Part shown: one piece after another, positions 1 through 64,000 of the stretch
Layout of the letters: each line of letters opens with the position of its first letter
Position numbering within the stretch: the stretch's first letter is position 1
Source of the DNA: Roseomonas sp.
GTDB taxonomy: Bacteria > Pseudomonadota > Alphaproteobacteria > Acetobacterales > Acetobacteraceae
Direction: 5' to 3'
NCBI GenBank assembly: GCA_020249465.1
Contig: JADCFP010000048.1
Location: 62,001-126,000, forward strand
DNA: 64,000 nt
Program-made: the position numbers and the translations under genes
The notes under the pieces: model-generated
What the model saw: only the letters and a program-made list of their open reading frames with translations
Database searches by the model: none
What the model was told of the DNA's origin: nothing

Positions 1-27
1 AAGAACGTCCTCGCGCTGCCGGGCTAA
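1..27 (+). CDS. 3' end of an upstream gene (partial)
   Basis: The first 27 bases read as KNVLALPG followed by TAA, just ahead of the amidase on the same strand. This is most simply the C-terminal tail of a gene that starts outside the window. Eight residues are too few to assign a family. The gap to the next start is 27 bases, so the two could be one operon. Confidence 0.5.
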   Translation, partial: KNVLALPG

Positions 28-54
28 GGCATTACTCAAAGGAAGGAAGTAACC

Positions 55-1452
55 ATGGGCGATTTATGGCGGCTCAGCGCAAGCGATTTGGCGGCGCGTA
101 TTCGGTCCAAACAGGTCTCCGCGACAGAAGCGGCGAAGGATGCGCTGGCGCGGCTTGATGCGGTGAACCCCAAGATCAATGCCGTGGTGGATCACCGCCC
201 GGCTGAGACCCTTGCCGATGCTGCGCGCATTGATGCCATGATCGCGCGTGGCGAGGATGCCGGGCCGCTCGCTGGCGTGCCCATCACCATCAAGGTGAAT
301 GCGGATCAGCAGGGTTACGCGACCACCAATGGTTTGCGTCTGCAAAAGGACCTGATCGCGAAGCAGGACAGCCCCGTTGTCGCCAATCTGCGCAAGGCGG
401 GCGCGGTGATTGTTGGGCGGACCAATACGCCGGCATTCTCGCTGCGCTGGTTCACGCGCAATTCGCTGCATGGCCATACGAAAAACCCGCGCGACCCCAG
501 CATTACGCCTGGTGGTTCTTCGGGCGGTGCGGGTGCCGCCACCATGGCCGGCATTGGCGCCATTGGTCACGGCACGGATATTGGCGGTTCCATTCGCTAT
601 CCTGCCTATGCTTGCGGCATTCACGGGCTGCGCCCCACACTTGGGCGTATTCCCGCCTGGAATGCCTCTGGCGCGGAACGCCATGTCGGCGGGCAGATCA
701 TGGCGGTCAGCGGGCCTTTGGCGCGAACCATCGCCGATGTGAAACTCGCTTTCGGCGCCATGTGTGCGCGCGATATTCGCGACCCGTGGTGGGTAGACGC
801 CGCGATGGAAGGCCCGCCCGCGCCGAAACGCGCTGCGCTTTGCCTGGCGCCGGATGGCATGAAGGTTCAACCCGAGGTGCAGGCCGCTTTGCGTGATGCC
901 GCGAAGCGCCTGGAGGCAGCCGGTTGGACGATTGAGGAAACTGATACGCCGCCCTTGCGCGAACCCGCGCAATTACAAGCGATGCTCTGGCTCGCGGAAA
1001 GCCGCCGCGGTCTCAATAGCGCCTTGCATCAGGAAGGTGATCCGGATGCGAGCTTTGTTTTCTCGCAAATGGAAGAACTCTGCCCGAATCCGGATCTGAA
1101 CAGCTTCATGGATGCGCTGCAGAAGCGGTCTTATTTCGTGCGGCTCTGGATGGAATTTTTTGAGCGCTTCCCGGTGGCGATCACGCCCGTATCAGGTGAA
1201 TTACCCTTCCGCGACCAGGAAGATGTGGAAAGCCCCGCTGCCTTCCGCCGCATCATGGAAGCGCAGCTTACGCAAGTGGGCCTGCCGCTGATGGGCCTGC
1301 CTGGCCTTACCGTCACCACTGGTACCGTTGGGCGCATTCCCGTTGGTGTGCAATTGCTCGCCGGCCGCTACCGCGAAGATTTGCTGCTGCAAGCGGGCGC
1401 CGTCATTGAAGCCGCCGGCGCGCCGATTACGCCGATTGATCCGGTCGGGTGA
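55..1452 (+). CDS. Amidase signature family amidohydrolase
   Basis: A 465-residue amidase-signature enzyme expected to hydrolyse a carboxylic amide to acid and ammonia in the cytoplasm. The Ser-cisSer-Lys triad can be placed: Lys80 in GVPITIK, the cis-Ser in TPGGSSGG (Ser155/156), and the nucleophile Ser179 in GTDIGGSIR. The length is normal for the family. The ATG is preceded by a strong purine-rich ribosome site (AAGGAAGGAAG). The substrate cannot be read from sequence: the family includes GatA-like proteins, but no gatB or gatC lies nearby and the setting is catabolic, so a stand-alone amidase is preferred. Its last codons form the left arm of a perfect hairpin. Confidence 0.88.
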   Translation: MGDLWRLSASDLAARIRSKQVSATEAAKDALARLDAVNPKINAVVDHRPAETLADAARIDAMIARGEDAGPLAGVPITIKVNADQQGYATTNGLRLQKDLIAKQDSPVVANLRKAGAVIVGRTNTPAFSLRWFTRNSLHGHTKNPRDPSITPGGSSGGAGAATMAGIGAIGHGTDIGGSIRYPAYACGIHGLRPTLGRIPAWNASGAERHVGGQIMAVSGPLARTIADVKLAFGAMCARDIRDPWWVDAAMEGPPAPKRAALCLAPDGMKVQPEVQAALRDAAKRLEAAGWTIEETDTPPLREPAQLQAMLWLAESRRGLNSALHQEGDPDASFVFSQMEELCPNPDLNSFMDALQKRSYFVRLWMEFFERFPVAITPVSGELPFRDQEDVESPAAFRRIMEAQLTQVGLPLMGLPGLTVTTGTVGRIPVGVQLLAGRYREDLLLQAGAVIEAAGAPITPIDPVG

Positions 1453-1466
1453 TCGCACCCGACCGG
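1441..1466. terminator. Perfect hairpin over the amidase stop codon
   Basis: CCGGTCGGGTG at 1441-1451 is exactly complementary to CACCCGACCGG at 1456-1466 around a four-base loop. The stop codon (1450-1452) lies at the end of the left arm and start of the loop. No T-run follows. The position between two convergent genes fits a bidirectional transcription-end or RNA-stabilising structure. Confidence 0.55.
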
Positions 1467-1477
1467 CGCAGTATCAA

Positions 1478-2335
1478 TCAGACAATGAAAGCCTTGGCCT
1501 TGGCGTCGTAATCGCCATAGCCAAGCGTGTCACGCAATTCCGCTGAAGGCATGGCGCTGGCGGCTTCCGAAAGCCCGGCTTGCAGCGCGGCCAGGCCCGC
1601 CTTCATTCCGGCTGCGGCTGGTGAGAGCATCCCTGTCGGGAAAGTACCGATCTTGAAGCCAAGCGCCTTGGCTTCCGCCTGGGTTGGTGTGGCGCGCGCC
1701 CCGCCGGGGGAAAGCACCACGAAGGAAGGCCGGCCCTTCGCTGCCGCAACCGCCCGATGAATTTCCGCATTATCGGCGGGGCTATCCAGAAACAGGATAT
1801 CCGCGCCTTCTTCGACAAACATTTCAATCCGCGCCACGGCTTCATCAATGCCGGCGGTTGGGCGGCAATCCGTCCGCGCCAGAATCAGGATGCCGGATTC
1901 CTTTGCAGCTTCGACAGCCGCGCGGATTTTCATGCGTGCTTCGTCGCGCGGAAGGCAAGGCTTGCCGGCGGCGGTTAATGCGCGCGGCGTGATCTTGTCT
2001 TCAATCAGGATAGCGGCGGCCCCGGCGCGGCCATAAGCGCGCACGGTGCGCTGCACATTCATCGCATTGCCATAGCCGTGATCGCCATCGGCCAGCACCA
2101 GCGTATTCGGCGCAGCACCGCGCACCATGTTGAAACTGTCAAACATCTCGGCGAAGGAAATCAAATCGAGATCCGGCCCGCCCAGGCGGCTTGCGGCAAC
2201 GCAGGAACCGGACAGAAAGGCGGTTTCAAACCCTGCGCCGGCCGCCATCTTGGCCGATAGCCCATCCCATACGGCGGGCATGACAACGAAATCAGGCTTG
2301 GCGAGCAAGGCGCGCATTCTCTCAGGCGGGGTCAT
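1478..2335 (-). CDS. Isocitrate lyase/PEP mutase family enzyme
   Basis: A 285-residue TIM-barrel protein of the isocitrate lyase/phosphoenolpyruvate mutase superfamily, whose members make or break C-C or C-P bonds next to a carboxylate (methylisocitrate lyase, oxaloacetate decarboxylase, carboxyphosphonoenolpyruvate mutase). The metal-binding acidic cluster is visible as ADGDHGYGN (Asp83, Asp85), followed by ILIEDK and LSPGG. The Cys-containing KKCGH loop of true isocitrate lyase is absent, which favours a decarboxylase or mutase-like role. The ATG at 2335 was chosen because GAGGAAAT lies directly upstream; the frame continues open by 36 codons but without family similarity. Confidence 0.8.
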   Translation of the reverse strand: MTPPERMRALLAKPDFVVMPAVWDGLSAKMAAGAGFETAFLSGSCVAASRLGGPDLDLISFAEMFDSFNMVRGAAPNTLVLADGDHGYGNAMNVQRTVRAYGRAGAAAILIEDKITPRALTAAGKPCLPRDEARMKIRAAVEAAKESGILILARTDCRPTAGIDEAVARIEMFVEEGADILFLDSPADNAEIHRAVAAAKGRPSFVVLSPGGARATPTQAEAKALGFKIGTFPTGMLSPAAAGMKAGLAALQAGLSEAASAMPSAELRDTLGYGDYDAKAKAFIV

Positions 2336-2463
2336 GATATTTCCTCGATCAAGGTGATGATACGCCACGCTAGATCGAATCGCGCGCGCCACCAATACCT
2401 GCGCCTTGCTGCGCCAGCGTCCTGCGCCTAGGCTTTGTCTCAAGAAACGTCCAAGGAATCGCC

Positions 2464-3306
2464 ATGCCGATCATTGACGCGCAAGTTCATGCCTATGAAC
2501 GCAACCATCCCGGCCGCCCCTGGCATGCGGTGCTGCATGGCCCGCCCGAAGTCACCGGCGCCGATATGGTCAAGGCCATGGATGCCGTCGGCGTGGATGG
2601 CGCGATTCTGGTTTCCGCCTTCACCATGTATCGTTTTGACGCGAGCTATGCGGTGTCTGTCCGCAATGCCTATCTGGATCGCTTCGCCCTGGTGAAGCCG
2701 GTTGATCCGAATGATCCGGCGGTGGCGGATACCATCGCCGATTGGCAGGCGACCCCTGGCGCGGTTGGCATTCGCATCATGATGCGCGGCGATGTTTCGG
2801 CCGATCCCGCCGATCCCGGCATCAATCATGTGCTGGCAACGGCTGCGAAGCGTGATCTGCCGGTCAATCTGCTGTGTTGGGGCAGGCTTGATCAGGTGCA
2901 TGAATTGGCGCGGCGCAATCCGGATACGCGGCTGGTGATTGATCACCTTGGTCTGCAACAGCCCTTCGAGCCACCGCGGATGGAAAACGGCTTTGATGAA
3001 TTGCCGAAGCTGCTGACGCTCGCGGCCTTTCCCAATATCGTCGTGAAAATCACCGGCGCCTGTACGCTGTCGCGCGGGGAATATCCTTACGCCGATATCT
3101 GGGAACCGCTTGCGCGCATATTCGATGCCTTTGGTTTGCAGCGCTGCCTTTGGGGTACGGATTGGACGCGCGCGGTGGAGTTGATGACCTATGCCGAAGG
3201 CGTGGATGCCTTTCTGAAATCGGATCGGCTTTCGGAGAGTGACCGCGCCATGCTGATGGGTGAAGCGACCGCGCGCGCCTATCGCTGGTCACCCGGCGGC
3301 AAATAA
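2464..3306 (+). CDS. Amidohydrolase family 2 (lactonase-like) hydrolase
   Basis: A 280-residue TIM-barrel metal hydrolase of the amidohydrolase-2 family, which includes 2-pyrone-4,6-dicarboxylate lactonase and L-fuconolactonase. Metal-site features are DAQVH near the N-terminus, VIDHLG in the middle and GTDWTR near the C-terminus. It is divergent from the PEP-mutase-like gene and is followed by an MFS transporter on the same strand, suggesting hydrolysis of an imported lactone or cyclic acid. The exact substrate is unknown. Its start lies 128 bases from the divergent start, leaving room for shared regulation. Confidence 0.82.
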   Translation: MPIIDAQVHAYERNHPGRPWHAVLHGPPEVTGADMVKAMDAVGVDGAILVSAFTMYRFDASYAVSVRNAYLDRFALVKPVDPNDPAVADTIADWQATPGAVGIRIMMRGDVSADPADPGINHVLATAAKRDLPVNLLCWGRLDQVHELARRNPDTRLVIDHLGLQQPFEPPRMENGFDELPKLLTLAAFPNIVVKITGACTLSRGEYPYADIWEPLARIFDAFGLQRCLWGTDWTRAVELMTYAEGVDAFLKSDRLSESDRAMLMGEATARAYRWSPGGK

Positions 3307-3384
3307 CCTCTGGCGCGCTGCCGCCAAAGCTGCAAGCGTAACCACAAAGCCGGGCAAGGAAACCCAGAATGAAGCAGCGCCATC

Positions 3385-4605
3385 ATGATCCGTGACAGCC
3401 GCTTGGATGGCCGCGCCGCCTGGATGCGTTTGGCGATTGCGCTGCTGATCAGCATGATCGGCAGCGCGCCGATGTGGACCGTGGTGGTGGTGCTACCCAC
3501 CGTGCAAGCGGAATTCGGCACGCTGCGCGCTGGCGCATCGCTTCCCTATACCATGACCATGGTGGGCTTCATGGTGGGCGGTGTGCTGATGGGCAGGCTG
3601 TCTGATCGCTTCGGCGTCATGGTACCGGTCTTGATTGGCGCTACCTCCATCGGGCTTGGCGGTATCGCTACGTATTTTGCGCCCAACCTTTTCACCTTCG
3701 GTCTTGCCTATGGCGTGCTGCTGAGTTGCTTTGGCGCAGCAGCAGTGTTCAGCCCGCTGATCGCCGATGTCTCACTATGGTTCGAAAAACGCCGCGGCAT
3801 TGCCCTGGCGTTAGCCGCTTCCGGCAATTACTTCGCCGGCACTTTCTGGCCGACTTTGCTGCAATGGGGCGTTTCCACCATTGGCTGGCGTCAGGCGCAT
3901 CTGATCATGGGGATTGCAAGTTTTCTCACCCTTGTGCCGCTGGCGTTTTTGTTGCGCACCCGCGCACCCATGCCTGCACCAGCCGCACCGGGCAGCGTGG
4001 CGCCGCGCAATCCCATGGCGCTGGGGCTCCCGCCGAATGTGTTGCAGACCCTCATCATCCTGGCCGGCATCACCTGCTGCATCGCCATGGCCATGCCGCA
4101 GGTGCATATCGTCGCCTATTGTGTGGACCTTGGCTATGGCGCGGCGCGTGGGGCGGAGATGCTCTCAGTGATGCTCGCGAGCGGCATCGCTTCGCGGCTG
4201 ATTTTTGGTTTTATCATGGACCGCATAGGTGGCGTGCGAACGCTTGTGCTTTCATCCCTGCTTCAAGGCATCGCGCTGCTGCTGTTCCTGCCATCTGATG
4301 GTCTGATGGCACTATTCCTGGTGTCTTTCATGTTCGGCTTGTTTCAGGGCGGGCTGGTGCCTTGCTACGCCATGATTGTACGGGAGAATTTTCCGCCATC
4401 GCAGGCCGGCAGCCGCGTTGGCCTCGCACTTTCCTCCACCATGGTTGGCATGGCGGTGGGTGGTTGGATGGCAGGCGCGCTGTTTGACGCAACCGGCGGC
4501 TATACGGCGGCGATGTGGAACGGCATTGCCTGGAATCTGGTCAATCTATCCATCGCGCTTTGGCTGATGTGGCGGCTTAACCGCCGCCAACAGGCTTTCG
4601 CGTGA
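3385..4605 (+). CDS. MFS transporter
   Basis: A 406-residue major facilitator superfamily carrier with about twelve hydrophobic segments. The loop 2-3 signature appears as GRLSDRFG and a related GFIMDRIGG follows in the second half, as usual for this family. It is probably an inner-membrane secondary importer for an organic acid or amide handled by the surrounding catabolic enzymes; that assignment rests only on position. The 78 bases upstream contain no strong ribosome site for this ATG, so the exact start is less certain than the frame. Confidence 0.85.
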   Translation: MIRDSRLDGRAAWMRLAIALLISMIGSAPMWTVVVVLPTVQAEFGTLRAGASLPYTMTMVGFMVGGVLMGRLSDRFGVMVPVLIGATSIGLGGIATYFAPNLFTFGLAYGVLLSCFGAAAVFSPLIADVSLWFEKRRGIALALAASGNYFAGTFWPTLLQWGVSTIGWRQAHLIMGIASFLTLVPLAFLLRTRAPMPAPAAPGSVAPRNPMALGLPPNVLQTLIILAGITCCIAMAMPQVHIVAYCVDLGYGAARGAEMLSVMLASGIASRLIFGFIMDRIGGVRTLVLSSLLQGIALLLFLPSDGLMALFLVSFMFGLFQGGLVPCYAMIVRENFPPSQAGSRVGLALSSTMVGMAVGGWMAGALFDATGGYTAAMWNGIAWNLVNLSIALWLMWRLNRRQQAFA

Positions 4606-4626
4606 ATTCATAAGAAGGCCCGCGCT

Positions 4627-5013
4627 TTAGCCAATCCTCTCCCAATACAATTCCAATTGCTGCATGGCGCCGTCCACCATGCGTGCTGGCGGCTTCAGCC
4701 AAACGCCAGCCCCTTCCGCGCGTACCTGGCGGACCTGGTCGCCACCAATGCGATCAGCCAGATTGCTGTCATCCACGCGGGTGATCAGCACCTGCCCATC
4801 AAAGGTGTAATTGCCGGTATAGGCGGACCAGAAGCGCTTCACGCCAGGCGGTAGCACAGCGCGGCCATCGCCCGTTGCCGCCTGCATGCGCTTTGCGCCA
4901 AATTGCACAATGCCGGTCGGCTCCGGCCCGTATTGATGATGCTCCAAAGGCTGGCCCGCCGCATCGGTCGCGCGCACGCGCAGCAATTGCCAGGTACCAA
5001 GCAGGGAAATCAT
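4627..5013 (-). CDS. Lipocalin-like domain protein
   Basis: A 128-residue protein resembling the lipocalin-like domain family, a small beta-barrel of unknown ligand often found in catabolic clusters. It begins [11 protein letters not shown] and contains a GIVQFG strand and a late [10 protein letters not shown] strand, both typical of these proteins. ATG 5013 is preceded by AAAGGACGG and lies 10 bases after the stop of the GMC oxidoreductase, so it is the distal gene of a three-gene minus-strand operon. No catalytic residues are recognised. It converges with the MFS gene 21 bases away. Confidence 0.72.
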
Positions 5014-5023
5014 ATCCGTCCTT

Positions 5024-6649
5024 TCAGGCCGCCGCCCGCGCATCTTCCAGAATCATAGCCGCCGCCTTTTCACCAATCATGATGGAAGGCGCATTGGTAT
5101 TGCCCGCAACAACGGATGGCATGATGGAAGCATCCGCAACGCGCAGCCCCGCCACGCCATGTACGCGAAGTTGCGGGTCTACCACGCTATTGCTGCCAAT
5201 ACCCATGGCGCAACTGCTAGATGGGTGGTGATTTGTCGTGCCGGTTTCGCGCACGAAGCGTTCCATATCGGCGTCGCTGGTGAAAGCTTCACCCGGCACC
5301 AATTCCCCCATCGCAAAGGCATTCAAGGCCGGCTGTTCTGCCAGCTGCCGCGCAAGCCTTATGCCCGCCAGCATCGCCCGCATATCATAATCGGTCGCGA
5401 GAAACCCGAAGGTAATCGCCGGCGCAGCGAAGGGATCGGGGCTCGCGAGGCGCACCGTGCCGCGCCCTTCCGGGGCCAGATGCACCGGGCTTAGCGTGAA
5501 GCCCGAAAAAGGATGCGGAATCACACCTTTTTTGGAGCGTTCAAGCGTGCTCCATTCCAGCAGATTGATCTGTAAATCCGGCTGTTCCAGGCGCGGGTCG
5601 GTTCTGGTCAATACCCCCGTGCGTACCGCATTCACCGCCATGGGACCGCTGCGGAACAAGCCATATTGCAGCGCTGCGGCTATTTTGCGCGGCCAGCTAT
5701 TTTCCAGATCATTGAAGGTAACGGGTTTGGCGCAGCGCCACATCAAATAGACGCAGAAATGATCATGCAGATTGGCCCCCACCGCCGGCAAATCACGCAG
5801 GACCGGAATGCCCATAGCTTGCAAATGCTCCGCCGGCCCCAACCCGGATAATTGCAATAATTGCGGCGATCCATAAGCGCCACCCGAGACAATCACCTCT
5901 CGCCTTGCGCGCACGCGCTTAAGGCCGCTGGGATCACGATACTCCACGCCAATGGCACGGCCTTCTTCCAGAACCACCCGCGTCGCATGGGCATTGGTGC
6001 GGATATCAAGATTGGCGCGCCCCTTCGCGGGCGCCAGATAGGCGCGCGCCGAACTCCACCGCCGATTAGCGCTGGTAGTGGATTGATAATAGCCCGTGCC
6101 TTCCTGCACGCGGCCATTGAAATCCGGATTACGCGGAATGCCTGCCTGTTCGGCGGCGCTGATCATCGCCTCGGTCAATTCCGTCGTGCCAGTGTGGTCC
6201 GAGACATTGAGCGGCCCGCCAACACCATGGAATTCATCCGCGCCGCGTGCCTGGTTTTCGCTTTTCTTGAAGAACGGCAGCACGGAATCATAATCCCAAC
6301 CCGTGCAGCCGCGCTGACGCCAGGAATCATAATCCCGCGGATGGCCTCGCATATAGACCATGCCATTGATCGAACTCGTGCCACCCAAGGTCTTGCCGCG
6401 TGGGACGAAAAACTTCCGGCCATTTAATCGCTCTTGAGGCTGGCTTTCAAAGCACCAATTGATCGCCGAATTCGCATAGACTTTGGCAAAACCGAGCGGA
6501 ATGTGAATCCACGGGTTGCGATCCGGCGGCCCGGCTTCGAGCAGGCACACCGAATAACGCCCATCTTCCGAAAGCCGCGCCGCTACTGCTGCGCCAGCAG
6601 AACCAGCGCCCGAGACAACAAAGTCAAAAACCCCGGCTTCTTCGGTCAT
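5024..6649 (-). CDS. GMC family FAD-dependent oxidoreductase
   Basis: A 541-residue glucose-methanol-choline oxidoreductase, related to choline and alcohol dehydrogenases, oxidising an alcohol with FAD. The dinucleotide fold is visible as [14 protein letters not shown] at the N-terminus. GMC signature 1 includes [13 protein letters not shown], signature 2 appears as [17 protein letters not shown], and the catalytic His region is [11 protein letters not shown]. The ATG at 6649 overlaps the stop of the upstream amidohydrolase (ATGA) and has GGAGGG seven bases ahead; an earlier ATG five codons upstream would overlap that ribosome site. The substrate is unknown. Confidence 0.87.
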
Positions 6650-7866
6650 GCCGCGTCCCTCCATTGCCCATCCTCTGCCACCAGGCGCCCCGCGTGAAAC
6701 ACCCGCTTGCGCAGCGGATGCGCGCCAATCGCATCCGGAACATTCTCGGCCCCAATTGTGAAGAAATGCGCGGGATTGCCGGGCGCGATCCCGTATTCCG
6801 CAATGCCCAGCGCCGCAGCGCCTTCCGATGACACCATGCTGAACAATTCCAGGATCAGCGGATCATGGCGTAAATCTTCCCGCCAGCCGATCACCGAAGC
6901 GCGTTCCAGCATATCGGCATTGCCATAGGGGCTCCAGGTATCGCGCACATCATCATTGCCGCAAAACACCCGCACACCGGCGCGGCGCAGCAGCATCAAG
7001 GGCGGCATGGTCGCGCTGCCCGCGCCATGCGTCACCAGCGCGACACCGCAGGATGCCATCATCTCGGCGGCGGCTTTCTGTTTTGATTCGGCAATACCGC
7101 CCAAACAAAAGCCATGGCTGATCGTGGCCCGTCCTGCCATGCCATGCGCGCGCACACGGGTGCAGATTTCAAGCAGGCTGAACAAGCCAAGCTCGCCTGG
7201 TTCGTGCAAATGGATATCCACGGCAGCGCCGCGCTTTTCCGCAATGGCGAAAATCCCATCCAATTGCCCGCGCGGGTCGCGATCCACCTCACAGGGGTCA
7301 ATGCCGCCCACCAGCTCTGCCCCCGCGCCAATGGCGGCATCCAGCAGATCAAGCATGGGCTTGCCGCCGGCGCGCATCACGCCCGCCTGGGGGAAGGCCA
7401 CGATCTGCACCGTCGCTGCCCCGCGATGAGCCTCCCGCGCTGCCAGTACGCCTTCCAGCGCGGAAAGCCCGAAGGCCGGCGTGATATCGGCATGGGTGCG
7501 GATATGCGCCGTGCCATTCGCGACACAGCGCCGGATCAACGCCCCCGCCCGCGCCGCCGTATCAAGCGGCAGGGATGGCAGCAGCTTCGCATCGGTCGCA
7601 ATCCGGCTCATCCGGAAGGGCTCTGCGGCATGGGGGGTCCAGGGCAGGCCGAACAGGGTCTTGTCCAGATGCATATGACCATCCACGAGGCCGGGCAGCA
7701 GCAAATCCCCGCCCAAATCGAGCATCTGCCCTGCCTGAGGCGCCGGCGCATCGGCGGGCAGGATAGCCGCAATCCGCCCATCCTTCAGCGCCAGGCGCTG
7801 GCCAGGCGCCCCGCCCTCCGCTAGGCGGAAATTCTGCAAAACCATGTCATAGGGCGCTTCAGCCAT
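6646..7866 (-). CDS. Cytosine deaminase-like amidohydrolase
   Basis: A 406-residue metal-dependent amidohydrolase of the cytosine deaminase/atrazine hydrolase type. The metal site is marked by VDGHMHLDK near residue 60, DIHLHEPG, SHGFCLG and a terminal-barrel GNDDVRDTWSPYGN. These enzymes deaminate or hydrolyse heterocycles or N-acyl compounds. It is the first gene of a minus-strand operon with the GMC oxidoreductase and lipocalin-like protein. Start 7866 is preferred: an AAAGGGGG site sits nine bases upstream, whereas two in-frame ATGs just upstream would be too close to it. Confidence 0.82.
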   Translation of the reverse strand: MAEAPYDMVLQNFRLAEGGAPGQRLALKDGRIAAILPADAPAPQAGQMLDLGGDLLLPGLVDGHMHLDKTLFGLPWTPHAAEPFRMSRIATDAKLLPSLPLDTAARAGALIRRCVANGTAHIRTHADITPAFGLSALEGVLAAREAHRGAATVQIVAFPQAGVMRAGGKPMLDLLDAAIGAGAELVGGIDPCEVDRDPRGQLDGIFAIAEKRGAAVDIHLHEPGELGLFSLLEICTRVRAHGMAGRATISHGFCLGGIAESKQKAAAEMMASCGVALVTHGAGSATMPPLMLLRRAGVRVFCGNDDVRDTWSPYGNADMLERASVIGWREDLRHDPLILELFSMVSSEGAAALGIAEYGIAPGNPAHFFTIGAENVPDAIGAHPLRKRVFHAGRLVAEDGQWRDAA

Positions 7867-7973
7867 GCCCATCATCCCCCTTTGGCGCGGCGGAGCCCAC
7901 CGCGCCCGAGCCATTGCGGGAATGATGCGGGCGCCTTTCCGCCAGCGTCAATCGCTTTTCCGGGCGCTTCAGG

Positions 7974-8003
7974 TTGACGGAATGCGCCTGCTCTCCCTAT
8001 AGG
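7974..8003 (+). promoter_or_regulatory. Sigma-70-type promoter for the rpmH operon
   Basis: TTGACG at 7974-7979 and TATAGG at 7998-8003 are separated by 18 bases, close to the housekeeping consensus. The pair lies about 90 bases before the rpmH start and points toward it. No competing good match was seen in the rest of this divergent intergenic stretch. Confidence 0.6.
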
Positions 8004-8007
8004 GACG

Positions 8008-8024
8008 CCACCCCGCCGGGGTGG
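8008..8024 (+). promoter_or_regulatory. Leader hairpin in front of rpmH
   Basis: CCACCCC and GGGGTGG pair perfectly over a GCC loop just downstream of the predicted promoter, so the hairpin would sit at the 5' end of the rpmH transcript. It may protect the message or control translation. No T-run follows, so it does not look like a terminator. Confidence 0.4.
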
Positions 8025-8092
8025 GTCCGTCAATGGCCTGCCGCCGGCGCTCTTTCTTTGCCTTATGGCTACGACCCCCTGGGAGAAGTATC

Positions 8093-8227
8093 GTGAAGCG
8101 TACCTATCAGCCCTCCAAGCTCGTCCGGAAGCGTCGCCATGGCTTTCGCTCCCGTCTTTCGACCGTGGGCGGCCGCAAGGTGCTGGCCAATCGCCGCGCC
8201 AAGGGCCGCAAGCGTCTTTCCGCCTGA
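8093..8227 (+). CDS. rpmH: 50S ribosomal protein L34
   Basis: A 44-residue, very basic protein that matches L34 along its whole length: KRTYQPS at the N-terminus, [10 protein letters not shown] in the middle and a final [11 protein letters not shown]. It is a component of the large ribosomal subunit. The start is GTG at 8093, with GGGAGAAG a few bases upstream. It is the first gene of the conserved rpmH-rnpA-yidD-yidC block. The length and order are canonical. Confidence 0.97.
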
Positions 8228-8252
8228 AGCAAGCATCGCGCGGGGTTGCGTG

Positions 8253-8633
8253 ATGGAGCGGCCTAATCCTTCCGCCGCACCATTGCCGCCCGCGGCAGCC
8301 GGGCTTGCAAGGCTCAAGAAACGGCGGGAATTTCTGCGCGCCGCAGCACGCGGCAAACGCGCCGCGCGGCCTGGTTTGGTGCTGCAGGCGCTTGCCGTGC
8401 CGGAACCCTCGCTCAGGCTTGGCTTCACCGTGACGAAGAAAATCGGCAATGCCGTTATCCGTAACCGTGCGCGCCGGCGGCTCAAGGAAGCCGCGCGGCT
8501 GACGCTGCCCGGCATGGCGCTGTCCGGCTGGGATCTGGTGCTGATCGGGCGTGATGCGACGGCTGAGCGCCCCTTTCCCTTGCTGATTGAGGATTTGCGC
8601 GCGGCGCTGCGCCAAGCCGGTGTGGCACCATGA
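8253..8633 (+). CDS. rnpA: Ribonuclease P protein component
   Basis: A 126-residue basic protein subunit of RNase P, which removes 5' leaders from precursor tRNAs together with the catalytic RNA. The family signature is readable as [15 protein letters not shown] (residues 66-80), with [10 protein letters not shown] near residues 21-30. A GTG lies one codon before the chosen ATG at 8253 and cannot be excluded. It follows rpmH by 25 bases and overlaps yidD by four bases. Confidence 0.95.
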
Positions 8634-8869
8634 GCCTGCCTGCCGTTGCGCTGAAGGGCTGCGTGCATGCGTATCGGTATACGCTGCGCGGCATTATTGG
8701 CAGCCATTGCCGCCATTACCCGACCTGCAGTGATTACGCGCTGGAAGCCCTGGAAGACCATGGCGCGCTCCGCGGCACCTGGTTGACCACGCGGCGCATT
8801 CTGCGCTGCAACCCCTGGACCCCTGGCGGCTACGACCCCGTTCCCCGCCCCAAAAACACCAAAGGCTGA
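8630..8869 (+). CDS. yidD: Membrane protein insertion efficiency factor YidD
   Basis: A 79-residue YidD protein, thought to assist YidC-dependent membrane insertion at the cytoplasmic face. The diagnostic Cys-rich core [16 protein letters not shown] is present, followed by the GGYDPVP end region. Its ATG overlaps the rnpA stop (ATGA) and it ends nine bases before yidC, so all three are probably co-translated. Confidence 0.95.
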
Positions 8870-8878
8870 GCACCCGCC

Positions 8879-10669
8879 ATGGATCAGAAGCGTCTGTTCG
8901 CCGCGATTGCGCTTTCAATCGGCATCCTGCTGATTTTTGATGTCTATAAGCGCATGATCATGCCGCCGGAAGCGCCGGCCCCCGTCACACAACAAGCCGC
9001 GCCGGCGCCCGCCGTGCCCGCCCCGGCGGCCTCTGGCGCCGCTGTGCCGGCTACCCCCATTCTCACCGCGCCATCGCAGCAGGAAGCCGCACCCGCCGCG
9101 CGCGCCCCGGCGCGCCGCATTGCCATTGAAAGCGCCTCGGTCGCGGGTAATCTCAATCTGCGCGGTGCGCGGTTGGATGATCTGGTGTTGCTGCGCCATC
9201 GCGAAACCACCGATCCTGGCTCTCCGCCCGTACGACTATTCGCGCCGCGCGATTCTGCCGCACCTTATTTCGCGCAATGGGGCTGGACGGCAGCCGATGG
9301 CCGCACCCGCGTGCCGGATGGGGAGACGGATTGGCAGATCAGCGGCGGGCCGCTCGCGCCCGGCAAGCCGGTGACACTCACCTGGGACAATACACAGGGG
9401 CAGGTTTTCGAAATCCAGCTAAGCCTGGATGAGAATTACATGTTCGCCGCCGAACAGCGCATGCGCAATACCAGCGGCGATACGGTGGCGGTGCTGCCCT
9501 GGGCGCGCATTCGGCGCGAAGTGACACCCAAGGTCGAAGGTTTCTTCATTCTGCATGAAGGCTTCACCGGTGTTGTTGGCGGGCGGTTGAATGAAGTGAC
9601 CTTTGCCGACGCCAAAACCGAAGCACAAAAGCGGCGCGGCCCGGCCTTTGAACAGGAAGATGTCGGCGGCTGGGTAGGCATTACCGATAAGTACTGGCTC
9701 GCGGCACTGATGCCGGCGGCGGCGGATCAGCCGATGCGCGCGGCGTATCGCTTTGTTAGCGAAGCCCCCGGCACCGCCGGTGAGCGTTGGCAGGTGGATA
9801 TCGCTGCCCCCGCCGCGCAACAAATCGCGCCCGGCGCCGCTGATGGCTTCAAAAGCAGGCTATTTGCCGGTGCCAAGGAAGTGCATCTGCTGGATGATTA
9901 CGCAGCGCGCTTTGGCATCAAGGATTTCGACAAGGCGATTGATTTCGGCTGGTTCTACTTCCTGACCAAGCCTTTCTTTTATGCCCTGGATTGGCTGTTC
10001 CAGCTTTTTGGCAATTTCGGTGTTGCCATTCTGGTCTTCACGCTTGCCATCAAGATCGTCTTCTTCCCGCTGGCCAACAAGGCCTATAAATCCATGGCGA
10101 AGATGAAGGTGCTCGCGCCCAAAATGGCCGAGCTCAAGGAACGCTACAAGGATGATCCGCAAAAGGCGCAGACGGAGATGATGGCGCTTTACCGGAGTGA
10201 GAAGGTCAATCCTGCCTCCGGCTGCTTGCCCATCCTGATCCAGATTCCGGTCTTCTTCGCGCTCTATAAGGTGCTGTTTGTCACCATCGAAATGCGCCAT
10301 CAGCCTTTCTTTGGCTGGATCAAGGATTTGTCTGCACCCGATCCGACGAATCTTTTCAACCTATTCGGCCTGCTGCCCTTCGATCCCGCGGCCTGGAGCA
10401 CCTTCCTCCATATGCCGGCCTGGGCTTTGATCATGGGCCTGACCATGTGGGTGCAGCAGAAGTTGAACCCGCAGCCGCCCGATCCGATTCAGGCGAAAAT
10501 CTTCGCCTGGATGCCGGTGATCTTCACCTTCATGCTGGCATCCTTCCCGGCGGGGCTGATCATCTATTGGGCCTGGAACAATACGCTTTCCGTCGGCCAG
10601 CAATACTACATCATGCGCCATGAACGCGCGGCCAATCGCGCGGCCAAGGCTGGCGGCAAGAAGGCGTGA
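8879..10669 (+). CDS. yidC: Membrane protein insertase YidC
   Basis: A 596-residue Oxa1/YidC insertase with the Gram-negative layout: an N-terminal transmembrane anchor (residues 5-25), an Ala/Pro-rich linker (30-80), a large periplasmic beta domain (about 80-345), and the conserved C-terminal membrane core beginning near FGNFGVAILVFTLAIK. The core contains the hallmark NPASGCLPILIQIPVFFALY segment. It inserts inner-membrane proteins with or without SecYEG. The length is typical for alphaproteobacteria. Confidence 0.97.
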   Translation: MDQKRLFAAIALSIGILLIFDVYKRMIMPPEAPAPVTQQAAPAPAVPAPAASGAAVPATPILTAPSQQEAAPAARAPARRIAIESASVAGNLNLRGARLDDLVLLRHRETTDPGSPPVRLFAPRDSAAPYFAQWGWTAADGRTRVPDGETDWQISGGPLAPGKPVTLTWDNTQGQVFEIQLSLDENYMFAAEQRMRNTSGDTVAVLPWARIRREVTPKVEGFFILHEGFTGVVGGRLNEVTFADAKTEAQKRRGPAFEQEDVGGWVGITDKYWLAALMPAAADQPMRAAYRFVSEAPGTAGERWQVDIAAPAAQQIAPGAADGFKSRLFAGAKEVHLLDDYAARFGIKDFDKAIDFGWFYFLTKPFFYALDWLFQLFGNFGVAILVFTLAIKIVFFPLANKAYKSMAKMKVLAPKMAELKERYKDDPQKAQTEMMALYRSEKVNPASGCLPILIQIPVFFALYKVLFVTIEMRHQPFFGWIKDLSAPDPTNLFNLFGLLPFDPAAWSTFLHMPAWALIMGLTMWVQQKLNPQPPDPIQAKIFAWMPVIFTFMLASFPAGLIIYWAWNNTLSVGQQYYIMRHERAANRAAKAGGKKA

Positions 10670-10691
10670 TGCCGCTTGCCGGGTTTGCGTA

Positions 10692-11354
10692 ATGAACGGC
10701 CTTGCCGACACATCTGAGGAAGAAGCCCGCGCCGCCCTGCTTGAAGCGGGGCGGCTGCTTTTTGCGCGGCCTTGTGATTTCTATTTCGGCGCCCAAAAGC
10801 TTGAACAAGTGCCGCCGCCCGGCCTGCCGGAAATCGCCTTTTGCGGGCGTTCCAATGTCGGCAAATCATCCCTGCTGAATGCGCTGACGGGGCGCAATGC
10901 TCTGGCGCGGGTTTCCAATACACCTGGGCGCACGCGCCAGCTCAATTTCTTCAATTTGGGTGATCGGCTCGCACTCGTGGATATGCCGGGCTACGGCTAT
11001 GCCAAGGCATCCAAGGAATTGCAGGCCGATTGGCAGGGCATGATGTTCGATTATCTGCGCGGCCGGCCCAATCTTGGCCGCGTGCTGCTGCTGATGGATG
11101 CGCGGATTGAAACCAAATCCGCTGACCGTGCCGCGATGAAGCTGTTGGATGATGCCGCTGTCGCCTTCCAGATCGTGCTGACCAAGGCCGATGACGTGCC
11201 GCCCGCCCAATTGGCCAAGCGCCTGGCCGAGGTTGAAGGTCTCGCCCGGCGCCACACGGCAGGGCACCCGGTGGTGATGGTGACCAGTAGCGAAACCGGG
11301 CAGGGCATTCCCGAATTGCGGGCGGAACTTTCCGCCTTTGCTTTGCCGGGCTGA
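10692..11354 (+). CDS. engB: Ribosome biogenesis GTP-binding protein YihA/YsxC
   Basis: A 220-residue TrmE-Era-EngA-like GTPase needed for large-subunit assembly. Visible motifs are G1 GRSNVGKSS, G3 DMPGYGYAKA, G4 TKAD and G5 TSSETGQG. The ATG at 10692 gives the usual N-terminal length; the open frame extends 24 codons further up but overlaps the end of yidC. Only 22 bases separate it from yidC, so it is probably the last gene of the rpmH operon. Confidence 0.94.
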   Translation: MNGLADTSEEEARAALLEAGRLLFARPCDFYFGAQKLEQVPPPGLPEIAFCGRSNVGKSSLLNALTGRNALARVSNTPGRTRQLNFFNLGDRLALVDMPGYGYAKASKELQADWQGMMFDYLRGRPNLGRVLLLMDARIETKSADRAAMKLLDDAAVAFQIVLTKADDVPPAQLAKRLAEVEGLARRHTAGHPVVMVTSSETGQGIPELRAELSAFALPG

Positions 11355-11419
11355 TTTTCTGCCCGCCGAGGTTGCACAACCCCGGCGACAGGGCAGACGA
11401 AAAAGGTTACACGCCTGTC

Positions 11420-12937
11420 ATGCAGGCTTCCCCCCCGCTTTTGGCCGCTGAGGGCATTACCAAGCGCTTCGGCGCGCTGGTGGCCAATAACGCCGTGGAC
11501 CTGAAAGTGGCGCCAGGCGAAATCCATGCGCTGCTTGGTGAAAATGGCGCCGGCAAATCCACGCTCGTCAAAATCATCTATGGTCTGCTGCGCCCGGATG
11601 CGGGGCGGTTGGTCTGGCGCGGCACGCCGGTTCAGGTGGAAACGCCACGCGCCGCCCGCGCGCTTGGCATTGGCATGGTGTTTCAGCATTTCTCATTGTT
11701 TGAGGCGCTGACGGTCGCGGAAAATGTCGCCCTCGCGCTTGATGGCGCCGGCGCCTTGGAAGACATCGCCGAACGCCTTGCCGAAACAAGCCGCGCCTAT
11801 GGCCTGCCGCTGGATCCCAAGCGCGAAGTCTGGCGGCTTTCCGTGGGTGAGCGCCAGCGCGTTGAGATCATGCGCTGCCTGATGCAGGACCCAAGCCTGC
11901 TGATCCTGGATGAACCCACTTCCGTATTGACGCCCCAGGAAGCCGAGGGGCTTTTTGCGACGCTCGCCCGGCTGCGCGCCGAAGGGCGTTCGGTGCTCTA
12001 CATCTCCCACAAACTGGAAGAAGTGCGACGCATTTGCGAAGCCGCGATCATTCTGCGCGGCGGCCAGGTGGTGGCGCATTGCGACCCGCGCGCGGAAACC
12101 GCAGCGAGCCTCGCGCGCATGATGATGGGCGGCGATGTGGTGCCCATCCGCCATGATGTGATTGAAGCGCAAGGCCCGGTGCGGCTTTCGGTCTCCGCGC
12201 TGTCACTCCCGCCGCAGCATGCGCATGGCATTGCGCTTGACAGGATCAGCCTGGAACTCCGCGCCGGTGAGGTGCTGGGCATCGCCGGCGTCGCCGGCAA
12301 TGGCCAGGATGAGCTTTTTGCCGCCCTCAGCGGCGAAGAATTGGCACCCCATGATGCGGCCATTGCCATGGATGGTGTCGCGGTGGGCCGTGCCGGCATC
12401 AATGAACGCCGCCGGCGCGGTGCTGCCTTTGTGCCGGAAGAACGGCTTGGCCATGGCGCAGCGCCGGCCATGCGGCTCACGGAAAACGCGCTGCTTTCAG
12501 GCCACGCCACCAATGGTTTTTTGCGCCACGGCCTTGTGGATCGCGCCAAGCTGACTGACTTCGTGGGCAAGGTGGTGCGCGTCTTTGATGTGCGCAAAGG
12601 CCCCGCCGATCCGGAAGCCCGCGCGCTATCGGGCGGCAATTTGCAGAAATTCGTCATCGGCCGCGAAATTGCCCGCAAGCCTGGCCTGTTGGTCGTGGCG
12701 CAGCCAAGCTGGGGCGTTGATGCGGGTGCCGCTGCCACCATTCGCCAGGCGCTGATGGATCTGGCGCGCGCGGGCAGCGCTGTTCTGGTGATCAGCCAGG
12801 ATTTGGATGAGTTGCTGGAAATCTCAGATCGGCTTTGCGTGATGTTCATGGGCCGGCTTTCGCCCGCCATGCCAACGGCGGACGCCACCCGTGGATCGCT
12901 CGGCCTACTCATGGGCGGGGCGGGGATGGCGGCGTGA
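11420..12937 (+). CDS. BMP-type ABC transporter ATP-binding protein (dual NBD)
   Basis: A 505-residue fused double ATPase of the sugar/nucleoside class. The first domain is complete: GENGAGKST, signature LSVGERQRVEIM and Walker B LLILDEPTSV. The second has the degenerate Walker A expected for this class (AGVAGNGQDE) but a good signature ALSGGNLQKF. Two permeases and a BMP-family binding protein follow, as in YufNOPQ/NupABC-type nucleoside importers. ATG 11420 is used because the frame upstream offers only a TTG. Its last base overlaps the next gene (TGATG). Confidence 0.92.
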   Translation: MQASPPLLAAEGITKRFGALVANNAVDLKVAPGEIHALLGENGAGKSTLVKIIYGLLRPDAGRLVWRGTPVQVETPRAARALGIGMVFQHFSLFEALTVAENVALALDGAGALEDIAERLAETSRAYGLPLDPKREVWRLSVGERQRVEIMRCLMQDPSLLILDEPTSVLTPQEAEGLFATLARLRAEGRSVLYISHKLEEVRRICEAAIILRGGQVVAHCDPRAETAASLARMMMGGDVVPIRHDVIEAQGPVRLSVSALSLPPQHAHGIALDRISLELRAGEVLGIAGVAGNGQDELFAALSGEELAPHDAAIAMDGVAVGRAGINERRRRGAAFVPEERLGHGAAPAMRLTENALLSGHATNGFLRHGLVDRAKLTDFVGKVVRVFDVRKGPADPEARALSGGNLQKFVIGREIARKPGLLVVAQPSWGVDAGAAATIRQALMDLARAGSAVLVISQDLDELLEISDRLCVMFMGRLSPAMPTADATRGSLGLLMGGAGMAA

Positions 12938-14010
12938 TGCGTTTGGTGATGGAGAAACGCAGCGAAACGCCGATCAGCCTGATGCTGATCTCGCCACTTA
13001 TTGCTGTGGCACTCACGATGATTTCCGCCGCCATCATGTTCGCGCTGCTCGGTAAGGACCCGGTGGCGGCGCTGCAAACCTATTTCCTTGATCCGCTCTC
13101 GGATTCCTGGGGTCTGCAGGAAGTGGCGGTGAAGGCGACACCCTTGGTCCTCATCGCGGTTGGGCTTGCGGTCTGCTATCGCGCCAAGGTCTGGAATATC
13201 GGCGCCGAGGGGCAATTCCTGTTCGGCGCCATGGCAGGCGGCTATGTCGCCATCATCACCCATGGCAGCACGCAAGGGCCGTGGCTTTTGCCGGTGATGC
13301 TGCTGGCGGGCGCCATGGCCGGTGCGTGTTTCGCGCTGATCCCGGCGCTGCTCCGCACCCGGTTCGGCGCGAATGAAATCCTCACCAGCCTCATGCTGGT
13401 TTATGTTGCGGAATTGCTGCTGGATTACCTGGTGCGCGGCCCCTGGCGCGACCCGGCCGGCTTCAACATGCCCAATAGCGTGGTGTTTGAGGCAGAAGCG
13501 ACGCTGCCGCTGCTGATGGCGGGCGGGCGGCTCAATATCGGCACGCCGATCATGATCGCCATTGTGCTTGGCTTCATGCTGCTGATGGGGCGCACGCTGA
13601 AGGGGTTTGAAATCCGCCTGGTGGGTGAAGCGCCACGCGCCGCGCGCTTTGCCGGGTTTTCCGAAACGCGTTTGATCATCACGGTTTTCATGATCTCAGG
13701 CGCACTCGCGGGCCTAGCGGGCGTTTTGGAAGCCGCAGGCACGGTCAAGCAATTGCAGCCCGGCATTTCACCCGGCTATGGCTTCACCGCGATCATCGTG
13801 GCCTTTTTGGGCAGGCTTAATCCCATCGGGTGTCTATTCGCCGGCATCTTTATCGCCATCACCTTCATCGGTGGCGAGAATGCGCAAATCATGCTGCGCC
13901 TGCCTTTGGATGCGACCCGCGTACTGCAAGGGCTTCTGCTGTTCTTCGTGCTGGTCTGCGATAGCCTGCTTTTGTATCGCTTCCGCCTGCTGCGGGGTGC
14001 CGCCGCATGA
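12937..14010 (+). CDS. BMP-type ABC transporter permease 1
   Basis: A 357-residue inner-membrane permease of the branched-chain/nucleoside-type BPD_transp_2 family, with about eight to ten hydrophobic segments and the family loop VGEAPRAARFAGFS. It follows the ATPase with a one-base overlap and runs into the second permease with a four-base overlap, so the subunits are probably made in step. Its role is to form half of the import channel, most likely for nucleosides or related bases. Confidence 0.9.
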   Translation: MRLVMEKRSETPISLMLISPLIAVALTMISAAIMFALLGKDPVAALQTYFLDPLSDSWGLQEVAVKATPLVLIAVGLAVCYRAKVWNIGAEGQFLFGAMAGGYVAIITHGSTQGPWLLPVMLLAGAMAGACFALIPALLRTRFGANEILTSLMLVYVAELLLDYLVRGPWRDPAGFNMPNSVVFEAEATLPLLMAGGRLNIGTPIMIAIVLGFMLLMGRTLKGFEIRLVGEAPRAARFAGFSETRLIITVFMISGALAGLAGVLEAAGTVKQLQPGISPGYGFTAIIVAFLGRLNPIGCLFAGIFIAITFIGGENAQIMLRLPLDATRVLQGLLLFFVLVCDSLLLYRFRLLRGAAA

Positions 14011-14924
14011 CCCTGTTCGAAGCCATCATCCTGACCATCATTACGGCTTCAACGCCGCTGCTGATTGCGGCGATTGGCGAATTGGTGGTGGAACGCGCCG
14101 GCGTCTTGAATCTGGGCGTGGAGGGCATGATGGTGATCGGCGCTGCCGCTGGCATTGCCGCCGCCATCGCCACCGGGTCTTCCAGTTTTGGCGTGCTGGT
14201 GGCCGTGCTGGCCGGCATGGCGCTGTCGCTGGTGTTCGCTGCCCTCGTGCTTGGGCTTGCGGCCAATCAGGTCGCGGCGGGGCTCGCCTTGGCCATCCTT
14301 GGGCTCGGGCTTTCCGGCGTGATCGGCGCGCCCTTTGTCGGCGTGCAGCGCGCCGGCATCGGCAAGATCGAAATCCCCTGGCTGTCCGAAATTCCCTTCC
14401 TTGGCCCGCTGCTGTTCCGCCAGGACCCGTTTGTCTATGCCTCTATCGCCTTGGTGGTGGCCGCCTGGTGGTTCCTCACCAAAAGCCGCGCCGGGCTTGT
14501 GCTGCGCGCGGTGGGTGAAAACCACGCGGCGGCGCATGCGCTTGGCTATCCGGTGCGGCGCATACGCCTGCTTGCCATCCTGTTCGGCGGCGGATGCGCG
14601 GGATTGGCGGGGGCCTATATGTCGTTGGTTCTGACACCCTTCTGGACCAGCGGCATGACCGCGGGGCGGGGCTGGATTGCGCTGGCCATCGTGGTTTTTG
14701 CCTCCTGGCTGCCCTTCAGGGCCATGATCGGTGCCTATCTGTTTGGCGCGCTGACCATTCTGCAATTGCATGCGCAATCGGCCGGCGTGCCGCTGCCATC
14801 CCAATTTCTCGCGGCCTTGCCCTATCTGATCACGATCCTGGTGCTCGTGCTCATTATGCGGGCAAGGCGGGGCGGTGCGGCGGGGCCGGCCTCCCTCGGC
14901 GTGCCCTTCGTGCCCGACAGATAG
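14007..14924 (+). CDS. BMP-type ABC transporter permease 2
   Basis: A 305-residue second permease of the same importer, with a hydrophobic profile of about eight segments and the motif RAVGENHAAAHALG that pairs with the corresponding loop of the first permease. The segment GVLNLGVEGMMVIGA near the N-terminus is characteristic of nucleoside-type permeases in this family. It overlaps permease 1 by four bases and ends 58 bases before the binding-protein gene. Confidence 0.91.
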   Translation: MTLFEAIILTIITASTPLLIAAIGELVVERAGVLNLGVEGMMVIGAAAGIAAAIATGSSSFGVLVAVLAGMALSLVFAALVLGLAANQVAAGLALAILGLGLSGVIGAPFVGVQRAGIGKIEIPWLSEIPFLGPLLFRQDPFVYASIALVVAAWWFLTKSRAGLVLRAVGENHAAAHALGYPVRRIRLLAILFGGGCAGLAGAYMSLVLTPFWTSGMTAGRGWIALAIVVFASWLPFRAMIGAYLFGALTILQLHAQSAGVPLPSQFLAALPYLITILVLVLIMRARRGGAAGPASLGVPFVPDR

Positions 14925-14982
14925 GCCCTTCCGTATCGGCATTAAATTTGCTTAACCCAAACCGCTTTTCAGGGAGCCCATC

Positions 14983-16059
14983 ATGAACATCACCCGTCGT
15001 CACCTTATGGCTGGCTCTGCCGGTCTTGCCGGCGCTGCGCTGGCTGGCCAGCAGGCCGAAGCGCAGTCGCGCCTTAGCGTCGGCGTCGTCCTGATCGGGC
15101 CGGTCGGCGATTTCGGCTGGTCCCATATGCATGATCAGGGCCGCCGCCGCATGGCCGAGGTACTGGGCGACCGCGTCAATGCCACCACAGTCGAATCCGT
15201 GGCACCGCCCGATTTCGACCGTGTGGTGACGCAGCTGGTCCGCACCGGCCATCGGCTGATTTTCACCACCAGCTTTTCCTATTTCGCCCCGACGCAGCGC
15301 CTGGCGCCGCAGCACCCGGGCGTGTTCTTTGAAAACGCGACCGGCCCGACAACGCTGCCGAATATGGCGATCTATAATGCCCGCTTTTACGAAGGCCGCT
15401 ACATCCAGGGCGTGATCGCCGCGCGCAAGTCCCGTTCCAAGACCATCGGCTATGTCGCGACCTTCCCGGTGCCGGAGGTGATCAGCGCCATCAACACCGT
15501 CATGCGCGGCGCCTGGTCGGTGGATCCTTCCATGAAGATCCGCGTGGTGTGGGTGAATGCCTGGTCGAACCCAGCGCGAGAGGCCGATGCGGCCCGCGCC
15601 CTGATTGACCAGGGCTGCGACGTGCTGTGCAGCCACACTGATGGCCCGGCGCCGCTGCAATTGGCGGAACAGCGCGGCATTTTCGGCTTCGGCCAGGCAT
15701 CGGACATGACGCGCTTTGCCCCGCGCGCCCACCTGACCAGCAGCGTGAACAACTGGGGCGATTATTACGCCGAACGGGCGAAGGCCGTGCTGGATGGCAC
15801 CTGGCGCCCGACCGATACCTGGGGCGGGCTTGGCAGCGGCATGTTCCGCATGGCCCCCTTCACCAATATGACCCCCGAGGAAGTGAGCGAGGCGACGCGT
15901 ATCCGCGACGCCATCGCCGCCGGTACGCTGCACCCCTTTGAAGGCCCGATCACGCGCCAGGATGGTACGGTGGTGATCCCGGCCGGCCGGCGCCTTTCGG
16001 ATGATGAAATCCGCGCGCAGAACTACTTCTATCAGGGGATTGATGTCGCGATGCCGTAA
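14983..16059 (+). CDS. BMP family ABC substrate-binding protein
   Basis: A 358-residue periplasmic binding protein of the basic membrane protein (Bmp/Med) family. The N-terminus has a twin-arginine-like export signal (TRRHLMAGSAG, then a hydrophobic stretch ending QAEAQ). The mature start is LSVGVVLIGPVGDFGWS, the usual first strand of BMP proteins, and SHTDGPAPLQLAEQRG lies in the second lobe. Relatives bind purine nucleosides. AGGGAG lies upstream of the ATG. The gene ends the transporter operon and is closed by the strong terminator at 16082-16119. Confidence 0.92.
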   Translation: MNITRRHLMAGSAGLAGAALAGQQAEAQSRLSVGVVLIGPVGDFGWSHMHDQGRRRMAEVLGDRVNATTVESVAPPDFDRVVTQLVRTGHRLIFTTSFSYFAPTQRLAPQHPGVFFENATGPTTLPNMAIYNARFYEGRYIQGVIAARKSRSKTIGYVATFPVPEVISAINTVMRGAWSVDPSMKIRVVWVNAWSNPAREADAARALIDQGCDVLCSHTDGPAPLQLAEQRGIFGFGQASDMTRFAPRAHLTSSVNNWGDYYAERAKAVLDGTWRPTDTWGGLGSGMFRMAPFTNMTPEEVSEATRIRDAIAAGTLHPFEGPITRQDGTVVIPAGRRLSDDEIRAQNYFYQGIDVAMP

Positions 16060-16081
16060 GGCGGTCCATCGCCGCTGAAAC

Positions 16082-16119
16082 AAAAACCCCAGTGTGAGCG
16101 ATCACACTGGGGTTTTTTT
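16082..16119. terminator. Bidirectional intrinsic terminator
   Basis: A perfect 16-bp stem (16082-16097 with 16102-16117) around a GCGA loop, with an A-run on the left and seven T's on the right, so it can work in both directions. It separates the BMP transporter operon from convergent parC. The last T is also the first base of the complemented parC stop codon. Confidence 0.93.
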
Positions 16120-18350
16120 CATTCGAAGCGATTGGAACGCGGGAAGCCATTGGGCGGCGCCTTGCCCGCGCCAGCGCGATTGCCGACCCAGGCGCGCAAA
16201 TCGGTCTCGGTGCGGGTTCTTTCGCCAAGCACCCAGGAAAGCCCTTCCTTCCGCGTAAACACCTTCGCATCCGCCAGCCCGCCATCGCGATAGCTTTGCA
16301 ATTGCACGCCGCGCCCGCGCGTCATTTCCGGCACCTGATCAATCGGGAAAATCAGCAATTTTCGGTTCTCGCCAATCACCGCAATCGAATCGCCTTCCGC
16401 CGGCGCGCAGACCGCCGCTTCCGCCGGCGGGTCCACATTCAATACCTGCTTGCCGGTGCGCTTTTCCGCGAGCAAATCCTCGCCCTTCACCAGGAAGCCC
16501 TTGCCATCCGACGCCGCGACCAGATAGCGCAGCCCCTCACGATGCACGAATAGCGCGACCACCGCATCTTCATTGGTCAGATCAAGCATGAGGCGCACCG
16601 GCTGCCCATCACCACGCCCGCGCGGAATACTATCCGCCTTGAGCGTAAAAGCCTTGCCATTGGTGGCAAACAACACCAGCCGATCCGTGGTCTCAGCATG
16701 GAGTGCGATGAACAGGCTATCGCCTTCCTTGAAGCGCAATTCACCATCCAGCGAGACATGCCCCTTCTGCGCCCTGATCCAGCCTTTCTCAGACAGGATC
16801 ACGGTAATCGGCTCTCGCTCCACAAAGGCGGCTTCATCCACCGCCACTTCCGGCAGCGCCGCGCCAGTGGCGGTGCGCCTTGTGCCAAGCGCGCCGCCGC
16901 CGAAGCGCGCCTGCATGCTTTCAATTTCTTCCGCAATCGCGGCCCAGCGCGCGGCTTCCGATTTCATCAGCGCTTGCAGCTTTTTCTGTTCCGCAGAAAG
17001 CTTCTTATGCTCCTTGCGGATTTCCATTTCCTCAAGGCGCCGCAGTGCGCGCAGCCGCATGTTCAGAATGGCTTCCGCCTGCGTATCGGTCAGGCCAAAG
17101 CGTTCCATCAAGCGCGGCTTTGGTTCATCTTCTTCCCGGATGATGCGGATCACCTCATCCAGGTTGAGATACGCAATCAGATAGCCATCCAGAATCTCAA
17201 GCCGCCGCGCAATGGCGCCCAGCCGATGATTGGTGCGCCGCTGCAAAACCTCATGCCGATGATCAAGCCAGGCGCGCAGCACTTCCCTAAGGCTCATGAC
17301 GCGCGGCGTGCGGTTCGCATCCAGCACATTCATGTTCAATGGAAAGCGCGATTCCAAAGCGGTGGCGCGGAACAGCGTTTCCATCAGCACTGCCGGTTCC
17401 ACATTGCGCGATTTCGGTTCCAGCACGATCCGTACCTGTTCGGTACTTTCATCGCGCAAATCCGCGAGTAGCGGCAGCTTCTTTTCGTCCAGCAATTGCG
17501 CGATCTGTTCGATCAGCCGCGCCTTCTGCACCTGATAGGGAATTTCGGTGACAATGATCACCCAGCTTCCGGCTTTGCCCTTTTCCACTTCCCATTTCGC
17601 GCGCACGCGAAACCCGCCACGGCCGGTTTCATAGGCTTCGCGCATCGCCTCTGCGCTTTCCACCAGAATGCCACCGGTCGGGAAATCCGGCCCCTTGATG
17701 TGGCGCAGCAGCTGATCCGTCCCCGCGTTCGGGTTGCGCACCAATTCAAGCGCTGCGGCGCAAAGCTCCCCGGCATTATGCGGCGGGATAGAAGTTGCCA
17801 TACCGACTGCAATCCCCGCCGCCCCATTGGCGAGCAGATGCGGAAAAGCCGCCGGCAGCACGATGGGTTCACGTTCTTCCCCATCATAGGTTGCGCGGAA
17901 ATCAACCGCGTCTTCCTCAATCCCTTCCAGCAGCGCCTGCGCCACTTCCGTCAGCCGCGCTTCCGTGTAGCGCATGGCAGCCGGGTTATCGCCATCAATA
18001 TTGCCGAAATTGCCCTGGCCTTCGACCAGGGGATAACGCGCCGCAAAATCCTGCGCGAGCCGCACCATCGCCTCATAAATCGCGGCATCGCCATGCGGAT
18101 GGTATTTACCCATAACATCGCCCACGATGCGCGCGCATTTCTTGAAACCCGCTTCCGGATCAAGCCGCAATTGCCGCATCGCCCAAAGCAGGCGCCGATG
18201 CACGGGCTTCAGCCCATCGCGCACATCCGGCAGGGACCGCGCCGTGATGGTGGAAAGCGCATAGGCCAAATAGCGTTCGGAAAGCGCATCCGCGAGCCGC
18301 GTTTCACGCTCTGCCCCGCCGGGCGATAGGGTTTTCACATCATCAGGCAT
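16119..18350 (-). CDS. parC: DNA topoisomerase IV subunit A
   Basis: A 743-residue type IIA topoisomerase subunit that decatenates daughter chromosomes with ParE. The N-terminus reads [20 protein letters not shown], and the catalytic Tyr is Tyr128 in [10 protein letters not shown]. The length and position downstream of recO favour ParC over GyrA, as does the lack of an obvious GyrA-box-rich tail. In the quinolone-resistance region the sequence is [12 protein letters not shown], so the residue matching E. coli Ser80 is Ala89. Confidence 0.93.
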
Positions 18351-18452
18351 GGCCGAATCGCATCCTTATTCAGGCACCCGTCTAACCCTGCGCCAATCGC
18401 GCTGCAAAGGCTTCAAGACTTCAGTAAGCATTCTTGCCGTATTCTTTCGCCC

Positions 18453-18824
18453 ATGATGAATTTGGCCATCGCCCCCGCACGGCAAAACTACGTGCCCGCG
18501 CCCACGCCCGCTGTCTGGGTGACATGGGCTGAGGGTATTGCCGGCCCCGCCACAATCGCCCCGCGCGGGGAATTCCGCTGCTTCCTGGTCTTTACCCTGG
18601 CCCACGGCGCAGAAGCGGCGGCGCAACGGGCAGAAATGACACTCCGCAACCTCGGCTGGAATCACGTGGCAACGCAAAGCGGCGTGCCGCTGAACCCCGA
18701 AAGACTATACGCCCTGCCGGAGGAGTTTCACGAAATCTGTGAAGCTGCCATGTGCGGACAAACCGGCGTGATGCATTACTGCGTCACTCGACGACCAACC
18801 CCGCTATTCGCTCAGCCAATCTGA
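18453..18824 (+). CDS. Hypothetical protein
   Basis: A 123-residue protein (or 122 from the second ATG) that I do not recognise. Third codon positions are strongly G/C-biased through the frame, which supports real coding. It has no obvious signal peptide or membrane segment; a Cys/His-bearing stretch lies near the C-terminus (EICEAAMCGQTG, then MHYCV). It runs divergently from parC, and its last 41 bases overlap the 3' end of recO on the other strand. No good ribosome site precedes the start. Confidence 0.58.
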   Translation: MMNLAIAPARQNYVPAPTPAVWVTWAEGIAGPATIAPRGEFRCFLVFTLAHGAEAAAQRAEMTLRNLGWNHVATQSGVPLNPERLYALPEEFHEICEAAMCGQTGVMHYCVTRRPTPLFAQPI

Positions 18825-19524
18825 AGCGCGCTTCGGGAAGCGGGCGGTGGCGCGCGCCAAAGGCATCGCGTTCCAGGAAATGCCCGGTCAGCTTCAGCCC
18901 TGCCACCCAGGATGCAGGCTCCCCCAGGCTGTCCGAATCACGCAGAAAGGCTGGCAGGGGCAGCAGCCTATCCAGATAAGGCGCCGCCGCCCCGGCACTG
19001 ACCGCGCGGCCCGAACGTGGCGAGACATGCGTCAGCCCCTCATGCACCCCCGTCACGGCGCAACGTGTCAGATCTAGCCCATAGCCAAGTTCGGCCAGGA
19101 TCAGCGCTTCAAAGCGCACATAATCCGCGACCACGCCCTCAGCGCCGCCGGCCAAATGGCCAATCAGGGAAACGAGGCCAGCAAAGGCGCGGGGATGGGC
19201 TTCGCGTTCCGGCAGGGCATCGGCGGCAATGGCACAGGCGGAAGATAGCAGCGCCAAGGCCAGCGGTTCATCCATGGCAAGTGCCGCCGCCGGATGGACC
19301 AGTTCACCACTGAGACTCCCCAATTGATCGGAAAGCCGCGCGACCCAGCGCGCCTCAATCAGATTGCCCGGCAGCCATAACCCCGCCTGAGCACGCGAAC
19401 CGCCGCCCTTCACCAAGCCCGCATGCCGGCCATGCGCTTCGGTCAGCACCGTCACCACCGCGCCGCCTTCACCATGCGGGCGAAGATCAAGCACCACCGC
19501 CGGGGCCTGCCATTCAATGCTCAT
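18784..19524 (-). CDS. recO: DNA repair protein RecO
   Basis: A 246-residue RecO, which helps load RecA onto SSB-coated single strands in the RecFOR pathway. The N-terminal OB-fold begins EWQAPAVVLDLRPHGEGGAVV, and the C-terminal part contains VRFEALILAELGYGLDL, typical of RecO. The zinc-finger Cys pairs of some RecO proteins are not seen. It lies 12 bases downstream of era in the conserved rnc-era-recO order. Confidence 0.93.
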   Translation of the reverse strand: MSIEWQAPAVVLDLRPHGEGGAVVTVLTEAHGRHAGLVKGGGSRAQAGLWLPGNLIEARWVARLSDQLGSLSGELVHPAAALAMDEPLALALLSSACAIAADALPEREAHPRAFAGLVSLIGHLAGGAEGVVADYVRFEALILAELGYGLDLTRCAVTGVHEGLTHVSPRSGRAVSAGAAAPYLDRLLPLPAFLRDSDSLGEPASWVAGLKLTGHFLERDAFGARHRPLPEARFRLAERIAGLVVE

Positions 19525-19536
19525 GCTGACCCGTGC

Positions 19537-20430
19537 TTAACCGGCATCCTCAAGCCCGATGGCGCGGATGCGTGCGGCCGTTTCATCCCAATCGGGCTTT
19601 TCCTTTACATTCAGGAAAAGATGCACTGGGCGTTCCAATAGCTTCGTCAATTCCAGCCGCGCCAGCCGCCCAATTTCCCGAATCCGGCTCCCTTTATCGC
19701 CAATCAGGATCGCCTTTTGGGAAGCGCGCGCGATGTAGATGGTGCAATCAATGCGCACCGACCCATCGGGCTTTTCCGTCCAGGCTTCGGTTTCTACCGA
19801 GGCATGATGCGGCACCTCCTGATGCGTCTGGCGCAGGATCTGTTCGCGCACAATCTCGGCCGCCAGCATGCGGTTCGGCAAATCGGTCAGATCATCTTCC
19901 GGGAAAAGATAAGGACCCGGTGGCACAGCCTCCGCCAGGCGATCCAGCAGCCGATCAAGCCCTTCGCCCTTTTCGGCGGAGATCATGAAGGTCTCCGCAA
20001 AGGGCAGAAGCTTGTGCAATTCCGCCGTCAGCGGCAGCAATTGTTCGCGCGGGATCAGATCGGTCTTGTTCAGCACTAGCCAAATGGGCCGGCGTGTCTT
20101 GCCGAGTTTTTCGATAATGCCGCGCAAGGGCTCGGTCAGCCCGGCACGCGCATCCACGATCAGGAGTGAGATATCAGCATCCTGCGCGCCACCCCATGCC
20201 GCAGCGACCATGGCGCGATCCAGCCGCCGGCGCGGCGTGAAAATGCCTGGTGTATCCACCAGCACCAATTGGCTTTCACCGCGCATCACCACGGCGCGCA
20301 CGCGGAAGCGCGTTGTCTGCGGCTTGGGTGAGACAATCGTCACCTTGCTGCCGGCAAGCCTATTCACCAGCGTGGATTTGCCGGCATTGGGCGCGCCCAG
20401 AATGGCAATCAACCCGCAACGCGTTGTCAT
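19537..20430 (-). CDS. era: GTPase Era
   Basis: A 297-residue Era GTPase that binds 16S rRNA during small-subunit maturation. Visible motifs are G1 GAPNAGKST, G3 DTPGIF and G4 LNKTD, followed by a C-terminal KH domain with the IGDKGSRIREIG RNA-binding loop. The start overlaps the rnc stop by four bases (ATGA), the common arrangement. Confidence 0.96.
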   Translation of the reverse strand: MTTRCGLIAILGAPNAGKSTLVNRLAGSKVTIVSPKPQTTRFRVRAVVMRGESQLVLVDTPGIFTPRRRLDRAMVAAAWGGAQDADISLLIVDARAGLTEPLRGIIEKLGKTRRPIWLVLNKTDLIPREQLLPLTAELHKLLPFAETFMISAEKGEGLDRLLDRLAEAVPPGPYLFPEDDLTDLPNRMLAAEIVREQILRQTHQEVPHHASVETEAWTEKPDGSVRIDCTIYIARASQKAILIGDKGSRIREIGRLARLELTKLLERPVHLFLNVKEKPDWDETAARIRAIGLEDAG

Positions 20431-21098
20431 GTTCCAAAACCCTTCAACCAGGCTTCCGCCGCTGCCTGTTCGGCGGCGCGTTTGCTGTCACCTTCACCCT
20501 GCGCTTCCCGCCCTGCCGCCAGTACGCTGATGACAAAGCGCGGCGCATGGGCGGGGCCGCTTGATTGCACCAGCCCATAGGCCGGCAGCCCAAGGCCGCG
20601 CCCCAAAGTCCATTCCTGCAACCGGTTCTTCGCCGAGGTCGGCGGGCGCAAATCCGCTTCCATCAACCCGGCAAAGCAGCGCCGCACCAGGGCGCGCGCC
20701 GGCGCGATACCACCATCCAGATAAATCGCGCCAAGCACCGCTTCAAAAGCATCAGAAAGCAGATTCCGCGGGCCCATCAGCCCCGTGGCGCGGTAGCGCG
20801 CAGGCATGCGCAAATCCGCACCCAGCCCCAATTCTTCCGCCACCTTGCAGAGCGTATCGGCGGAAACGAGCATGGCAAGCCGCTTCGCCAAATCGCCCTC
20901 ACGCTCATCCGGGAAACGCTCAGCCAGCCATTCGGCGATACAAAGTCCCAGCACGCGGTCGCCGACAAATTCCAGGCGTTCATTGGAAAGCAAACCCTCA
21001 CCGCGGCTTTCCGCATCAGTGCTATGGGTCAATGCGCGGGTCAGCAATTCTGGTCTGGCGAAGTGATGGCCCAACCGTGCTTCCAATTCCGCGCTCAT
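20427..21098 (-). CDS. rnc: Ribonuclease III
   Basis: A 223-residue double-strand-specific RNase. The catalytic signature is NERLEFVGDRVL (residues 39-50), and a double-stranded RNA-binding domain occupies about residues 155-220 (KNRLQEW to the C-terminal Ala-rich helix). The ATG at 21098 is used because it begins the usual MSAELEARLG helix and lies 16 bases after the lepB stop; the upstream extension of the frame runs into lepB. Confidence 0.95.
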   Translation of the reverse strand: MSAELEARLGHHFARPELLTRALTHSTDAESRGEGLLSNERLEFVGDRVLGLCIAEWLAERFPDEREGDLAKRLAMLVSADTLCKVAEELGLGADLRMPARYRATGLMGPRNLLSDAFEAVLGAIYLDGGIAPARALVRRCFAGLMEADLRPPTSAKNRLQEWTLGRGLGLPAYGLVQSSGPAHAPRFVISVLAAGREAQGEGDSKRAAEQAAAEAWLKGFGT

Positions 21099-21114
21099 TG
21101 GACGCAACAGCGCA

Positions 21115-21867
21115 TCACTTGACGGTGCTGAATAGCCGAGACCAGCGGATGGCAAAGGGCCAATTCCACACCTGCCACCAGGCGGCCGAGCCATCCACGG
21201 AAAAGAAAATGATCTCCGCGCGCCCAACCAGGTTTTCAATTGGAATGAAGCCCACTGCGTTCATCGCGCGGCTATCAAGGCTATTGTCGCGATTATCGCC
21301 CATGGCGAAAACATGCCCGGGCGGCACACGAAATTCCGGCGTATTGTCCAAGGGCGCATCATCCGATGCTTCCAGAATGTCATGCGCCACACCTGGCGCG
21401 CCATCAATCGCCGGCAGGAATTCGCGGAAACGCCGCACCGTGATGCGCGGGCCATCGCCTTCCACCGTATATGGGCCAAGCAATTCGCGCCGCACCGGCG
21501 CACCGTTCAGATGGAGAATCCCAGCGCGCATCTGCACGCGATCCCCGGGCAGGCCGATGATGCGCTTGATGTAATCCGTGCTGCCATCGCGCGGCAGCTT
21601 GAACACCGCGACATCGCCGCGCTTCGGCATGGACCCGAAAATCCGCCCATCAAACAGCGGCGGGCTGAACGGCATGGAATGGCGCGAATAGCCATAGGAG
21701 TATTTGGAGACGAAAAGATAATCCCCCACTTGCAGCGAAGGGATCATGGACCCGGAAGGAATATTGAAGGGCTCAAACGCAATGGTGCGAATGCCGATCG
21801 CAATCGCGGCGGCATAGACAATGGTTTTCACGCTTTCCAGCCAACCGCCGGATTTCTTCGAGGCCAT
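21115..21867 (-). CDS. lepB: Signal peptidase I
   Basis: A 250-residue leader peptidase anchored by an N-terminal transmembrane segment (about residues 12-30). The catalytic Ser is Ser40 in IPSGSMIPSL and the general-base Lys lies in DYIKRIIGLPGDRV. Box E, GDNRDNSLDSR, is near the C-terminus. It cleaves Sec and Tat signal peptides on the outer face of the inner membrane. ATG 21867 has GGAAG upstream; the open frame continues only to a TTG. Confidence 0.95.
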   Translation of the reverse strand: MASKKSGGWLESVKTIVYAAAIAIGIRTIAFEPFNIPSGSMIPSLQVGDYLFVSKYSYGYSRHSMPFSPPLFDGRIFGSMPKRGDVAVFKLPRDGSTDYIKRIIGLPGDRVQMRAGILHLNGAPVRRELLGPYTVEGDGPRITVRRFREFLPAIDGAPGVAHDILEASDDAPLDNTPEFRVPPGHVFAMGDNRDNSLDSRAMNAVGFIPIENLVGRAEIIFFSVDGSAAWWQVWNWPFAIRWSRLFSTVK

Positions 21868-21957
21868 GTCACTTCCAAGGATATCGCCCAAATGGCGCAA
21901 TAAGCCCCCGACGAAACTATCGGGTCAGGGCAGGGCATAGCGGCGCGGCGCGCCCTG

Positions 21958-22365
21958 TCAAGGAAGCGGCACGGCGGTGATCACCACCATCGCCTGTGCA
22001 TAGGGAAATTCATCGGTCATGGTGAGAGCAATCACCGCGCCATGCCCGGCTGGCGTGATGGCCTTCAGGCGCTCTGCCGCCCCCCCGGTCAGGCGGAGAG
22101 TCGGCTGTCCGGATGGCAAATTCACCACCCCCAGATCGCGCCAGAACACACCAGCGCGAAAGCCGGTCCCAAGCGCCTTGGAAGCGGCTTCCTTCGCGGC
22201 GAACCGCTTGGCATAGGTGGCGGCGCGGATGCGTTCGGTGCGCTTTTCCGCCTTGGCACGCTCAGCGGTCGTGAAAATACGCTCCAGAAAGCGGTCGCCA
22301 TGGCGTTCAATGGTGCGCTCAATGCGCCGGATATCCAGGATATCCGACCCGATGCCGATAATCAT
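21958..22365 (-). CDS. acpS: Holo-[acyl-carrier-protein] synthase
   Basis: A 135-residue phosphopantetheinyl transferase that converts apo-ACP to holo-ACP. The metal site is marked by GIGSDILDI (Asp8) and [16 protein letters not shown] (Glu59). The ATG at 22365 lies eight bases after the rsh stop, with an AAGGGAT-type site overlapping that stop. In many alphaproteobacteria pdxJ precedes acpS; it is missing here. Confidence 0.94.
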
Positions 22366-22373
22366 GCGCTGCC

Positions 22374-24659
22374 CTATCCCTTGCCGCGTTCCACCTGGGT
22401 GATGCCGGGGCAGGCGCGCAGCGCCGCCAGCACCGCAGTCAGGTGGGAAATATCGCGCACTTCCACATCCACCAGCACTTCGCACCAATCCTCGGCCCGG
22501 TTGGTGATGCGAAGGCTGTTCACCACCCCTTCCTGCCTTGCGATGGCCGTGGTTACCCCCGCCAGCGCATCCGGGCGGTTTTCCGCGACCAACTCGACCC
22601 GCGCCACATGCGTCCCCTTGGTCGCGCCATCATAATCCCAATCCACATCAATGAAGCGCTCAGGTGTCGCCGCAAAAGCCTGCAAGCCATGGCAATCCTG
22701 CCGATGGATCGTGACCCCCCGCCCGGTAGTTACAATGCCCAGAATCCGATCACCGGGCAGCGGGTGGCAGCAGCCGGCGAAACTCACCGCCATCCCAGTC
22801 ACCAGCCCCCGCACCCCCAGCGCCGCATCACGCTTGGCCGCTGATTGGCGATCTGCCTTGCCCGGCATGAGGGTTGGCCCGGCGCCAAGCCGGCCCCTGG
22901 GCCTTGCGAGGGGCAACGGGTCCGCCCCACGGGGCGCGGCGCGCAATTCCGGCACGGCGGCATGCAGCACATCGCGCGGCGAGAGGTTGCCGCTCGCGAC
23001 CGCGATGCACATCGCCTCAAAATCCGCCTGCTTCAGCGGCTTCAAGGCGGGTTCCGCAAGCTTTTCCGAAAAATCGAGGCCGGCAGCGCGGAACGCCTTG
23101 GCAATGGCGCTGCGGCCTTCTTCGCGCTGTTCCGAACGCTGCCGCGCGTGATTGACACGGCGAATACGCGAACGTGCCTTGCCGGTGACAACAAAACGCT
23201 CCCACCCCGGATTGGGCGTGCCGCCGCGCGCGGTGATGATTTCCACCTGATCGCCATTTTCCAGCACATGGCGCAGCGGCACGATCTTGCCATTCACCTT
23301 GGCGCCAACAGTGGTATCGCCAACCTGGCTATGCACCTCATACGCGAAGTCAACCGGCGTGGCACCACGCGGCAATTCGATCAGATCACCCTTGGGCGTG
23401 AAGCAGAACACGCGGTCGCGATGCAGTTCAAGCTTGGTATGTTCGAGAAATTCCTGAGGCTCCGCCGCGTTTTCCAGAATTTCCAAAAGGTCGCGCACCC
23501 AGGGATAGCGCTTCTGATCGCGCGAAGAACCGGGGCCTTGCTTATAGCTCCAATGCGCGGCGACGCCATTTTCCGCGATATCATGCATTTCCTTGGTGCG
23601 GATTTGCACTTCAATCTTGGCATTGCGCCGTTCCGGCACCGTCACGCCGGTATGCAGGCTTTGATAGCCATTGGTCTTCGGCGTTGAAATCCAATCCTTG
23701 AAGCGCCCCGGCACCACGCGATAGGCGGAATGAATGGCGCCGAGTGCCGCGTAGCAATCACCCTTTTCCGGTACGATGATGCGAAACGCCATGATGTCGG
23801 ATAATTGCTCAAACGCAACATTCTTCTTCTGCATCTTGAGCCAGATGGAATAGGGCGATTTCTCCCGTCCCTGAATATCCACCACTGTTACGCCAGCATC
23901 AGCAAGCACACGGCGCAAATCCGCCTCAATCTCCGCAATCAAATCGGCACCCTGACCACGCAGATAGGTCAGCCGCGCGGCAATGGTCTGCCAGGCTTCC
24001 GCATTCATTTCGCGGAAGGAAAGGGTTTCCAGTTCAGTCTTCAGCGCATCCATGCCGATGCGTTCAGCGAGCGGCGCATAAATTTCCAAGGTTTCGCGTG
24101 CCTGCTTGCGGCGGCGTTCCGGCTGCGGCATCCCCGAAATGGTGCGCATATTATGCAGCCGATCCGCGAGCTTGATCAGCAGCACGCGAATATCCTCGCT
24201 CATGGCAAGGACAAGTTTGCGGAAATTCTCGGCCTGTTTGGTGCGTTCGGATTGCAGTTCAAGCCGCGTCAGCTTGGTGACACCATCCACCAGCCGCGCC
24301 ACTTCCTTGCCGAAGCGGCTTTCAATATCACCGAGCTTGAGCGGCGTATCCTCAACCGTGTCATGCAATAGCGCGGTGATGATGGAACCGGGATCAAGCC
24401 GATAGCCGGCCAGGATTTCGGCCACTGCCAGCGGATGCACGATATAGGGCTGCCCATCATCGCGCTTTTGCGGCGCATGGGCTTCGGCGGCCATGTCATA
24501 GGCCGAGGTGATCAGCGCCCCATCAGCGCGCGGATCGTAAGCAAGAACATGGGAAGCAAGCTCAGCGCCGGGCGAAAGGGCGCGCCCCGCGGCCAGACCT
24601 TCAGGCGCGCGGGGAAAATCCGGGGGGAAGCAGGTGGTAAAGCTTCGCCCCATCGGCAT
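22374..24659 (-). CDS. rsh: Bifunctional (p)ppGpp synthetase/hydrolase
   Basis: A 761-residue Rel/SpoT homologue controlling the stringent response. The N-terminal HD hydrolase domain has LLHDTVEDT, so hydrolysis is probably intact. The synthetase domain includes [13 protein letters not shown] ([20 protein letters not shown]) and a C-terminal ACT domain follow. Alphaproteobacteria generally carry one such enzyme. It starts two bases after the rpoZ stop; a second in-frame ATG two codons later is a possible alternative. Confidence 0.95.
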
Positions 24660-24661
24660 TC

Positions 24662-25054
24662 CTATCGTTTGCCGCCGAGCTCAGCGGCGATGGCGGCTTC
24701 CAGATCATCGGGCGCCATGTCCTCGGCGCCGGCCTCGGGCAGGGCTTCTTCCTGCACATCCATGATGCCGAAGATGTTTTCGTCTGTCGCGATCAGGTCA
24801 ATCACTTCTTCCTCGGCGGGCTCCGGTTCCGGCGCGCGCTGCAGGGACTTGATCAGATCAGCTTCCAAGGATGGCAGATCGGCCTTTTCCTCGGCGATTT
24901 CGCGCAGCGCCACGACCGGGTTCTTGTCATTGTCGCGATCCACCGCGATCTGCTCTCCCCGGCTGATATTGCGCGCACGCTGCGCGGCCATCAGCACGAG
25001 TTCAAAGCGGTTCGGGATCTTTTCGATGCAGTCTTCAACGGTAACGCGCGCCAT
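24662..25054 (-). CDS. rpoZ: RNA polymerase omega subunit
   Basis: A 130-residue omega subunit, which supports assembly of RNA polymerase. The conserved core is [19 protein letters not shown] followed by [11 protein letters not shown]. The C-terminal half is acidic and less conserved, a common feature in alphaproteobacteria. It is followed at once by rsh, an association consistent with omega's part in ppGpp sensing. Confidence 0.95.
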
Positions 25055-25121
25055 GAGGGCTCCAAAGACAAAAGGGGCGCGCGGCGGGGGCCGGGCGCCC
25101 GGCTGGACCGGTTATAGGTTG

Positions 25122-25150
25122 CAAATAGTCGCCTCGGCGCTGCTTTGCAA
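25122..25150 (-). promoter_or_regulatory. Candidate promoter for rpoZ-rsh operon
   Basis: On the minus strand, TTGCAA (25145-25150) and TATTTG (25122-25127) are 17 bases apart and point to rpoZ. A 14-base perfect palindrome, GCCGGGCGCCCGGC, lies at 25090-25103 inside the resulting leader. The -10 match is imperfect, so this is tentative. Confidence 0.4.
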
Positions 25151-25176
25151 GGATTTCAAGCGCCTCGCGCGTCAGG

Positions 25177-25677
25177 TCAGGGCAGGGGCCTGACATCCTG
25201 CGCCGGCAGGGCTGCGATCAGTTCGGCGACGGGCTGCCTCAGGCGCGGATGCACCCAATCCGGTGCTACCTCGGCCAAGGGATAAAGCACAAAACCGCGC
25301 AAATGGGCGCGCGGATGGGGCAGCACCGGGTCCGGCGCATCGCGCACCCTCCCATCCAGATCAATGATATCAAGGTCCAAAACGCGCGGCGCATTGGGAT
25401 AGGGGCGGGTGCGCCCGGCCGCGTTTTCAATGGCTTGCAGCTCGGCGAGCAGCTTGGCCGGCTCCGCCGAACCCTCCAGCAAGGCCACGCCATTGATATA
25501 ACGCGGAGAGGCTGGATTGGGCGGGATCGGCGCGCTTTCCCACCAGCGTGAAGCCGCCACCAGACGCAGCCCCGGCAGGGCAGCGAGTGCCGCCAGCGCC
25601 GCCTTGCAGCTGGCAAGCGGCGGCGCGCCATCACCTGCCGGCAAATTGGCGCCAATACCGATCAGCGCGCGGGCCAT
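25177..25677 (-). CDS. folK: 2-amino-4-hydroxy-6-hydroxymethyldihydropteridine pyrophosphokinase
   Basis: A 166-residue HPPK of folate biosynthesis, transferring pyrophosphate from ATP to the pterin alcohol. The signature is readable as GRTRPYPNAPRVLDLDII, with IGIGANL at the N-terminus and FVLYPLAEVAPDWVHP near the C-terminus. ATG 25677 is chosen because it places the IGIGAN strand at the usual distance; the upstream frame is not family-like and overlaps the divergent gene. Confidence 0.93.
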   Translation of the reverse strand: MARALIGIGANLPAGDGAPPLASCKAALAALAALPGLRLVAASRWWESAPIPPNPASPRYINGVALLEGSAEPAKLLAELQAIENAAGRTRPYPNAPRVLDLDIIDLDGRVRDAPDPVLPHPRAHLRGFVLYPLAEVAPDWVHPRLRQPVAELIAALPAQDVRPLP

Positions 25678-25751
25678 GACAAGCGGGCCTGTTTGGTGTA
25701 ACGCAACTGACCGGATTTGATCGTTCGTCTCAAACCATTGAGGATCATTTG

Positions 25752-26414
25752 ATGTCTGCTCATATTGCTCGGCGCCAGGCTGGCCTGGAACGCGTTGGCC
25801 TGTTCGTTGATGGCGCCAATCTCTATTATGCGACAAGGGCCCTGGGGTTCGAGGTTGATTTCGCCGCCATGCTGCGTTTTTTCGGCGGCTCCACCTATCT
25901 GGTGCGCGCCTGCTATTACACTGCCCTGATCGAGACCGAGGATTATTCCCCCCTTCGCCCGCTGACCGATTGGCTGGCCTATAATGGCTGGCGCGTGGTG
26001 ACCAAGCCCGCCAAGGAACAGGCGGACCCGACCGGGCGTCGCCGGATCAAGGGCAATATGGATATCGAATTGGCGGTGGATATGATGGAACTCGCCCCGC
26101 ATCTGGATCACGCGGTGCTGGTTTCCGGGGATGGCGATTTCCGCCGCGTGGTGGAAGCCGTGCAGCGCCAGGGCGTGAAGGTGACGGTGGTGTCCACCAT
26201 GGAAAGCCAACCTCCCATGATCGCCGATGAATTGCGCCGCCAGGCCGATGGCTTTCTGGAACTGGCCGATATCGGGCCTGAGATCGCCCGCCGCCCACCG
26301 CCGGAAGCCCGCGCCCCGCGCCCCGTAGCGCCGCCAGTTGCCGCCCCGGCCCGGCCAAGCCGCGCCACCCCCGCCGACCCCTATGGTGAGGCGCCGGATA
26401 TCGAGCCTGAATGA
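25752..26414 (+). CDS. NYN domain (LabA/DUF88) putative ribonuclease
   Basis: A 220-residue NYN-domain protein with a PIN-like fold expected to cut RNA. The acidic residues are visible in FVDGANLYYA, GNMDIELAVDMM and VSGDGDFRRVV. After about residue 175 a Pro/Ala/Arg-rich tail follows with no recognised domain. GAGGATC is a good ribosome site for ATG 25752. It is divergent from folK. The cellular target is unknown. Confidence 0.85.
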   Translation: MSAHIARRQAGLERVGLFVDGANLYYATRALGFEVDFAAMLRFFGGSTYLVRACYYTALIETEDYSPLRPLTDWLAYNGWRVVTKPAKEQADPTGRRRIKGNMDIELAVDMMELAPHLDHAVLVSGDGDFRRVVEAVQRQGVKVTVVSTMESQPPMIADELRRQADGFLELADIGPEIARRPPPEARAPRPVAPPVAAPARPSRATPADPYGEAPDIEPE

Positions 26415-26427
26415 GCGAAGCTTCGGA

Positions 26428-26471
26428 GCATTTTCAAGCCACGTGGAATCACTTGGCGGCTCGGAAAATGC
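26428..26471. repeat. Intergenic palindromic repeat, copy 1
   Basis: GCATTTTC (26428-26435) and GAAAATGC (26464-26471) pair perfectly, with a further GCCA/TGGC pair inside. The reverse complement of the core matches the element at 37052-37084: GCCAAGTGATTCCACGTGGCT here and GCCAAGTGGTTCCACATGGCT there, 19 of 21 identical. It sits in the gap between two same-strand genes. Confidence 0.7.
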
Positions 26472-26492
26472 GACCAAATCAAACGGCTGAGC

Positions 26493-27158
26493 ATGTCCGC
26501 TGAGCTCCAGCGAAGCGGGCAGGCGTCAGCACCGGGGCGCGATTGCGCGCTATGCCCAAGGCTTGCCGAATACCGCGCCGCCAATCGCGCCAAGGAACCC
26601 GGCTGGCATAACGCCCCCGTGCCATCCTGGGGGCCTCGCGAGTCGCCCTTGCTGGTATTGGGCCTTGCCCCCGGCGTGCGTGGTGCCAATCGCACCGGGC
26701 GGCCCTTCACCGGCGATTACGCCGGAAAGCTGCTTTATGCGACCCTGCTGGAATACGGCCTGGCGCGCGGCGCCTATGGAGAGGACCCCGAGGACGGCAT
26801 GGAACTCACCGGCTGCCGTATCGCGAATGCGGTGCGCTGCGTGCCGCCGGAAAACCTGCCGCTCCCCGTCGAAATCCGCGCGTGTAACGGCTTCCTGAAG
26901 GCCGAGCTTGCCGGCATGCCGGGCCTGCGTGTGGTCTTGGCGCTAGGTGTGGTGGCGCATAACGCGCTGCTCCGTGCCAAGGGCATCCCGGCTTCGCGCT
27001 TTGCCTTCGCCCATGGTGCGCGGCATCGCCTGCCCGATGGGCTGATCCTGGCGGATTCCTATCATGTCAGCCGCTACAACACCTCAACGCGGCGCCTGAC
27101 GCCGGAGATGTTTCAAGCTGCGATGGCGGGTGTGATGGCGGCGCTCGACGGCAAGTAG
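26493..27158 (+). CDS. Family 5 (UDGb-type) uracil-DNA glycosylase
   Basis: A 221-residue Fe-S uracil-DNA glycosylase that removes deaminated bases. Motif A reads GLAPGVRGANRTGRPFTGD (residues 57-75) with the Ala-Asn pair of family 5 rather than the Glu of family 4. The second motif is HVSRYN (191-196), where most relatives have HPS. Four cysteines (18, 21, 116, 131) are placed to bind the cluster. It follows the NYN gene with a repeat element between them. The ribosome site is weak. Confidence 0.88.
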   Translation: MSAELQRSGQASAPGRDCALCPRLAEYRAANRAKEPGWHNAPVPSWGPRESPLLVLGLAPGVRGANRTGRPFTGDYAGKLLYATLLEYGLARGAYGEDPEDGMELTGCRIANAVRCVPPENLPLPVEIRACNGFLKAELAGMPGLRVVLALGVVAHNALLRAKGIPASRFAFAHGARHRLPDGLILADSYHVSRYNTSTRRLTPEMFQAAMAGVMAALDGK

Positions 27159-27194
27159 CGCCGCGCCAACCTAGGAATTTCTGGGAAGAAACCT

Positions 27195-27401
27195 TCAGAC
27201 CCGCAGGTCGAGCAAAGATCCGCGCGGCATCGGCTTATTCGGCTCGGGCGGGACAGCTTCAAGGGAACGCTGCTGGGACGTCTGCGCCTGACGGTTATTG
27301 CCCAGCGCATCCACCGGCTGCACCGGGGAACGCGCCTGGATGATCCCGGCATTGGCCGCGATTTCCTGGGAGAAGGCCGCGATGGAATTTAAGCTCAACA
27401 T
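27195..27401 (-). CDS. Small hypothetical protein
   Basis: A 68-residue protein with strong G/C third positions from about the sixth codon on, ending PRGSLLDLRV. It has no signal peptide or membrane segment and is rich in Gln, Pro and Ala. I do not recognise it. An in-frame ATG at 27521 would give 108 residues, but the extra part is less convincingly coding. A perfect palindrome lies nine bases upstream of the chosen start. No clear ribosome site is seen. Confidence 0.45.
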   Translation of the reverse strand: MLSLNSIAAFSQEIAANAGIIQARSPVQPVDALGNNRQAQTSQQRSLEAVPPEPNKPMPRGSLLDLRV

Positions 27402-27409
27402 AGACGAGA

Positions 27410-27424
27410 CTTTAGGCGCTAAAG
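27410..27424 (-). promoter_or_regulatory. Operator-like palindrome
   Basis: CTTTAG, a GCG centre and CTAAAG form a perfect 15-base palindrome just upstream of the small gene that starts at 27401. The position and symmetry suggest a repressor site or a small leader hairpin. Confidence 0.35.
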
Positions 27425-27540
27425 ATGAATGAAAGGTTAACGCAGGCCCCGCAGGCCGAGTCGGTGGCGTTAATTTCAGCCTGATCTTCGGCTTCTGGTT
27501 GATCGTCTCGGCGGCGTCCATACACGCATAATTGCATGGA

Positions 27541-27586
27541 CGCCTTAAAAAATTAGGCTGTTTTGTGCTGACAAGGGGTTAAGGCG
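27541..27586. repeat. Inverted repeat in non-coding stretch
   Basis: CGCCTTAA (27541-27548) and TTAAGGCG (27579-27586) are perfect complements 30 bases apart. They lie in the 265-base gap (27402-27666) between the two small minus-strand genes. I see no gene in that gap, only this pair and the palindrome at 27410. Confidence 0.35.
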
Positions 27587-27666
27587 CTTCGACCGCAACT
27601 CGGCCTGTGTTTGGAGACTCTCGCAAACCATGATTGCCCATAACGCCGCAGCATATGGGCCAGGCC

Positions 27667-28014
27667 TCAATTACCGGCAGGTCCAAGCCCCTCCAGGAGG
27701 ATAATCGCGGTCGCCGCCAGACCCAGCGCGCAGAACAGCATGGACAGCATGGGCCAGGCATTGCGCGGGCCGCGCATGGCAATCACGCCATTGCCCGCGA
27801 TGGAGAGCATACTCGCCGCAATGGGCTGGGACCAATGCAATTCGCGGAACCCCCAGACGATCAGCGCAATCCAGGCGATGAAGGCTGCGCGCGCCAGCCA
27901 AAGCCAGAAGATGGAAGCGGCTTCGGAAGCCGGGCGCATTTCCGGCGCCCCGCTTTTGGATTGGATGAAGGCGCCGATCGAAAGCAGCACCATCGCAGCG
28001 TAATAAAGGGTCAC
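27667..28014 (-). CDS. Small integral membrane protein
   Basis: A 115-residue hydrophobic protein with about four predicted membrane segments (VTLYYAAMVLLSIGAF, then IFWLWLARAAFIAWIALIV, a central segment, and LSMLFCALGLAATAIILLEG). The start is probably GTG at 28014, which has GAAGG four bases ahead; the frame further up offers only a TTG. It is divergent from the glycosyltransferase pair. No family was recognised and its function is unknown. Confidence 0.62.
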   Translation of the reverse strand: MTLYYAAMVLLSIGAFIQSKSGAPEMRPASEAASIFWLWLARAAFIAWIALIVWGFRELHWSQPIAASMLSIAGNGVIAMRGPRNAWPMLSMLFCALGLAATAIILLEGLGPAGN

Positions 28015-28106
28015 AGCGCCTTCATTGCCGCCCCTCCCGCCAGCCCGCAAGGGGTTTTTCGCGCGTGATGGTCGCCCTCTGCCTCATTCCGCGCTAACGC
28101 TGCGCC

Positions 28107-29237
28107 ATGCCCGCCCCGCCTGCCCTATTGCAAGTATTGCCCGCGCTCCGCTCCGGCGGCGTGGAACGCGGCGCGCTGGAGATTGCCGAGGCACAAATCG
28201 CCGCCGGCTTCCGCGCCATTGTGGCCTCAGCAGGTGGGGAAATGGTGCCGGCGCTGGAAGCTTTGGGGGCGAAGCACATCACCTTGCCGCTGACGGCCAA
28301 ATCGCCCTTCGCCATATGGCGCAATGCGGCGGCACTCGCGGCGCTGGCGCGGGCGGAAGGCGTTGCGCTGATCCATGCGCGGTCCCGCGCGCCGGCCTGG
28401 TCCGCGTTGATTGCCGCCAGGCGCGTCGGTCTGCCCTTCGTCACCACCTATCATGGTGCCTATAATGAGGGCTTTCCGGGCAAGCGGCTCTATAATTCCG
28501 TCATGGCGCGCGGGGACCGCGTGATTGCCATCAGCCATTTCATCGCCGATCTTATCCGCACCCGGCACGGCGTGCCGGAATCGCGCCTGCGCGTTATCCC
28601 GCGCGGGGTGGACCCAAGGCGCTTTGACCCCGCGCTGGTCGGTGCTGAAAGGCTGGATAGGCTCCGCACGGCCTGGGGCCTGCCGGAAGGTCGCCCGATG
28701 ATCATGCTGCCGGCGCGGGTCACGCGCTGGAAGGGGCAGATGGTGCTGGTGGAGGCCATGGCGCGGCTGCCGGGCGACTCGCTCGCGCTTTTGGTGGGCG
28801 ATGCGGAAGAACGCCCGGCCTTCAAGGCGGAATTGCTGGCGCGCATTGAAAGCCTTGGTTTGCAGGATCGCGTGCGCTTATTGGGCCACGCCAATGATAT
28901 GCCGGCGGCGCTGCTGCTGGCCGATGTGGTTATCCATGCCTCGACCGATGCGGAAGCCTTTGGCCGCACGGTGATCGAAGCCCAGGCCATGGCGCGGCCC
29001 GTGATTGCAAGCGACCTTGGCGCGCCGCGCGAAACCGTGGCCGAGGGCATCACCGGCTGGCGCATCCCGCCCGGCGATGCCGCCGCACTTGCTGACGCCA
29101 TTGGCAAGGCGCTGGCCTTGCTTCCCGCTGAAAGCGCAGCGCTCGGCGCCAGAGCACGCGCTGCGGTGCTGTCAGGCTATACGACTGAAGCCATGCAGGC
29201 CGCGACCATTGCCGTCTATCGGGAATTGATCGGATGA
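28107..29237 (+). CDS. Glycosyltransferase family 4
   Basis: A 376-residue GT-B glycosyltransferase, probably adding a sugar to lipopolysaccharide core or another surface glycan in the cytoplasm. The N-terminal domain has VLPALRSGGVERGALE; the C-terminal nucleotide-sugar domain has LPARVTRWKGQ and the E-x7-E region DAEAFGRTVIEAQAMARPV. Its stop overlaps the start of the next glycosyltransferase (ATGA), so the two are coupled. Confidence 0.9.
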   Translation: MPAPPALLQVLPALRSGGVERGALEIAEAQIAAGFRAIVASAGGEMVPALEALGAKHITLPLTAKSPFAIWRNAAALAALARAEGVALIHARSRAPAWSALIAARRVGLPFVTTYHGAYNEGFPGKRLYNSVMARGDRVIAISHFIADLIRTRHGVPESRLRVIPRGVDPRRFDPALVGAERLDRLRTAWGLPEGRPMIMLPARVTRWKGQMVLVEAMARLPGDSLALLVGDAEERPAFKAELLARIESLGLQDRVRLLGHANDMPAALLLADVVIHASTDAEAFGRTVIEAQAMARPVIASDLGAPRETVAEGITGWRIPPGDAAALADAIGKALALLPAESAALGARARAAVLSGYTTEAMQAATIAVYRELIG

Positions 29238-30160
29238 CGCTGCGCATCCTGGTGATCAAGCTGGGTGCGCTTGGCGATTTTGCCCAGGCTTTCGGGCCAT
29301 TTGCGGCGATCAGGGCGCATCATCCCGGCGCCGAGATCACCCTGCTGACCACGCCGCCCTTCGCGCCGCTGGCGCGCCAGGCGCCCTGGTTTGACCAGGT
29401 TTGGGACAATGGCCGGCCGAGGGGCCTCGCCGCGCTTTGGGCGCTGAGGCGGCAGTTGCGCGCGGCGCGCTTTGATCGGGTTTATGATTTGCAGACCTCT
29501 GGCCGGTCAGCGCGCTATCGCTGGCTGGTCGGGCGCGGCGTGGAATGGTCCGGCATTGCCGCCGGCGCTTCCCATCCCCATGCCAATCCGCGCCGCGATT
29601 TCATGCACACGGTGGAACGCCAACGGGAGCAATTGGAAATGGCCGGCATCAGCCATTTCCCGGCGCCCGCGCTAGATTGGCTGGATGCCGATATCACGCG
29701 CTTTGCCCTGCCGGAGCACTTTGCGCTGCTGATCCCTGGTGCCTCCCCCGGCAGGCCGGCCAAGCGTTGGCCGGTCGCGCAATTCACGGCCCTGGCGGCG
29801 GCGCTTGATGTGCCGACGGTAATCCTGGGCGGCCCGGCCGAAGCGGCCTTGGGTGCCGCCATCACAGAAGGCACCCCCGGCGCGCGTGACCTGACGGGCA
29901 AAACAAGCTTCGCCGATATCGCCGCACTCGCCCGCCGTGCCGCCTTTTGCATTGGCAATGATACCGGCCCGACGCACCTCGCGGCCGTGGCCGGCTGCCC
30001 GACGCTCGCCCTATTCGGTGAGGATAGCGACCCCGCGCTTTGCGCCCCGCGTGGCCCCTGCGTCGCCGTGCTGCGCCACCAGCCGCTTGCTGCCCTGACG
30101 CTGGCTGAGGTACGGGCGGCGCTTCAGGATTTGATCACTCACCCCGCCACCATGGCTTGA
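29234..30160 (+). CDS. Glycosyltransferase family 9 (heptosyltransferase-like)
   Basis: A 308-residue GT9 enzyme like ADP-heptose:LPS heptosyltransferases. The N-terminus ILVIKLGALGDFAQAFGP and the C-terminal CIGNDTGPTHLAAVAGCPTL are hallmarks. It probably extends the LPS inner core with the partner GT4 encoded just upstream. The acceptor and donor cannot be read from sequence. It ends 57 bases before thrS. Confidence 0.9.
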   Translation: MTLRILVIKLGALGDFAQAFGPFAAIRAHHPGAEITLLTTPPFAPLARQAPWFDQVWDNGRPRGLAALWALRRQLRAARFDRVYDLQTSGRSARYRWLVGRGVEWSGIAAGASHPHANPRRDFMHTVERQREQLEMAGISHFPAPALDWLDADITRFALPEHFALLIPGASPGRPAKRWPVAQFTALAAALDVPTVILGGPAEAALGAAITEGTPGARDLTGKTSFADIAALARRAAFCIGNDTGPTHLAAVAGCPTLALFGEDSDPALCAPRGPCVAVLRHQPLAALTLAEVRAALQDLITHPATMA

Positions 30161-30217
30161 CCCGGAAGGGGCCTCTGCCCATGGTCCTGCCTCTCTGCAA
30201 CCCATAGGACGCTGTTC

Positions 30218-32152
30218 ATGCCCGCGATTACCCTGCCCGATGGTTCCATCCGCCAATTTGACGGCGCGGTGACGGGCACCACTATCGCGGCGGCGATTGG
30301 CCCTGGCCTCGCCAAGGCAGCGCTTGCCATGGAGGTGGATGGCAAGCTGCGCGATCTTTCCGCGACCATCACGCAGGATGCGAAGCTGCGCTTCATCACG
30401 CGGCGCGATCCCGAAGCGCTGGAGATGATCCGCCATGATTGCGCCCATGTGCTGGCAGAAGCCGTGCAGGCGCTTTATCCCGGCACGCAGGTGACGATCG
30501 GTCCTTCAATTGAAAACGGCTTCTATTACGATTTCGCCCGGAACGAGCCCTTCAAGCCCGAAGATTTCGTCGCGATTGAAGCCAAGATGCGCGAAATCAT
30601 CGCGCGCAATGATGCTTTTGTGCGCGAAGAATGGGACCGTGAGGATGCGATCCGCTTCTTCACCGCCAAGGGCGAACGCTACAAGGCGGAACTGATCCAG
30701 GATTTGCCCAAAACCGAGATCATCAGCATCTACAAGCAAGGCGCCTGGACCGATCTTTGCCGCGGCCCGCATATGCGCGGCACCGGCGATATCGGCACCG
30801 CCTTCAAGCTGATGAAAGTGGCCGGCGCCTATTGGCGCGGCGATCATCGCAACGCGATGCTCAGCCGGATTTACGGCACCGCCTGGCGCGACCAGAAGGA
30901 ACTCGACGCCTATTTGTTGCAGTTGGAAGAAGCGGAAAAGCGCGACCACCGCAAGATCGGCAAGGAAATGGGCCTTTTCCATTTGCAGGATGAGGCGGTG
31001 GGCTCGGTCTTCTGGCATCCCAAGGGCTGGCGGCTTTATCGCACCGTGGAAGCCTATATGCGCCGGCGCTTGGATATTGCCGAATATCAGGAAGTGAAGA
31101 CGCCACAGCTGGTGGATCGAAAGCTTTGGGAAGCTTCCGGCCATTGGGAAAAATTCCGCGAAAACATGTTCGTCGCGCGCGTGGAGGACGAGGATGAAAA
31201 GGATCGCGTGCTCGCGCTGAAGCCCATGAATTGCCCCTGCCATGTGCAGATTTTCAATCAGGGCTTGCGGTCTTACCGCGAATTGCCGCTGCGCATGGCC
31301 GAATTCGGGTCCTGCCATCGCTATGAACCCTCGGGCGCCTTGCATGGCATTATGCGCGTGCGGGCCTTCACGCAGGATGATGCGCATATTTTCTGCGCTG
31401 AAGACCAGATCGCTGATGAAACGGTGCGGTTCGTGGCGCTGCTGTCTTCCATCTATCGCGATTTCGGCTTTACCGAATTCCGCGTGAAATTTTCTGACCG
31501 CCCGGCGCGGCGCGCGGGCACGGATGCGGTGTGGGATCAGGCGGAAGGCGCGCTGAAAGACGCCTGCCGCATCGCCGGCGTTGAGTATGAATTGAACCCT
31601 GGTGAGGGCGCCTTTTACGGCCCCAAGCTGGAATTCGTGCTGCGCGATGCCATTGGCCGCGATTGGCAATGCGGCACGCTGCAAGTTGATTTCGTGCTGC
31701 CCGAGCGGCTGGATGCGGAATATGTCGCGGAAGATGGCGCCCGCCGCCGCCCGGTCATGCTGCACCGGGCCATCCTTGGGTCCTTTGAACGCTTCCTTGG
31801 CATTTTGATCGAAGAACATGCGGGGCGCTTCCCGCTTTGGCTCGCGCCCGTTCAGGTGGTGGTGGCGACGATTGTGGATGAAGCGGCACCCTTCGCCCGC
31901 CAGGCCGCCGCTGCCTTACAAAAGGCTGGGGTCGCAGCCTCGCTCGACCTCAGGAATGAGAAGATCAACCGCAAGGTGGTGGATCACATTGACCAGCGCG
32001 TCCCCGTGCTTGCCGTGATTGGCCGGCGTGAGGCTGAGGAAGGCACCATTGTGCTCCGTCGCCTGCCGGGGCGTGACCAGGAAACGCTGAAGCTGGCCGA
32101 TGCCGTGGCGCTGCTGGCGGCCGAGGCAACGCCGCCCGATCTGCGCGCCTGA
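30218..32152 (+). CDS. thrS: Threonyl-tRNA synthetase
   Basis: A 644-residue class II synthetase charging tRNA-Thr. The domains are an N-terminal TGS ([15 protein letters not shown]), the editing domain with [11 protein letters not shown], the class II core (motif 2 in [15 protein letters not shown]), and a C-terminal anticodon-binding domain. The length is typical. AGGA sits eight bases ahead of the ATG. A strong hairpin follows the stop and infC comes next, the common thrS-infC neighbourhood. Confidence 0.97.
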
Positions 32153-32183
32153 CGCCACAGTGACGGGAAAATAGGGTGCCTCA

Positions 32184-32222
32184 GGGCCGCTTCCTGCAAC
32201 CGAAACTTGCAGCAGGCGGCCC
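32184..32222 (+). terminator. Hairpin between thrS and infC
   Basis: GGGCCGC (32184-32190) pairs with GCGGCCC (32216-32222), and inside it CTGCAA (32194-32199) pairs with TTGCAG (32207-32212). A short A-run follows rather than T's, so this could be an attenuator or processing structure in the infC leader rather than a simple terminator. Confidence 0.55.
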
Positions 32223-32269
32223 AAAAGCCCATAAATGCGCCGTTCTGATAACCGCGACAGGAGAGTACC

Positions 32270-32815
32270 ATAGCTCGACCCCCTATGCCCGCCGCCCAGC
32301 AGGCCCCAGCGCGTGAAGGCCCGCGTATCAATGATGAAATCCGCGTCCCTCAGGTTCGCCTGATTGATGACGCCGGAGAGATGATCGGCGTGATGTCCGC
32401 CCGCGAAGCGCTGATCCGCGCTTATGATGTGGGCCTAGACCTTGTTGAAATCTCGCCCAATGCGGTGCCGCCTGTCTGCAAGATCCTGGATTACGGGAAA
32501 TACAAATACGAACAGCAGAAAAAGGCGAATGAGGCGCGCAAGAAGCAGAAGGTCGTCGAAATCAAGGAAATCAAGGTTCGCCCGAATATTGATGACCATG
32601 ATTACGATGTGAAAATGAAGCAGATGCGGAACTTCATCGGCGAAGGCGACAAGGTGAAGGTGACACTTCGCTTCCGTGGCCGCGAAATGGCGCACCAGGA
32701 ATTGGGCGTGAAGGTGCTGGAGCGTATTCGCAATGACCTGATTGAACTGGTCAAGGTGGAACAAATGCCCAAGCTGGAAAACCGCCAGATGGTCATGGTG
32801 GTGGCGCCGAAATAG
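32270..32815 (+). CDS. infC: Translation initiation factor IF-3, AUA start
   Basis: IF-3 keeps ribosomal subunits apart and rejects non-canonical start codons. The protein is 181 residues from the proposed start; core motifs are [17 protein letters not shown], a lysine-rich linker ([14 protein letters not shown]) and the C-terminal [17 protein letters not shown]. The start is read as ATA at 32270: it is in frame, AGGAG lies six bases upstream, and it adds ARPP, similar to the N-termini of related IF-3 proteins. The first ATG (32285) has no ribosome site at a usable distance. An unusual infC start that IF-3 itself discriminates against is a known feedback device in E. coli (AUU). Confidence 0.88.
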
Positions 32816-32935
32816 GCGCTGCCCTTCCCTGCGTGATCCGGGCGACGGGTCACGCTGCTTGCCTTTGGCTTTCCCTTGCCGCGCAGTGCTGCGCCGCCCA
32901 TAAGGCGTGCTCATCCGCCGCAGCCGAAGCAAGCC

Positions 32936-34810
32936 ATGCCTGAAAGCGCCCTCGCCAGCCTGGAAATTGCCGCCGCCCGCAATCCTGACGGGGCTATGGA
33001 AATTCTGCTTGGGACCATGCGGCGACTTGCCGCCGGCACGAGCCTTGAGGATCTTGCCGCGCCCGAGGCGCCACAAACGACCGAGGTGCTGGCGACCCGC
33101 TTTGCCGCCGCCATGGCCCGCATCCTGACCGATCCCGCCATCCGGTTTGACGACAGCGCCTTGCTACGCCTGGCCGCCCTGGGGCGCGTTGCGGATAACC
33201 TCCATACCGTCAGCGGCTTTGGCGGTTCGGACCATATTCTGCGCATGCTGGGGGCAGGCGATACGGGTGGCCTCAGGCGCCTGTTCCAGCAAGACCGCCG
33301 CGCCTTTGCCAAGGCCTGGCTGCTGTTTTCGGTCGATTCCGCGCTGCCGATTGATATGCAGGCATTGCTGGAAGCGCCGGCGCCGGTCGCGCTACTGGTC
33401 GCAACAAGCCTAGTTTCGCAAAAGCCTATCCTGACCGAAGCAGGGTATGCACGCCGCGAAGCACTGGTGAGCCTCGCCGGAAGGCTGAAGCCAGTGCCGC
33501 TGCCGCTTTCGGTGGATCACCTGGTTCTGATCTCGGCGGCCTGGATGCTCTGCTCCTATGCCGGGGCGCGCGACAAGCATGCCATCAAGGCAGTGCTGAA
33601 CCGCGTGCTGCGCCAATGGGGGGAGAGCATTGGCCTCAGTGACGCTGCCCTGCCCGCCATCCGCGCCCTGAAAACGCGCCCGACCCTGCTGGTCGCGGCC
33701 GAGATCATGCATTCCAATCATGTGCAGTATCGCTATTTCGGGCAGTATCTTCGCCAACTGCGTGAGCGTTTTCGGCTTGTATTGCTGACCGAGGAATCCC
33801 AGGCCGACAGCAATGCCCGCCTGCTTTATGATGAGGTGCATGTCTTCAAGCGCGAAGGCGGCACGGGCTATTTCAACAGGCTGGTGGAGATTGTGAAATC
33901 CATCGCCCCGGATGTGATTTTCTGGATCAGTGTTGGCATGCGGCATTGGGGACCGGTGCTCGCCAATTTCCGACTGGCCCCCATTCAATTGGCGGGCTTT
34001 GGCCATGCGGCTTCCACCTATTGCGATACGATGGACTACTACTTCACGCGGGAAGGCTATGTCGGCGATCCCGCGCTGCTGTCCGAACAAGTGATCCTGC
34101 TGCCGGATTCAGGGCTGAAATTCGAAAGATCGCCGTTTTATACGCCCTTGCAGCCCGCCATTCGTGAAAGCGCATCCCCACTGCGCGTCGCGCTGCCGTC
34201 CAACCTGTTGAAGCTCAACCCGCATTTCATCAACATCCTGCGGCGGATTCGGGAAAAGGCGGGGCGGCCATTGGAATTTCGTGTCTTCCCCAATGTCTCG
34301 GGGCTTGAGCTGATTGCCACCAAGCGTGTTTTTGACCAGCGCTTGCCGGGCAGCATCGTCTATCCCGTCATGGCCTATAATAACTACCTCGCGGAACTGA
34401 ACGCTTGCGATCTGAACCTAAGCCCCTTCCCCTTCGGCGCGCTGCATAGCGTTGTCGATTCGCTCCGGCAGGGCATCCCTGTGGTGGCGATGGATGGGCT
34501 TGATTTGCATGAACGCCCCGACCCCATGCTGCTGCGCCGGATTGGCATGCCGGAATGGCTGATTGCGCAGGATGAGGAAGCCTATATCGCCGCGGCGCTG
34601 CGCCTGATTGATGATGACGCAACGCGGGTGGCGCTGAGCTGGCAGGCGGTGGAGTTGGACCTGGACCGCACGCTGTTTGGGGATGCGACCACGCCGCTTG
34701 GCCGCGATGTGGTGGATGCCATGTGGTGGCTTTACCAGAAGCACGAGGCTATCAAGGCGTCTGGCCGCAAGGTGTTTCGGACGGCGGATCGGCAGGTGCC
34801 TGGTTTCTGA
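32936..34810 (+). CDS. HMW1C/SPINDLY-like (GT41-type) glycosyltransferase
   Basis: A 624-residue protein whose C-terminal half resembles GT41-type enzymes such as HMW1C and bacterial O-GlcNAc-transferase-like proteins, which add sugars to protein Asn, Ser or Thr in the cytoplasm. Visible motifs are LAGFGHAASTYCDTMDYYF, LSPFPFGALHSVVDSLRQG (about residues 495-513) and LHERPDPMLLRRIGMPEWLI. The N-terminal 240 residues are helical without clear TPR consensus, as in HMW1C. ATG 32936 is used; further upstream only a TTG is available. No adhesin substrate is encoded next to it. Confidence 0.72.
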   Translation: MPESALASLEIAAARNPDGAMEILLGTMRRLAAGTSLEDLAAPEAPQTTEVLATRFAAAMARILTDPAIRFDDSALLRLAALGRVADNLHTVSGFGGSDHILRMLGAGDTGGLRRLFQQDRRAFAKAWLLFSVDSALPIDMQALLEAPAPVALLVATSLVSQKPILTEAGYARREALVSLAGRLKPVPLPLSVDHLVLISAAWMLCSYAGARDKHAIKAVLNRVLRQWGESIGLSDAALPAIRALKTRPTLLVAAEIMHSNHVQYRYFGQYLRQLRERFRLVLLTEESQADSNARLLYDEVHVFKREGGTGYFNRLVEIVKSIAPDVIFWISVGMRHWGPVLANFRLAPIQLAGFGHAASTYCDTMDYYFTREGYVGDPALLSEQVILLPDSGLKFERSPFYTPLQPAIRESASPLRVALPSNLLKLNPHFINILRRIREKAGRPLEFRVFPNVSGLELIATKRVFDQRLPGSIVYPVMAYNNYLAELNACDLNLSPFPFGALHSVVDSLRQGIPVVAMDGLDLHERPDPMLLRRIGMPEWLIAQDEEAYIAAALRLIDDDATRVALSWQAVELDLDRTLFGDATTPLGRDVVDAMWWLYQKHEAIKASGRKVFRTADRQVPGF

Positions 34811-34858
34811 ACGGAACGGGTGCTTTCCGTCGGGCGGTGCAGACATTACATGCGCGTG

Positions 34859-36295
34859 ATGTCTTCACCCGCCCTTGTCTGGTTCCGCCAGGATTTGCGC
34901 CTTGCCGATAACCCGGCGCTGCATTCCGTGGCCGATCGGCCCATCCTGCCGGTTTTCATCCTGGACCCGGAGGCCGCCGGCGCCTGGCCAGAGGGCGGCG
35001 CTTCCCGCTGGTGGCTGCATCATAGTCTTTTGGCGCTGGCGCGTGACCTGAAGGCGCTGGGCGCGCCGCTTCTGGTGCTGCGCGGCGCGGCGCTGGACCT
35101 GCTGCCCAAGCTTGCGGCTGAGATCGGCGCCGATGAAATCCATGCCGGGCGCCTGACCGAACCCTGGGCGCGAGCGCGTGACGCCAAGCTGGCCGAGGCC
35201 CTGCAAGCGGCCGGGCGGAAGCTGGTGCTGCATCGTTCTGCCCTGCTGCATGAACCGCATCTGGTCCGCACCGGGGCGGGCAAGCCCTATGCGGTCTATA
35301 CCCCCTTCTCCCGCACCCTATTCGGCTTTGGGGACCCCGCCGCGCCCATCCCGGCGCCGAAGCGCTTGCGGGCAGCGACGGGTGCGCCGGCGGGGGTGGA
35401 TATTCCGACGCTCGGCCTGCTGCCGCGCCCGCCCGAGCCTGATTGGGCGGCGGGCTTTGGCGCCGTCTGGCAGCCAGGGGAGGAAGGGGCAGCGCGGCGA
35501 TTGGCTGATTTTCTGGCCTCAGGCGTCAATGCCTATGCGGATCGGCGGAATGAACCGGCGGCCAAGGGGGGGACCTCTGGCCTCTCGCCGCATCTGCATT
35601 TTGGTGAAATCTCCCCCCGCCAGGTCTGGGTCGCGGCGCGGGCGGCGGTGCCCAAGGGTGGGGCGGGGCTGGAGACCTTCCTCAAGGAAGTACTGTGGCG
35701 GGAGTTTTCACATCATCTGCTCTGGCATCGCCCGGAAATGCCAGAGGCACCCTTGCGGGCGGAATTCGCGGCCTTCCCCTGGGCGCCGGATGCCGCACTG
35801 CTCAGGGCCTGGCAGCGTGGGCAGACTGGCTATCCCATTGTTGATGCCGGCATGCGTCAGCTTTGGCAGACCGGCTGGATGCATAACCGCGTGCGCATGA
35901 TCACGGCTTCGTTTCTCGTGAAACATTTGCTGCAACCCTGGCAGGATGGCGAGGCCTGGTTCTGGGATACGCTGGTGGATGCGGACCTCGCGGCCAATAG
36001 CGCGTCCTGGCAATGGGTTGCGGGCTGCGGGGCGGATGCCGCGCCCTATTTCCGCATCTTCAACCCGGTCCTGCAGGGTGAGAAATTCGATCCCGACGGC
36101 GAGTATATCCGCGCCTGGTGCCCGGAATTGGCCAAGCTGCCCGCGCGCTTTATCCACAAACCCTTCGAGGCGCCGGAGATGATTCTGCGCGGTGCTGGCG
36201 TTGCGCTTGGCCAAACCTACCCGAAGCCAGTGATTGATCTGGCAGAAGGCCGGGCACGCGCATTGGCGGCCTTTGCGGGGCTGCGCAAAGCATGA
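34859..36295 (+). CDS. phr: Class I deoxyribodipyrimidine photolyase
   Basis: A 478-residue photolyase that repairs cyclobutane pyrimidine dimers using FADH- and blue light. It begins SSPALVWFRQDLRLADNPAL, the usual photolyase N-terminus. The FAD-binding C-terminal region includes WREFSHHLLWHRP, TGYPIVDAGMRQLWQTGWMHNR and DADLAANSASWQWVAG. ATG 34859 gives the normal start; an ATG three codons earlier is possible. The next gene overlaps its stop by four bases. Confidence 0.93.
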   Translation: MSSPALVWFRQDLRLADNPALHSVADRPILPVFILDPEAAGAWPEGGASRWWLHHSLLALARDLKALGAPLLVLRGAALDLLPKLAAEIGADEIHAGRLTEPWARARDAKLAEALQAAGRKLVLHRSALLHEPHLVRTGAGKPYAVYTPFSRTLFGFGDPAAPIPAPKRLRAATGAPAGVDIPTLGLLPRPPEPDWAAGFGAVWQPGEEGAARRLADFLASGVNAYADRRNEPAAKGGTSGLSPHLHFGEISPRQVWVAARAAVPKGGAGLETFLKEVLWREFSHHLLWHRPEMPEAPLRAEFAAFPWAPDAALLRAWQRGQTGYPIVDAGMRQLWQTGWMHNRVRMITASFLVKHLLQPWQDGEAWFWDTLVDADLAANSASWQWVAGCGADAAPYFRIFNPVLQGEKFDPDGEYIRAWCPELAKLPARFIHKPFEAPEMILRGAGVALGQTYPKPVIDLAEGRARALAAFAGLRKA

Positions 36296-37050
36296 TCACA
36301 CCGGCGGCCTTGCGCCGCGCGGGCTTTTCGGGGCTGCGCGTAGTCGGCGATGTGCATGGCGAGGCCGAGGCTTTTGAAGCTGCCATTGCCGGGGCGGAAT
36401 CGCTTGGCCTTTTCATCATTCAGCTTGGCGATCTGGTGGATTACGGGCCGGATAGCCCCGGCGTCTTGCGCCGCGCCTTTACCATGCTGGATGCCAAGCG
36501 CGGCATTTTTCTGTTGGGCAATCATGAACATAAACTCCGGCGCGCGCTGATCGGCCATGCCAGCGCGAAGCTGTTTGTTGCACCCGAAGGGCTTGGCAAA
36601 ACGCTTGAACAATTGAACGCGGCCCCGGATCGGGAGGTTTTGGCCGCGCGTGCAGTGGCCGAGATCGCCCGCGCGCCGGCCTGGCTCAGGATGGGGCAGG
36701 CCATGTTCATCCATGCCGCCTATCATGACGCGATGCTGTTCCGCGCACCGCCCGAGGATGCCGGGGTGCGCCGCCCTGACGGCCCGCTCTCGCGCGCCCT
36801 TTATGGCGAGGTGACGGGCCAGCGCGGGCCGGATGGGTACCCGATGCGCGCCACGCGCTGGGTTGGGCGGATACCCCATGGAATCACTGCCTATGTCGGG
36901 CATGATAATCGCTCCACCAATGGGCGGCCGCATGAAATGCGCGGCGCGCTGGGTGGGCGGGCGATTTTCCTAGATACCGGCGCGGGCAAGGGCGGCGCTC
37001 TCGCCTGGATTGATCTGCCGTTTGAGGCGCTGGAGCCAGTAGCCGAATAA
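36292..37050 (+). CDS. Metallophosphoesterase (PrpE/ApaH-like)
   Basis: A 252-residue calcineurin-type phosphoesterase. All metal motifs are visible: VVGDVHGE, QLGDLVDYGP, LLGNHEHKL, FIHAAYH and VGHDNRS. Relatives cleave diadenosine polyphosphates or phosphoproteins. Start-stop overlap with the photolyase gene suggests co-expression, but no functional link is established. Its TAA is followed within two bases by a palindromic repeat. Confidence 0.88.
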   Translation: MITPAALRRAGFSGLRVVGDVHGEAEAFEAAIAGAESLGLFIIQLGDLVDYGPDSPGVLRRAFTMLDAKRGIFLLGNHEHKLRRALIGHASAKLFVAPEGLGKTLEQLNAAPDREVLAARAVAEIARAPAWLRMGQAMFIHAAYHDAMLFRAPPEDAGVRRPDGPLSRALYGEVTGQRGPDGYPMRATRWVGRIPHGITAYVGHDNRSTNGRPHEMRGALGGRAIFLDTGAGKGGALAWIDLPFEALEPVAE

Positions 37051-37051
37051 A

Positions 37052-37084
37052 GCGTTTTCCAGCCAAGTGGTTCCACATGGCTGG
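37052..37084. repeat. Intergenic palindromic repeat, copy 2
   Basis: CCAGCCA (37059-37065) pairs with TGGCTGG (37078-37084), and GTGG pairs with CCAC inside, giving a long hairpin with a TT loop. It is preceded by GCGTTTTC. It matches copy 1 (26428-26471) in the opposite orientation. Placed right after a stop codon, it may also act as a transcript-end structure. Confidence 0.7.
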
Positions 37085-37112
37085 AGAGCTACGGCGCAGT
37101 CGGAGAGATCAG

Positions 37113-38717
37113 TTAGCGAATAGCCGGCAAGCTGATGCCCGGGGGCGGTTCACGCACCAGGCACCATCTGGGCGGGTCACTAGAAGGCCCACAGCCCTGC
37201 CAGCCAGTGGAACGACATACGCGGTTTTCTTCGGTGAACCATTCCGCATTCGCCGTACAGACGCGCCAATTCGGATCCAGCGTGGCGTCTCGGCTCAAAT
37301 AAATCATTTCGAGCCAAACCTCGCCGACAGATTCAAAGGTCGGCAGCAAATTGGTCATCCATTCCCACTTTGCCGCCTGGGCCGGACGGGCAACGGCAAT
37401 GGCACCGCGAGACACGGCGCGCCGATAGCCCTTGAGGAAATGCGATTCAAGCCGCACGCCAAAGCCGCCACTGCCAAAGCCAACCATGCTTTCGGCGACC
37501 GTCATTTCACATTCATCTGGCAGGATCAGCGCGGTTGGAAAGGCGAAGGTGGTCCCGAGGAAGGTGCCGGCGCGGGCAAAAAGATCAACCTCAAAAAAAT
37601 ACCCGATGGAGCGCATACGCCCGACCGTGTCATCCAAATGCGCGCCTTCCTGACCCGGCGCCACGGCCGCCCATCTTGTTGCAACCGCGTTCCATACCTC
37701 GGCTGCCGCTGGGTAATTCGGATCGCTCGCCGCCCAATGCCGTTCAAGCTCCGAAGGGAAGCCGCGCGCCTTGCCCTCGCGCCAATGTGCAATCATGCGG
37801 ACCAGACTATCCTTGGCGCCAATCGCCCCCCAGGAGACGATATGCACCAGATGATGCGGCTTCTGGACCGCATCCAAATAGGCTTGCAGAAAATACCCCA
37901 CCCCTTGCGCACTGAGCCCACCTTGGCTCTGGCCCGTGACGAAAACCTCGCCACCCGCAGGACCGGCAGTCGCATAAGCCGCGGCGTCTCGGATCATGCT
38001 GAGGGCGGCGGTTGAGATGGCCTGTGCCCGCCCCATCGTGAGCCCCGAGGCCCAGGTCCTGAGATCTGGGTGATCAAAAGTATGCGTCCCCGCAATGGCA
38101 TAAATCCGGTGGGGGTGCCGGTGATCCTTGGCTTCTAGCACCAGGCCGGCAAAGCCGCTGTAGCGGTCCGTATAGAAACGCAGCACCTCATAATGCGTGA
38201 GCGCGGCGGCGGTTGGCGAATCTTCAAGCCAGGGGCGGGAATTCGGATCAGCCGGGTCCCGGTAGCGGATATCATAGGCGCGATCCGCAGCAGCGACCGT
38301 TGCCTCATCCACCTGCCAAAGTGCCGGGTGGTGGGATCGCCGATCCTGCAGAATGGCCGCGCCATTCACGCCGGGTAGATCATGGGTCGAAGGGCTGCCT
38401 TCGGGAATTTCCAAATCCCGCACATGGCGCAGATGCAATTCAACGCGGGCTTGACGCCCACCATCCGTGAGGTTCGCTGTCACCCGGTGGGATGCCAGAA
38501 TATCCTGCGCGAAAGGAAGCGCTTGGCGGAAGGCCACATGCATGTCGCGGACATGTTCCTTGGCCAAATGGGTAGCCGCCGCATCGCAACGCGCGATATG
38601 CGCCGCCGCCTCAGCACTGCGCGGATCACCGGCGTGTTGCGCCTGCGCCATGCCAATCATGGATAGCGCCAGAAAAAGACCAACTGCGACGTGACGGGAT
38701 GGCCGCGTGATTGGCAT
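37113..38717 (-). CDS. Secreted alpha/beta-hydrolase-type protein
   Basis: A 534-residue exported protein with a Sec-type signal peptide (residues 1-26, ending GMAQAQ). A lipase-type nucleophile elbow is visible as TGQSQGG (Ser264), preceded by the strand IYAIAGTHTF. I do not recognise a named family; a lipase or esterase acting in the periplasm or outside is the most that can be said. The C-terminal 50 residues hold four cysteines, possibly two disulfides. It is separated by 85 bases from the hydrolase upstream on the same strand. Confidence 0.7.
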   Translation of the reverse strand: MPITRPSRHVAVGLFLALSMIGMAQAQHAGDPRSAEAAAHIARCDAAATHLAKEHVRDMHVAFRQALPFAQDILASHRVTANLTDGGRQARVELHLRHVRDLEIPEGSPSTHDLPGVNGAAILQDRRSHHPALWQVDEATVAAADRAYDIRYRDPADPNSRPWLEDSPTAAALTHYEVLRFYTDRYSGFAGLVLEAKDHRHPHRIYAIAGTHTFDHPDLRTWASGLTMGRAQAISTAALSMIRDAAAYATAGPAGGEVFVTGQSQGGLSAQGVGYFLQAYLDAVQKPHHLVHIVSWGAIGAKDSLVRMIAHWREGKARGFPSELERHWAASDPNYPAAAEVWNAVATRWAAVAPGQEGAHLDDTVGRMRSIGYFFEVDLFARAGTFLGTTFAFPTALILPDECEMTVAESMVGFGSGGFGVRLESHFLKGYRRAVSRGAIAVARPAQAAKWEWMTNLLPTFESVGEVWLEMIYLSRDATLDPNWRVCTANAEWFTEENRVCRSTGWQGCGPSSDPPRWCLVREPPPGISLPAIR

Positions 38718-38789
38718 TTATGTGTTTTCCTCCATTTGGCCGCCCAGGGGCCTCTTCTGCGGGAGCGTAGCCTTACCGATCAGCAAGCT

Positions 38790-39704
38790 TCAATGCTTCG
38801 CCTTCGCCACGCGCGCAAAGGCAAGGATCATTGCGCTTGTCTCCAGATCAGGCGTTGCGCGGCCGAGAATTCTGAGCAGGCTGAGTTCCTCCCCGCCTGG
38901 TAGGCGATGCCCGCCGCCCCTCACTTCATAAAGCCATGTCGCGACCCCATGCCGACACGCCTCTGCACGATGCAACAGAACGTCAGGCGCATCCAAAGCG
39001 CCCCGCCGTGGCAGGGCTTCAGCCGGCGCAACGCGGGTGCAGCCATTGGCGGCCTGCCAAAAGGCGAAGCTTTCCGGGATGGACCGACGGCGCTGCAGCA
39101 TTACGGCACCAGCCAGCACCACGCTGCCATCCCAACGCACCACCGGATCTTCCGTGCCGGCCGCCAGCATGACCGGCAAGGGCCGTGCCGGAGTGCAGGG
39201 CGGGTCAGAAGCGGGCGGCATGGTCGCCTTGAACAGCATGAGCGAGGCAAGCCGCTCGGCACGGAGGCACGCGTAATGCGCCGCCATCATGCCGCCATTG
39301 GAAATCCCGACCAGATGGATCGCTGCCGGATCGGCAATGCCGCCCTTCACCAAATGATCTATCAGCCCATCGAGCAAGGCGACATCATCAGGGCCATAAA
39401 AAGCGGAAGGAAGCGCCCGCGCGAGGGAGGCTTCATTCCACACCAGGCCTGCCGCATCGGGGAAGGCGACCACAAAGCCCGCTTCCCGCGCCAGTTTCGG
39501 CAAATGCATCATATCGCGTGTGAGCGCGCCGCTCAGCCCGGCACCATGCAGCACAATGATCGTCGGCAGCGGCGCATGCGCTGCCGCGGGCCGATCAATA
39601 ATCGTTTGCGCAGCACGGTTTTCGGGATCCGCTGACGCCGAGGAACAGGCAGTCGTGAACAGCAGCGCAAATGCAGCGCCCAGCCATCGGTAAAACGGTT
39701 TCAC
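38790..39704 (-). CDS. Exported PHB-depolymerase/LpqC-like esterase
   Basis: A 304-residue alpha/beta hydrolase of the poly(3-hydroxybutyrate) depolymerase/LpqC type. The oxyanion loop is VLHGAG and the nucleophile elbow GISNGG (Ser135). The N-terminus is a hydrophobic export signal ending LLFTTAC; Cys20 suggests a lipoprotein, although the lipobox is imperfect. The start is taken as GTG 39704, 31 bases after the creatininase stop; the frame remains open further up into that gene. No PHB-specific residue was identified, so the substrate stays open. Confidence 0.72.
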   Translation of the reverse strand: MKPFYRWLGAAFALLFTTACSSASADPENRAAQTIIDRPAAAHAPLPTIIVLHGAGLSGALTRDMMHLPKLAREAGFVVAFPDAAGLVWNEASLARALPSAFYGPDDVALLDGLIDHLVKGGIADPAAIHLVGISNGGMMAAHYACLRAERLASLMLFKATMPPASDPPCTPARPLPVMLAAGTEDPVVRWDGSVVLAGAVMLQRRRSIPESFAFWQAANGCTRVAPAEALPRRGALDAPDVLLHRAEACRHGVATWLYEVRGGGHRLPGGEELSLLRILGRATPDLETSAMILAFARVAKAKH

Positions 39705-39735
39705 CTGCGCCAGCCCTGCCGATGGCTGAACCTTT

Positions 39736-40500
39736 TCACGCCCAAAGCTTCGGATTCGCCAAATCCCGTGCAATGCGTTCGGCAGCGGCATCAAGCAACG
39801 CCTCACCTTTCGCAGCCGTCGCGCTGCGCGCATCGCCGATCACGCCATTGGCGCTGAGTTCCTTGAAGGAACGACGCCGGGCGAGAGCTGCCGGTTGGCC
39901 TTCAACCCGCGTGCTATGCGGGCCATGCTGTTCGGCAAGGCGCGCGGGGCGCACCGCTTCGGGCATCAGGGTCATGACCATGGAAGCCTCAGCCTCACAC
40001 GCATGCAGCACATTGGATTGGCGTTCCAGAATGGGCGCGAAGGCATCGCCCGCCATGTGCCAATAGGTTGCGGCGGCAACCGGAATGCCGCTTTCGGCCT
40101 GCGCATCAACGGCGGCAACGGCCACCGCTTCGGCATTGCCGCCATGGCCATTCAGCAGCATGGCACGCTTGAAGCCGGCACGCGCGGCTGAGCGCACAAT
40201 GCCGCGCAGCACACCGCCAAAAGCCGCGTAATCCAGCGTGACGGTGCCGCCGAAGGGCACGTGATGCTCGGCCAGGCCGGTCCAGACGCAGGGTGTCACC
40301 ACCACCTGTTCGCCGGCGGCCACCATGCGCTTTGCCACGCGATGCGCGACACCTGTGGCACAGATGATATCAACGCCGGTCGCCAATGCCGGCCCGTGCT
40401 GTTCCAGGGATGCCACCGGGATGATCACCAATGCCCCCGCCGCAGCGCGGGTATTGAGTTCTTCGGAGGTCATTTTCATCCATTCGATTTCGATCGTCAT
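39736..40500 (-). CDS. Creatininase family amidohydrolase
   Basis: A 254-residue creatininase-fold enzyme, a family that includes creatinine amidohydrolase and the mycofactocin-type and FAPy deformylase-type members. The metal site is seen in SLEQHGPALATGVD, NGHGGNAEAV and ACEAEASM. ATG 40500 is preferred because GGAG lies eight bases upstream; another ATG two codons earlier overlaps the stop of the TctC gene (TAATG). It is the middle gene of a three-gene minus-strand unit. Confidence 0.85.
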   Translation of the reverse strand: MTIEIEWMKMTSEELNTRAAAGALVIIPVASLEQHGPALATGVDIICATGVAHRVAKRMVAAGEQVVVTPCVWTGLAEHHVPFGGTVTLDYAAFGGVLRGIVRSAARAGFKRAMLLNGHGGNAEAVAVAAVDAQAESGIPVAAATYWHMAGDAFAPILERQSNVLHACEAEASMVMTLMPEAVRPARLAEQHGPHSTRVEGQPAALARRRSFKELSANGVIGDARSATAAKGEALLDAAAERIARDLANPKLWA

Positions 40501-40505
40501 GTTCA

Positions 40506-41495
40506 TTACTCCGCGGTTGCACCGGATTGTTCGACAAGATCGCGCCAAATCGGTTCCTGTGCGCGCCAGAATTCACCGAAAGCGGCGGGGGTTGGATCGG
40601 TCATGGCCAAGATGCTGAGCGGCTTGAGTCGCGCCGCCAGCGCCTCATCCGCCATCACGCGCGTCAATGCCGCGTGCAGCGTATTAATCGGCCCAGCCGG
40701 TGTGCCGGCCGGGGCGACGACTGCGAACCAGTTCTGCGCATCAATTCCGCTACCGGGCAAAGCTTCTGACATGCCAGGCACATCAACCAACTCGGGGACA
40801 AAGGTGATGCGTTGGGCGCTGCCCACCGCCAGCGGCCGGAAGCGTCCTTCGCGCACATGCGGCAGAAGCGCCGGAATGGCATCGAACATCATGTCAATTG
40901 TGCCTGAAGCGAGGTCCTGAATTGCGAGAGAGCCCCCACGATACGGCACATGGGTGATCTGAATGCCGGCGGCCCGATTGAGCTTTTCCAGGAACAAATG
41001 GCTGATCGTGCCCGTGCCGGAAGACCCTATGGTGACACGCCCTGGATTGGCGCGCGCAAAGGCAACCAATTCGGCCAATGTCCGATAGGGCCTCTGGCTA
41101 TTCACCACCAACAAGATGCTGAATTGTCCAACGCGCGTAATGGGTGCCAGATCGCGCAAGGGGTCGATCGGCATTTGCGTACGATACAAAAACTTATTCG
41201 CTGCCAAAACAGTAGCAGAGGTAAAGAGCAGCGTATGGCCGTCTTTTTCAGCCTGAGCCACCGCGAGCGCACCAAGATTACCACCCGCGCCAGGGCGATT
41301 ATCTACCACGACCGGCTGGCCCAGTACCACCGCAAGGCGCTCAGCCACCATGCGCGCCGTAATGTCATTGGCGCCGCCTGGTGCGATGGGCACAATCAGA
41401 CGCACGGGACGCGTCGGGAAATTCTGCGCTTGTGCGGCGCTGGCGGCGAAGATGGCACTGGCACCGATCAGCGCGGCGCGACGGGACATCAGCAT
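40506..41495 (-). CDS. TctC/Bug family substrate-binding protein
   Basis: A 329-residue extracytoplasmic binding protein of the tripartite tricarboxylate transporter (Bug) family. The signal peptide includes SRRAALIGASAIFAASAAQAQ. The mature start PTRPVRLIVPIAPGGANDI and the later GSSGTGTISHLFLEKLNRAAGI are diagnostic. Bug proteins bind carboxylates or amides. GGAGGT lies six bases ahead of the ATG. No TctA or TctB membrane subunit is present in the window, so this is an orphan binding protein, as is common in its family. Confidence 0.93.
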   Translation of the reverse strand: MLMSRRAALIGASAIFAASAAQAQNFPTRPVRLIVPIAPGGANDITARMVAERLAVVLGQPVVVDNRPGAGGNLGALAVAQAEKDGHTLLFTSATVLAANKFLYRTQMPIDPLRDLAPITRVGQFSILLVVNSQRPYRTLAELVAFARANPGRVTIGSSGTGTISHLFLEKLNRAAGIQITHVPYRGGSLAIQDLASGTIDMMFDAIPALLPHVREGRFRPLAVGSAQRITFVPELVDVPGMSEALPGSGIDAQNWFAVVAPAGTPAGPINTLHAALTRVMADEALAARLKPLSILAMTDPTPAAFGEFWRAQEPIWRDLVEQSGATAE

Positions 41496-41560
41496 GGGGT
41501 GACCTCCGGCTTGGACGTTGGAAGGCTAAGCCGGAAAGGGGCTGGAAGAAAACAGGCGCC

Positions 41561-43102
41561 TCAGCCCCGCATCGCCGGCCCATCCAGAAATTCCCGCGCC
41601 TTGGCACGCATGGCGGCGAGCTTTTCGGGCTTCAGCTTCCGCAGCCCCATCACCGGCATGGCCATGCGCGGGTTGCGCGCAAATTCCTCCGCATGGCGGG
41701 CGATGAAATCCCAATAGAGGAAATTAAAGGGGCAGGCGCGTGGCCCCACCGCATCCTTCGCATCATGCGCGCAGCCGCGGCAGTAATCGCCCATGCGGTT
41801 GATATAGGCCGCCGATGCCGCATAGGGCTTGGACGCCATGACCCCGCCATCGGCGTAAAGCGCCATGCCCTGGGTATTGGGTAATTCCACCCAGTCAAAG
41901 GCATCGGCATAGACGGAAAGATACCAGCGATTGACCTGATGTGGATCGAGCCCCGCGATCAGCGCGAAATTGCCGGTGATCATCAGGCGCTGGATGTGAT
42001 GCGCATAGGCATGATCGCGCGTCTGGCCAACCGCTTGCGACATGCAGCGCATGGAGGTCTCCGCCCCCCAATAGAACGCCGGCAAGGGGCGTTGGGCGGA
42101 CAGCGCATTTCCTTCCGCATAGCCTGGCATCAGCAGCCAATAAAGGCCGCGCACATATTCGCGCCAGCCAATGATCTGGCGAATGAAGCCCTCAACGGCA
42201 TTGAGTGGAGCCTTGCCATCGCGCCAGGCTTGCTCAGCCGCGATGCAAATCGCGCGCGGATCGAGCAGGCCGATATTGAGGCTAGTGGAAATCAACGAAT
42301 GAAATAGAAAAGGCTGATCTGCCGCCATGGCGTCCTGGTAGTCACCAAAGCGCGGCAGGCGATCACGGATGAAGGCGTGCAGCGCCGCTTCGGCATCGCG
42401 CGCGGTGACCGGCCAGGCGAAGCTCTCTGCCGCGCCGAAATGCGCGCCGAAGCGTGTGCGGACTAACGCCATCACCTCTCGCGTGATGTCATCCGGCGCA
42501 AAGCGCGGCGCGGCGGGGGGTGTGACGCCGGCGGGTAGTGAAGCGCGGTTTTCGGCATCGTAATTCCAGGCGCCGCCGGCGGGTTCATCGCCTTCCATCA
42601 GCAGGCCGGTTTCGCGGCGCATCTCGCGATAGAAGAATTCCATGCGGTATTGCTTGCGCCCCTTGGCCCAGGCGCGAAAGCGCGACAGGTCGCAAATGAA
42701 GCGATGATCGGGGCGGATTTCGATAGCCAGGCCAAGCACTTTCTCCCAGGCCTCCATATCCTGCAAGACGCGCCATTCGCCCGGATGGGTCGCGATGATG
42801 CGCTCAGGCCGATGCCGCGCCACAGCGCGTGCCACTTCGCCAGCAAAGCTTTGCGTATTCGCCGGATCATCCAGGCGGATGTAATCCACGGCTACGCCGC
42901 GTGCTTCCAAGGCGCGCGCGAAATGGCGCATGGCCGATAGGATCAGGATGATCTTTTGCGGGTGATGCGGGACATAGGTGCATTCCGCCATCACCTCCAT
43001 CAGCAATACGCGGTCCCGCTTGGGGTCGAGCCCCTCAAGCGCCGAAACACCGGGCGACAATTGATCGCCCAGCACCACGCGCAGCGCGGCGGTTTTGCTC
43101 AT
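41561..43102 (-). CDS. Fe-S bacterial cryptochrome/photolyase (PhrB type)
   Basis: A 513-residue member of the iron-sulfur bacterial cryptochrome/photolyase class, whose studied member PhrB repairs (6-4) photoproducts. The four cluster cysteines are at 353, 441, 444 and 457 (TSMRCM, YCRGCAHD, RACPFN), each three residues later than in PhrB. The N-terminus VVLGDQLSPG and the FAD-region QIIGWREYVRGLYW also match. It is the last gene of a three-gene operon and overlaps the preceding stop (ATGA). It is distinct from the class I photolyase at 34859. Confidence 0.93.
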   Translation of the reverse strand: MSKTAALRVVLGDQLSPGVSALEGLDPKRDRVLLMEVMAECTYVPHHPQKIILILSAMRHFARALEARGVAVDYIRLDDPANTQSFAGEVARAVARHRPERIIATHPGEWRVLQDMEAWEKVLGLAIEIRPDHRFICDLSRFRAWAKGRKQYRMEFFYREMRRETGLLMEGDEPAGGAWNYDAENRASLPAGVTPPAAPRFAPDDITREVMALVRTRFGAHFGAAESFAWPVTARDAEAALHAFIRDRLPRFGDYQDAMAADQPFLFHSLISTSLNIGLLDPRAICIAAEQAWRDGKAPLNAVEGFIRQIIGWREYVRGLYWLLMPGYAEGNALSAQRPLPAFYWGAETSMRCMSQAVGQTRDHAYAHHIQRLMITGNFALIAGLDPHQVNRWYLSVYADAFDWVELPNTQGMALYADGGVMASKPYAASAAYINRMGDYCRGCAHDAKDAVGPRACPFNFLYWDFIARHAEEFARNPRMAMPVMGLRKLKPEKLAAMRAKAREFLDGPAMRG

Positions 43103-43701
43103 CCGATCAGCTCATAGGTAACGGCGCTGCCATCCTCACCCTTGGTGGCAAGCGCCACCCAGCGGCCATGGGCATCATAGCGCGCCTGCGCTTCAACCTC
43201 GCCATTCAGGGTGAATTGCATGCCCCCACCTGGAACAGAATTGCGCACCGCTGCACCGGGGATCAGCGTACAGGTCAGTGGGCGGATCAAGGGCCGAGCG
43301 AAATGCGCGCCATTCCACCAGGTGAGTGGCGCGGCATTCGCCGGCAGCCGCTGCGCCCCGTCCGGCCCTTGCGCCACCAGCGCATTGCCCTCCGCCACCA
43401 CACGCGCTTCGGTCACGGTGCCGTTGCGGTCATGGCGTGATGTCAGGCGTTGCAGCCGGTCATTCGCCCATTCCTCGGTGATGTCATGACGGAGCCGAAA
43501 TACGGTGAAGCCGGCAAGCTTCACTTGCAGGGCGATTTCGGTCTGCACGGAAAGCTTCGCGGCATTGCCGGAAAGCCGCACCTGATGCGTGCCAATCTCT
43601 CGGCCTTCGCGCAGCACACGAAACCGCACCGGGCCGGGCGCGGCGAAGGCGGCGGCGGGCAGCAGCAGCGCGGGCAAGCTGAGAAAGGCACGCCGCAACA
43701 T
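43099..43701 (-). CDS. Exported DUF6134-like protein
   Basis: A 200-residue exported protein with a signal peptide (LRRAFLSLPALLLPAAAFAA). The mature part carries a beta-rich pattern (FRVLREGREIGTHQV, then VFRLRHDITEEW) like DUF6134 proteins, whose function is unknown. ATG 43701 overlaps the stop of the SDR gene (TGATG) and its own stop overlaps the photolyase start, so the three genes are tightly coupled. Family naming is from memory of the pattern and is moderately sure. Confidence 0.72.
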   Translation of the reverse strand: MLRRAFLSLPALLLPAAAFAAPGPVRFRVLREGREIGTHQVRLSGNAAKLSVQTEIALQVKLAGFTVFRLRHDITEEWANDRLQRLTSRHDRNGTVTEARVVAEGNALVAQGPDGAQRLPANAAPLTWWNGAHFARPLIRPLTCTLIPGAAVRNSVPGGGMQFTLNGEVEAQARYDAHGRWVALATKGEDGSAVTYELIG

Positions 43702-44429
43702 CAGCCGCGGCTCCGCAGCGTGGAACGGCCGCCATCCACGGCCATGATCTGGCCGGTAATCCAGCCCGCCTGATCGGATAGCAGAAAATCGGCAAGCGCG
43801 GCGGCATCCTCGCCCTCTCCCAGTCTTGGGATCGGGTGTTGCTTGGCAATCGCATCGGCCATTTGCGCGTTCGCCAGCAGGGGTGCCGCCATACTGCTGC
43901 GCGTCAGTGATGGCGCGATGCAATTGATGCGGATGGCAGGTGCCAATTCAGCGGCGAGTGCGACGGTCAGCCCCTCCACCGCGCCCTTGGCGGCGGCAAT
44001 CGCCGCGTGATTGGTAAAGCCCGCCCGCGCCGCGATGGACGAAAACAGCACAACCGAACCGCGGCCTGCCGCCAGCGCATCCTGCGCCGCCTGGATGGCA
44101 AACAACGCCCCCAAAGCATTCAGGCGAAAGGCGCTCAACATATCCGCCTCGGTCACGCGCTTGAGCGGCTTCAGCGCGATGGAACCCACGCAATAGGCCA
44201 AGCCCGCCAAGGGCGTGCTGGCGGCGGCCACCGCGCTGCGGAGTGCGGCCGCGTCTTCGACATCGGCCGGGATAGCCAGGCTGCCGGGGATTTCAGCGGC
44301 AAGGGCTGCCAGCCGCGCGCCATCGCGCGCCACCAGCATGGGGCGCTGTCCGCGCGCCGCCACGCGCCGTGCCAGCGTCGCCCCCACCGCGCCGGTCGCG
44401 CCCAGGATCAGGATTGTCGGCTGTGTCAT
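43701..44429 (-). CDS. SDR family protein lacking the catalytic Tyr
   Basis: A 242-residue short-chain dehydrogenase/reductase fold. The cofactor loop GATGAVGATLA (residues 10-20), the Ser strand VVLFSS (131) and the C-terminal GWITGQIMAVDGG are intact. The YxxxK site, however, reads IAAAK: Ile144 stands where Tyr is expected, with Lys148 kept. It may therefore be non-catalytic or use another chemistry. It heads the operon with the DUF6134-like and Fe-S photolyase genes. Confidence 0.85.
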   Translation of the reverse strand: MTQPTILILGATGAVGATLARRVAARGQRPMLVARDGARLAALAAEIPGSLAIPADVEDAAALRSAVAAASTPLAGLAYCVGSIALKPLKRVTEADMLSAFRLNALGALFAIQAAQDALAAGRGSVVLFSSIAARAGFTNHAAIAAAKGAVEGLTVALAAELAPAIRINCIAPSLTRSSMAAPLLANAQMADAIAKQHPIPRLGEGEDAAALADFLLSDQAGWITGQIMAVDGGRSTLRSRG

Positions 44430-44522
44430 GCTGCCCTCCGCTTGCCCGTCACAAAATGGTCATGCGCCGCCAAAGCGGGAGGGGCGCGACAAACTGCGCT
44501 TGCCGTGCCAGTATGTACGGCG

Positions 44523-45053
44523 ATGCGTCAACTCCTGCTGCTGCGCCATGCCAAATCCGCCTGGGATGACCCGGCGCTCGCTGATCACGCGCGGCCCTTG
44601 AACGGGCGGGGCCGGCGCGCGGCGGCAGCCATGGCGAGCGCGATGCGCGGCTTGGGGCTTTCGCCCGATGTGGTGCTGGTGTCTTCCGCGCGGCGCACGC
44701 TGCAGACGCTGGAAGCGCTCTCACCCTTGCCCGATAGCCCGATCATCGAACCGATGGATGAGCTTTATCTGGCATCCTGGCAGAATCTCCTTGGGCTTTT
44801 GCATCGCGTGCCGGAAACCGCGCGGAGCGTCCTGCTGATTGGCCATAATCCCGGCCTGCATGATCTGGCACTTGCTTTGACGGGCGCTGACTCCATGGCG
44901 CGCAACCCGGAGGCGCGGCGCATGGCCGGCGCCTTCCCGACCGCGGCTTTGGCGGAATTCAGCGTCTCAAGCCCCTGGGCGGGGCTCGGGGAAGGTGGCG
45001 GTCGGCTGGTGCGCTTCATCATCCCGGCCGATTTGCCGGAAATGGCGGAATGA
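44523..45053 (+). CDS. SixA-type histidine phosphatase
   Basis: A 176-residue histidine phosphatase. The catalytic RHG-type motif is LLLLRHAKS (His9), and the second His lies in LLIGHNPGLHDLA. SixA relatives dephosphorylate phospho-His proteins; others act on small phosphoesters. ATG 44523 is the first in-frame start that leaves the motif near the N-terminus. Its stop overlaps the start of the CHAD gene (ATGA). Confidence 0.88.
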   Translation: MRQLLLLRHAKSAWDDPALADHARPLNGRGRRAAAAMASAMRGLGLSPDVVLVSSARRTLQTLEALSPLPDSPIIEPMDELYLASWQNLLGLLHRVPETARSVLLIGHNPGLHDLALALTGADSMARNPEARRMAGAFPTAALAEFSVSSPWAGLGEGGGRLVRFIIPADLPEMAE

Positions 45054-46594
45054 CCCCCGGAGGCCGAGAGGGTGGCGTGCCTGGGGCCGAAGCATCGGAA
45101 GCGCCCCCGGAACCCCCGCTTAGTCTCGAATTTCTGCTGCCGGTCGCGGAAGCGGCGCGGCTGGCGCGCTTCCCCATCCTGGCCGCGCTGCGCCAGGGCC
45201 GCATCAGCACCAGCGCCGAGGAACTGCACTGGCTCGATACGCCAGACGGTGCCCTGGCTGCCGAGGGCAGGCTGGTTGAGGCGCCAAAACGCGGGCCAAG
45301 GCGGCTGATTGCCCTGGCGCCACCGGCCGAGGCCCGCTGGCATCCGGGCCAGATACTGCCCCCCGTGGCGATTCTCGCCCCGCATGAAACACCCGCAGCG
45401 GCTGAAGGCGCGGCGCTGATGCCGCTGGCTGCCTTGAGCGGCAAAAGGCGCAGCCAGCGCCTTTTGATCGGCGATGCAGTCGTGGTGCTGCACCTGCTCC
45501 AGGGGCATATGCGCACAGTGGCGGCGGAGCGCGAGGTGGCGCGGGTGATGCTTTCCGGCACAGCGCCCGCTGTGCTGGATCTCGCCCGACGCCTTGCCGC
45601 TGCGCTGCCTTTGCTGCCACCAAGCCAGAGCCTGGGTGCCGAGGCGCTCAGCCTTGCTACCGGGCAGGCGCCGCCGCCGCGCCGGCATGGCACGCCGGAC
45701 ACGTCCGAAGCGGCCAGTGCCCAAGCCTGCTTCACCATGGCGATCGGGCATTTGCTGGAAGTGGCGCTGCATTATGCGCCGGTCGCGCGGGCGGGACTTG
45801 ATATTGAAGGCGTGCATCAGCTGCGCGTGGCGCTTCGGCGGCTTCGGTCTTTGCTCAAGGTCTTTCGCCCCATTACCGGCTGCAAGCAGGGCCGTGCCCT
45901 GGATGGGGCCTTGAAAGAAATGCTCGGGCTTTTGGGGCCGGCGCGGGATTGGGATGTGTTTCTGGCCGGAATCGGTGCCGATATGACGGCGCTTTTGCCC
46001 GAGGATAAGCGCCTGAAATCTCTGCTGAACGCGGCGGAAGCGAAACGCCAGGCGGCCTATGGCGCGCTGGCCGAGGCTTTGGATGGGCCAGGCTGGCGGG
46101 GGGCGGTGCTTTCCGGCCTCGCTTTTCTATTGGAAAAACCCTGGCGCGATGGGGCGGATGCTGAACGCCTTGGCCTGCTGGACGCGCCACCGCAGGATTT
46201 CGCGGCGCTGGTCCTGGACAAGCGCTGGGGCAGCCTGCTTGAAGCCGGCGCCGAGATCGAAACCCTGCCCGCTGAGGCGCTGCATGAGCTTCGCCTGGAT
46301 GCCAAGCGCCTGCGCTACGCGGCCGAGGTCTTCGCCCCCGTTTTCCCCAAAAAGGCAGCGCGGCGCTTCCAACGCAGATTGGCCGCGTTGCAGGAAGAAT
46401 TGGGCCGCAGCAATGACGCTGCCGTTGCGCGCAGCCTGGTGCAGAGCCTGGCGCGCGAGAATGATGAGGCGCGCGCCTGGGCCATTGGCGTGGCCGAAGG
46501 CTGGTGTCTGGCGCGGTCCATGGCTGATCATGATGGCGTGCTGAAGGCTTGGAAAAAATTATCGGCCAAAGAATCATTCTGGTCAGCGGATTAG
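45050..46594 (+). CDS. CYTH-like/CHAD domain protein
   Basis: A 514-residue protein with a C-terminal CHAD domain (about residues 220-510), recognised by its paired helices with conserved His, Arg and Lys: EGVHQLRVALRRLRSLLKVF and LHELRLDAKRLRYAAEVF. CHAD domains bind inorganic polyphosphate. The N-terminal 200 residues look like a worn CYTH (triphosphate tunnel) domain, with DTPDGALAAEGRL in the usual place but few charged tunnel residues. It is translationally coupled to the SixA-type phosphatase. Confidence 0.83.
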   Translation: MTPGGREGGVPGAEASEAPPEPPLSLEFLLPVAEAARLARFPILAALRQGRISTSAEELHWLDTPDGALAAEGRLVEAPKRGPRRLIALAPPAEARWHPGQILPPVAILAPHETPAAAEGAALMPLAALSGKRRSQRLLIGDAVVVLHLLQGHMRTVAAEREVARVMLSGTAPAVLDLARRLAAALPLLPPSQSLGAEALSLATGQAPPPRRHGTPDTSEAASAQACFTMAIGHLLEVALHYAPVARAGLDIEGVHQLRVALRRLRSLLKVFRPITGCKQGRALDGALKEMLGLLGPARDWDVFLAGIGADMTALLPEDKRLKSLLNAAEAKRQAAYGALAEALDGPGWRGAVLSGLAFLLEKPWRDGADAERLGLLDAPPQDFAALVLDKRWGSLLEAGAEIETLPAEALHELRLDAKRLRYAAEVFAPVFPKKAARRFQRRLAALQEELGRSNDAAVARSLVQSLARENDEARAWAIGVAEGWCLARSMADHDGVLKAWKKLSAKESFWSAD

Positions 46595-46686
46595 GTGGCG
46601 CTCTTCGCGTTTTGCGTGAGTGTGACATGGAATTTTCGCTGTTTTGGTGGTTGTAACACGGCGAAAAAATCGGTTAACCCTCAGGC

Positions 46687-47238
46687 GTGCGTGAACCAAG
46701 GCGTATCTTCAAAGGACGGCAATTCAGCCCCCGCTTTGGCGGTTCTGGGCTCGGTGTTGCTTGCGCCGTAGTGGCCGCATTGTTCCTCGGGTTTGGCTTG
46801 CCTTCCAATCTGTTCGGTTCTGCCCCCGCGGATCGGCCCATCACGGCCGAGGCGGCGCAAATTCGTGTTTTTGATGGCGAAACCCTGGGTCTTGGGGACC
46901 GCATTATCCGGCTTTCCGGCATAGCGGCGCCCGCCCGTGGTGAGGCTTGCGGCAGCGATGCCGCGCGGGCCGATTGCGGCGCGGCGGCGGCGGCCAGGCT
47001 CGCGGCTTTGCTGCAGGGCCAGGATGTGACCTGCCGGATTGAGGGGTATGACGGGTTTCGGCGCGGCCTTGGCCGCTGCATCGCCGGCGGGCGGGATGTG
47101 AATGCGGCCATGGTGGAACAGGGCTTTGCCCTGGCTTCCCTGTCTGTATTGCGTCCCCTGGAAGTGGCTGCGCGTGATGGCCGCCAGGGGCTTTGGGCCG
47201 ATGCCAGCCTGATGCCGGCCGAGTGGCGCCGGCGCTGA
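46687..47238 (+). CDS. Membrane-anchored SNase-fold protein, catalytically incomplete
   Basis: A 183-residue protein with an N-terminal membrane anchor (about residues 20-38) and a staphylococcal-nuclease-like domain (58-180). Compared with SNase, the VxDGDT loop reads VFDGET, and R-L-x-G-I-D-x-P-E reads RLSGIAAPA: the Asp40 and Glu43 positions are Ala80 and Ala83. The Arg35 (Arg75) and Arg87 (about Arg126) equivalents remain. It is thus unlikely to be an active Ca-dependent nuclease. The start is GTG. Confidence 0.78.
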   Translation: MREPRRIFKGRQFSPRFGGSGLGVACAVVAALFLGFGLPSNLFGSAPADRPITAEAAQIRVFDGETLGLGDRIIRLSGIAAPARGEACGSDAARADCGAAAAARLAALLQGQDVTCRIEGYDGFRRGLGRCIAGGRDVNAAMVEQGFALASLSVLRPLEVAARDGRQGLWADASLMPAEWRRR

Positions 47239-47442
47239 TCCGCTGGCTTGCGCGGGGCAAGGGCCGGGATTCCAGCACTTTGGCCCCCTTCTTCAAACCC
47301 GATTCACGCTTTGCGGTTAGGCTTTGCCCCAGGATCAGTGCCTCGGTTTGCCAAGCTGACCACTCCGCCCTTATCCTGCACCGCACCATGATTAAGCGCC
47401 CCCGCATCTGACGGTGGCGCATAGTTTTTGAGGAAGAAGCGC

Positions 47443-48750
47443 ATGACCACGAAGGCCCAAGGGTCCATTACCATCACCCTGGATGGTACCAATAAAAGCA
47501 CGACATTGCCGCTGCTGGGTGGCACGCTGGGGCCGCAGGTTGCGGATATCCGCAAACTTTATGGCGATCTTGGCATTTTCACCTTCGATCCGGGCTATGG
47601 CGCCACCGCTTCCTGCGAAAGCACCATCACTTACATCGATGGCGATGCGGGCGTGTTGCTCTATCGCGGCTATCCCATTGAGCAATTGGCGGAAAAATCG
47701 AGCTTCCTGGAAATCTCCTATCTGCTGCTGAATGGCGATTTGCCCAATGCCGCGCAGTATGAGGAATTCCGCAAGGGCGTGACCTACCACACCATGCTGC
47801 ATGAACAGCTGCGCCGCTTCTTTGACGGCTTCCGCCGCGATGCGCACCCAATGGCGGTGATGTGCGGTGTGGTTGGCGCGCTGGCGGCCTTCTATCACGA
47901 CAATCTGGATATCAATGATGCGCGGCAGCGCGAAATCGCCGCCTTCAGGCTGATTGCGAAAGTGCCAACGATTGCCGCCTGGGCCTATAAATATTCCATC
48001 GGCCAGCCCTTCATGTATCCGCGCAATGACCTGACCTATGCGGAAAACTTCCTGTATATGCTGAACGCCGTGCCAGCCGAGCCCTGGGTGAATAACCCGA
48101 TCCTGGCGCGCGCCATGGACCGCATCATGATCCTGCATGCGGATCACGAACAAAATGCTTCGACCAGCACGGTGCGTCTGGCCGGTTCAACCGGGGCCAA
48201 TCCCTTTGCCTGCATCGCGGCCGGTATCGCTGCCCTCTGGGGTCCGGCGCATGGTGGCGCCAATGAAGCCGTGCTGAAAATGCTGGCCGAGATCGGGCAC
48301 CCGAAAAATATCCCTGCCTTCATCAGCGAAGTGAAGGACAAGAACAGCCACACCAAGCTGATGGGCTTCGGCCACCGGGTCTATAAGAATTTCGACCCGC
48401 GCGCGAAGATCATGAAGGAAACCTGCCACGAGGTGCTGGCGGAACTCGGCATCAAGGATGAGCCGCTGTTGGATATGGCGATGGAGATGGAACGCATTGC
48501 GCTTTCCGATGATTACTTCGTCAGCCGCAAGCTCTATCCGAATGTGGATTTCTATTCGGGCATTATCCTGAAGGCGATGGGCATTCCGACCCATATGTTC
48601 ACCGTGCTTTTCGCCGTGGCGCGCACGGTGGGCTGGGTGAGCCAGTGGAAGGAATTGGTCGAAGACCCAAGCCAGCGGATTGGTCGCCCACGCCAGGTCT
48701 ATTCCGGCGCGGCGGAGCGCCCCTTTGTGCCGATGGCGCTCAGGCCCTGA
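47443..48750 (+). CDS. gltA: Citrate synthase
   Basis: A 435-residue type I hexameric citrate synthase, making citrate from oxaloacetate and acetyl-CoA. Catalytic regions are [30 protein letters not shown] and the [17 protein letters not shown] loop. The C-terminus holds [21 protein letters not shown] 47443 has AGGAAG six bases upstream. The 204-base upstream gap shows no clear promoter to me. Confidence 0.97.
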
Positions 48751-48759
48751 TCACGCATC

Positions 48760-48779
48760 CCCCCGGTTAGGGCCGGGGG
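48760..48779 (+). terminator. Hairpin after gltA
   Basis: CCCCCGG and CCGGGGG form a perfect 7-bp stem around TTAGGG, ten bases after the gltA stop. No T-run follows, so termination strength is uncertain. Confidence 0.5.
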
Positions 48780-48862
48780 CTTGGGACGTTTCCCGTATAT
48801 GTTGATGCGAAGGAGGCGCCTTCGCCTCCGCTCGTGGTCAGAACTGCCTTGTGGCCTTTTCT

Positions 48863-48900
48863 AGCGCGTGTTGCGTTCACATGAGTTCATGCAACACGCT
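48863..48900. repeat. Long inverted repeat between gltA and rnd
   Basis: GCGTGTTGC (48866-48874) and GCAACACGC (48891-48899) are perfect complements around a 16-base centre that itself contains ATGA/TCAT. It sits between two convergent genes and has the look of a dispersed palindromic element. A six-T run follows about 14 bases later. Confidence 0.5.
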
Positions 48901-48982
48901 CTGCGGCTCTACTTTTTTCGGGCATCTTTACGCATTCAGATGATCCCATCGGACGGAATCTGCCTTGGCCGGAGACGGGGCG

Positions 48983-50170
48983 TTAACCCGCCGGGATCAG
49001 CTTCACCCGCCGACCATCCACCCCAAGCGCCAATTTGCCGGAACGCAGCGCCAGCGCTGCCTCCCCAAACACTTCCCGCCGCCAGCCATGCAGCGCTGCC
49101 ACATCATCCTGCCCCGTGGCCAGCTTTTCCAGATCATCCCCGGAAGCGAGCAGCCGCGGCGCCACATCATGTTCCTCGGACTTCGCCGACAATAGCACCT
49201 TGAGCAAAGCCACCAGCGCGGGGGAGGGCGGTGGACCCGCCTTTTCCTTCTGCAATTGCGGCAATTCTTCTTCCCTGAGGGCGCGCGCCAGGCGAATGGC
49301 GGCGAGCAGCCCCTCACCGGATTTGCCCTTGGAGAAACTCTCAGAAATGCCGCGCGCGCGGGCGAGCTCCGCCGGGCTATCGGGCATGGTGGCCGCGATT
49401 TCGAGCAGCGTATCATCCTTCACCAGCCGCTGGCGCGGGATATTGATGCGCTGGGCTTCACGCTCCCGCCAGGCGGCGATAGCGCGCAAAACGCCCAGAA
49501 ACCGCCGGTTTGACGTGCGCGGGCGAAGCTTTTCCCAGGCCGTGTCCGGGTCGGTCAAATAGGTCGCTGGATCGGCGAGTGCCGCCATTTCCTGCCCCAC
49601 CCAGTCAATCCGGCCTTCCCGTTCGAGCCTAAGCGTGAGGGAGACGAAAATCTTCCGCAAATGCGTCACATCCGCCGCCGCATAGGCCAATTGGCTTTCG
49701 GATAAGGGCCGCGCCGACCAGTCACTGAAGCGATGCGCCTTGTCTATCTGCACGCCCGCCAGCGACCGGCAGAGCGAATCATAGGATGCCTGATCACCAA
49801 ACCCCGCCACCATGGCGGCGATTTGCGTATCAAAAATCGGGTAGGGTACGGCGCCGAATTTCAGCAAAAAGATTTCCACATCCTGCCGGGCAGCGTGAAA
49901 CACCTTCACGACATGGGGATTGGCCATCAATTCGCCGAGCGGGCCAAGATCAAGCCCGGGCGCCAAGGCATCAACCTCTGCCACCTCATGCTGGCCGGCC
50001 AATTGGACCAGGCAGAGCTCTGGCCAATAGGTGCGTTCCCGCATGAATTCCGTGTCCACCGTGACAAAGGGCTCATGCTTCAGCCGGTCACAAAGCGCGG
50101 CGAGGCTGCCGGTATCCGTGATCAGGGCGGGGCTTTGGTCGGCTGCCGGGGCGGCGTGGCGGCGGTTCAT
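48983..50170 (-). CDS. rnd: Ribonuclease D
   Basis: A 395-residue 3'-5' exoribonuclease trimming tRNA precursors. DEDDy residues are visible: VDTEFMRERTYWPE, FHAARQDVEIF and the Exo III motif LAYAAADVTHL. An HRDC domain follows (about residues 220-300, with REREAQRINIPRQRLVKDDTLLEIA). The length is typical. It diverges from aspS. Confidence 0.95.
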   Translation of the reverse strand: MNRRHAAPAADQSPALITDTGSLAALCDRLKHEPFVTVDTEFMRERTYWPELCLVQLAGQHEVAEVDALAPGLDLGPLGELMANPHVVKVFHAARQDVEIFLLKFGAVPYPIFDTQIAAMVAGFGDQASYDSLCRSLAGVQIDKAHRFSDWSARPLSESQLAYAAADVTHLRKIFVSLTLRLEREGRIDWVGQEMAALADPATYLTDPDTAWEKLRPRTSNRRFLGVLRAIAAWREREAQRINIPRQRLVKDDTLLEIAATMPDSPAELARARGISESFSKGKSGEGLLAAIRLARALREEELPQLQKEKAGPPPSPALVALLKVLLSAKSEEHDVAPRLLASGDDLEKLATGQDDVAALHGWRREVFGEAALALRSGKLALGVDGRRVKLIPAG

Positions 50171-50214
50171 ACCGGTTTCTTACAGGGGTGGCGCCGCCTG
50201 GGAAAGCGGTGGGG

Positions 50215-50243
50215 TTGACAGAAACCACGCCCTGGGGCGCTTT
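50215..50243 (+). promoter_or_regulatory. Candidate promoter for aspS
   Basis: A consensus -35, TTGACA, at 50215-50220 lies 60 bases before the aspS start. At 17-base spacing the -10 would be CGCTTT, a poor match, so the call rests mostly on the -35. Confidence 0.3.
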
Positions 50244-50279
50244 CCCCACCTTTCCCGCCCCTGAGGATGAATTTTCACC

Positions 50280-52154
50280 ATGCATGCCTATCGTACCCAT
50301 CATTGCGGCGCGCTCCGCGCCACCGATGCCGGCTCCATTGCGCGGCTTTCCGGCTGGGTGCACCGCAAGCGCGACCATGGCGGCTTGCTGTTCATTGATT
50401 TGCGTGACCATTACGGCATGACGCAATGCGTGGTGGCGCAGGGCTCGCCCGTGTTGAAGCTTTTGGAAGAACTCCGCCCCGAAAGCGTGATTACCGTCAC
50501 TGGCGATGTTGTCCCGCGCGAAGCCGGCACGGTGAATGCCAAGCTGCCGACAGGTGAAATTGAACTCCGTGTGCGTGAAGTGGCAGTGCAATCGGCTGCC
50601 GAAGTGCTGCCCATTCAAGTTGCGGGTGATGCAGAATTCCCCGAGGAACTTCGGCTCCGCTATCGCTTCCTGGATCTGCGCCGTGATCGTCAGCATCGCA
50701 ATTTGATGCTGCGGAGCCAGGTGATTTCTTCCATCAGGCGGCGGATGATTGATCAGGGTTTCACCGAATTCCAAACCCCGATCCTGACCGCTTCCAGCCC
50801 TGAAGGCGCGCGCGACTTCTTGGTCCCCGCACGCCTGCATCCGGGCAAGTTCTACGCGCTGCCGCAGGCGCCGCAGCAATTCAAGCAGCTATGCATGGTG
50901 GCGGGGTTTGATCGCTACTTCCAGATCGCGCCCTGCTTCCGGGATGAGGCGTCGCGCGCGGATCGGTCCCCCGGCGAATTCTACCAGCTTGATTTCGAAA
51001 TGTCCTTTGTGACGCAGGAAGATGTCTTTGCCGCGATTGAACCCGTACTGGCTGGCGTGTTTGAGGAATTTTCTGATTGGACCGGCACGAAGCGCGCCGT
51101 GACGCCCGCACCTTTCCCGCGCATTCCCTATCAGCAGGCGATGCTCGAATATGGCTCGGACAAGCCGGATTTGCGCAATCCCTTGAAGATCACTGATGTA
51201 ACCCAGCATTTTGAAGGAAGCGGTTTTGGACTGTTCGCCAAAATTGCCGCCGCAGGCGGTGTCGTGCGCGCAATCCCGGCGCCCGGCGCTGGCGACCGCC
51301 CACGAAGTTTCTTCGACAAGATGAATGAGTGGGCTAGGGAGCAGGGCTATGGTGGCCTGGGTTATGTTAGCTTTTCGTCTGGCCCATATTTGCAACGTGC
51401 TCGCGCAATGCGTGATGGCGCTCCGCTGCCGGTCAATGAGACTGGCATCGCGGATCTGGGTGGCCCCATCGCAAAGCACCTCACCCAGGATCGGCTGCTA
51501 GCCATTGCCGATGCTCTTGGGTTGCGGGACGGAGACGCTGTCTTCTTCGCCGCCGGGAAGAAGGATGAGGCACAAAAACTTGCTGGCCAGGCACGCACGC
51601 GCCTCGGCAATGAACTCGGCCTTCTCGAAGAAAACGCCTATCGCTTCTGCTGGGTCACGGATTTCCCGATGTATGAGCGGAATGAAGATACTGGCCAGAT
51701 CGAATTCAGCCACAATCCTTTCTCTATGCCACAAGGTGGGCTGGAAGCGCTCAATTCCATGGACCCCTTGGACATCAAGGCCTTCCAATACGACATTGTC
51801 TGCAACGGGATTGAGCTTTCCTCAGGCGCCATCCGCAATCATCGCCCAGATATCATGATCCGGGCCTTTGAAATCGCAGGCTATCCGGCGGAGGAAGTGG
51901 AACATCGCTTCGGCGGCATGTTGAATGCCTTCCGCTATGGCGCGCCGCCGCATGGTGGCTCGGCGCCCGGCATTGACCGCATTGTGATGCTGATCGCCGA
52001 TGAACCCGCGATCCGGGAAGTGATCCTGTTCCCGATGAACCAGCAGGCCGAGGATTTGATGATGGGCGCACCGGCCCGCGTGCCGCCGGAACGGCTCAAG
52101 GAATTGCACATCAAGCTCGACCTGCCGCCGATGAAGGGTGCCAAGCCGGGCTGA
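50280..52154 (+). CDS. aspS: Aspartyl-tRNA synthetase, probably non-discriminating
   Basis: A 624-residue bacterial-type AspRS: N-terminal OB anticodon domain, class II core (motif 2 in [20 protein letters not shown]), inserted GAD domain (about residues 300-415) and motif 3 [14 protein letters not shown]. His33 and Gly83 occupy positions where E. coli has Leu and Lys; His/Gly at these sites marks enzymes that also charge tRNA-Asn, with GatCAB completing Asn-tRNA. It is slightly longer than usual. Codon use changes over about 51190-51740 (GTA, GGA, CTA, AGG, CGA appear). Confidence 0.95.
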
Positions 52155-52249
52155 TAAGGCACCGCTAAACCTTGTTACGAAAAATCGATTCCGTTGCGGC
52201 GGAATCGGCTGTATCACTTGGTAGCGGCCTCTGCCGCCCGGAGTATCCG

Positions 52250-53095
52250 ATGCGGTTTTCTGCTCTTTTTGCCCTCGCGCTGATCCTGCCCACCACGCCT
52301 GGCTTCACCCAGGGGGCAAAGGACGCGCCCGCGGCCGCGCCGCTTGCGCCACTCACGGCAAGGGCACTCGCCTCCCATCGCGGCATTTACGAACTGACAT
52401 TGGATCGCGCGCGGGAGAATGCCGGCATTGTCGAGGTTTCCGGCGCCATGCTCTACGAACTCATTGACGCCTGCGAAAGCTGGGCATCGCGCCAGCGCTT
52501 CACCATGACGCTGCGTAACCGCGAAGGCACGGAACTTGAAACCGGGTCCGATTACGCCACGCTGGAATCCATGGATGGTCGAAACCTGCGCTTCAGCCTG
52601 ACGCAGGTAACCCAGGGTGCTGTCAGCAGCCGCGTCGCGGGTCAGGCGGAGCTTGGCGCCGATAGCAGCGGTGTGGCGCGCTATAGCGAACCGGAAGCGA
52701 AGGAATTGCCCATCCCGCCCGGCACGCTTTTGCCCAATACGCATACCATCGCTGCGCTGAATGCGGCGCGTGCCGGCCAGCGCCTGCTGGTGGCGCCGAT
52801 CTTTGACGGTACCTCCGCCGATGGCGCGCAGCAGACGACCACATTCCTGTCGCCCTGGCAGGGGCCGCAGCCCATCGCTGAAGCGCCGAGCCTTTCCGCG
52901 CTTGGATCATCGCGCATGCGCATCGCCTTTTTTGAGCCCGGTGCAGATCAGGCCGGTGGGGCGAGCACGCCTTCCTATGAAGTGTCTCTCCGCTATTTCG
53001 AAAATGGCGTAGCGGATGACATGATCATGGATTTCGGCGATTTCACCGTGCGCGCCAAGCTGGTGCGTCTGGAAGACGCGCCGGGCGGCTGCTGA
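52250..53095 (+). CDS. EipB-like envelope integrity protein (DUF1849)
   Basis: A 281-residue exported protein with a signal peptide (RFSALFALALILPTTPGFTQ). The mature domain begins ASHRGIYELTLDRAREN, the characteristic EipB opening, continues through DACESW and ends in GGC; EipB is a periplasmic beta-spiral protein with a conserved disulfide, and two such cysteines are present. GGAG precedes ATG 52250. It ends six bases from the convergent binding-protein gene. Confidence 0.82.
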   Translation: MRFSALFALALILPTTPGFTQGAKDAPAAAPLAPLTARALASHRGIYELTLDRARENAGIVEVSGAMLYELIDACESWASRQRFTMTLRNREGTELETGSDYATLESMDGRNLRFSLTQVTQGAVSSRVAGQAELGADSSGVARYSEPEAKELPIPPGTLLPNTHTIAALNAARAGQRLLVAPIFDGTSADGAQQTTTFLSPWQGPQPIAEAPSLSALGSSRMRIAFFEPGADQAGGASTPSYEVSLRYFENGVADDMIMDFGDFTVRAKLVRLEDAPGGC

Positions 53096-53101
53096 CCAGA
53101 C

Positions 53102-54679
53102 TCATACCCGCCGCAGGTTCCACAGAAAGGGGTTCGGCCCCTGCAAGACGCCCGTCAAATCGCGCCGGAAAGCGGTGCGTAACCGGAACAGCCCGGTCGG
53201 CGCGAAGGGCAGCGATTCCCAGGTAATTTCCTGCAAGCGGCGCATCGCAGCGTCTTGTGCCGCCTGATCATTGGCAGCGATCCAGGCTTCCACCTGCGCT
53301 TCCGCATCCGCATCTGTTGGCCAGCCAGGCCAGGCGGCCTGCCCATTCATGCGAATGGCGAAGCTGACGGCTGGGTTGGCGATGGTCGCCGCCGGGCCAT
53401 TGGTATTGTGCAAATGCCAGCCGCCTTGCGCCGGCGCGTTGCGGTTATTGCGCCGCGCCAGAATGCTCGCCCAGTCTGATTCGATCGGCTGCATATTGAC
53501 GCCGAGCTTCCTCATCAGCTCCACCGTCAGGCGGCCCTGCTGCGTCACTGCGGGGAAATCGCTTGGGTTGATGTGGATAATAGGCTCCCCGGCATAGCCG
53601 GCTTCGCGCAGCGCGGCGCGGGCGCGTTCCATCGCCGCTTCACCGCGTGCGGCGGGCGGGAATTCCACCACACCTGGTAGGCCGCAGGGGAACATGGCGT
53701 GGCATTCCTGCCAGTCACCTTGCAGCGCCACCGCCGACATGAAATCCGATTGCACTATCACATCACGAATGGCGCGGCGCACCCGCACATCATTGAAGGG
53801 CGGGTGCAGATGATTGAAGCGGAGAAAACCCAAAAACCCGTTCGGGTCATAAATCTGCGTCTGCGTATTGCGGTCCCGTTCCAGCACCGGCACCAGATCG
53901 GGCAAGGGGTATTCGATCCAGTCAATTTCACCAGTACGGAGTGCGGCTGCCGCCGTGCCGCCATCCGGGATCCAGATCATCTCAAGCCTGTCGAAATGCA
54001 CGCGCTTGCCGCCGGAAGCGGCTTCGGCAGGTTCATCGCGCGGGACATAGGCGGCATTGCGCGCATAATGGCTGCGCGCACCTTGCACATATTCATTGGC
54101 AATGAAGCGCCACGGCCCGCTGCCGATCATATGTTCCAGGCCAAGCGACCGATCGCCGGGATTATTCGCAATGCGTTCCGGCATCATGAAACAGGGTGAG
54201 GCGCCTGGCTTGGCCAAGGCATCAAATAGCGCGGGGAAGCGCCGATGCAGGCGGAATTCGATAGTGCGATCATCAGTCGCGGAAAGCTCGGCCGTGGCGC
54301 GCATCAGGATTTGGCCGAAGCCATCACGGCTCGCCCAGCGCTTGATGCTCGCCACGCAATCTTGCGCGCGCACCGGTTCGCCATCATGCCAGCGCAGCCC
54401 GTCGCGCAGGCGGATTTTCACGCGCTTGCCGTCATCTTCCACGCTATGGCCTTCCGCCATTTGCGGGCGCGGTTGAAGCGCGCGATTGGCGCCATAGAGC
54501 GTATCAAACACGCAATAGGCATGCGTGGTGATGATCGTGCTGGGGCTGAAGATCGGGTCCAGATTGGCGAGTGCGGCCTGCGGCATGAAGCGCAGCGTGC
54601 GCGCGCGGCTGGGCTGGGCTAGGGCCGGGCCGGCCAGAGGCGCCGCGATTGCTGCGGCCAAGAGTGAACGACGATACAT
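53102..54679 (-). CDS. Family 5 solute-binding protein under a TPP riboswitch
   Basis: A 525-residue extracytoplasmic binding protein of the peptide/nickel family (SBP_bac_5). The signal peptide has a twin-arginine-like start (YRRSLLAAAIAAPLAGPALA). Typical strands are LANLDPIFSPSTIITTHAY, RDGLRWHDGEPVRAQDCVASI and a GSGPWRF segment. AAGGA lies seven bases before ATG 54679. The message begins with a TPP riboswitch (54783-54874), so thiamine, its pyrimidine or thiazole part, or a breakdown product is the likely ligand. No permease or ATPase gene is nearby. Confidence 0.88.
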   Translation of the reverse strand: MYRRSLLAAAIAAPLAGPALAQPSRARTLRFMPQAALANLDPIFSPSTIITTHAYCVFDTLYGANRALQPRPQMAEGHSVEDDGKRVKIRLRDGLRWHDGEPVRAQDCVASIKRWASRDGFGQILMRATAELSATDDRTIEFRLHRRFPALFDALAKPGASPCFMMPERIANNPGDRSLGLEHMIGSGPWRFIANEYVQGARSHYARNAAYVPRDEPAEAASGGKRVHFDRLEMIWIPDGGTAAAALRTGEIDWIEYPLPDLVPVLERDRNTQTQIYDPNGFLGFLRFNHLHPPFNDVRVRRAIRDVIVQSDFMSAVALQGDWQECHAMFPCGLPGVVEFPPAARGEAAMERARAALREAGYAGEPIIHINPSDFPAVTQQGRLTVELMRKLGVNMQPIESDWASILARRNNRNAPAQGGWHLHNTNGPAATIANPAVSFAIRMNGQAAWPGWPTDADAEAQVEAWIAANDQAAQDAAMRRLQEITWESLPFAPTGLFRLRTAFRRDLTGVLQGPNPFLWNLRRV

Positions 54680-54782
54680 CCCCAATTCCTTCGCTTCCTG
54701 TCGGATAACGCGGGGAAGGGAGCTTTGGCCCAGCACGCGCAAGCGCCAGCTTTGGGGCGCAAAACGCGAGCAAACGGGCGAT
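54680..54782 (-). promoter_or_regulatory. Riboswitch expression platform
   Basis: Between the aptamer and the start codon the RNA contains CCCTTCCC (54713-54720), an exact complement of GGGAAGGG in the aptamer's 3' strand (54786-54793) and also able to pair with the GGAAG/AAGGA ribosome site (54694-54698, 54687-54691). This reads as a translational switch: with TPP bound, the CCCTTCC segment is free to mask the ribosome site. No T-run terminator is seen. Confidence 0.6.
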
Positions 54783-54874
54783 GCACCCTTCCCTACGCCG
54801 GTCCGAACCGGGTCAGGTTCCAGGGGTCGCGGGTGAAGCCCGCCTCTCAGCCCCAAAAGGGCTCCCCCAGGTGT
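54783..54874 (-). promoter_or_regulatory. TPP (THI-box) riboswitch aptamer
   Basis: On the minus strand the conserved blocks occur in order and spacing: CTGAGA (54845-54850), GAACCTGA (54813-54820) and GCGTAGGGAA (54789-54798). A closing P1 stem can be drawn between CACCT (54869-54873) and GGGTG (54784-54788). The aptamer is about 92 bases and lies 103 bases before the start of the binding-protein gene. Confidence 0.93.
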
Positions 54875-54983
54875 CTCAGGTATTTAATTGCGCCCTCACG
54901 CAGGCTTGCGCAAGGGCGGCGGTGGCGCGGGGGGCGCGCAAGGGGGTAGAAGGGGCGAAACATTCGCCAAAGGGGGATCGCCC

Positions 54984-56519
54984 ATGTCCAGCACCACCAC
55001 CCTGCCGCCCGTCATTCGCCTGCATCCCGGTGATGGCGTGGTGATTGCGCGCATTCCACTCACGCCCGGTACGGAAGTGGCACCCGGCATTAGCGTCGGT
55101 GAAAGGCGCATCCCGCCTGGCCACAAGGTCGCGATCCGCCCGCATGCAAAGGGCGAGCCCATCAAGCGCTATGGCCAGATCATTGGCTTTGCGACGGATG
55201 CGATTGAACCTGGCGCCTGGGTGCATACGCATAATTGCGAAATGGGTGATTTCGCGCGCGATTACGCCTGGGGCCAGGATGCGAAGCCGACCGATTATGT
55301 GGATGTGCCGGCAAGCTTCATGGGCATTCGTCGTGCCGATGGCCGGGTCGCCACACGCAATTACATCGGCATCATCACATCGGTGAATTGTTCCGCCCAT
55401 GTCGCGGAATTGATTGCACGTCAGTTTGAGAAAAACCCGATCACCGGCGATGATCCTTTGGCCGCCTGGGGCAATGTGGATGGTGTGGTGGCGCTGACGC
55501 ATAAAACCGGCTGCGGCATGACCATGGATGAACCGCTGCGGCTGCTGCGGCGTACCTTGGCGGGCTTCGCGCGGCATGCGAATTTTTCCCATGTGATCGC
55601 GATTGGCTTGGGCTGTGAGGTCAATCAGCTTGGCCCCATGCTGGAAGAACAACGCCTGACCGGGCGGCTGCGCAGCATGGATATTCAGGATAGCGGCGCG
55701 CGCGCCACCGTGATGAAGGGCATTGATTTCGTGAAGGAGGTTTTGGCGGAATCCAATACCGCCAAGCGCGAAGCCGTCCCCGCATCCGAGCTTTGCGTCG
55801 CACTGCAATGCGGCGGTTCGGATGGCTATTCCGGCATCACCGCCAATCCAGCACTTGGTGCGGCTTCCGATTTGCTGGTGCGCCATGGCGGCACCGTCAT
55901 CCTGTCCGAAAGTCCGGAAACCTATGGCGCGGAGCATTTGCTGACGCGCCGCGCGACCTCTCGCGAAGTCGGCCAAAAGCTTGTTGACGTGATGCATTGG
56001 TGGGAAGATTACACCGCCCGCCAAGGTGCGGAGATGAACGCCAACCCATCGCCTGGCAATAAGGCAGGTGGGCTCACGACCATCCTCGAAAAATCGCTTG
56101 GCGCCATGGCCAAGGCCGGCACCACCAATCTGGTGGAGGTCTATCGCTATGCGGAGCCCGTTACCGCCAAGGGTTTTGTTTTCATGGATACGCCTGGCTA
56201 TGACCCGGTGGGGGCGACAGGTCAGGTGGCGGGTGGCGCCAATCTTGTGTGTTTCACCACGGGGCGCGGCAGCGTCTTTGGCATGAAGCCGGCGCCATCC
56301 ATCAAGCTTGCCACCAATACCACCATGTATGATCGCCTATCGGAAGATATGGACATCAATTGCGGCACGGTGCTGACGGGTGGTGAAAGCGTGCAGGCAT
56401 GCGGTGAGCGCATTTTCGACCTGATGCTGCGCACCGCTTCCGGCGAGCCCACCAAAAGTGAAGCACTTGGCTTCGGCGCGCAGGAATTCGCCCCCTGGAT
56501 GCTGGGAGCAACCATGTGA
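54984..56519 (+). CDS. UxaA family sugar-acid dehydratase
   Basis: A 511-residue two-part dehydratase of the altronate/galactarate dehydratase (UxaA/GarD) family: an N-terminal SAF domain (about residues 1-95, with HTHNCEMGD) and a catalytic region with TSVNCSAHVAELIAR, LTHKTGCGM and ALQCGGSDGYSGITANPALG. It removes water from a sugar acid to give a 2-keto-3-deoxy acid. GGGGGAT precedes ATG 54984. The neighbouring SDR and FAH genes suggest a 6-deoxy-hexonate substrate, but this is inference. Confidence 0.88.
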   Translation: MSSTTTLPPVIRLHPGDGVVIARIPLTPGTEVAPGISVGERRIPPGHKVAIRPHAKGEPIKRYGQIIGFATDAIEPGAWVHTHNCEMGDFARDYAWGQDAKPTDYVDVPASFMGIRRADGRVATRNYIGIITSVNCSAHVAELIARQFEKNPITGDDPLAAWGNVDGVVALTHKTGCGMTMDEPLRLLRRTLAGFARHANFSHVIAIGLGCEVNQLGPMLEEQRLTGRLRSMDIQDSGARATVMKGIDFVKEVLAESNTAKREAVPASELCVALQCGGSDGYSGITANPALGAASDLLVRHGGTVILSESPETYGAEHLLTRRATSREVGQKLVDVMHWWEDYTARQGAEMNANPSPGNKAGGLTTILEKSLGAMAKAGTTNLVEVYRYAEPVTAKGFVFMDTPGYDPVGATGQVAGGANLVCFTTGRGSVFGMKPAPSIKLATNTTMYDRLSEDMDINCGTVLTGGESVQACGERIFDLMLRTASGEPTKSEALGFGAQEFAPWMLGATM

Positions 56520-57157
56520 CCCGCGCTGAGACGAAGCGGGAGATTTTGCGCATCGCCCAATCCTTGGATCAGGCGGGCATGATGCCCTCCAAATCCGGCA
56601 ATGTTTCCGCGCGCGATGGCAAGGCTTTCATCATCACGCCTGCTGGCCTGCCTTATGCGCGCACCACTGTGGCTGATCTGGTGACCACGGGCCTGGATGG
56701 CAGCCCGGTTGGTCGCGCGAAACATCGGCCTTCATCGGAATGGCGCTTGCATGCGGCGATTTACGCCGCGCGGCCTGAGGTGATGGCCGTGGTGCATACC
56801 CATTCGCCCCGCGCCACCGCGCTTTCCTGTGCACGAAAGGGCATCCCGCCCTTGCATTACATGGTGCTGCTGGCCGGTGGGCCAATTGCCTGCGCGGATC
56901 ACGCGACGGCTGGCACGCAAATACTTGCGGATAACGCGCTCCGCGCACTTACCGGGCGGCGCGCGGTATTGCTTGCCAATCATGGTGTGGTGGCGGTGGG
57001 CGCGACGCTGGGTGCAGCGTATGCGCTGGCCTTGGAGGTTGAAAACCTCGCTGGCCAATATCTCGATCTATTGGCGGCGGGGTTGAAGCCGGTATTGTTG
57101 ACGGATGTGCAATTGGCCGAAGCGGCCAAGCATTTCGCGGGGTATGGGCGGGGCTAA
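56516..57157 (+). CDS. Class II aldolase/adducin family protein
   Basis: A 213-residue zinc-dependent class II aldolase like L-fuculose-phosphate aldolase. Zinc ligands lie in VVHTHSPRA and the later LLANHGVVAVG; the N-terminal SGNVSARDG loop and the PSSEWRLHAAIYAARP helix are typical. The start is GTG, overlapping the dehydratase stop (GTGTGA-like four-base overlap). The stop overlaps that of the convergent gene by three bases. Confidence 0.86.
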   Translation: MTRAETKREILRIAQSLDQAGMMPSKSGNVSARDGKAFIITPAGLPYARTTVADLVTTGLDGSPVGRAKHRPSSEWRLHAAIYAARPEVMAVVHTHSPRATALSCARKGIPPLHYMVLLAGGPIACADHATAGTQILADNALRALTGRRAVLLANHGVVAVGATLGAAYALALEVENLAGQYLDLLAAGLKPVLLTDVQLAEAAKHFAGYGRG

Positions 57158-57483
57158 CCGCCTTCGACTGGCCCGCGCGTGATGGCAGTAAGTTCGGCGT
57201 TGTAGCTGCGATAGACAGCCTCAATCCCCGTCACACCGGCTGCGGTCAGCCGCGCGGCATGCTTGGCGTGATAGACTTCCGCAGCTTCGCGCGTACGGAA
57301 CAGATAAATCCCGCCGGAACGCCCGGCTTCCTTATCCTCGGTCCAGATTTTCCAGAGCAGATCAGGCTCGGCTGCAATGTCTTTTGCCAGCGCAAGCAAG
57401 GCGAGACGCTGATCCTCCCCACCCGGTTTCCGGGCGGGGAAGTCGAAGATCAACAGCGTTGCTGTTTCAGGCAGAGGCGACAA
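57154..57483 (-). CDS. YdhR-like putative monooxygenase
   Basis: A roughly 110-residue ferredoxin-like dimeric alpha-beta barrel protein close to the YdhR family: the conserved stretch DIAAEPDLLWKIWTED is followed by GGIYLFRT and ends ITRGPVEG. The start is unclear because no ATG is available; TTG 57483 is used, which overlaps the FAH gene end by 17 bases, and TTG 57519 is an alternative. The function in this family is not established. Confidence 0.68.
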   Translation of the reverse strand: MSPLPETATLLIFDFPARKPGGEDQRLALLALAKDIAAEPDLLWKIWTEDKEAGRSGGIYLFRTREAAEVYHAKHAARLTAAGVTGIEAVYRSYNAELTAITRGPVEGG

Positions 57484-58315
57484 GTTTCTGCGTCTGCTCA
57501 CCAAGCCCGGCAATGCCAAGCTTCATGGTCTGGCCGGCCTTCAGGAAGATCGGTGTAGGCTTCTTGCCAAGCCCAACGCCCGGCGGCGTGCCGGTGAAGA
57601 TCACATCGCCCGGATTGAGCGTAATGCATTGGCTGACATAAGACACAATCTGCTTCACGCCGAAGATCATGGTCTTGGTGGAACCATTCTGTTCGCGCAC
57701 GCCATCAACATCGCAATACATGGCCAGGTTCTGCGGATCTGGGATTTCATCCTTCGTCACCAGCCAGGGACCGAGCGGGCCGAAAGTATCAAACCCCTTG
57801 CCCTTATCCCAGGCGCCGCCGCGTTCCGCCTGCCATTCACGTTCAGACACGTCATTGCCAACGGCATAACCCGCGACATGATCCAATGCCTGATCTTCCG
57901 AGACATATTTGGCGCGTGTGCCGATGATGATGCAAAGCTCCACCTCATAATCGGTTTTCACCGAACCGCGCGGGATCACCACGTCATCATTCGGCCCTTG
58001 CAGCGCATTGAGCGATTTCAGGAACACAATGGGCTCCTTCGGGATCGGCGCGCCAGTTTCCGCCGCGTGATCGGCATAGTTCAGCCCGATGCAGATCAGG
58101 TTCTTCATGCCCGTGACTGGGGGGCCTAGGCGCGGATTGCCGGCAACCTTGGGCAGGCTATTCACATCCACCGCGGCAATCTTCGCGAGTGCAGCAGGCG
58201 ACAGCACATCACCCGTGATATCCGGCACAATGCCTGAAAGATCACGAATGGCGCCGGCGGCATCCAGAATGCCCGGCTTTTCCTGGCCTGCGGGGCCGTA
58301 ACGCAGCAGCTTCAT
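57467..58315 (-). CDS. Fumarylacetoacetate hydrolase family protein
   Basis: A 282-residue FAH-fold enzyme. The metal site is in DYEVELCIIIG, and CIGLNYADHAAETG and VIFTGTPPGVGLG are family hallmarks. With an SDR upstream it fits a 2,4-diketo-3-deoxy-L-fuconate hydrolase, which splits the diketo acid to pyruvate and lactate; ureidoglycolate lyase is the usual automatic name. GGAGG lies nine bases before the ATG. Confidence 0.88.
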   Translation of the reverse strand: MKLLRYGPAGQEKPGILDAAGAIRDLSGIVPDITGDVLSPAALAKIAAVDVNSLPKVAGNPRLGPPVTGMKNLICIGLNYADHAAETGAPIPKEPIVFLKSLNALQGPNDDVVIPRGSVKTDYEVELCIIIGTRAKYVSEDQALDHVAGYAVGNDVSEREWQAERGGAWDKGKGFDTFGPLGPWLVTKDEIPDPQNLAMYCDVDGVREQNGSTKTMIFGVKQIVSYVSQCITLNPGDVIFTGTPPGVGLGKKPTPIFLKAGQTMKLGIAGLGEQTQKLVASA

Positions 58316-58329
58316 CTAATAAGCCTCCC

Positions 58330-58566
58330 TCAATTGGAACGGCGGGCGCGTACATGCCCGAAAAATGCGAGGCCAATGCCACCAAAGGCCAGCGCCTGAA
58401 TGCTGTTGAGCGGCAGCGTCACAGCGCCCGCGGCAAGCAGCAGCGCGATCAGCATGGCGATGGAGCCAAGCATCATATAGGCGGGCATCGCCATATCCTC
58501 ATTCATGCCGGCAAGCACCACGGCACCCATGGCACCCATCATCGGCACGGCAAATTCACTGGCCAT
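58330..58566 (-). CDS. Small membrane protein in the sugar-acid operon
   Basis: A 78-residue protein with three hydrophobic segments and a basic C-terminal tail (RARRSN). AAGGAGGAT just ahead of the ATG is one of the best ribosome sites in the window, which supports a real gene. It lies 14 bases before the FAH gene and 33 bases after the SDR gene. I do not recognise a family. Confidence 0.72.
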   Translation of the reverse strand: MASEFAVPMMGAMGAVVLAGMNEDMAMPAYMMLGSIAMLIALLLAAGAVTLPLNSIQALAFGGIGLAFFGHVRARRSN

Positions 58567-58599
58567 TTCATCCTCCTTCAGGAAAGCGGCATTGGCTTC

Positions 58600-59349
58600 C
58601 TACAATGTCCAGCCGCCGTCAATGACAATGGCCTGGCCGGTGACGAAAGCGGCCTCATCGGATGCCAGATAAAGCACCAAAGCGGCCATTTCCTCGGCCG
58701 TGGCCAGCCGGCCCATGGCCTGACGCGCGACAAAGGCAGCGCGGGCTGCCTCTACCGAACCGGCGGCGGCGGCATTGGCGGCGATTCGGTCGTGAAGCGA
58801 TGGTGTATCCACCGTGCCGGGGCAGAGGCAATTGCAGCGAATGCCCTGGGCGACATATTCGGTCGCGATGGATTTCGTGAGGCCGACAACAGCCGCCTTG
58901 GTGGTACCATACAAAAAGCGATTGGGCGCACCCTTGATGGATGAACAGGCAGAGGACATGTTCACAATGCTGCCGCCGCTGCGTTCCAGCATGCCGGGGA
59001 TGAAGGCCTGCGCCACCTTCCACATCGCCCGCACATTCAGCGCAAAGCCGAAATCCCAATCCTGATCGGTGCAGGTCAGGATGGTGTTCTGGTGCACAAA
59101 GCCGGCGCAATTGAACAGGATATCCACTGGCCCCGCGGATTTGGCAGCGGCGCCGATGGCGGCATCATCCAGCACATCCAACACCGCGGTGGAAATGCCG
59201 GCGGCGGTAAGGCTGGCGAGCAAAGCCGCATCCCGATCCGTTGCCACCACCCGTGCGCCTTCGGCGGCCATGGCGAGCGCGGTAGCGCGGCCAATGCCCT
59301 GGCCTGCTGCGGTGACGAAACAAAGCTTCCCCGCCAATCTGCCCGCCAT
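58600..59349 (-). CDS. SDR, 2-keto-3-deoxy-L-fuconate dehydrogenase-like
   Basis: A 249-residue NAD(P)-dependent SDR with a full catalytic set: TAAGQGIG (residues 13-20), a Ser in MSSACSSIKGAPNRF and YGTTK (Tyr147, Lys151). The SSIKGAPNRF segment and NCLCPGTVDTPSL resemble the 2-keto-3-deoxy-L-fuconate 4-dehydrogenase group. Its product would be the substrate for the FAH-family hydrolase encoded downstream. Confidence 0.85.
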   Translation of the reverse strand: MAGRLAGKLCFVTAAGQGIGRATALAMAAEGARVVATDRDAALLASLTAAGISTAVLDVLDDAAIGAAAKSAGPVDILFNCAGFVHQNTILTCTDQDWDFGFALNVRAMWKVAQAFIPGMLERSGGSIVNMSSACSSIKGAPNRFLYGTTKAAVVGLTKSIATEYVAQGIRCNCLCPGTVDTPSLHDRIAANAAAAGSVEAARAAFVARQAMGRLATAEEMAALVLYLASDEAAFVTGQAIVIDGGWTL

Positions 59350-59368
59350 GATGTGTTCCCTTCCCTTG

Positions 59369-59387
59369 GCGCGCGGCTATCGCGCGC
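59369..59387 (-). terminator. Hairpin between phaC and the SDR operon
   Basis: GCGCGCG and CGCGCGC pair perfectly around a five-base loop in the 39-base gap between the genes. It could end phaC transcription or separate message halves. No T-run is present. Confidence 0.4.
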
Positions 59388-59388
59388 T

Positions 59389-61170
59389 TCAATCCTGCGC
59401 CATGACTTTCACATAGCTGCCCGGCGCATCCTCAATGGCGTTTTTCGGCTGCCGCGCGGGTACTTGCGCGGGGTCCTGCCCGCTCACCCAGCGTTGCCAA
59501 TCGGGCCACCAGGACCCCGCCAATTCCGTGGACCCCGCCAGCCAGGCTTCCGGGTCTGCCGGCAGTTCCGCATTTACCCAATGGCTGTACTTGCCCGCAT
59601 CCGGCGGATTGACCACACCCGCAATATGGCCGGACGCCGCCAGCACAAAGCGGATATCACCCGCATAGGTTTGCGTCGCGCGATAGGTGGAAGCCCAAGG
59701 CGCGATGTGATCTTCCCGCGTTGAGAGAATATAGGTCGGCAGCTTGATCTTGCGCAGATCGAGCTTGACGCCGAGCAATTCAATCCCGCCCGGCTTGATC
59801 AGATCATTCTGCTGATACATGCGGCGCAGATAGAAGGAATGCATGCGCGCGGGCATGCGCGTTGAATCATCATTCCAATAGAGCAAATCAAACGGGAAGG
59901 GGTCCTGCCCCAGCAGGTAGTTGTTCACCACGAAGGACCAGATCAGATCATTGGCGCGCAGCATATTGAAGGTGGTCGCCATCTCACGGCCTTCAAGAAA
60001 GCCGCGCTTTTGCATCTTGGCTTCCAGTGCCTTCAATTGTTCTTCGTCAATGAAAACGCCCAATTCCCCCGCTTCGGCGAAATCCACCATGGTGGTGAAG
60101 AAGGTCGCGGATTTGATCCGCGTATCCTTCTTGACTGCCATATGCGCGAGTGTCGCCGATAGCAGCGTCCCCCCCAGGCAATAGCCAATCGCATTGACGG
60201 ATTTCTCGCCGGTTGCCTTTTCAATCGCCTCCAAAGCGGCATAGGGGCCTTCCAGCATATAATCCTCGAACCCCTTCTCGGCGAGGCGTTCATTCGGATT
60301 GACCCAGGAAACCACAAACACCGTATGCCCCTGATCCACTGCCCAGCGGATGAAGGAGTTTTTGGGGCGCAGATCGAGGATGTAATATTTATTGATCCAG
60401 GGCGGCAGGATCAGCAGCGGCCGCTTAAGGACCTTCGCCGTTGTTGGCGTATACTGGATCAGTTGCATCAAATCATTCTGATAGACAATCTTCCCCGGCG
60501 TGACGGCGATATTCTCACCAACCTTGAACTTGCTTTCATCCGTCATGCGGATACGGAGATTGCCTTGCCCGCGTTCCAGATCGGTCAGCAGGTTTGACAG
60601 GCCCTTCAGCAGATTCTCGCCACCGGTTTCCGCCGTGCGGCGCAGCACTTCCGGATTGGTCAGGGCAAAATTCGTGGGGCTCATCGCATCCACGAATTGG
60701 CGCGTATAAAAATCCACCTTCTGGGCAGTTTTCTCATCCATGCCTTCCGCATCATGCACCAGGCCCTGCATGTAGCGGGCAGAAAGCAGGTAGCTCTGCC
60801 GGATGAAGTCAAAAACTTCATTGTCGCGCCAGGCTTCATCCTTGAAGCGCTTATCCTTCTGGTCTTCGGCAATCACGGCGGGCGCGGGTTCACCCATCAT
60901 GCGGCGCGCGGTATTGCTCCAAAGCGTCAAGTAATCCTGCCAAAAGCCAATCTGCGCCTGCATCAGCTTGGCCGGATTGGTCATGAGCCGCGTGGTCATA
61001 TCCAGGAAGGCATTGCCGATATGCATCGGGTCGGCCTCTCCGGGTTGATCTGCCTGGCGCTTCAGGAAATCGGCCACAATGCGCTGGCTGCGTTCCGCCA
61101 CATCGGACATGGTGCGGCTGACCAGCGCCGGGTCTGGCAGGCGGAAAGAGGTGTTGTCGCCTTCGGCCAT
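59389..61170 (-). CDS. phaC: Class I poly(R)-hydroxyalkanoate synthase
   Basis: A 593-residue PHA synthase that polymerises hydroxyacyl-CoA into storage granules. The lipase-like box is GYCLGG with the nucleophile Cys331; the Asp lies in REDHIAPW and the His in ASGHIAG. The N-terminal region with LTLWSNTARRMMG is typical of class I. No phaA, phaB or phasin gene is beside it. The exported PHB-depolymerase-like gene at 38790 is far away and probably unrelated. Confidence 0.95.
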   Translation of the reverse strand: MAEGDNTSFRLPDPALVSRTMSDVAERSQRIVADFLKRQADQPGEADPMHIGNAFLDMTTRLMTNPAKLMQAQIGFWQDYLTLWSNTARRMMGEPAPAVIAEDQKDKRFKDEAWRDNEVFDFIRQSYLLSARYMQGLVHDAEGMDEKTAQKVDFYTRQFVDAMSPTNFALTNPEVLRRTAETGGENLLKGLSNLLTDLERGQGNLRIRMTDESKFKVGENIAVTPGKIVYQNDLMQLIQYTPTTAKVLKRPLLILPPWINKYYILDLRPKNSFIRWAVDQGHTVFVVSWVNPNERLAEKGFEDYMLEGPYAALEAIEKATGEKSVNAIGYCLGGTLLSATLAHMAVKKDTRIKSATFFTTMVDFAEAGELGVFIDEEQLKALEAKMQKRGFLEGREMATTFNMLRANDLIWSFVVNNYLLGQDPFPFDLLYWNDDSTRMPARMHSFYLRRMYQQNDLIKPGGIELLGVKLDLRKIKLPTYILSTREDHIAPWASTYRATQTYAGDIRFVLAASGHIAGVVNPPDAGKYSHWVNAELPADPEAWLAGSTELAGSWWPDWQRWVSGQDPAQVPARQPKNAIEDAPGSYVKVMAQD

Positions 61171-61251
61171 GGCACACTTCCTAGCAAGTTTCTTCCAGAC
61201 GCTTCGCGCCGCGCCCGTTTCAGGCTAACCCCTTTTCGCAGGCAGGGGCGC

Positions 61252-61863
61252 ATGAGCGAGCATCGCGAGACAACTGGAACCAAATTGCAACCTAGGTGGC
61301 GAAGCAGGGCCAATCAAGCACGGTATTGCGTGCTGCTGGCCTTGCTGCTGCCCGGCTGCCAGACGGAACCCGGCCAGGCGGTGGCGAAATTCTGGGATCG
61401 CGCCTGGGGACCAGAGAATGAAGGCCGCCCCGCGCCCCCCAGTGCCAATGCGCCCTTCCCCAATCTGGGCACTGTGCCGCCCCGCCCGGAGATCCCGGAT
61501 ATGGCAGCGCGAGAGGCCCTGGCCAATCGACTGGTGCAGCAGCGGGAAGCCAGCCGAGAGCCGCTCGGCGCCCTGCCCGGTGCCGTGCCGCGCTTGGGGC
61601 CTCCGCCCCCCGCCTTGGCGCCGGCCTTGGCCGCCATCGCTATTCCTGCGCCGAGCATTGTCGCCCCTGCTATGCCCGCCGCCCCGGCTGGCCCCGCAGC
61701 AACACCCGACCAGCTTGCCCCCGCACCCGCGGCCTTGCCCGAACCCTCTGGCATTCCTGCGCCGCCGATGATCGCCCCAGCCGGCATCCCGGCCGCCCCG
61801 ATGCTGACACCCTCCGCCCCGCCGCCGCCGCCCGTTTTGCGTGATGCGCCTCGCCGGCCGTGA
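61252..61863 (+). CDS. Proline/alanine-rich lipoprotein
   Basis: A 203-residue protein with a lipobox LLLPGC after a basic N-terminus and short hydrophobic stretch (residues 26-36), so lipid attachment is likely. The mature part is mostly a low-complexity Pro/Ala chain with no domain, ending PPVLRDAPRRP. GGCAGGGG precedes the ATG. It is divergent from phaC. It may act as a periplasmic linker; the function is unknown. Confidence 0.68.
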   Translation: MSEHRETTGTKLQPRWRSRANQARYCVLLALLLPGCQTEPGQAVAKFWDRAWGPENEGRPAPPSANAPFPNLGTVPPRPEIPDMAAREALANRLVQQREASREPLGALPGAVPRLGPPPPALAPALAAIAIPAPSIVAPAMPAAPAGPAATPDQLAPAPAALPEPSGIPAPPMIAPAGIPAAPMLTPSAPPPPPVLRDAPRRP

Positions 61864-61908
61864 CGCGCTGGTCTATAAGCGCAGCCCGAAAACATTGAGA
61901 CTGAGACC

Positions 61909-63129
61909 ATGACCGAGGATTTCCACCGTATCCGGCGCCTGCCGCCCTATGTCTTTGCCGAGGTGAATGCCGCCAAGGCCAAGGCGCGCGCGTCGGCTGA
62001 GGATATTGTTGACCTTGGCATGGGCAATCCGGATACGCCGACACCGCCGCATATTGTCGCGAAGCTGATCGAAGCGGTGCAGGACCCGCGCACGCATCGC
62101 TATTCCATGTCGAAGGGCATTCCGGGGCTGAGGAAGGCGCTGGCCGCCTATTACGACCGGCGCTTTGGCGTGAAGCTGGATCCGGAAACGGAAGTGGTGG
62201 CGACCCTTGGTTCGAAGGAGGGTCTCGCGAATTTGGCACAGGCCATCTCAAGCCCTGGCGATACCATCCTGGTACCAAATCCTTCCTACCCCATCCAACA
62301 ATTCGGCTTCATCATCGCCGGCGCTTCGGTGCGCAGCATTCCCTATACGCCCGATGACAGCATGCTGGCCGCGATTGACCGCGCCGTTCGCCATTCCGTG
62401 CCGAAGCCGAATGCGGTGATTGTCAATTTCCCCTCCAACCCAACCGCGCTGACCGCGCCGATTGAATTCTACCGCGAATTGGTCGCACTCTGCCGTCGGC
62501 ATGAATTGTTCATCCTATCCGATCTTGCTTATGCCGAGCTGTATTTCGGCGACACGCCACCGCCTTCCGTTTTGGAAGTGGAAGGGGCGAAGGACATCAC
62601 GGTGGAATTCACCTCCATGTCGAAAACCTACAATATGCCAGGCTGGCGCATGGGTTTCGCGGCCGGCAATCCACGCCTGATCGCGGCTTTGGCGAGGGTG
62701 AAATCCTATCTGGATTACGGTGCCTTCACGCCGATTCAGGTGGCGGCGACGGCGGCCTTGAATGGCCCGCAGGATTGCATTGAGGAAATGCGCGTTTTGT
62801 ACAAGGAACGCCGCGAAGTGCTGGTGAAGGGCCTGCATGCCGCTGGCTGGGATGTGCCTGCGCCCGAAGCCTCCATGTTCCTTTGGGCGCCAATCCCTGA
62901 GCGTTTCCGGCATTTGGGCTCGGTCGGGTTTTCCAAGCTGCTGCTGGAAAAGGCGAAGGTCGCGGTGGCACCTGGCCTTGGCTTTGGTGAGCATGGTGAT
63001 GAACATGTCCGCATTGCGCTGGTGGAAAATAACCACCGCATCCGCCAGGCGCTGCGTGGCATCAAAACCTTCCTCGGTGGCGACAATGCCGCGCCACAGG
63101 ATGCTGCTTCTGATATGGTGAATGCATGA
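61909..63129 (+). CDS. PLP-dependent class I/II aminotransferase
   Basis: A 406-residue fold-type I aminotransferase of the alanine/LL-diaminopimelate aminotransferase-like group that commonly precedes homoserine dehydrogenase in alphaproteobacteria. The PLP lysine is in TSMSKTYNMPGWRMG; DLGMGNPDTPTP and NFPSNPTA also fit. The stop overlaps the start of hom by four bases (ATGA), indicating shared expression and a role in the aspartate/threonine/methionine family. Confidence 0.92.
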   Translation: MTEDFHRIRRLPPYVFAEVNAAKAKARASAEDIVDLGMGNPDTPTPPHIVAKLIEAVQDPRTHRYSMSKGIPGLRKALAAYYDRRFGVKLDPETEVVATLGSKEGLANLAQAISSPGDTILVPNPSYPIQQFGFIIAGASVRSIPYTPDDSMLAAIDRAVRHSVPKPNAVIVNFPSNPTALTAPIEFYRELVALCRRHELFILSDLAYAELYFGDTPPPSVLEVEGAKDITVEFTSMSKTYNMPGWRMGFAAGNPRLIAALARVKSYLDYGAFTPIQVAATAALNGPQDCIEEMRVLYKERREVLVKGLHAAGWDVPAPEASMFLWAPIPERFRHLGSVGFSKLLLEKAKVAVAPGLGFGEHGDEHVRIALVENNHRIRQALRGIKTFLGGDNAAPQDAASDMVNA

Positions 63130-64000
63130 CCCGTCCCCTTGCAATTGCCGTTGCCGGCCTTGGAACGGTTGGCGCCGGCGTGGTGAAGTTGCTGCGCGCC
63201 AATGCCGATATCATTGCGGCGCGCGCAGGTAGGCCCATTGCCATCACCGCCGTTTCCGCGCGCGAACGCAACCGGGATCGCGGCATCAGCCTTTCGGGGT
63301 TGCGCTGGTATGAAGACCCCGTCGCACTTGCTGCCGATCCGCAAGTGGATGTGGTGGTGGAATGCATCGGCGGTTCGGAAGGCCCGGCGCGTGCCCTGGT
63401 GCAGGCAGCAATTGCTGCGGGCAAGCATGTGGTGACAGCGAATAAGGCTTTGCTTGCTGTGCATGGCGCTGCCTTGGCGCAAGCGTCCGAAGCACGCGGC
63501 GTGGCGCTGGCTTTCGAAGCGGCAGTGGCCGGCGGCATTCCCGCCATCAAGGCGTTGCGCGAAGGCCTGGCGGCCAATCGCATCCAGCGCGTGGCCGGTA
63601 TTCTGAACGGCACCTGCAATTACATCCTGACCGTGATGCGCGAACAAAAGCGCGAATTCGCCGAAGTGCTGGCCGAGGCGCAGAAGCTTGGCTATGCCGA
63701 AGCCGATCCATCCTTCGATATTGATGGCATTGATGCCGCGCATAAATTGGCGATCCTGGCCGCTTTGGCGTTTGGCAGGCCGGTGGATTTCGGCGCGGTG
63801 CATGTGGAAGGCATTCGCGAAGTCTCCGCACTTGATATCGCGCTTGCCGAAGAACTTGGTTATCGCATCAAGCTGCTTGGCATTGCGCGGCGCGAAGAAG
63901 GGGGCATTTCAACCCGCGTGCATCCTTGCATGGTGCCGATCTCTGCCCCCATTGCGCGGGTGGATGGCGTCTTCAATGCCGTGGTGGCCGAAGGTGATTT
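63126..64000 (+). CDS. hom: Homoserine dehydrogenase (5' part)
   Basis: An open frame of at least 291 residues running off the window. The NAD(P) fold is IAVAGLGTVGAGVVKLL, and the catalytic domain shows VTANKALLA, VAGGIPAIKALREGL, ILNGTCNYILT and GYAEADPSFDIDGIDAAHK. It reduces aspartate semialdehyde to homoserine. A C-terminal ACT domain is expected beyond the end but not visible. The ATG overlaps the aminotransferase stop. Confidence 0.95.
   Translation, partial: MTRPLAIAVAGLGTVGAGVVKLLRANADIIAARAGRPIAITAVSARERNRDRGISLSGLRWYEDPVALAADPQVDVVVECIGGSEGPARALVQAAIAAGKHVVTANKALLAVHGAALAQASEARGVALAFEAAVAGGIPAIKALREGLAANRIQRVAGILNGTCNYILTVMREQKREFAEVLAEAQKLGYAEADPSFDIDGIDAAHKLAILAALAFGRPVDFGAVHVEGIREVSALDIALAEELGYRIKLLGIARREEGGISTRVHPCMVPISAPIARVDGVFNAVVAEGD

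Follow-up and report, generated by a model that had tools for sequence, protein, structure and literature searches.

Family-5 solute-binding proteins (SBPs) are usually annotated as peptide or nickel transport proteins. A locus in a Roseomonas sp. genome raises the question of why the gene for such a protein should stand alone behind a TPP riboswitch, what the protein would bind, and through which permease its ligand would enter the cell. The locus lies within a 64,000-nucleotide stretch of DNA, which was analysed at its full length and is referred to here as the window.

The riboswitch and the binding-protein gene

The initial annotation had recognized the conserved THI-box blocks of a TPP riboswitch on the minus strand upstream of the SBP gene and had proposed a search with the Rfam model as a check. 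Infernal cmscan returned a significant covariance match to the TPP family (RF00059) at 54878-54772 on the minus strand, with a score of 71.7 bits against a gathering score of 54.3 (E = 3.9e-12). The match covers all 105 positions of the model (1-105), i.e., a complete aptamer (54772..54878), and it is the only Rfam match above any gathering score in the whole window. The locus had been placed with an error of no more than a few bases: the riboswitch extends to 54878 rather than 54874, and the gene itself occupies 53102-54679. Across the entire genome (4.07 Mb, 97.5% complete), this riboswitch is the single TPP match at E<=0.001. In an alignment of 15 TPP elements, the Rfam pairing is formed in 89.3% of cells and drops to 30.8-56.3% when the partners are slid by 1-3 columns. 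Two-sided changes occur in 14 cells, a number equalled by none of 500 shuffles, and affect five pairs, a number equalled by 38 of 500; these shuffles leave the kinship of the elements in place. The score over the whole model and the compensatory changes establish the element as a member of RF00059, for which TPP binding and regulation are predicted.

The open reading frame behind the riboswitch, as listed, spans 53102-54856 and begins at a TTG within the aptamer. The SBP probably starts at the ATG at 54679, which closely follows AAGGA and gives a protein of 525 aa (53102..54679, minus strand). Its N-terminus, MYRRSLLAAA, looks like a twin-arginine-type signal, and the protein is putatively exported. 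The only Pfam match is PF00496 (SBP_bac_5), at 196.1 bits against a cut-off of 32.4. An AlphaFold2 model built from 39 sequences (pLDDT 89.0, pTM 0.87) replaced an earlier, poor one from 18 orthologues (pLDDT 70.1), and its Foldseek and VIA-align matches are family-5 SBPs, which places it in the family-5 (cluster C) fold. Both lines of evidence agree with the assignment to the peptide/nickel family made beforehand. The closest solved structure is 8VDX, a family-5 SBP of Bordetella bronchiseptica RB50 with 38-39% identity; its title names no ligand, and no relevant paper was found in the literature search.

Between the aptamer and the start codon lies a linker that presumably acts as the expression platform (54680..54771, minus strand). 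In the minimum-energy fold of the leader (54885-54650), the 3' side of the aptamer pairs with the downstream linker stretch CCCTTCCCC, and this fold is no more stable than those of shuffled sequences (z -1.15; 24 of 200 as good). As read from the sequence, the same stretch includes CCTTC, which is able to pair with GAAGG at the ribosome-binding site. CCTTC could therefore pair with either the aptamer's 3' side or GAAGG, so that two mutually exclusive folds are possible. Among 66 leaders, i.e., the 67 switch-bearing loci described below minus one in which no start was found (L116), a stem of at least 6 bp on the ribosome-binding site is present in 43, and this stem reaches p<=0.05 in 12, where 3.3 are expected (60 shuffles each, with related rows). 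The nearest relatives of the window have a stem of about 5 bp, which is not significant. Translational control by hiding of the ribosome-binding site is modestly supported by these leaders, and transcription termination was rejected as a mechanism since leader and linker contain no terminator-like site. Beyond the aptamer, the stretch 54879..54983, which reaches to the likely ATG (54984) of a divergent dehydratase gene, was read directly and is presumed to hold the promoter of the riboswitch transcript; a consensus scan of it found no sigma-70-like site.

Conservation of the pairing

To survey related genomes, as the initial annotation had recommended, a sample of 150 genomes of the family, the window's included, was searched for orthologues, defined by at least 60% identity, below which a gap separates them from relatives at 50%. 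An orthologue is present in 19 genomes (the window and one partial copy, in G088, counted), and in 15 of these (the window and 14 of 18 relatives) a TPP riboswitch lies upstream; the remaining four (G024, G112, G121 and G088) showed none there, a relaxed search included. The analysis was extended to a named collection, the best 80 of 571 relatives. A covariance model built from 15 riboswitches matched just upstream of the gene in 67 of the 80 loci (60.7-118.7 bits), 12 of the 67 belonging to genomes whose element was in the model. Two loci (L119, L143) have fewer than 50 bases before the gene, which leaves the switch present in 67 and absent from 11 of 78 assessable orthologues. Of 35 matches checked against Rfam, the 12 lowest-scoring included, 30 exceed the gathering score; the other five (L100, L102, L108, L110, L121) reach 39.5-48.8 bits, with E values of 1.6e-6 to 3.2e-4.

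The 11 switch-less rows belong to Belnapia, Paeniroseomonas, Roseicella, Dankookia, Paracraurococcus and Craurococcus. A tree was built by a quick method, with midpoint rooting, from 11 paralogues and 80 orthologue rows, namely the window and 79 named orthologues (all except the partial L149). In it, a branch with SH-aLRT support of 100 separates orthologues from paralogues. Because the switch-less rows are nested inside the orthologue clade, a few losses would be a simpler history than many gains. The 11 sampled paralogue loci have no switch upstream. Eleven residues (T52, W190, N208, Y257, Y277, D322, Q381, N427, P454, D456 and W487) do not vary among the 80 orthologue rows, the switch-less ones included, and each is present in at most two of the 11 paralogues. 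Plasmid-borne relatives (108 records) are all below 60% identity and were taken as paralogues. Four records titled Asaia bogorensis or Microbispora (L088, L090, L149, L123) carry a gene 74-97% identical to the window protein; their names look wrong, or the bins contaminated.

The literature was searched for precedents. The transport entries of a B1 gene table (PMC10881298) are thiB, thiT, thiY, thiV, cytX, ykoF, thiPerm and omr1; in that table, in line with the earlier remark that known TPP-controlled importers use other binding-protein families, no family-5 SBP appears. Another source mentions 19 TPP-controlled transporter orthologue groups, listed in its supplement, and its main text does not contain the word "oligopeptide" (PMC3766115). 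In Ketogulonicigenium, a rise in ThiB and YkoF is accompanied by one in an oligopeptide transport protein, the relevant passages mentioning no riboswitch on the SBP (PMC3284542), and the TPP switch treated in PMC4498124 concerns p37, which is not a family-5 SBP. No report of a family-5 SBP under a TPP riboswitch, or in B1 uptake, was found in those parts of the literature that were searched. Riboswitch and family-5 SBP form a genuine pairing that is conserved and, within the scope of these searches, has gone unreported.

Thiamine gene content and the ligand

The window genome has no match to thiC and retains thiD, thiE and thiG, so the species would be expected to depend on an outside source of HMP, the pyrimidine half of thiamine. 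Many aquatic bacteria have no thiC and depend on external pyrimidine precursors of B1, according to two studies (PMC10881298, PMC11452348). Nearly every one of the 19 SBP genomes has the genes retained in the window genome: thiG is full-length in 18 (G138 has a contig end directly after a thiS-like ORF), and thiD is over the cut-off in 17 (all except G090 and G120). Thiamine pyrophosphokinase (PF04263) was matched in none of the 19, where 7 of 14 controls match. ThiP (TIGR01253) exceeded its cut-off in none of the 19 either; weak paralogue matches occur in all 19, and only one control passes. The searches for B1 genes covered thiC, thiD, thiE, thiG, PF04263, ThiP and ThiY, and these genomes may have another importer, such as CytX, ThiV or PnuT, or a thiamine kinase.

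thiC itself is unmatched in five SBP genomes (G000, G044, G120, which is 80% complete, G124 and G141), and none of the five has a TPP match other than the SBP switch. The other 14 have thiC, so the SBP is not tied to auxotrophs; among them are all four switch-less genomes of the sample. A wider test used 49 named genomes (50 of the 80 loci minus L114), comprising isolates and six MAGs close to the window; 11 of the 49 are also in the 150-genome sample. Here thiC is unmatched in 19 (13 isolates and six MAGs), although incomplete drafts or MAGs may account for some of these absences. All 18 judgeable thiC-less genomes carry the switch above the Rfam gathering score (L119 is not judgeable), whereas the 30 with thiC divide into 22 with and eight without it. 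The probability that chance would place all eight switch-less genomes among those with thiC is 0.016, without correction for kinship. Taking both collections together, the nine distinct switch-less genomes tested (these eight, which include G024, G112 and G121, and G088) all have thiC; L114, L135 and L144 are outside this count. On the SBP gene tree, which is not a species tree, the thiC label requires six changes, forced by well-supported branches.

The initial annotation had pointed to a binding protein for thiamine, a precursor or a salvage product, of an unassigned type and perhaps served by a distant transporter. Gene content and conservation support this: the switch is widely kept, permease relatives are missing from nearly all neighbourhoods (see below), and the pair persists where thiC is missing. 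The combination of missing thiC, present thiG, thiE and thiD, and no detected thiamine pyrophosphokinase narrows the ligand towards the pyrimidine side. We hypothesize, with a probability of roughly 55%, that the SBP is repressed by TPP, binds HMP or a related pyrimidine, and passes it to a family-5 ABC permease that it shares with other binding proteins; its ligand, its permease and the direction and mode of its regulation are inferred. At high cellular TPP, the riboswitch would fold around TPP and most likely mask the ribosome-binding site, switching SBP production off. At low TPP, the SBP would be made and would hand HMP to a Dpp/Opp-type (family-5) ABC permease encoded elsewhere and common to other binding proteins. 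The HMP thus imported would be phosphorylated by ThiD and then joined by ThiE to the thiazole made by ThiG. In species with thiC, the SBP would serve salvage; in species without it, such as that of the window, it would be the main supply of HMP.

The riboswitch and its conservation would also fit with an SBP that binds intact thiamine, thiamine monophosphate (TMP) or TPP and delivers it through a shared family-5 permease, TMP then passing through ThiL and TPP being used directly; ThiBPQ-type systems are listed as transporting thiamine, TMP and TDP in a paper cited above (PMC10881298). Without thiamine pyrophosphokinase, however, free thiamine would require another kinase, e.g., of a ThiK type, and the near-universal retention of thiE, thiG and thiD would be unnecessary for import of thiamine alone, so that we consider such a ligand unlikely, albeit a serious candidate.

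A ligand tied to B1 indirectly, such as a metal chelate, an opine, or a peptide bearing cysteine or glycine for thiazole synthesis, is more improbable still. The PDB titles of solved family-5 SBPs name peptides, nickel chelates, opines, glutathione or sialic acid as ligands, and glycine or cysteine from peptides could feed the thiazole branch; yet the presence of the switch in every judgeable thiC-less genome directs attention to the pyrimidine half. A comparison with E. coli DppA bears on the peptide case. R383 and D436 of DppA, which we take to be the Arg and Asp anchoring the two peptide ends, are the residues named as mutated in entry 8Z1Z. By one profile alignment of low depth, both stand opposite gaps in the window SBP, the R383 part hinging on gap placement, and SBP residues 421-434 contain no Asp or Glu. 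The absence of both anchors by alignment weakens a DppA-type peptide-binding reading. That the pairing is a relic or a chance placement of no consequence for the SBP might be read from the 11 orthologues without a switch, but its retention in the other 67 at 58-97% protein identity, the compensatory changes in the riboswitch and the different flanking genes between genera make this highly implausible.

Permease partners and known B1 uptake systems

HMP uptake by a lone SBP would require a permease from elsewhere. The window has no permease or ATPase gene beside the SBP; its flanks are an EipB-like gene (52172-53095, plus strand) and the divergent altronate/galactarate dehydratase gene (54888-56519, plus strand), which bears out the earlier observation that both neighbours are unrelated. 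Flanking families (aspS, rnd, uxaA-like and eipB-like) recur in 6 to 9 of 19 neighbourhoods and are replaced in the others. Neighbourhoods of orthologues were searched with 30 queries, chosen by hydrophobicity from 30 of 84 permease places of the window genome; one of them (L177) proved to be an SBP, leaving 29 intended permeases. Of 98 neighbourhoods, many of which are truncated by contig ends, 97 yielded no relative. The exception, in Rubritepida flocculans (L126), is a permease fragment at a distance of 5.5 kb and next to a further SBP match. In two switch-less genomes (G024 and G112; L072, L073), the orthologue is followed, about 5.3 kb downstream and past a gene common to both, by a further family-5 SBP.

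The window genome contains 84 PF00528 (BPD_transp_1) matches. Each of the 14 Dpp-type stretches that were examined has a family-5 SBP match, on the opposite strand in L234 and L239 and partial in L231; a permease lacking its own SBP, as a candidate partner, was not found among these 14. The genome also holds 41 listed candidate relatives of the SBP, of which nine were scored. Given this number, lone family-5 SBPs may be common in this genome, which would make a permease shared with other binding proteins plausible.

Tentatively, the system may represent a new class of B1-vitamer uptake, in which a lone family-5 SBP, made only at low TPP, directs a shared Dpp-type permease to thiamine's pyrimidine precursor; repeated loss of thiC in Roseomonadaceae would thereby have become possible. 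If so, a vitamin riboswitch would set what a general transporter takes up instead of controlling a dedicated one, a binding-protein class would be added to B1 uptake, and the B1 supply of those Roseomonas, Neoroseomonas, Roseococcus and Rubritepida species in which thiC is unmatched would be explained. The window SBP offers one concrete protein to assay.

To place the SBP among the TPP-controlled genes of the family, 20 TPP sites not preceding thiC or the SBP were picked from the matches listed, and the ORFs behind them were read; names other than ThiY reflect our own reading. Ten head ThiZ-X-Y operons, with ThiY confirmed by search, and six head thiazole genes, thiO-thiG or thiS(-thiG). The remaining four comprise a lone ThiY-like gene, a TonB-receptor-like gene with ThiY, an FAD oxidoreductase, and a second copy of the SBP. 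The first (L204, G087:C37:1-8000) is followed by a zinc ABC importer-like gene and is a second possible TPP-controlled SBP without its own adjacent permease. In the second (L212, G056:C42:140300-150400), genes for a ThiY-like SBP and an MFS-type protein follow the TonB-dependent receptor-like gene, and the arrangement may provide an outer-membrane route for B1 vitamers. The third (L200, G014:C42:31500-40247) is a single FAD-dependent oxidoreductase, ThiO/DadA-like by reading, with no thi gene directly behind it. The SBP copy (L197, G090:C405:34100-36613), also TPP-controlled, lies at a contig end and reflects either duplication or a strain mixture.

Among known systems, ThiXYZ, an ABC importer of pyrimidine vitamers, resembles the window system in having an SBP under a TPP riboswitch, in the same bacterial family and often in thiC-less genomes. 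It differs in that ThiY is NMT1-like and shares an operon with ThiX and ThiZ, whereas the window protein matches PF00496 only and its gene stands alone. ThiY is present in 33 of the 150 sampled genomes, 20 of which lack a thiC match, and never together with the family-5 SBP (0 of 19 genomes; expected overlap 4.2, hypergeometric P 0.006, uncorrected for kinship); 18 of the 43 thiC-less genomes have neither. In ThiBPQ, which is TPP-controlled in many Proteobacteria, ThiB is a periplasmic B1-vitamer SBP, as is proposed for the window protein, but no SBP genome has ThiP over the cut-off. A further comparison is with SAR11, where ThiV, described as the likely HMP importer under a putative TPP switch (PMC11452348; see also PMC10881298), would provide riboswitch-controlled HMP uptake in a thiC-less alphaproteobacterium; unlike the window system, it is a single sodium symporter that operates without a binding protein.
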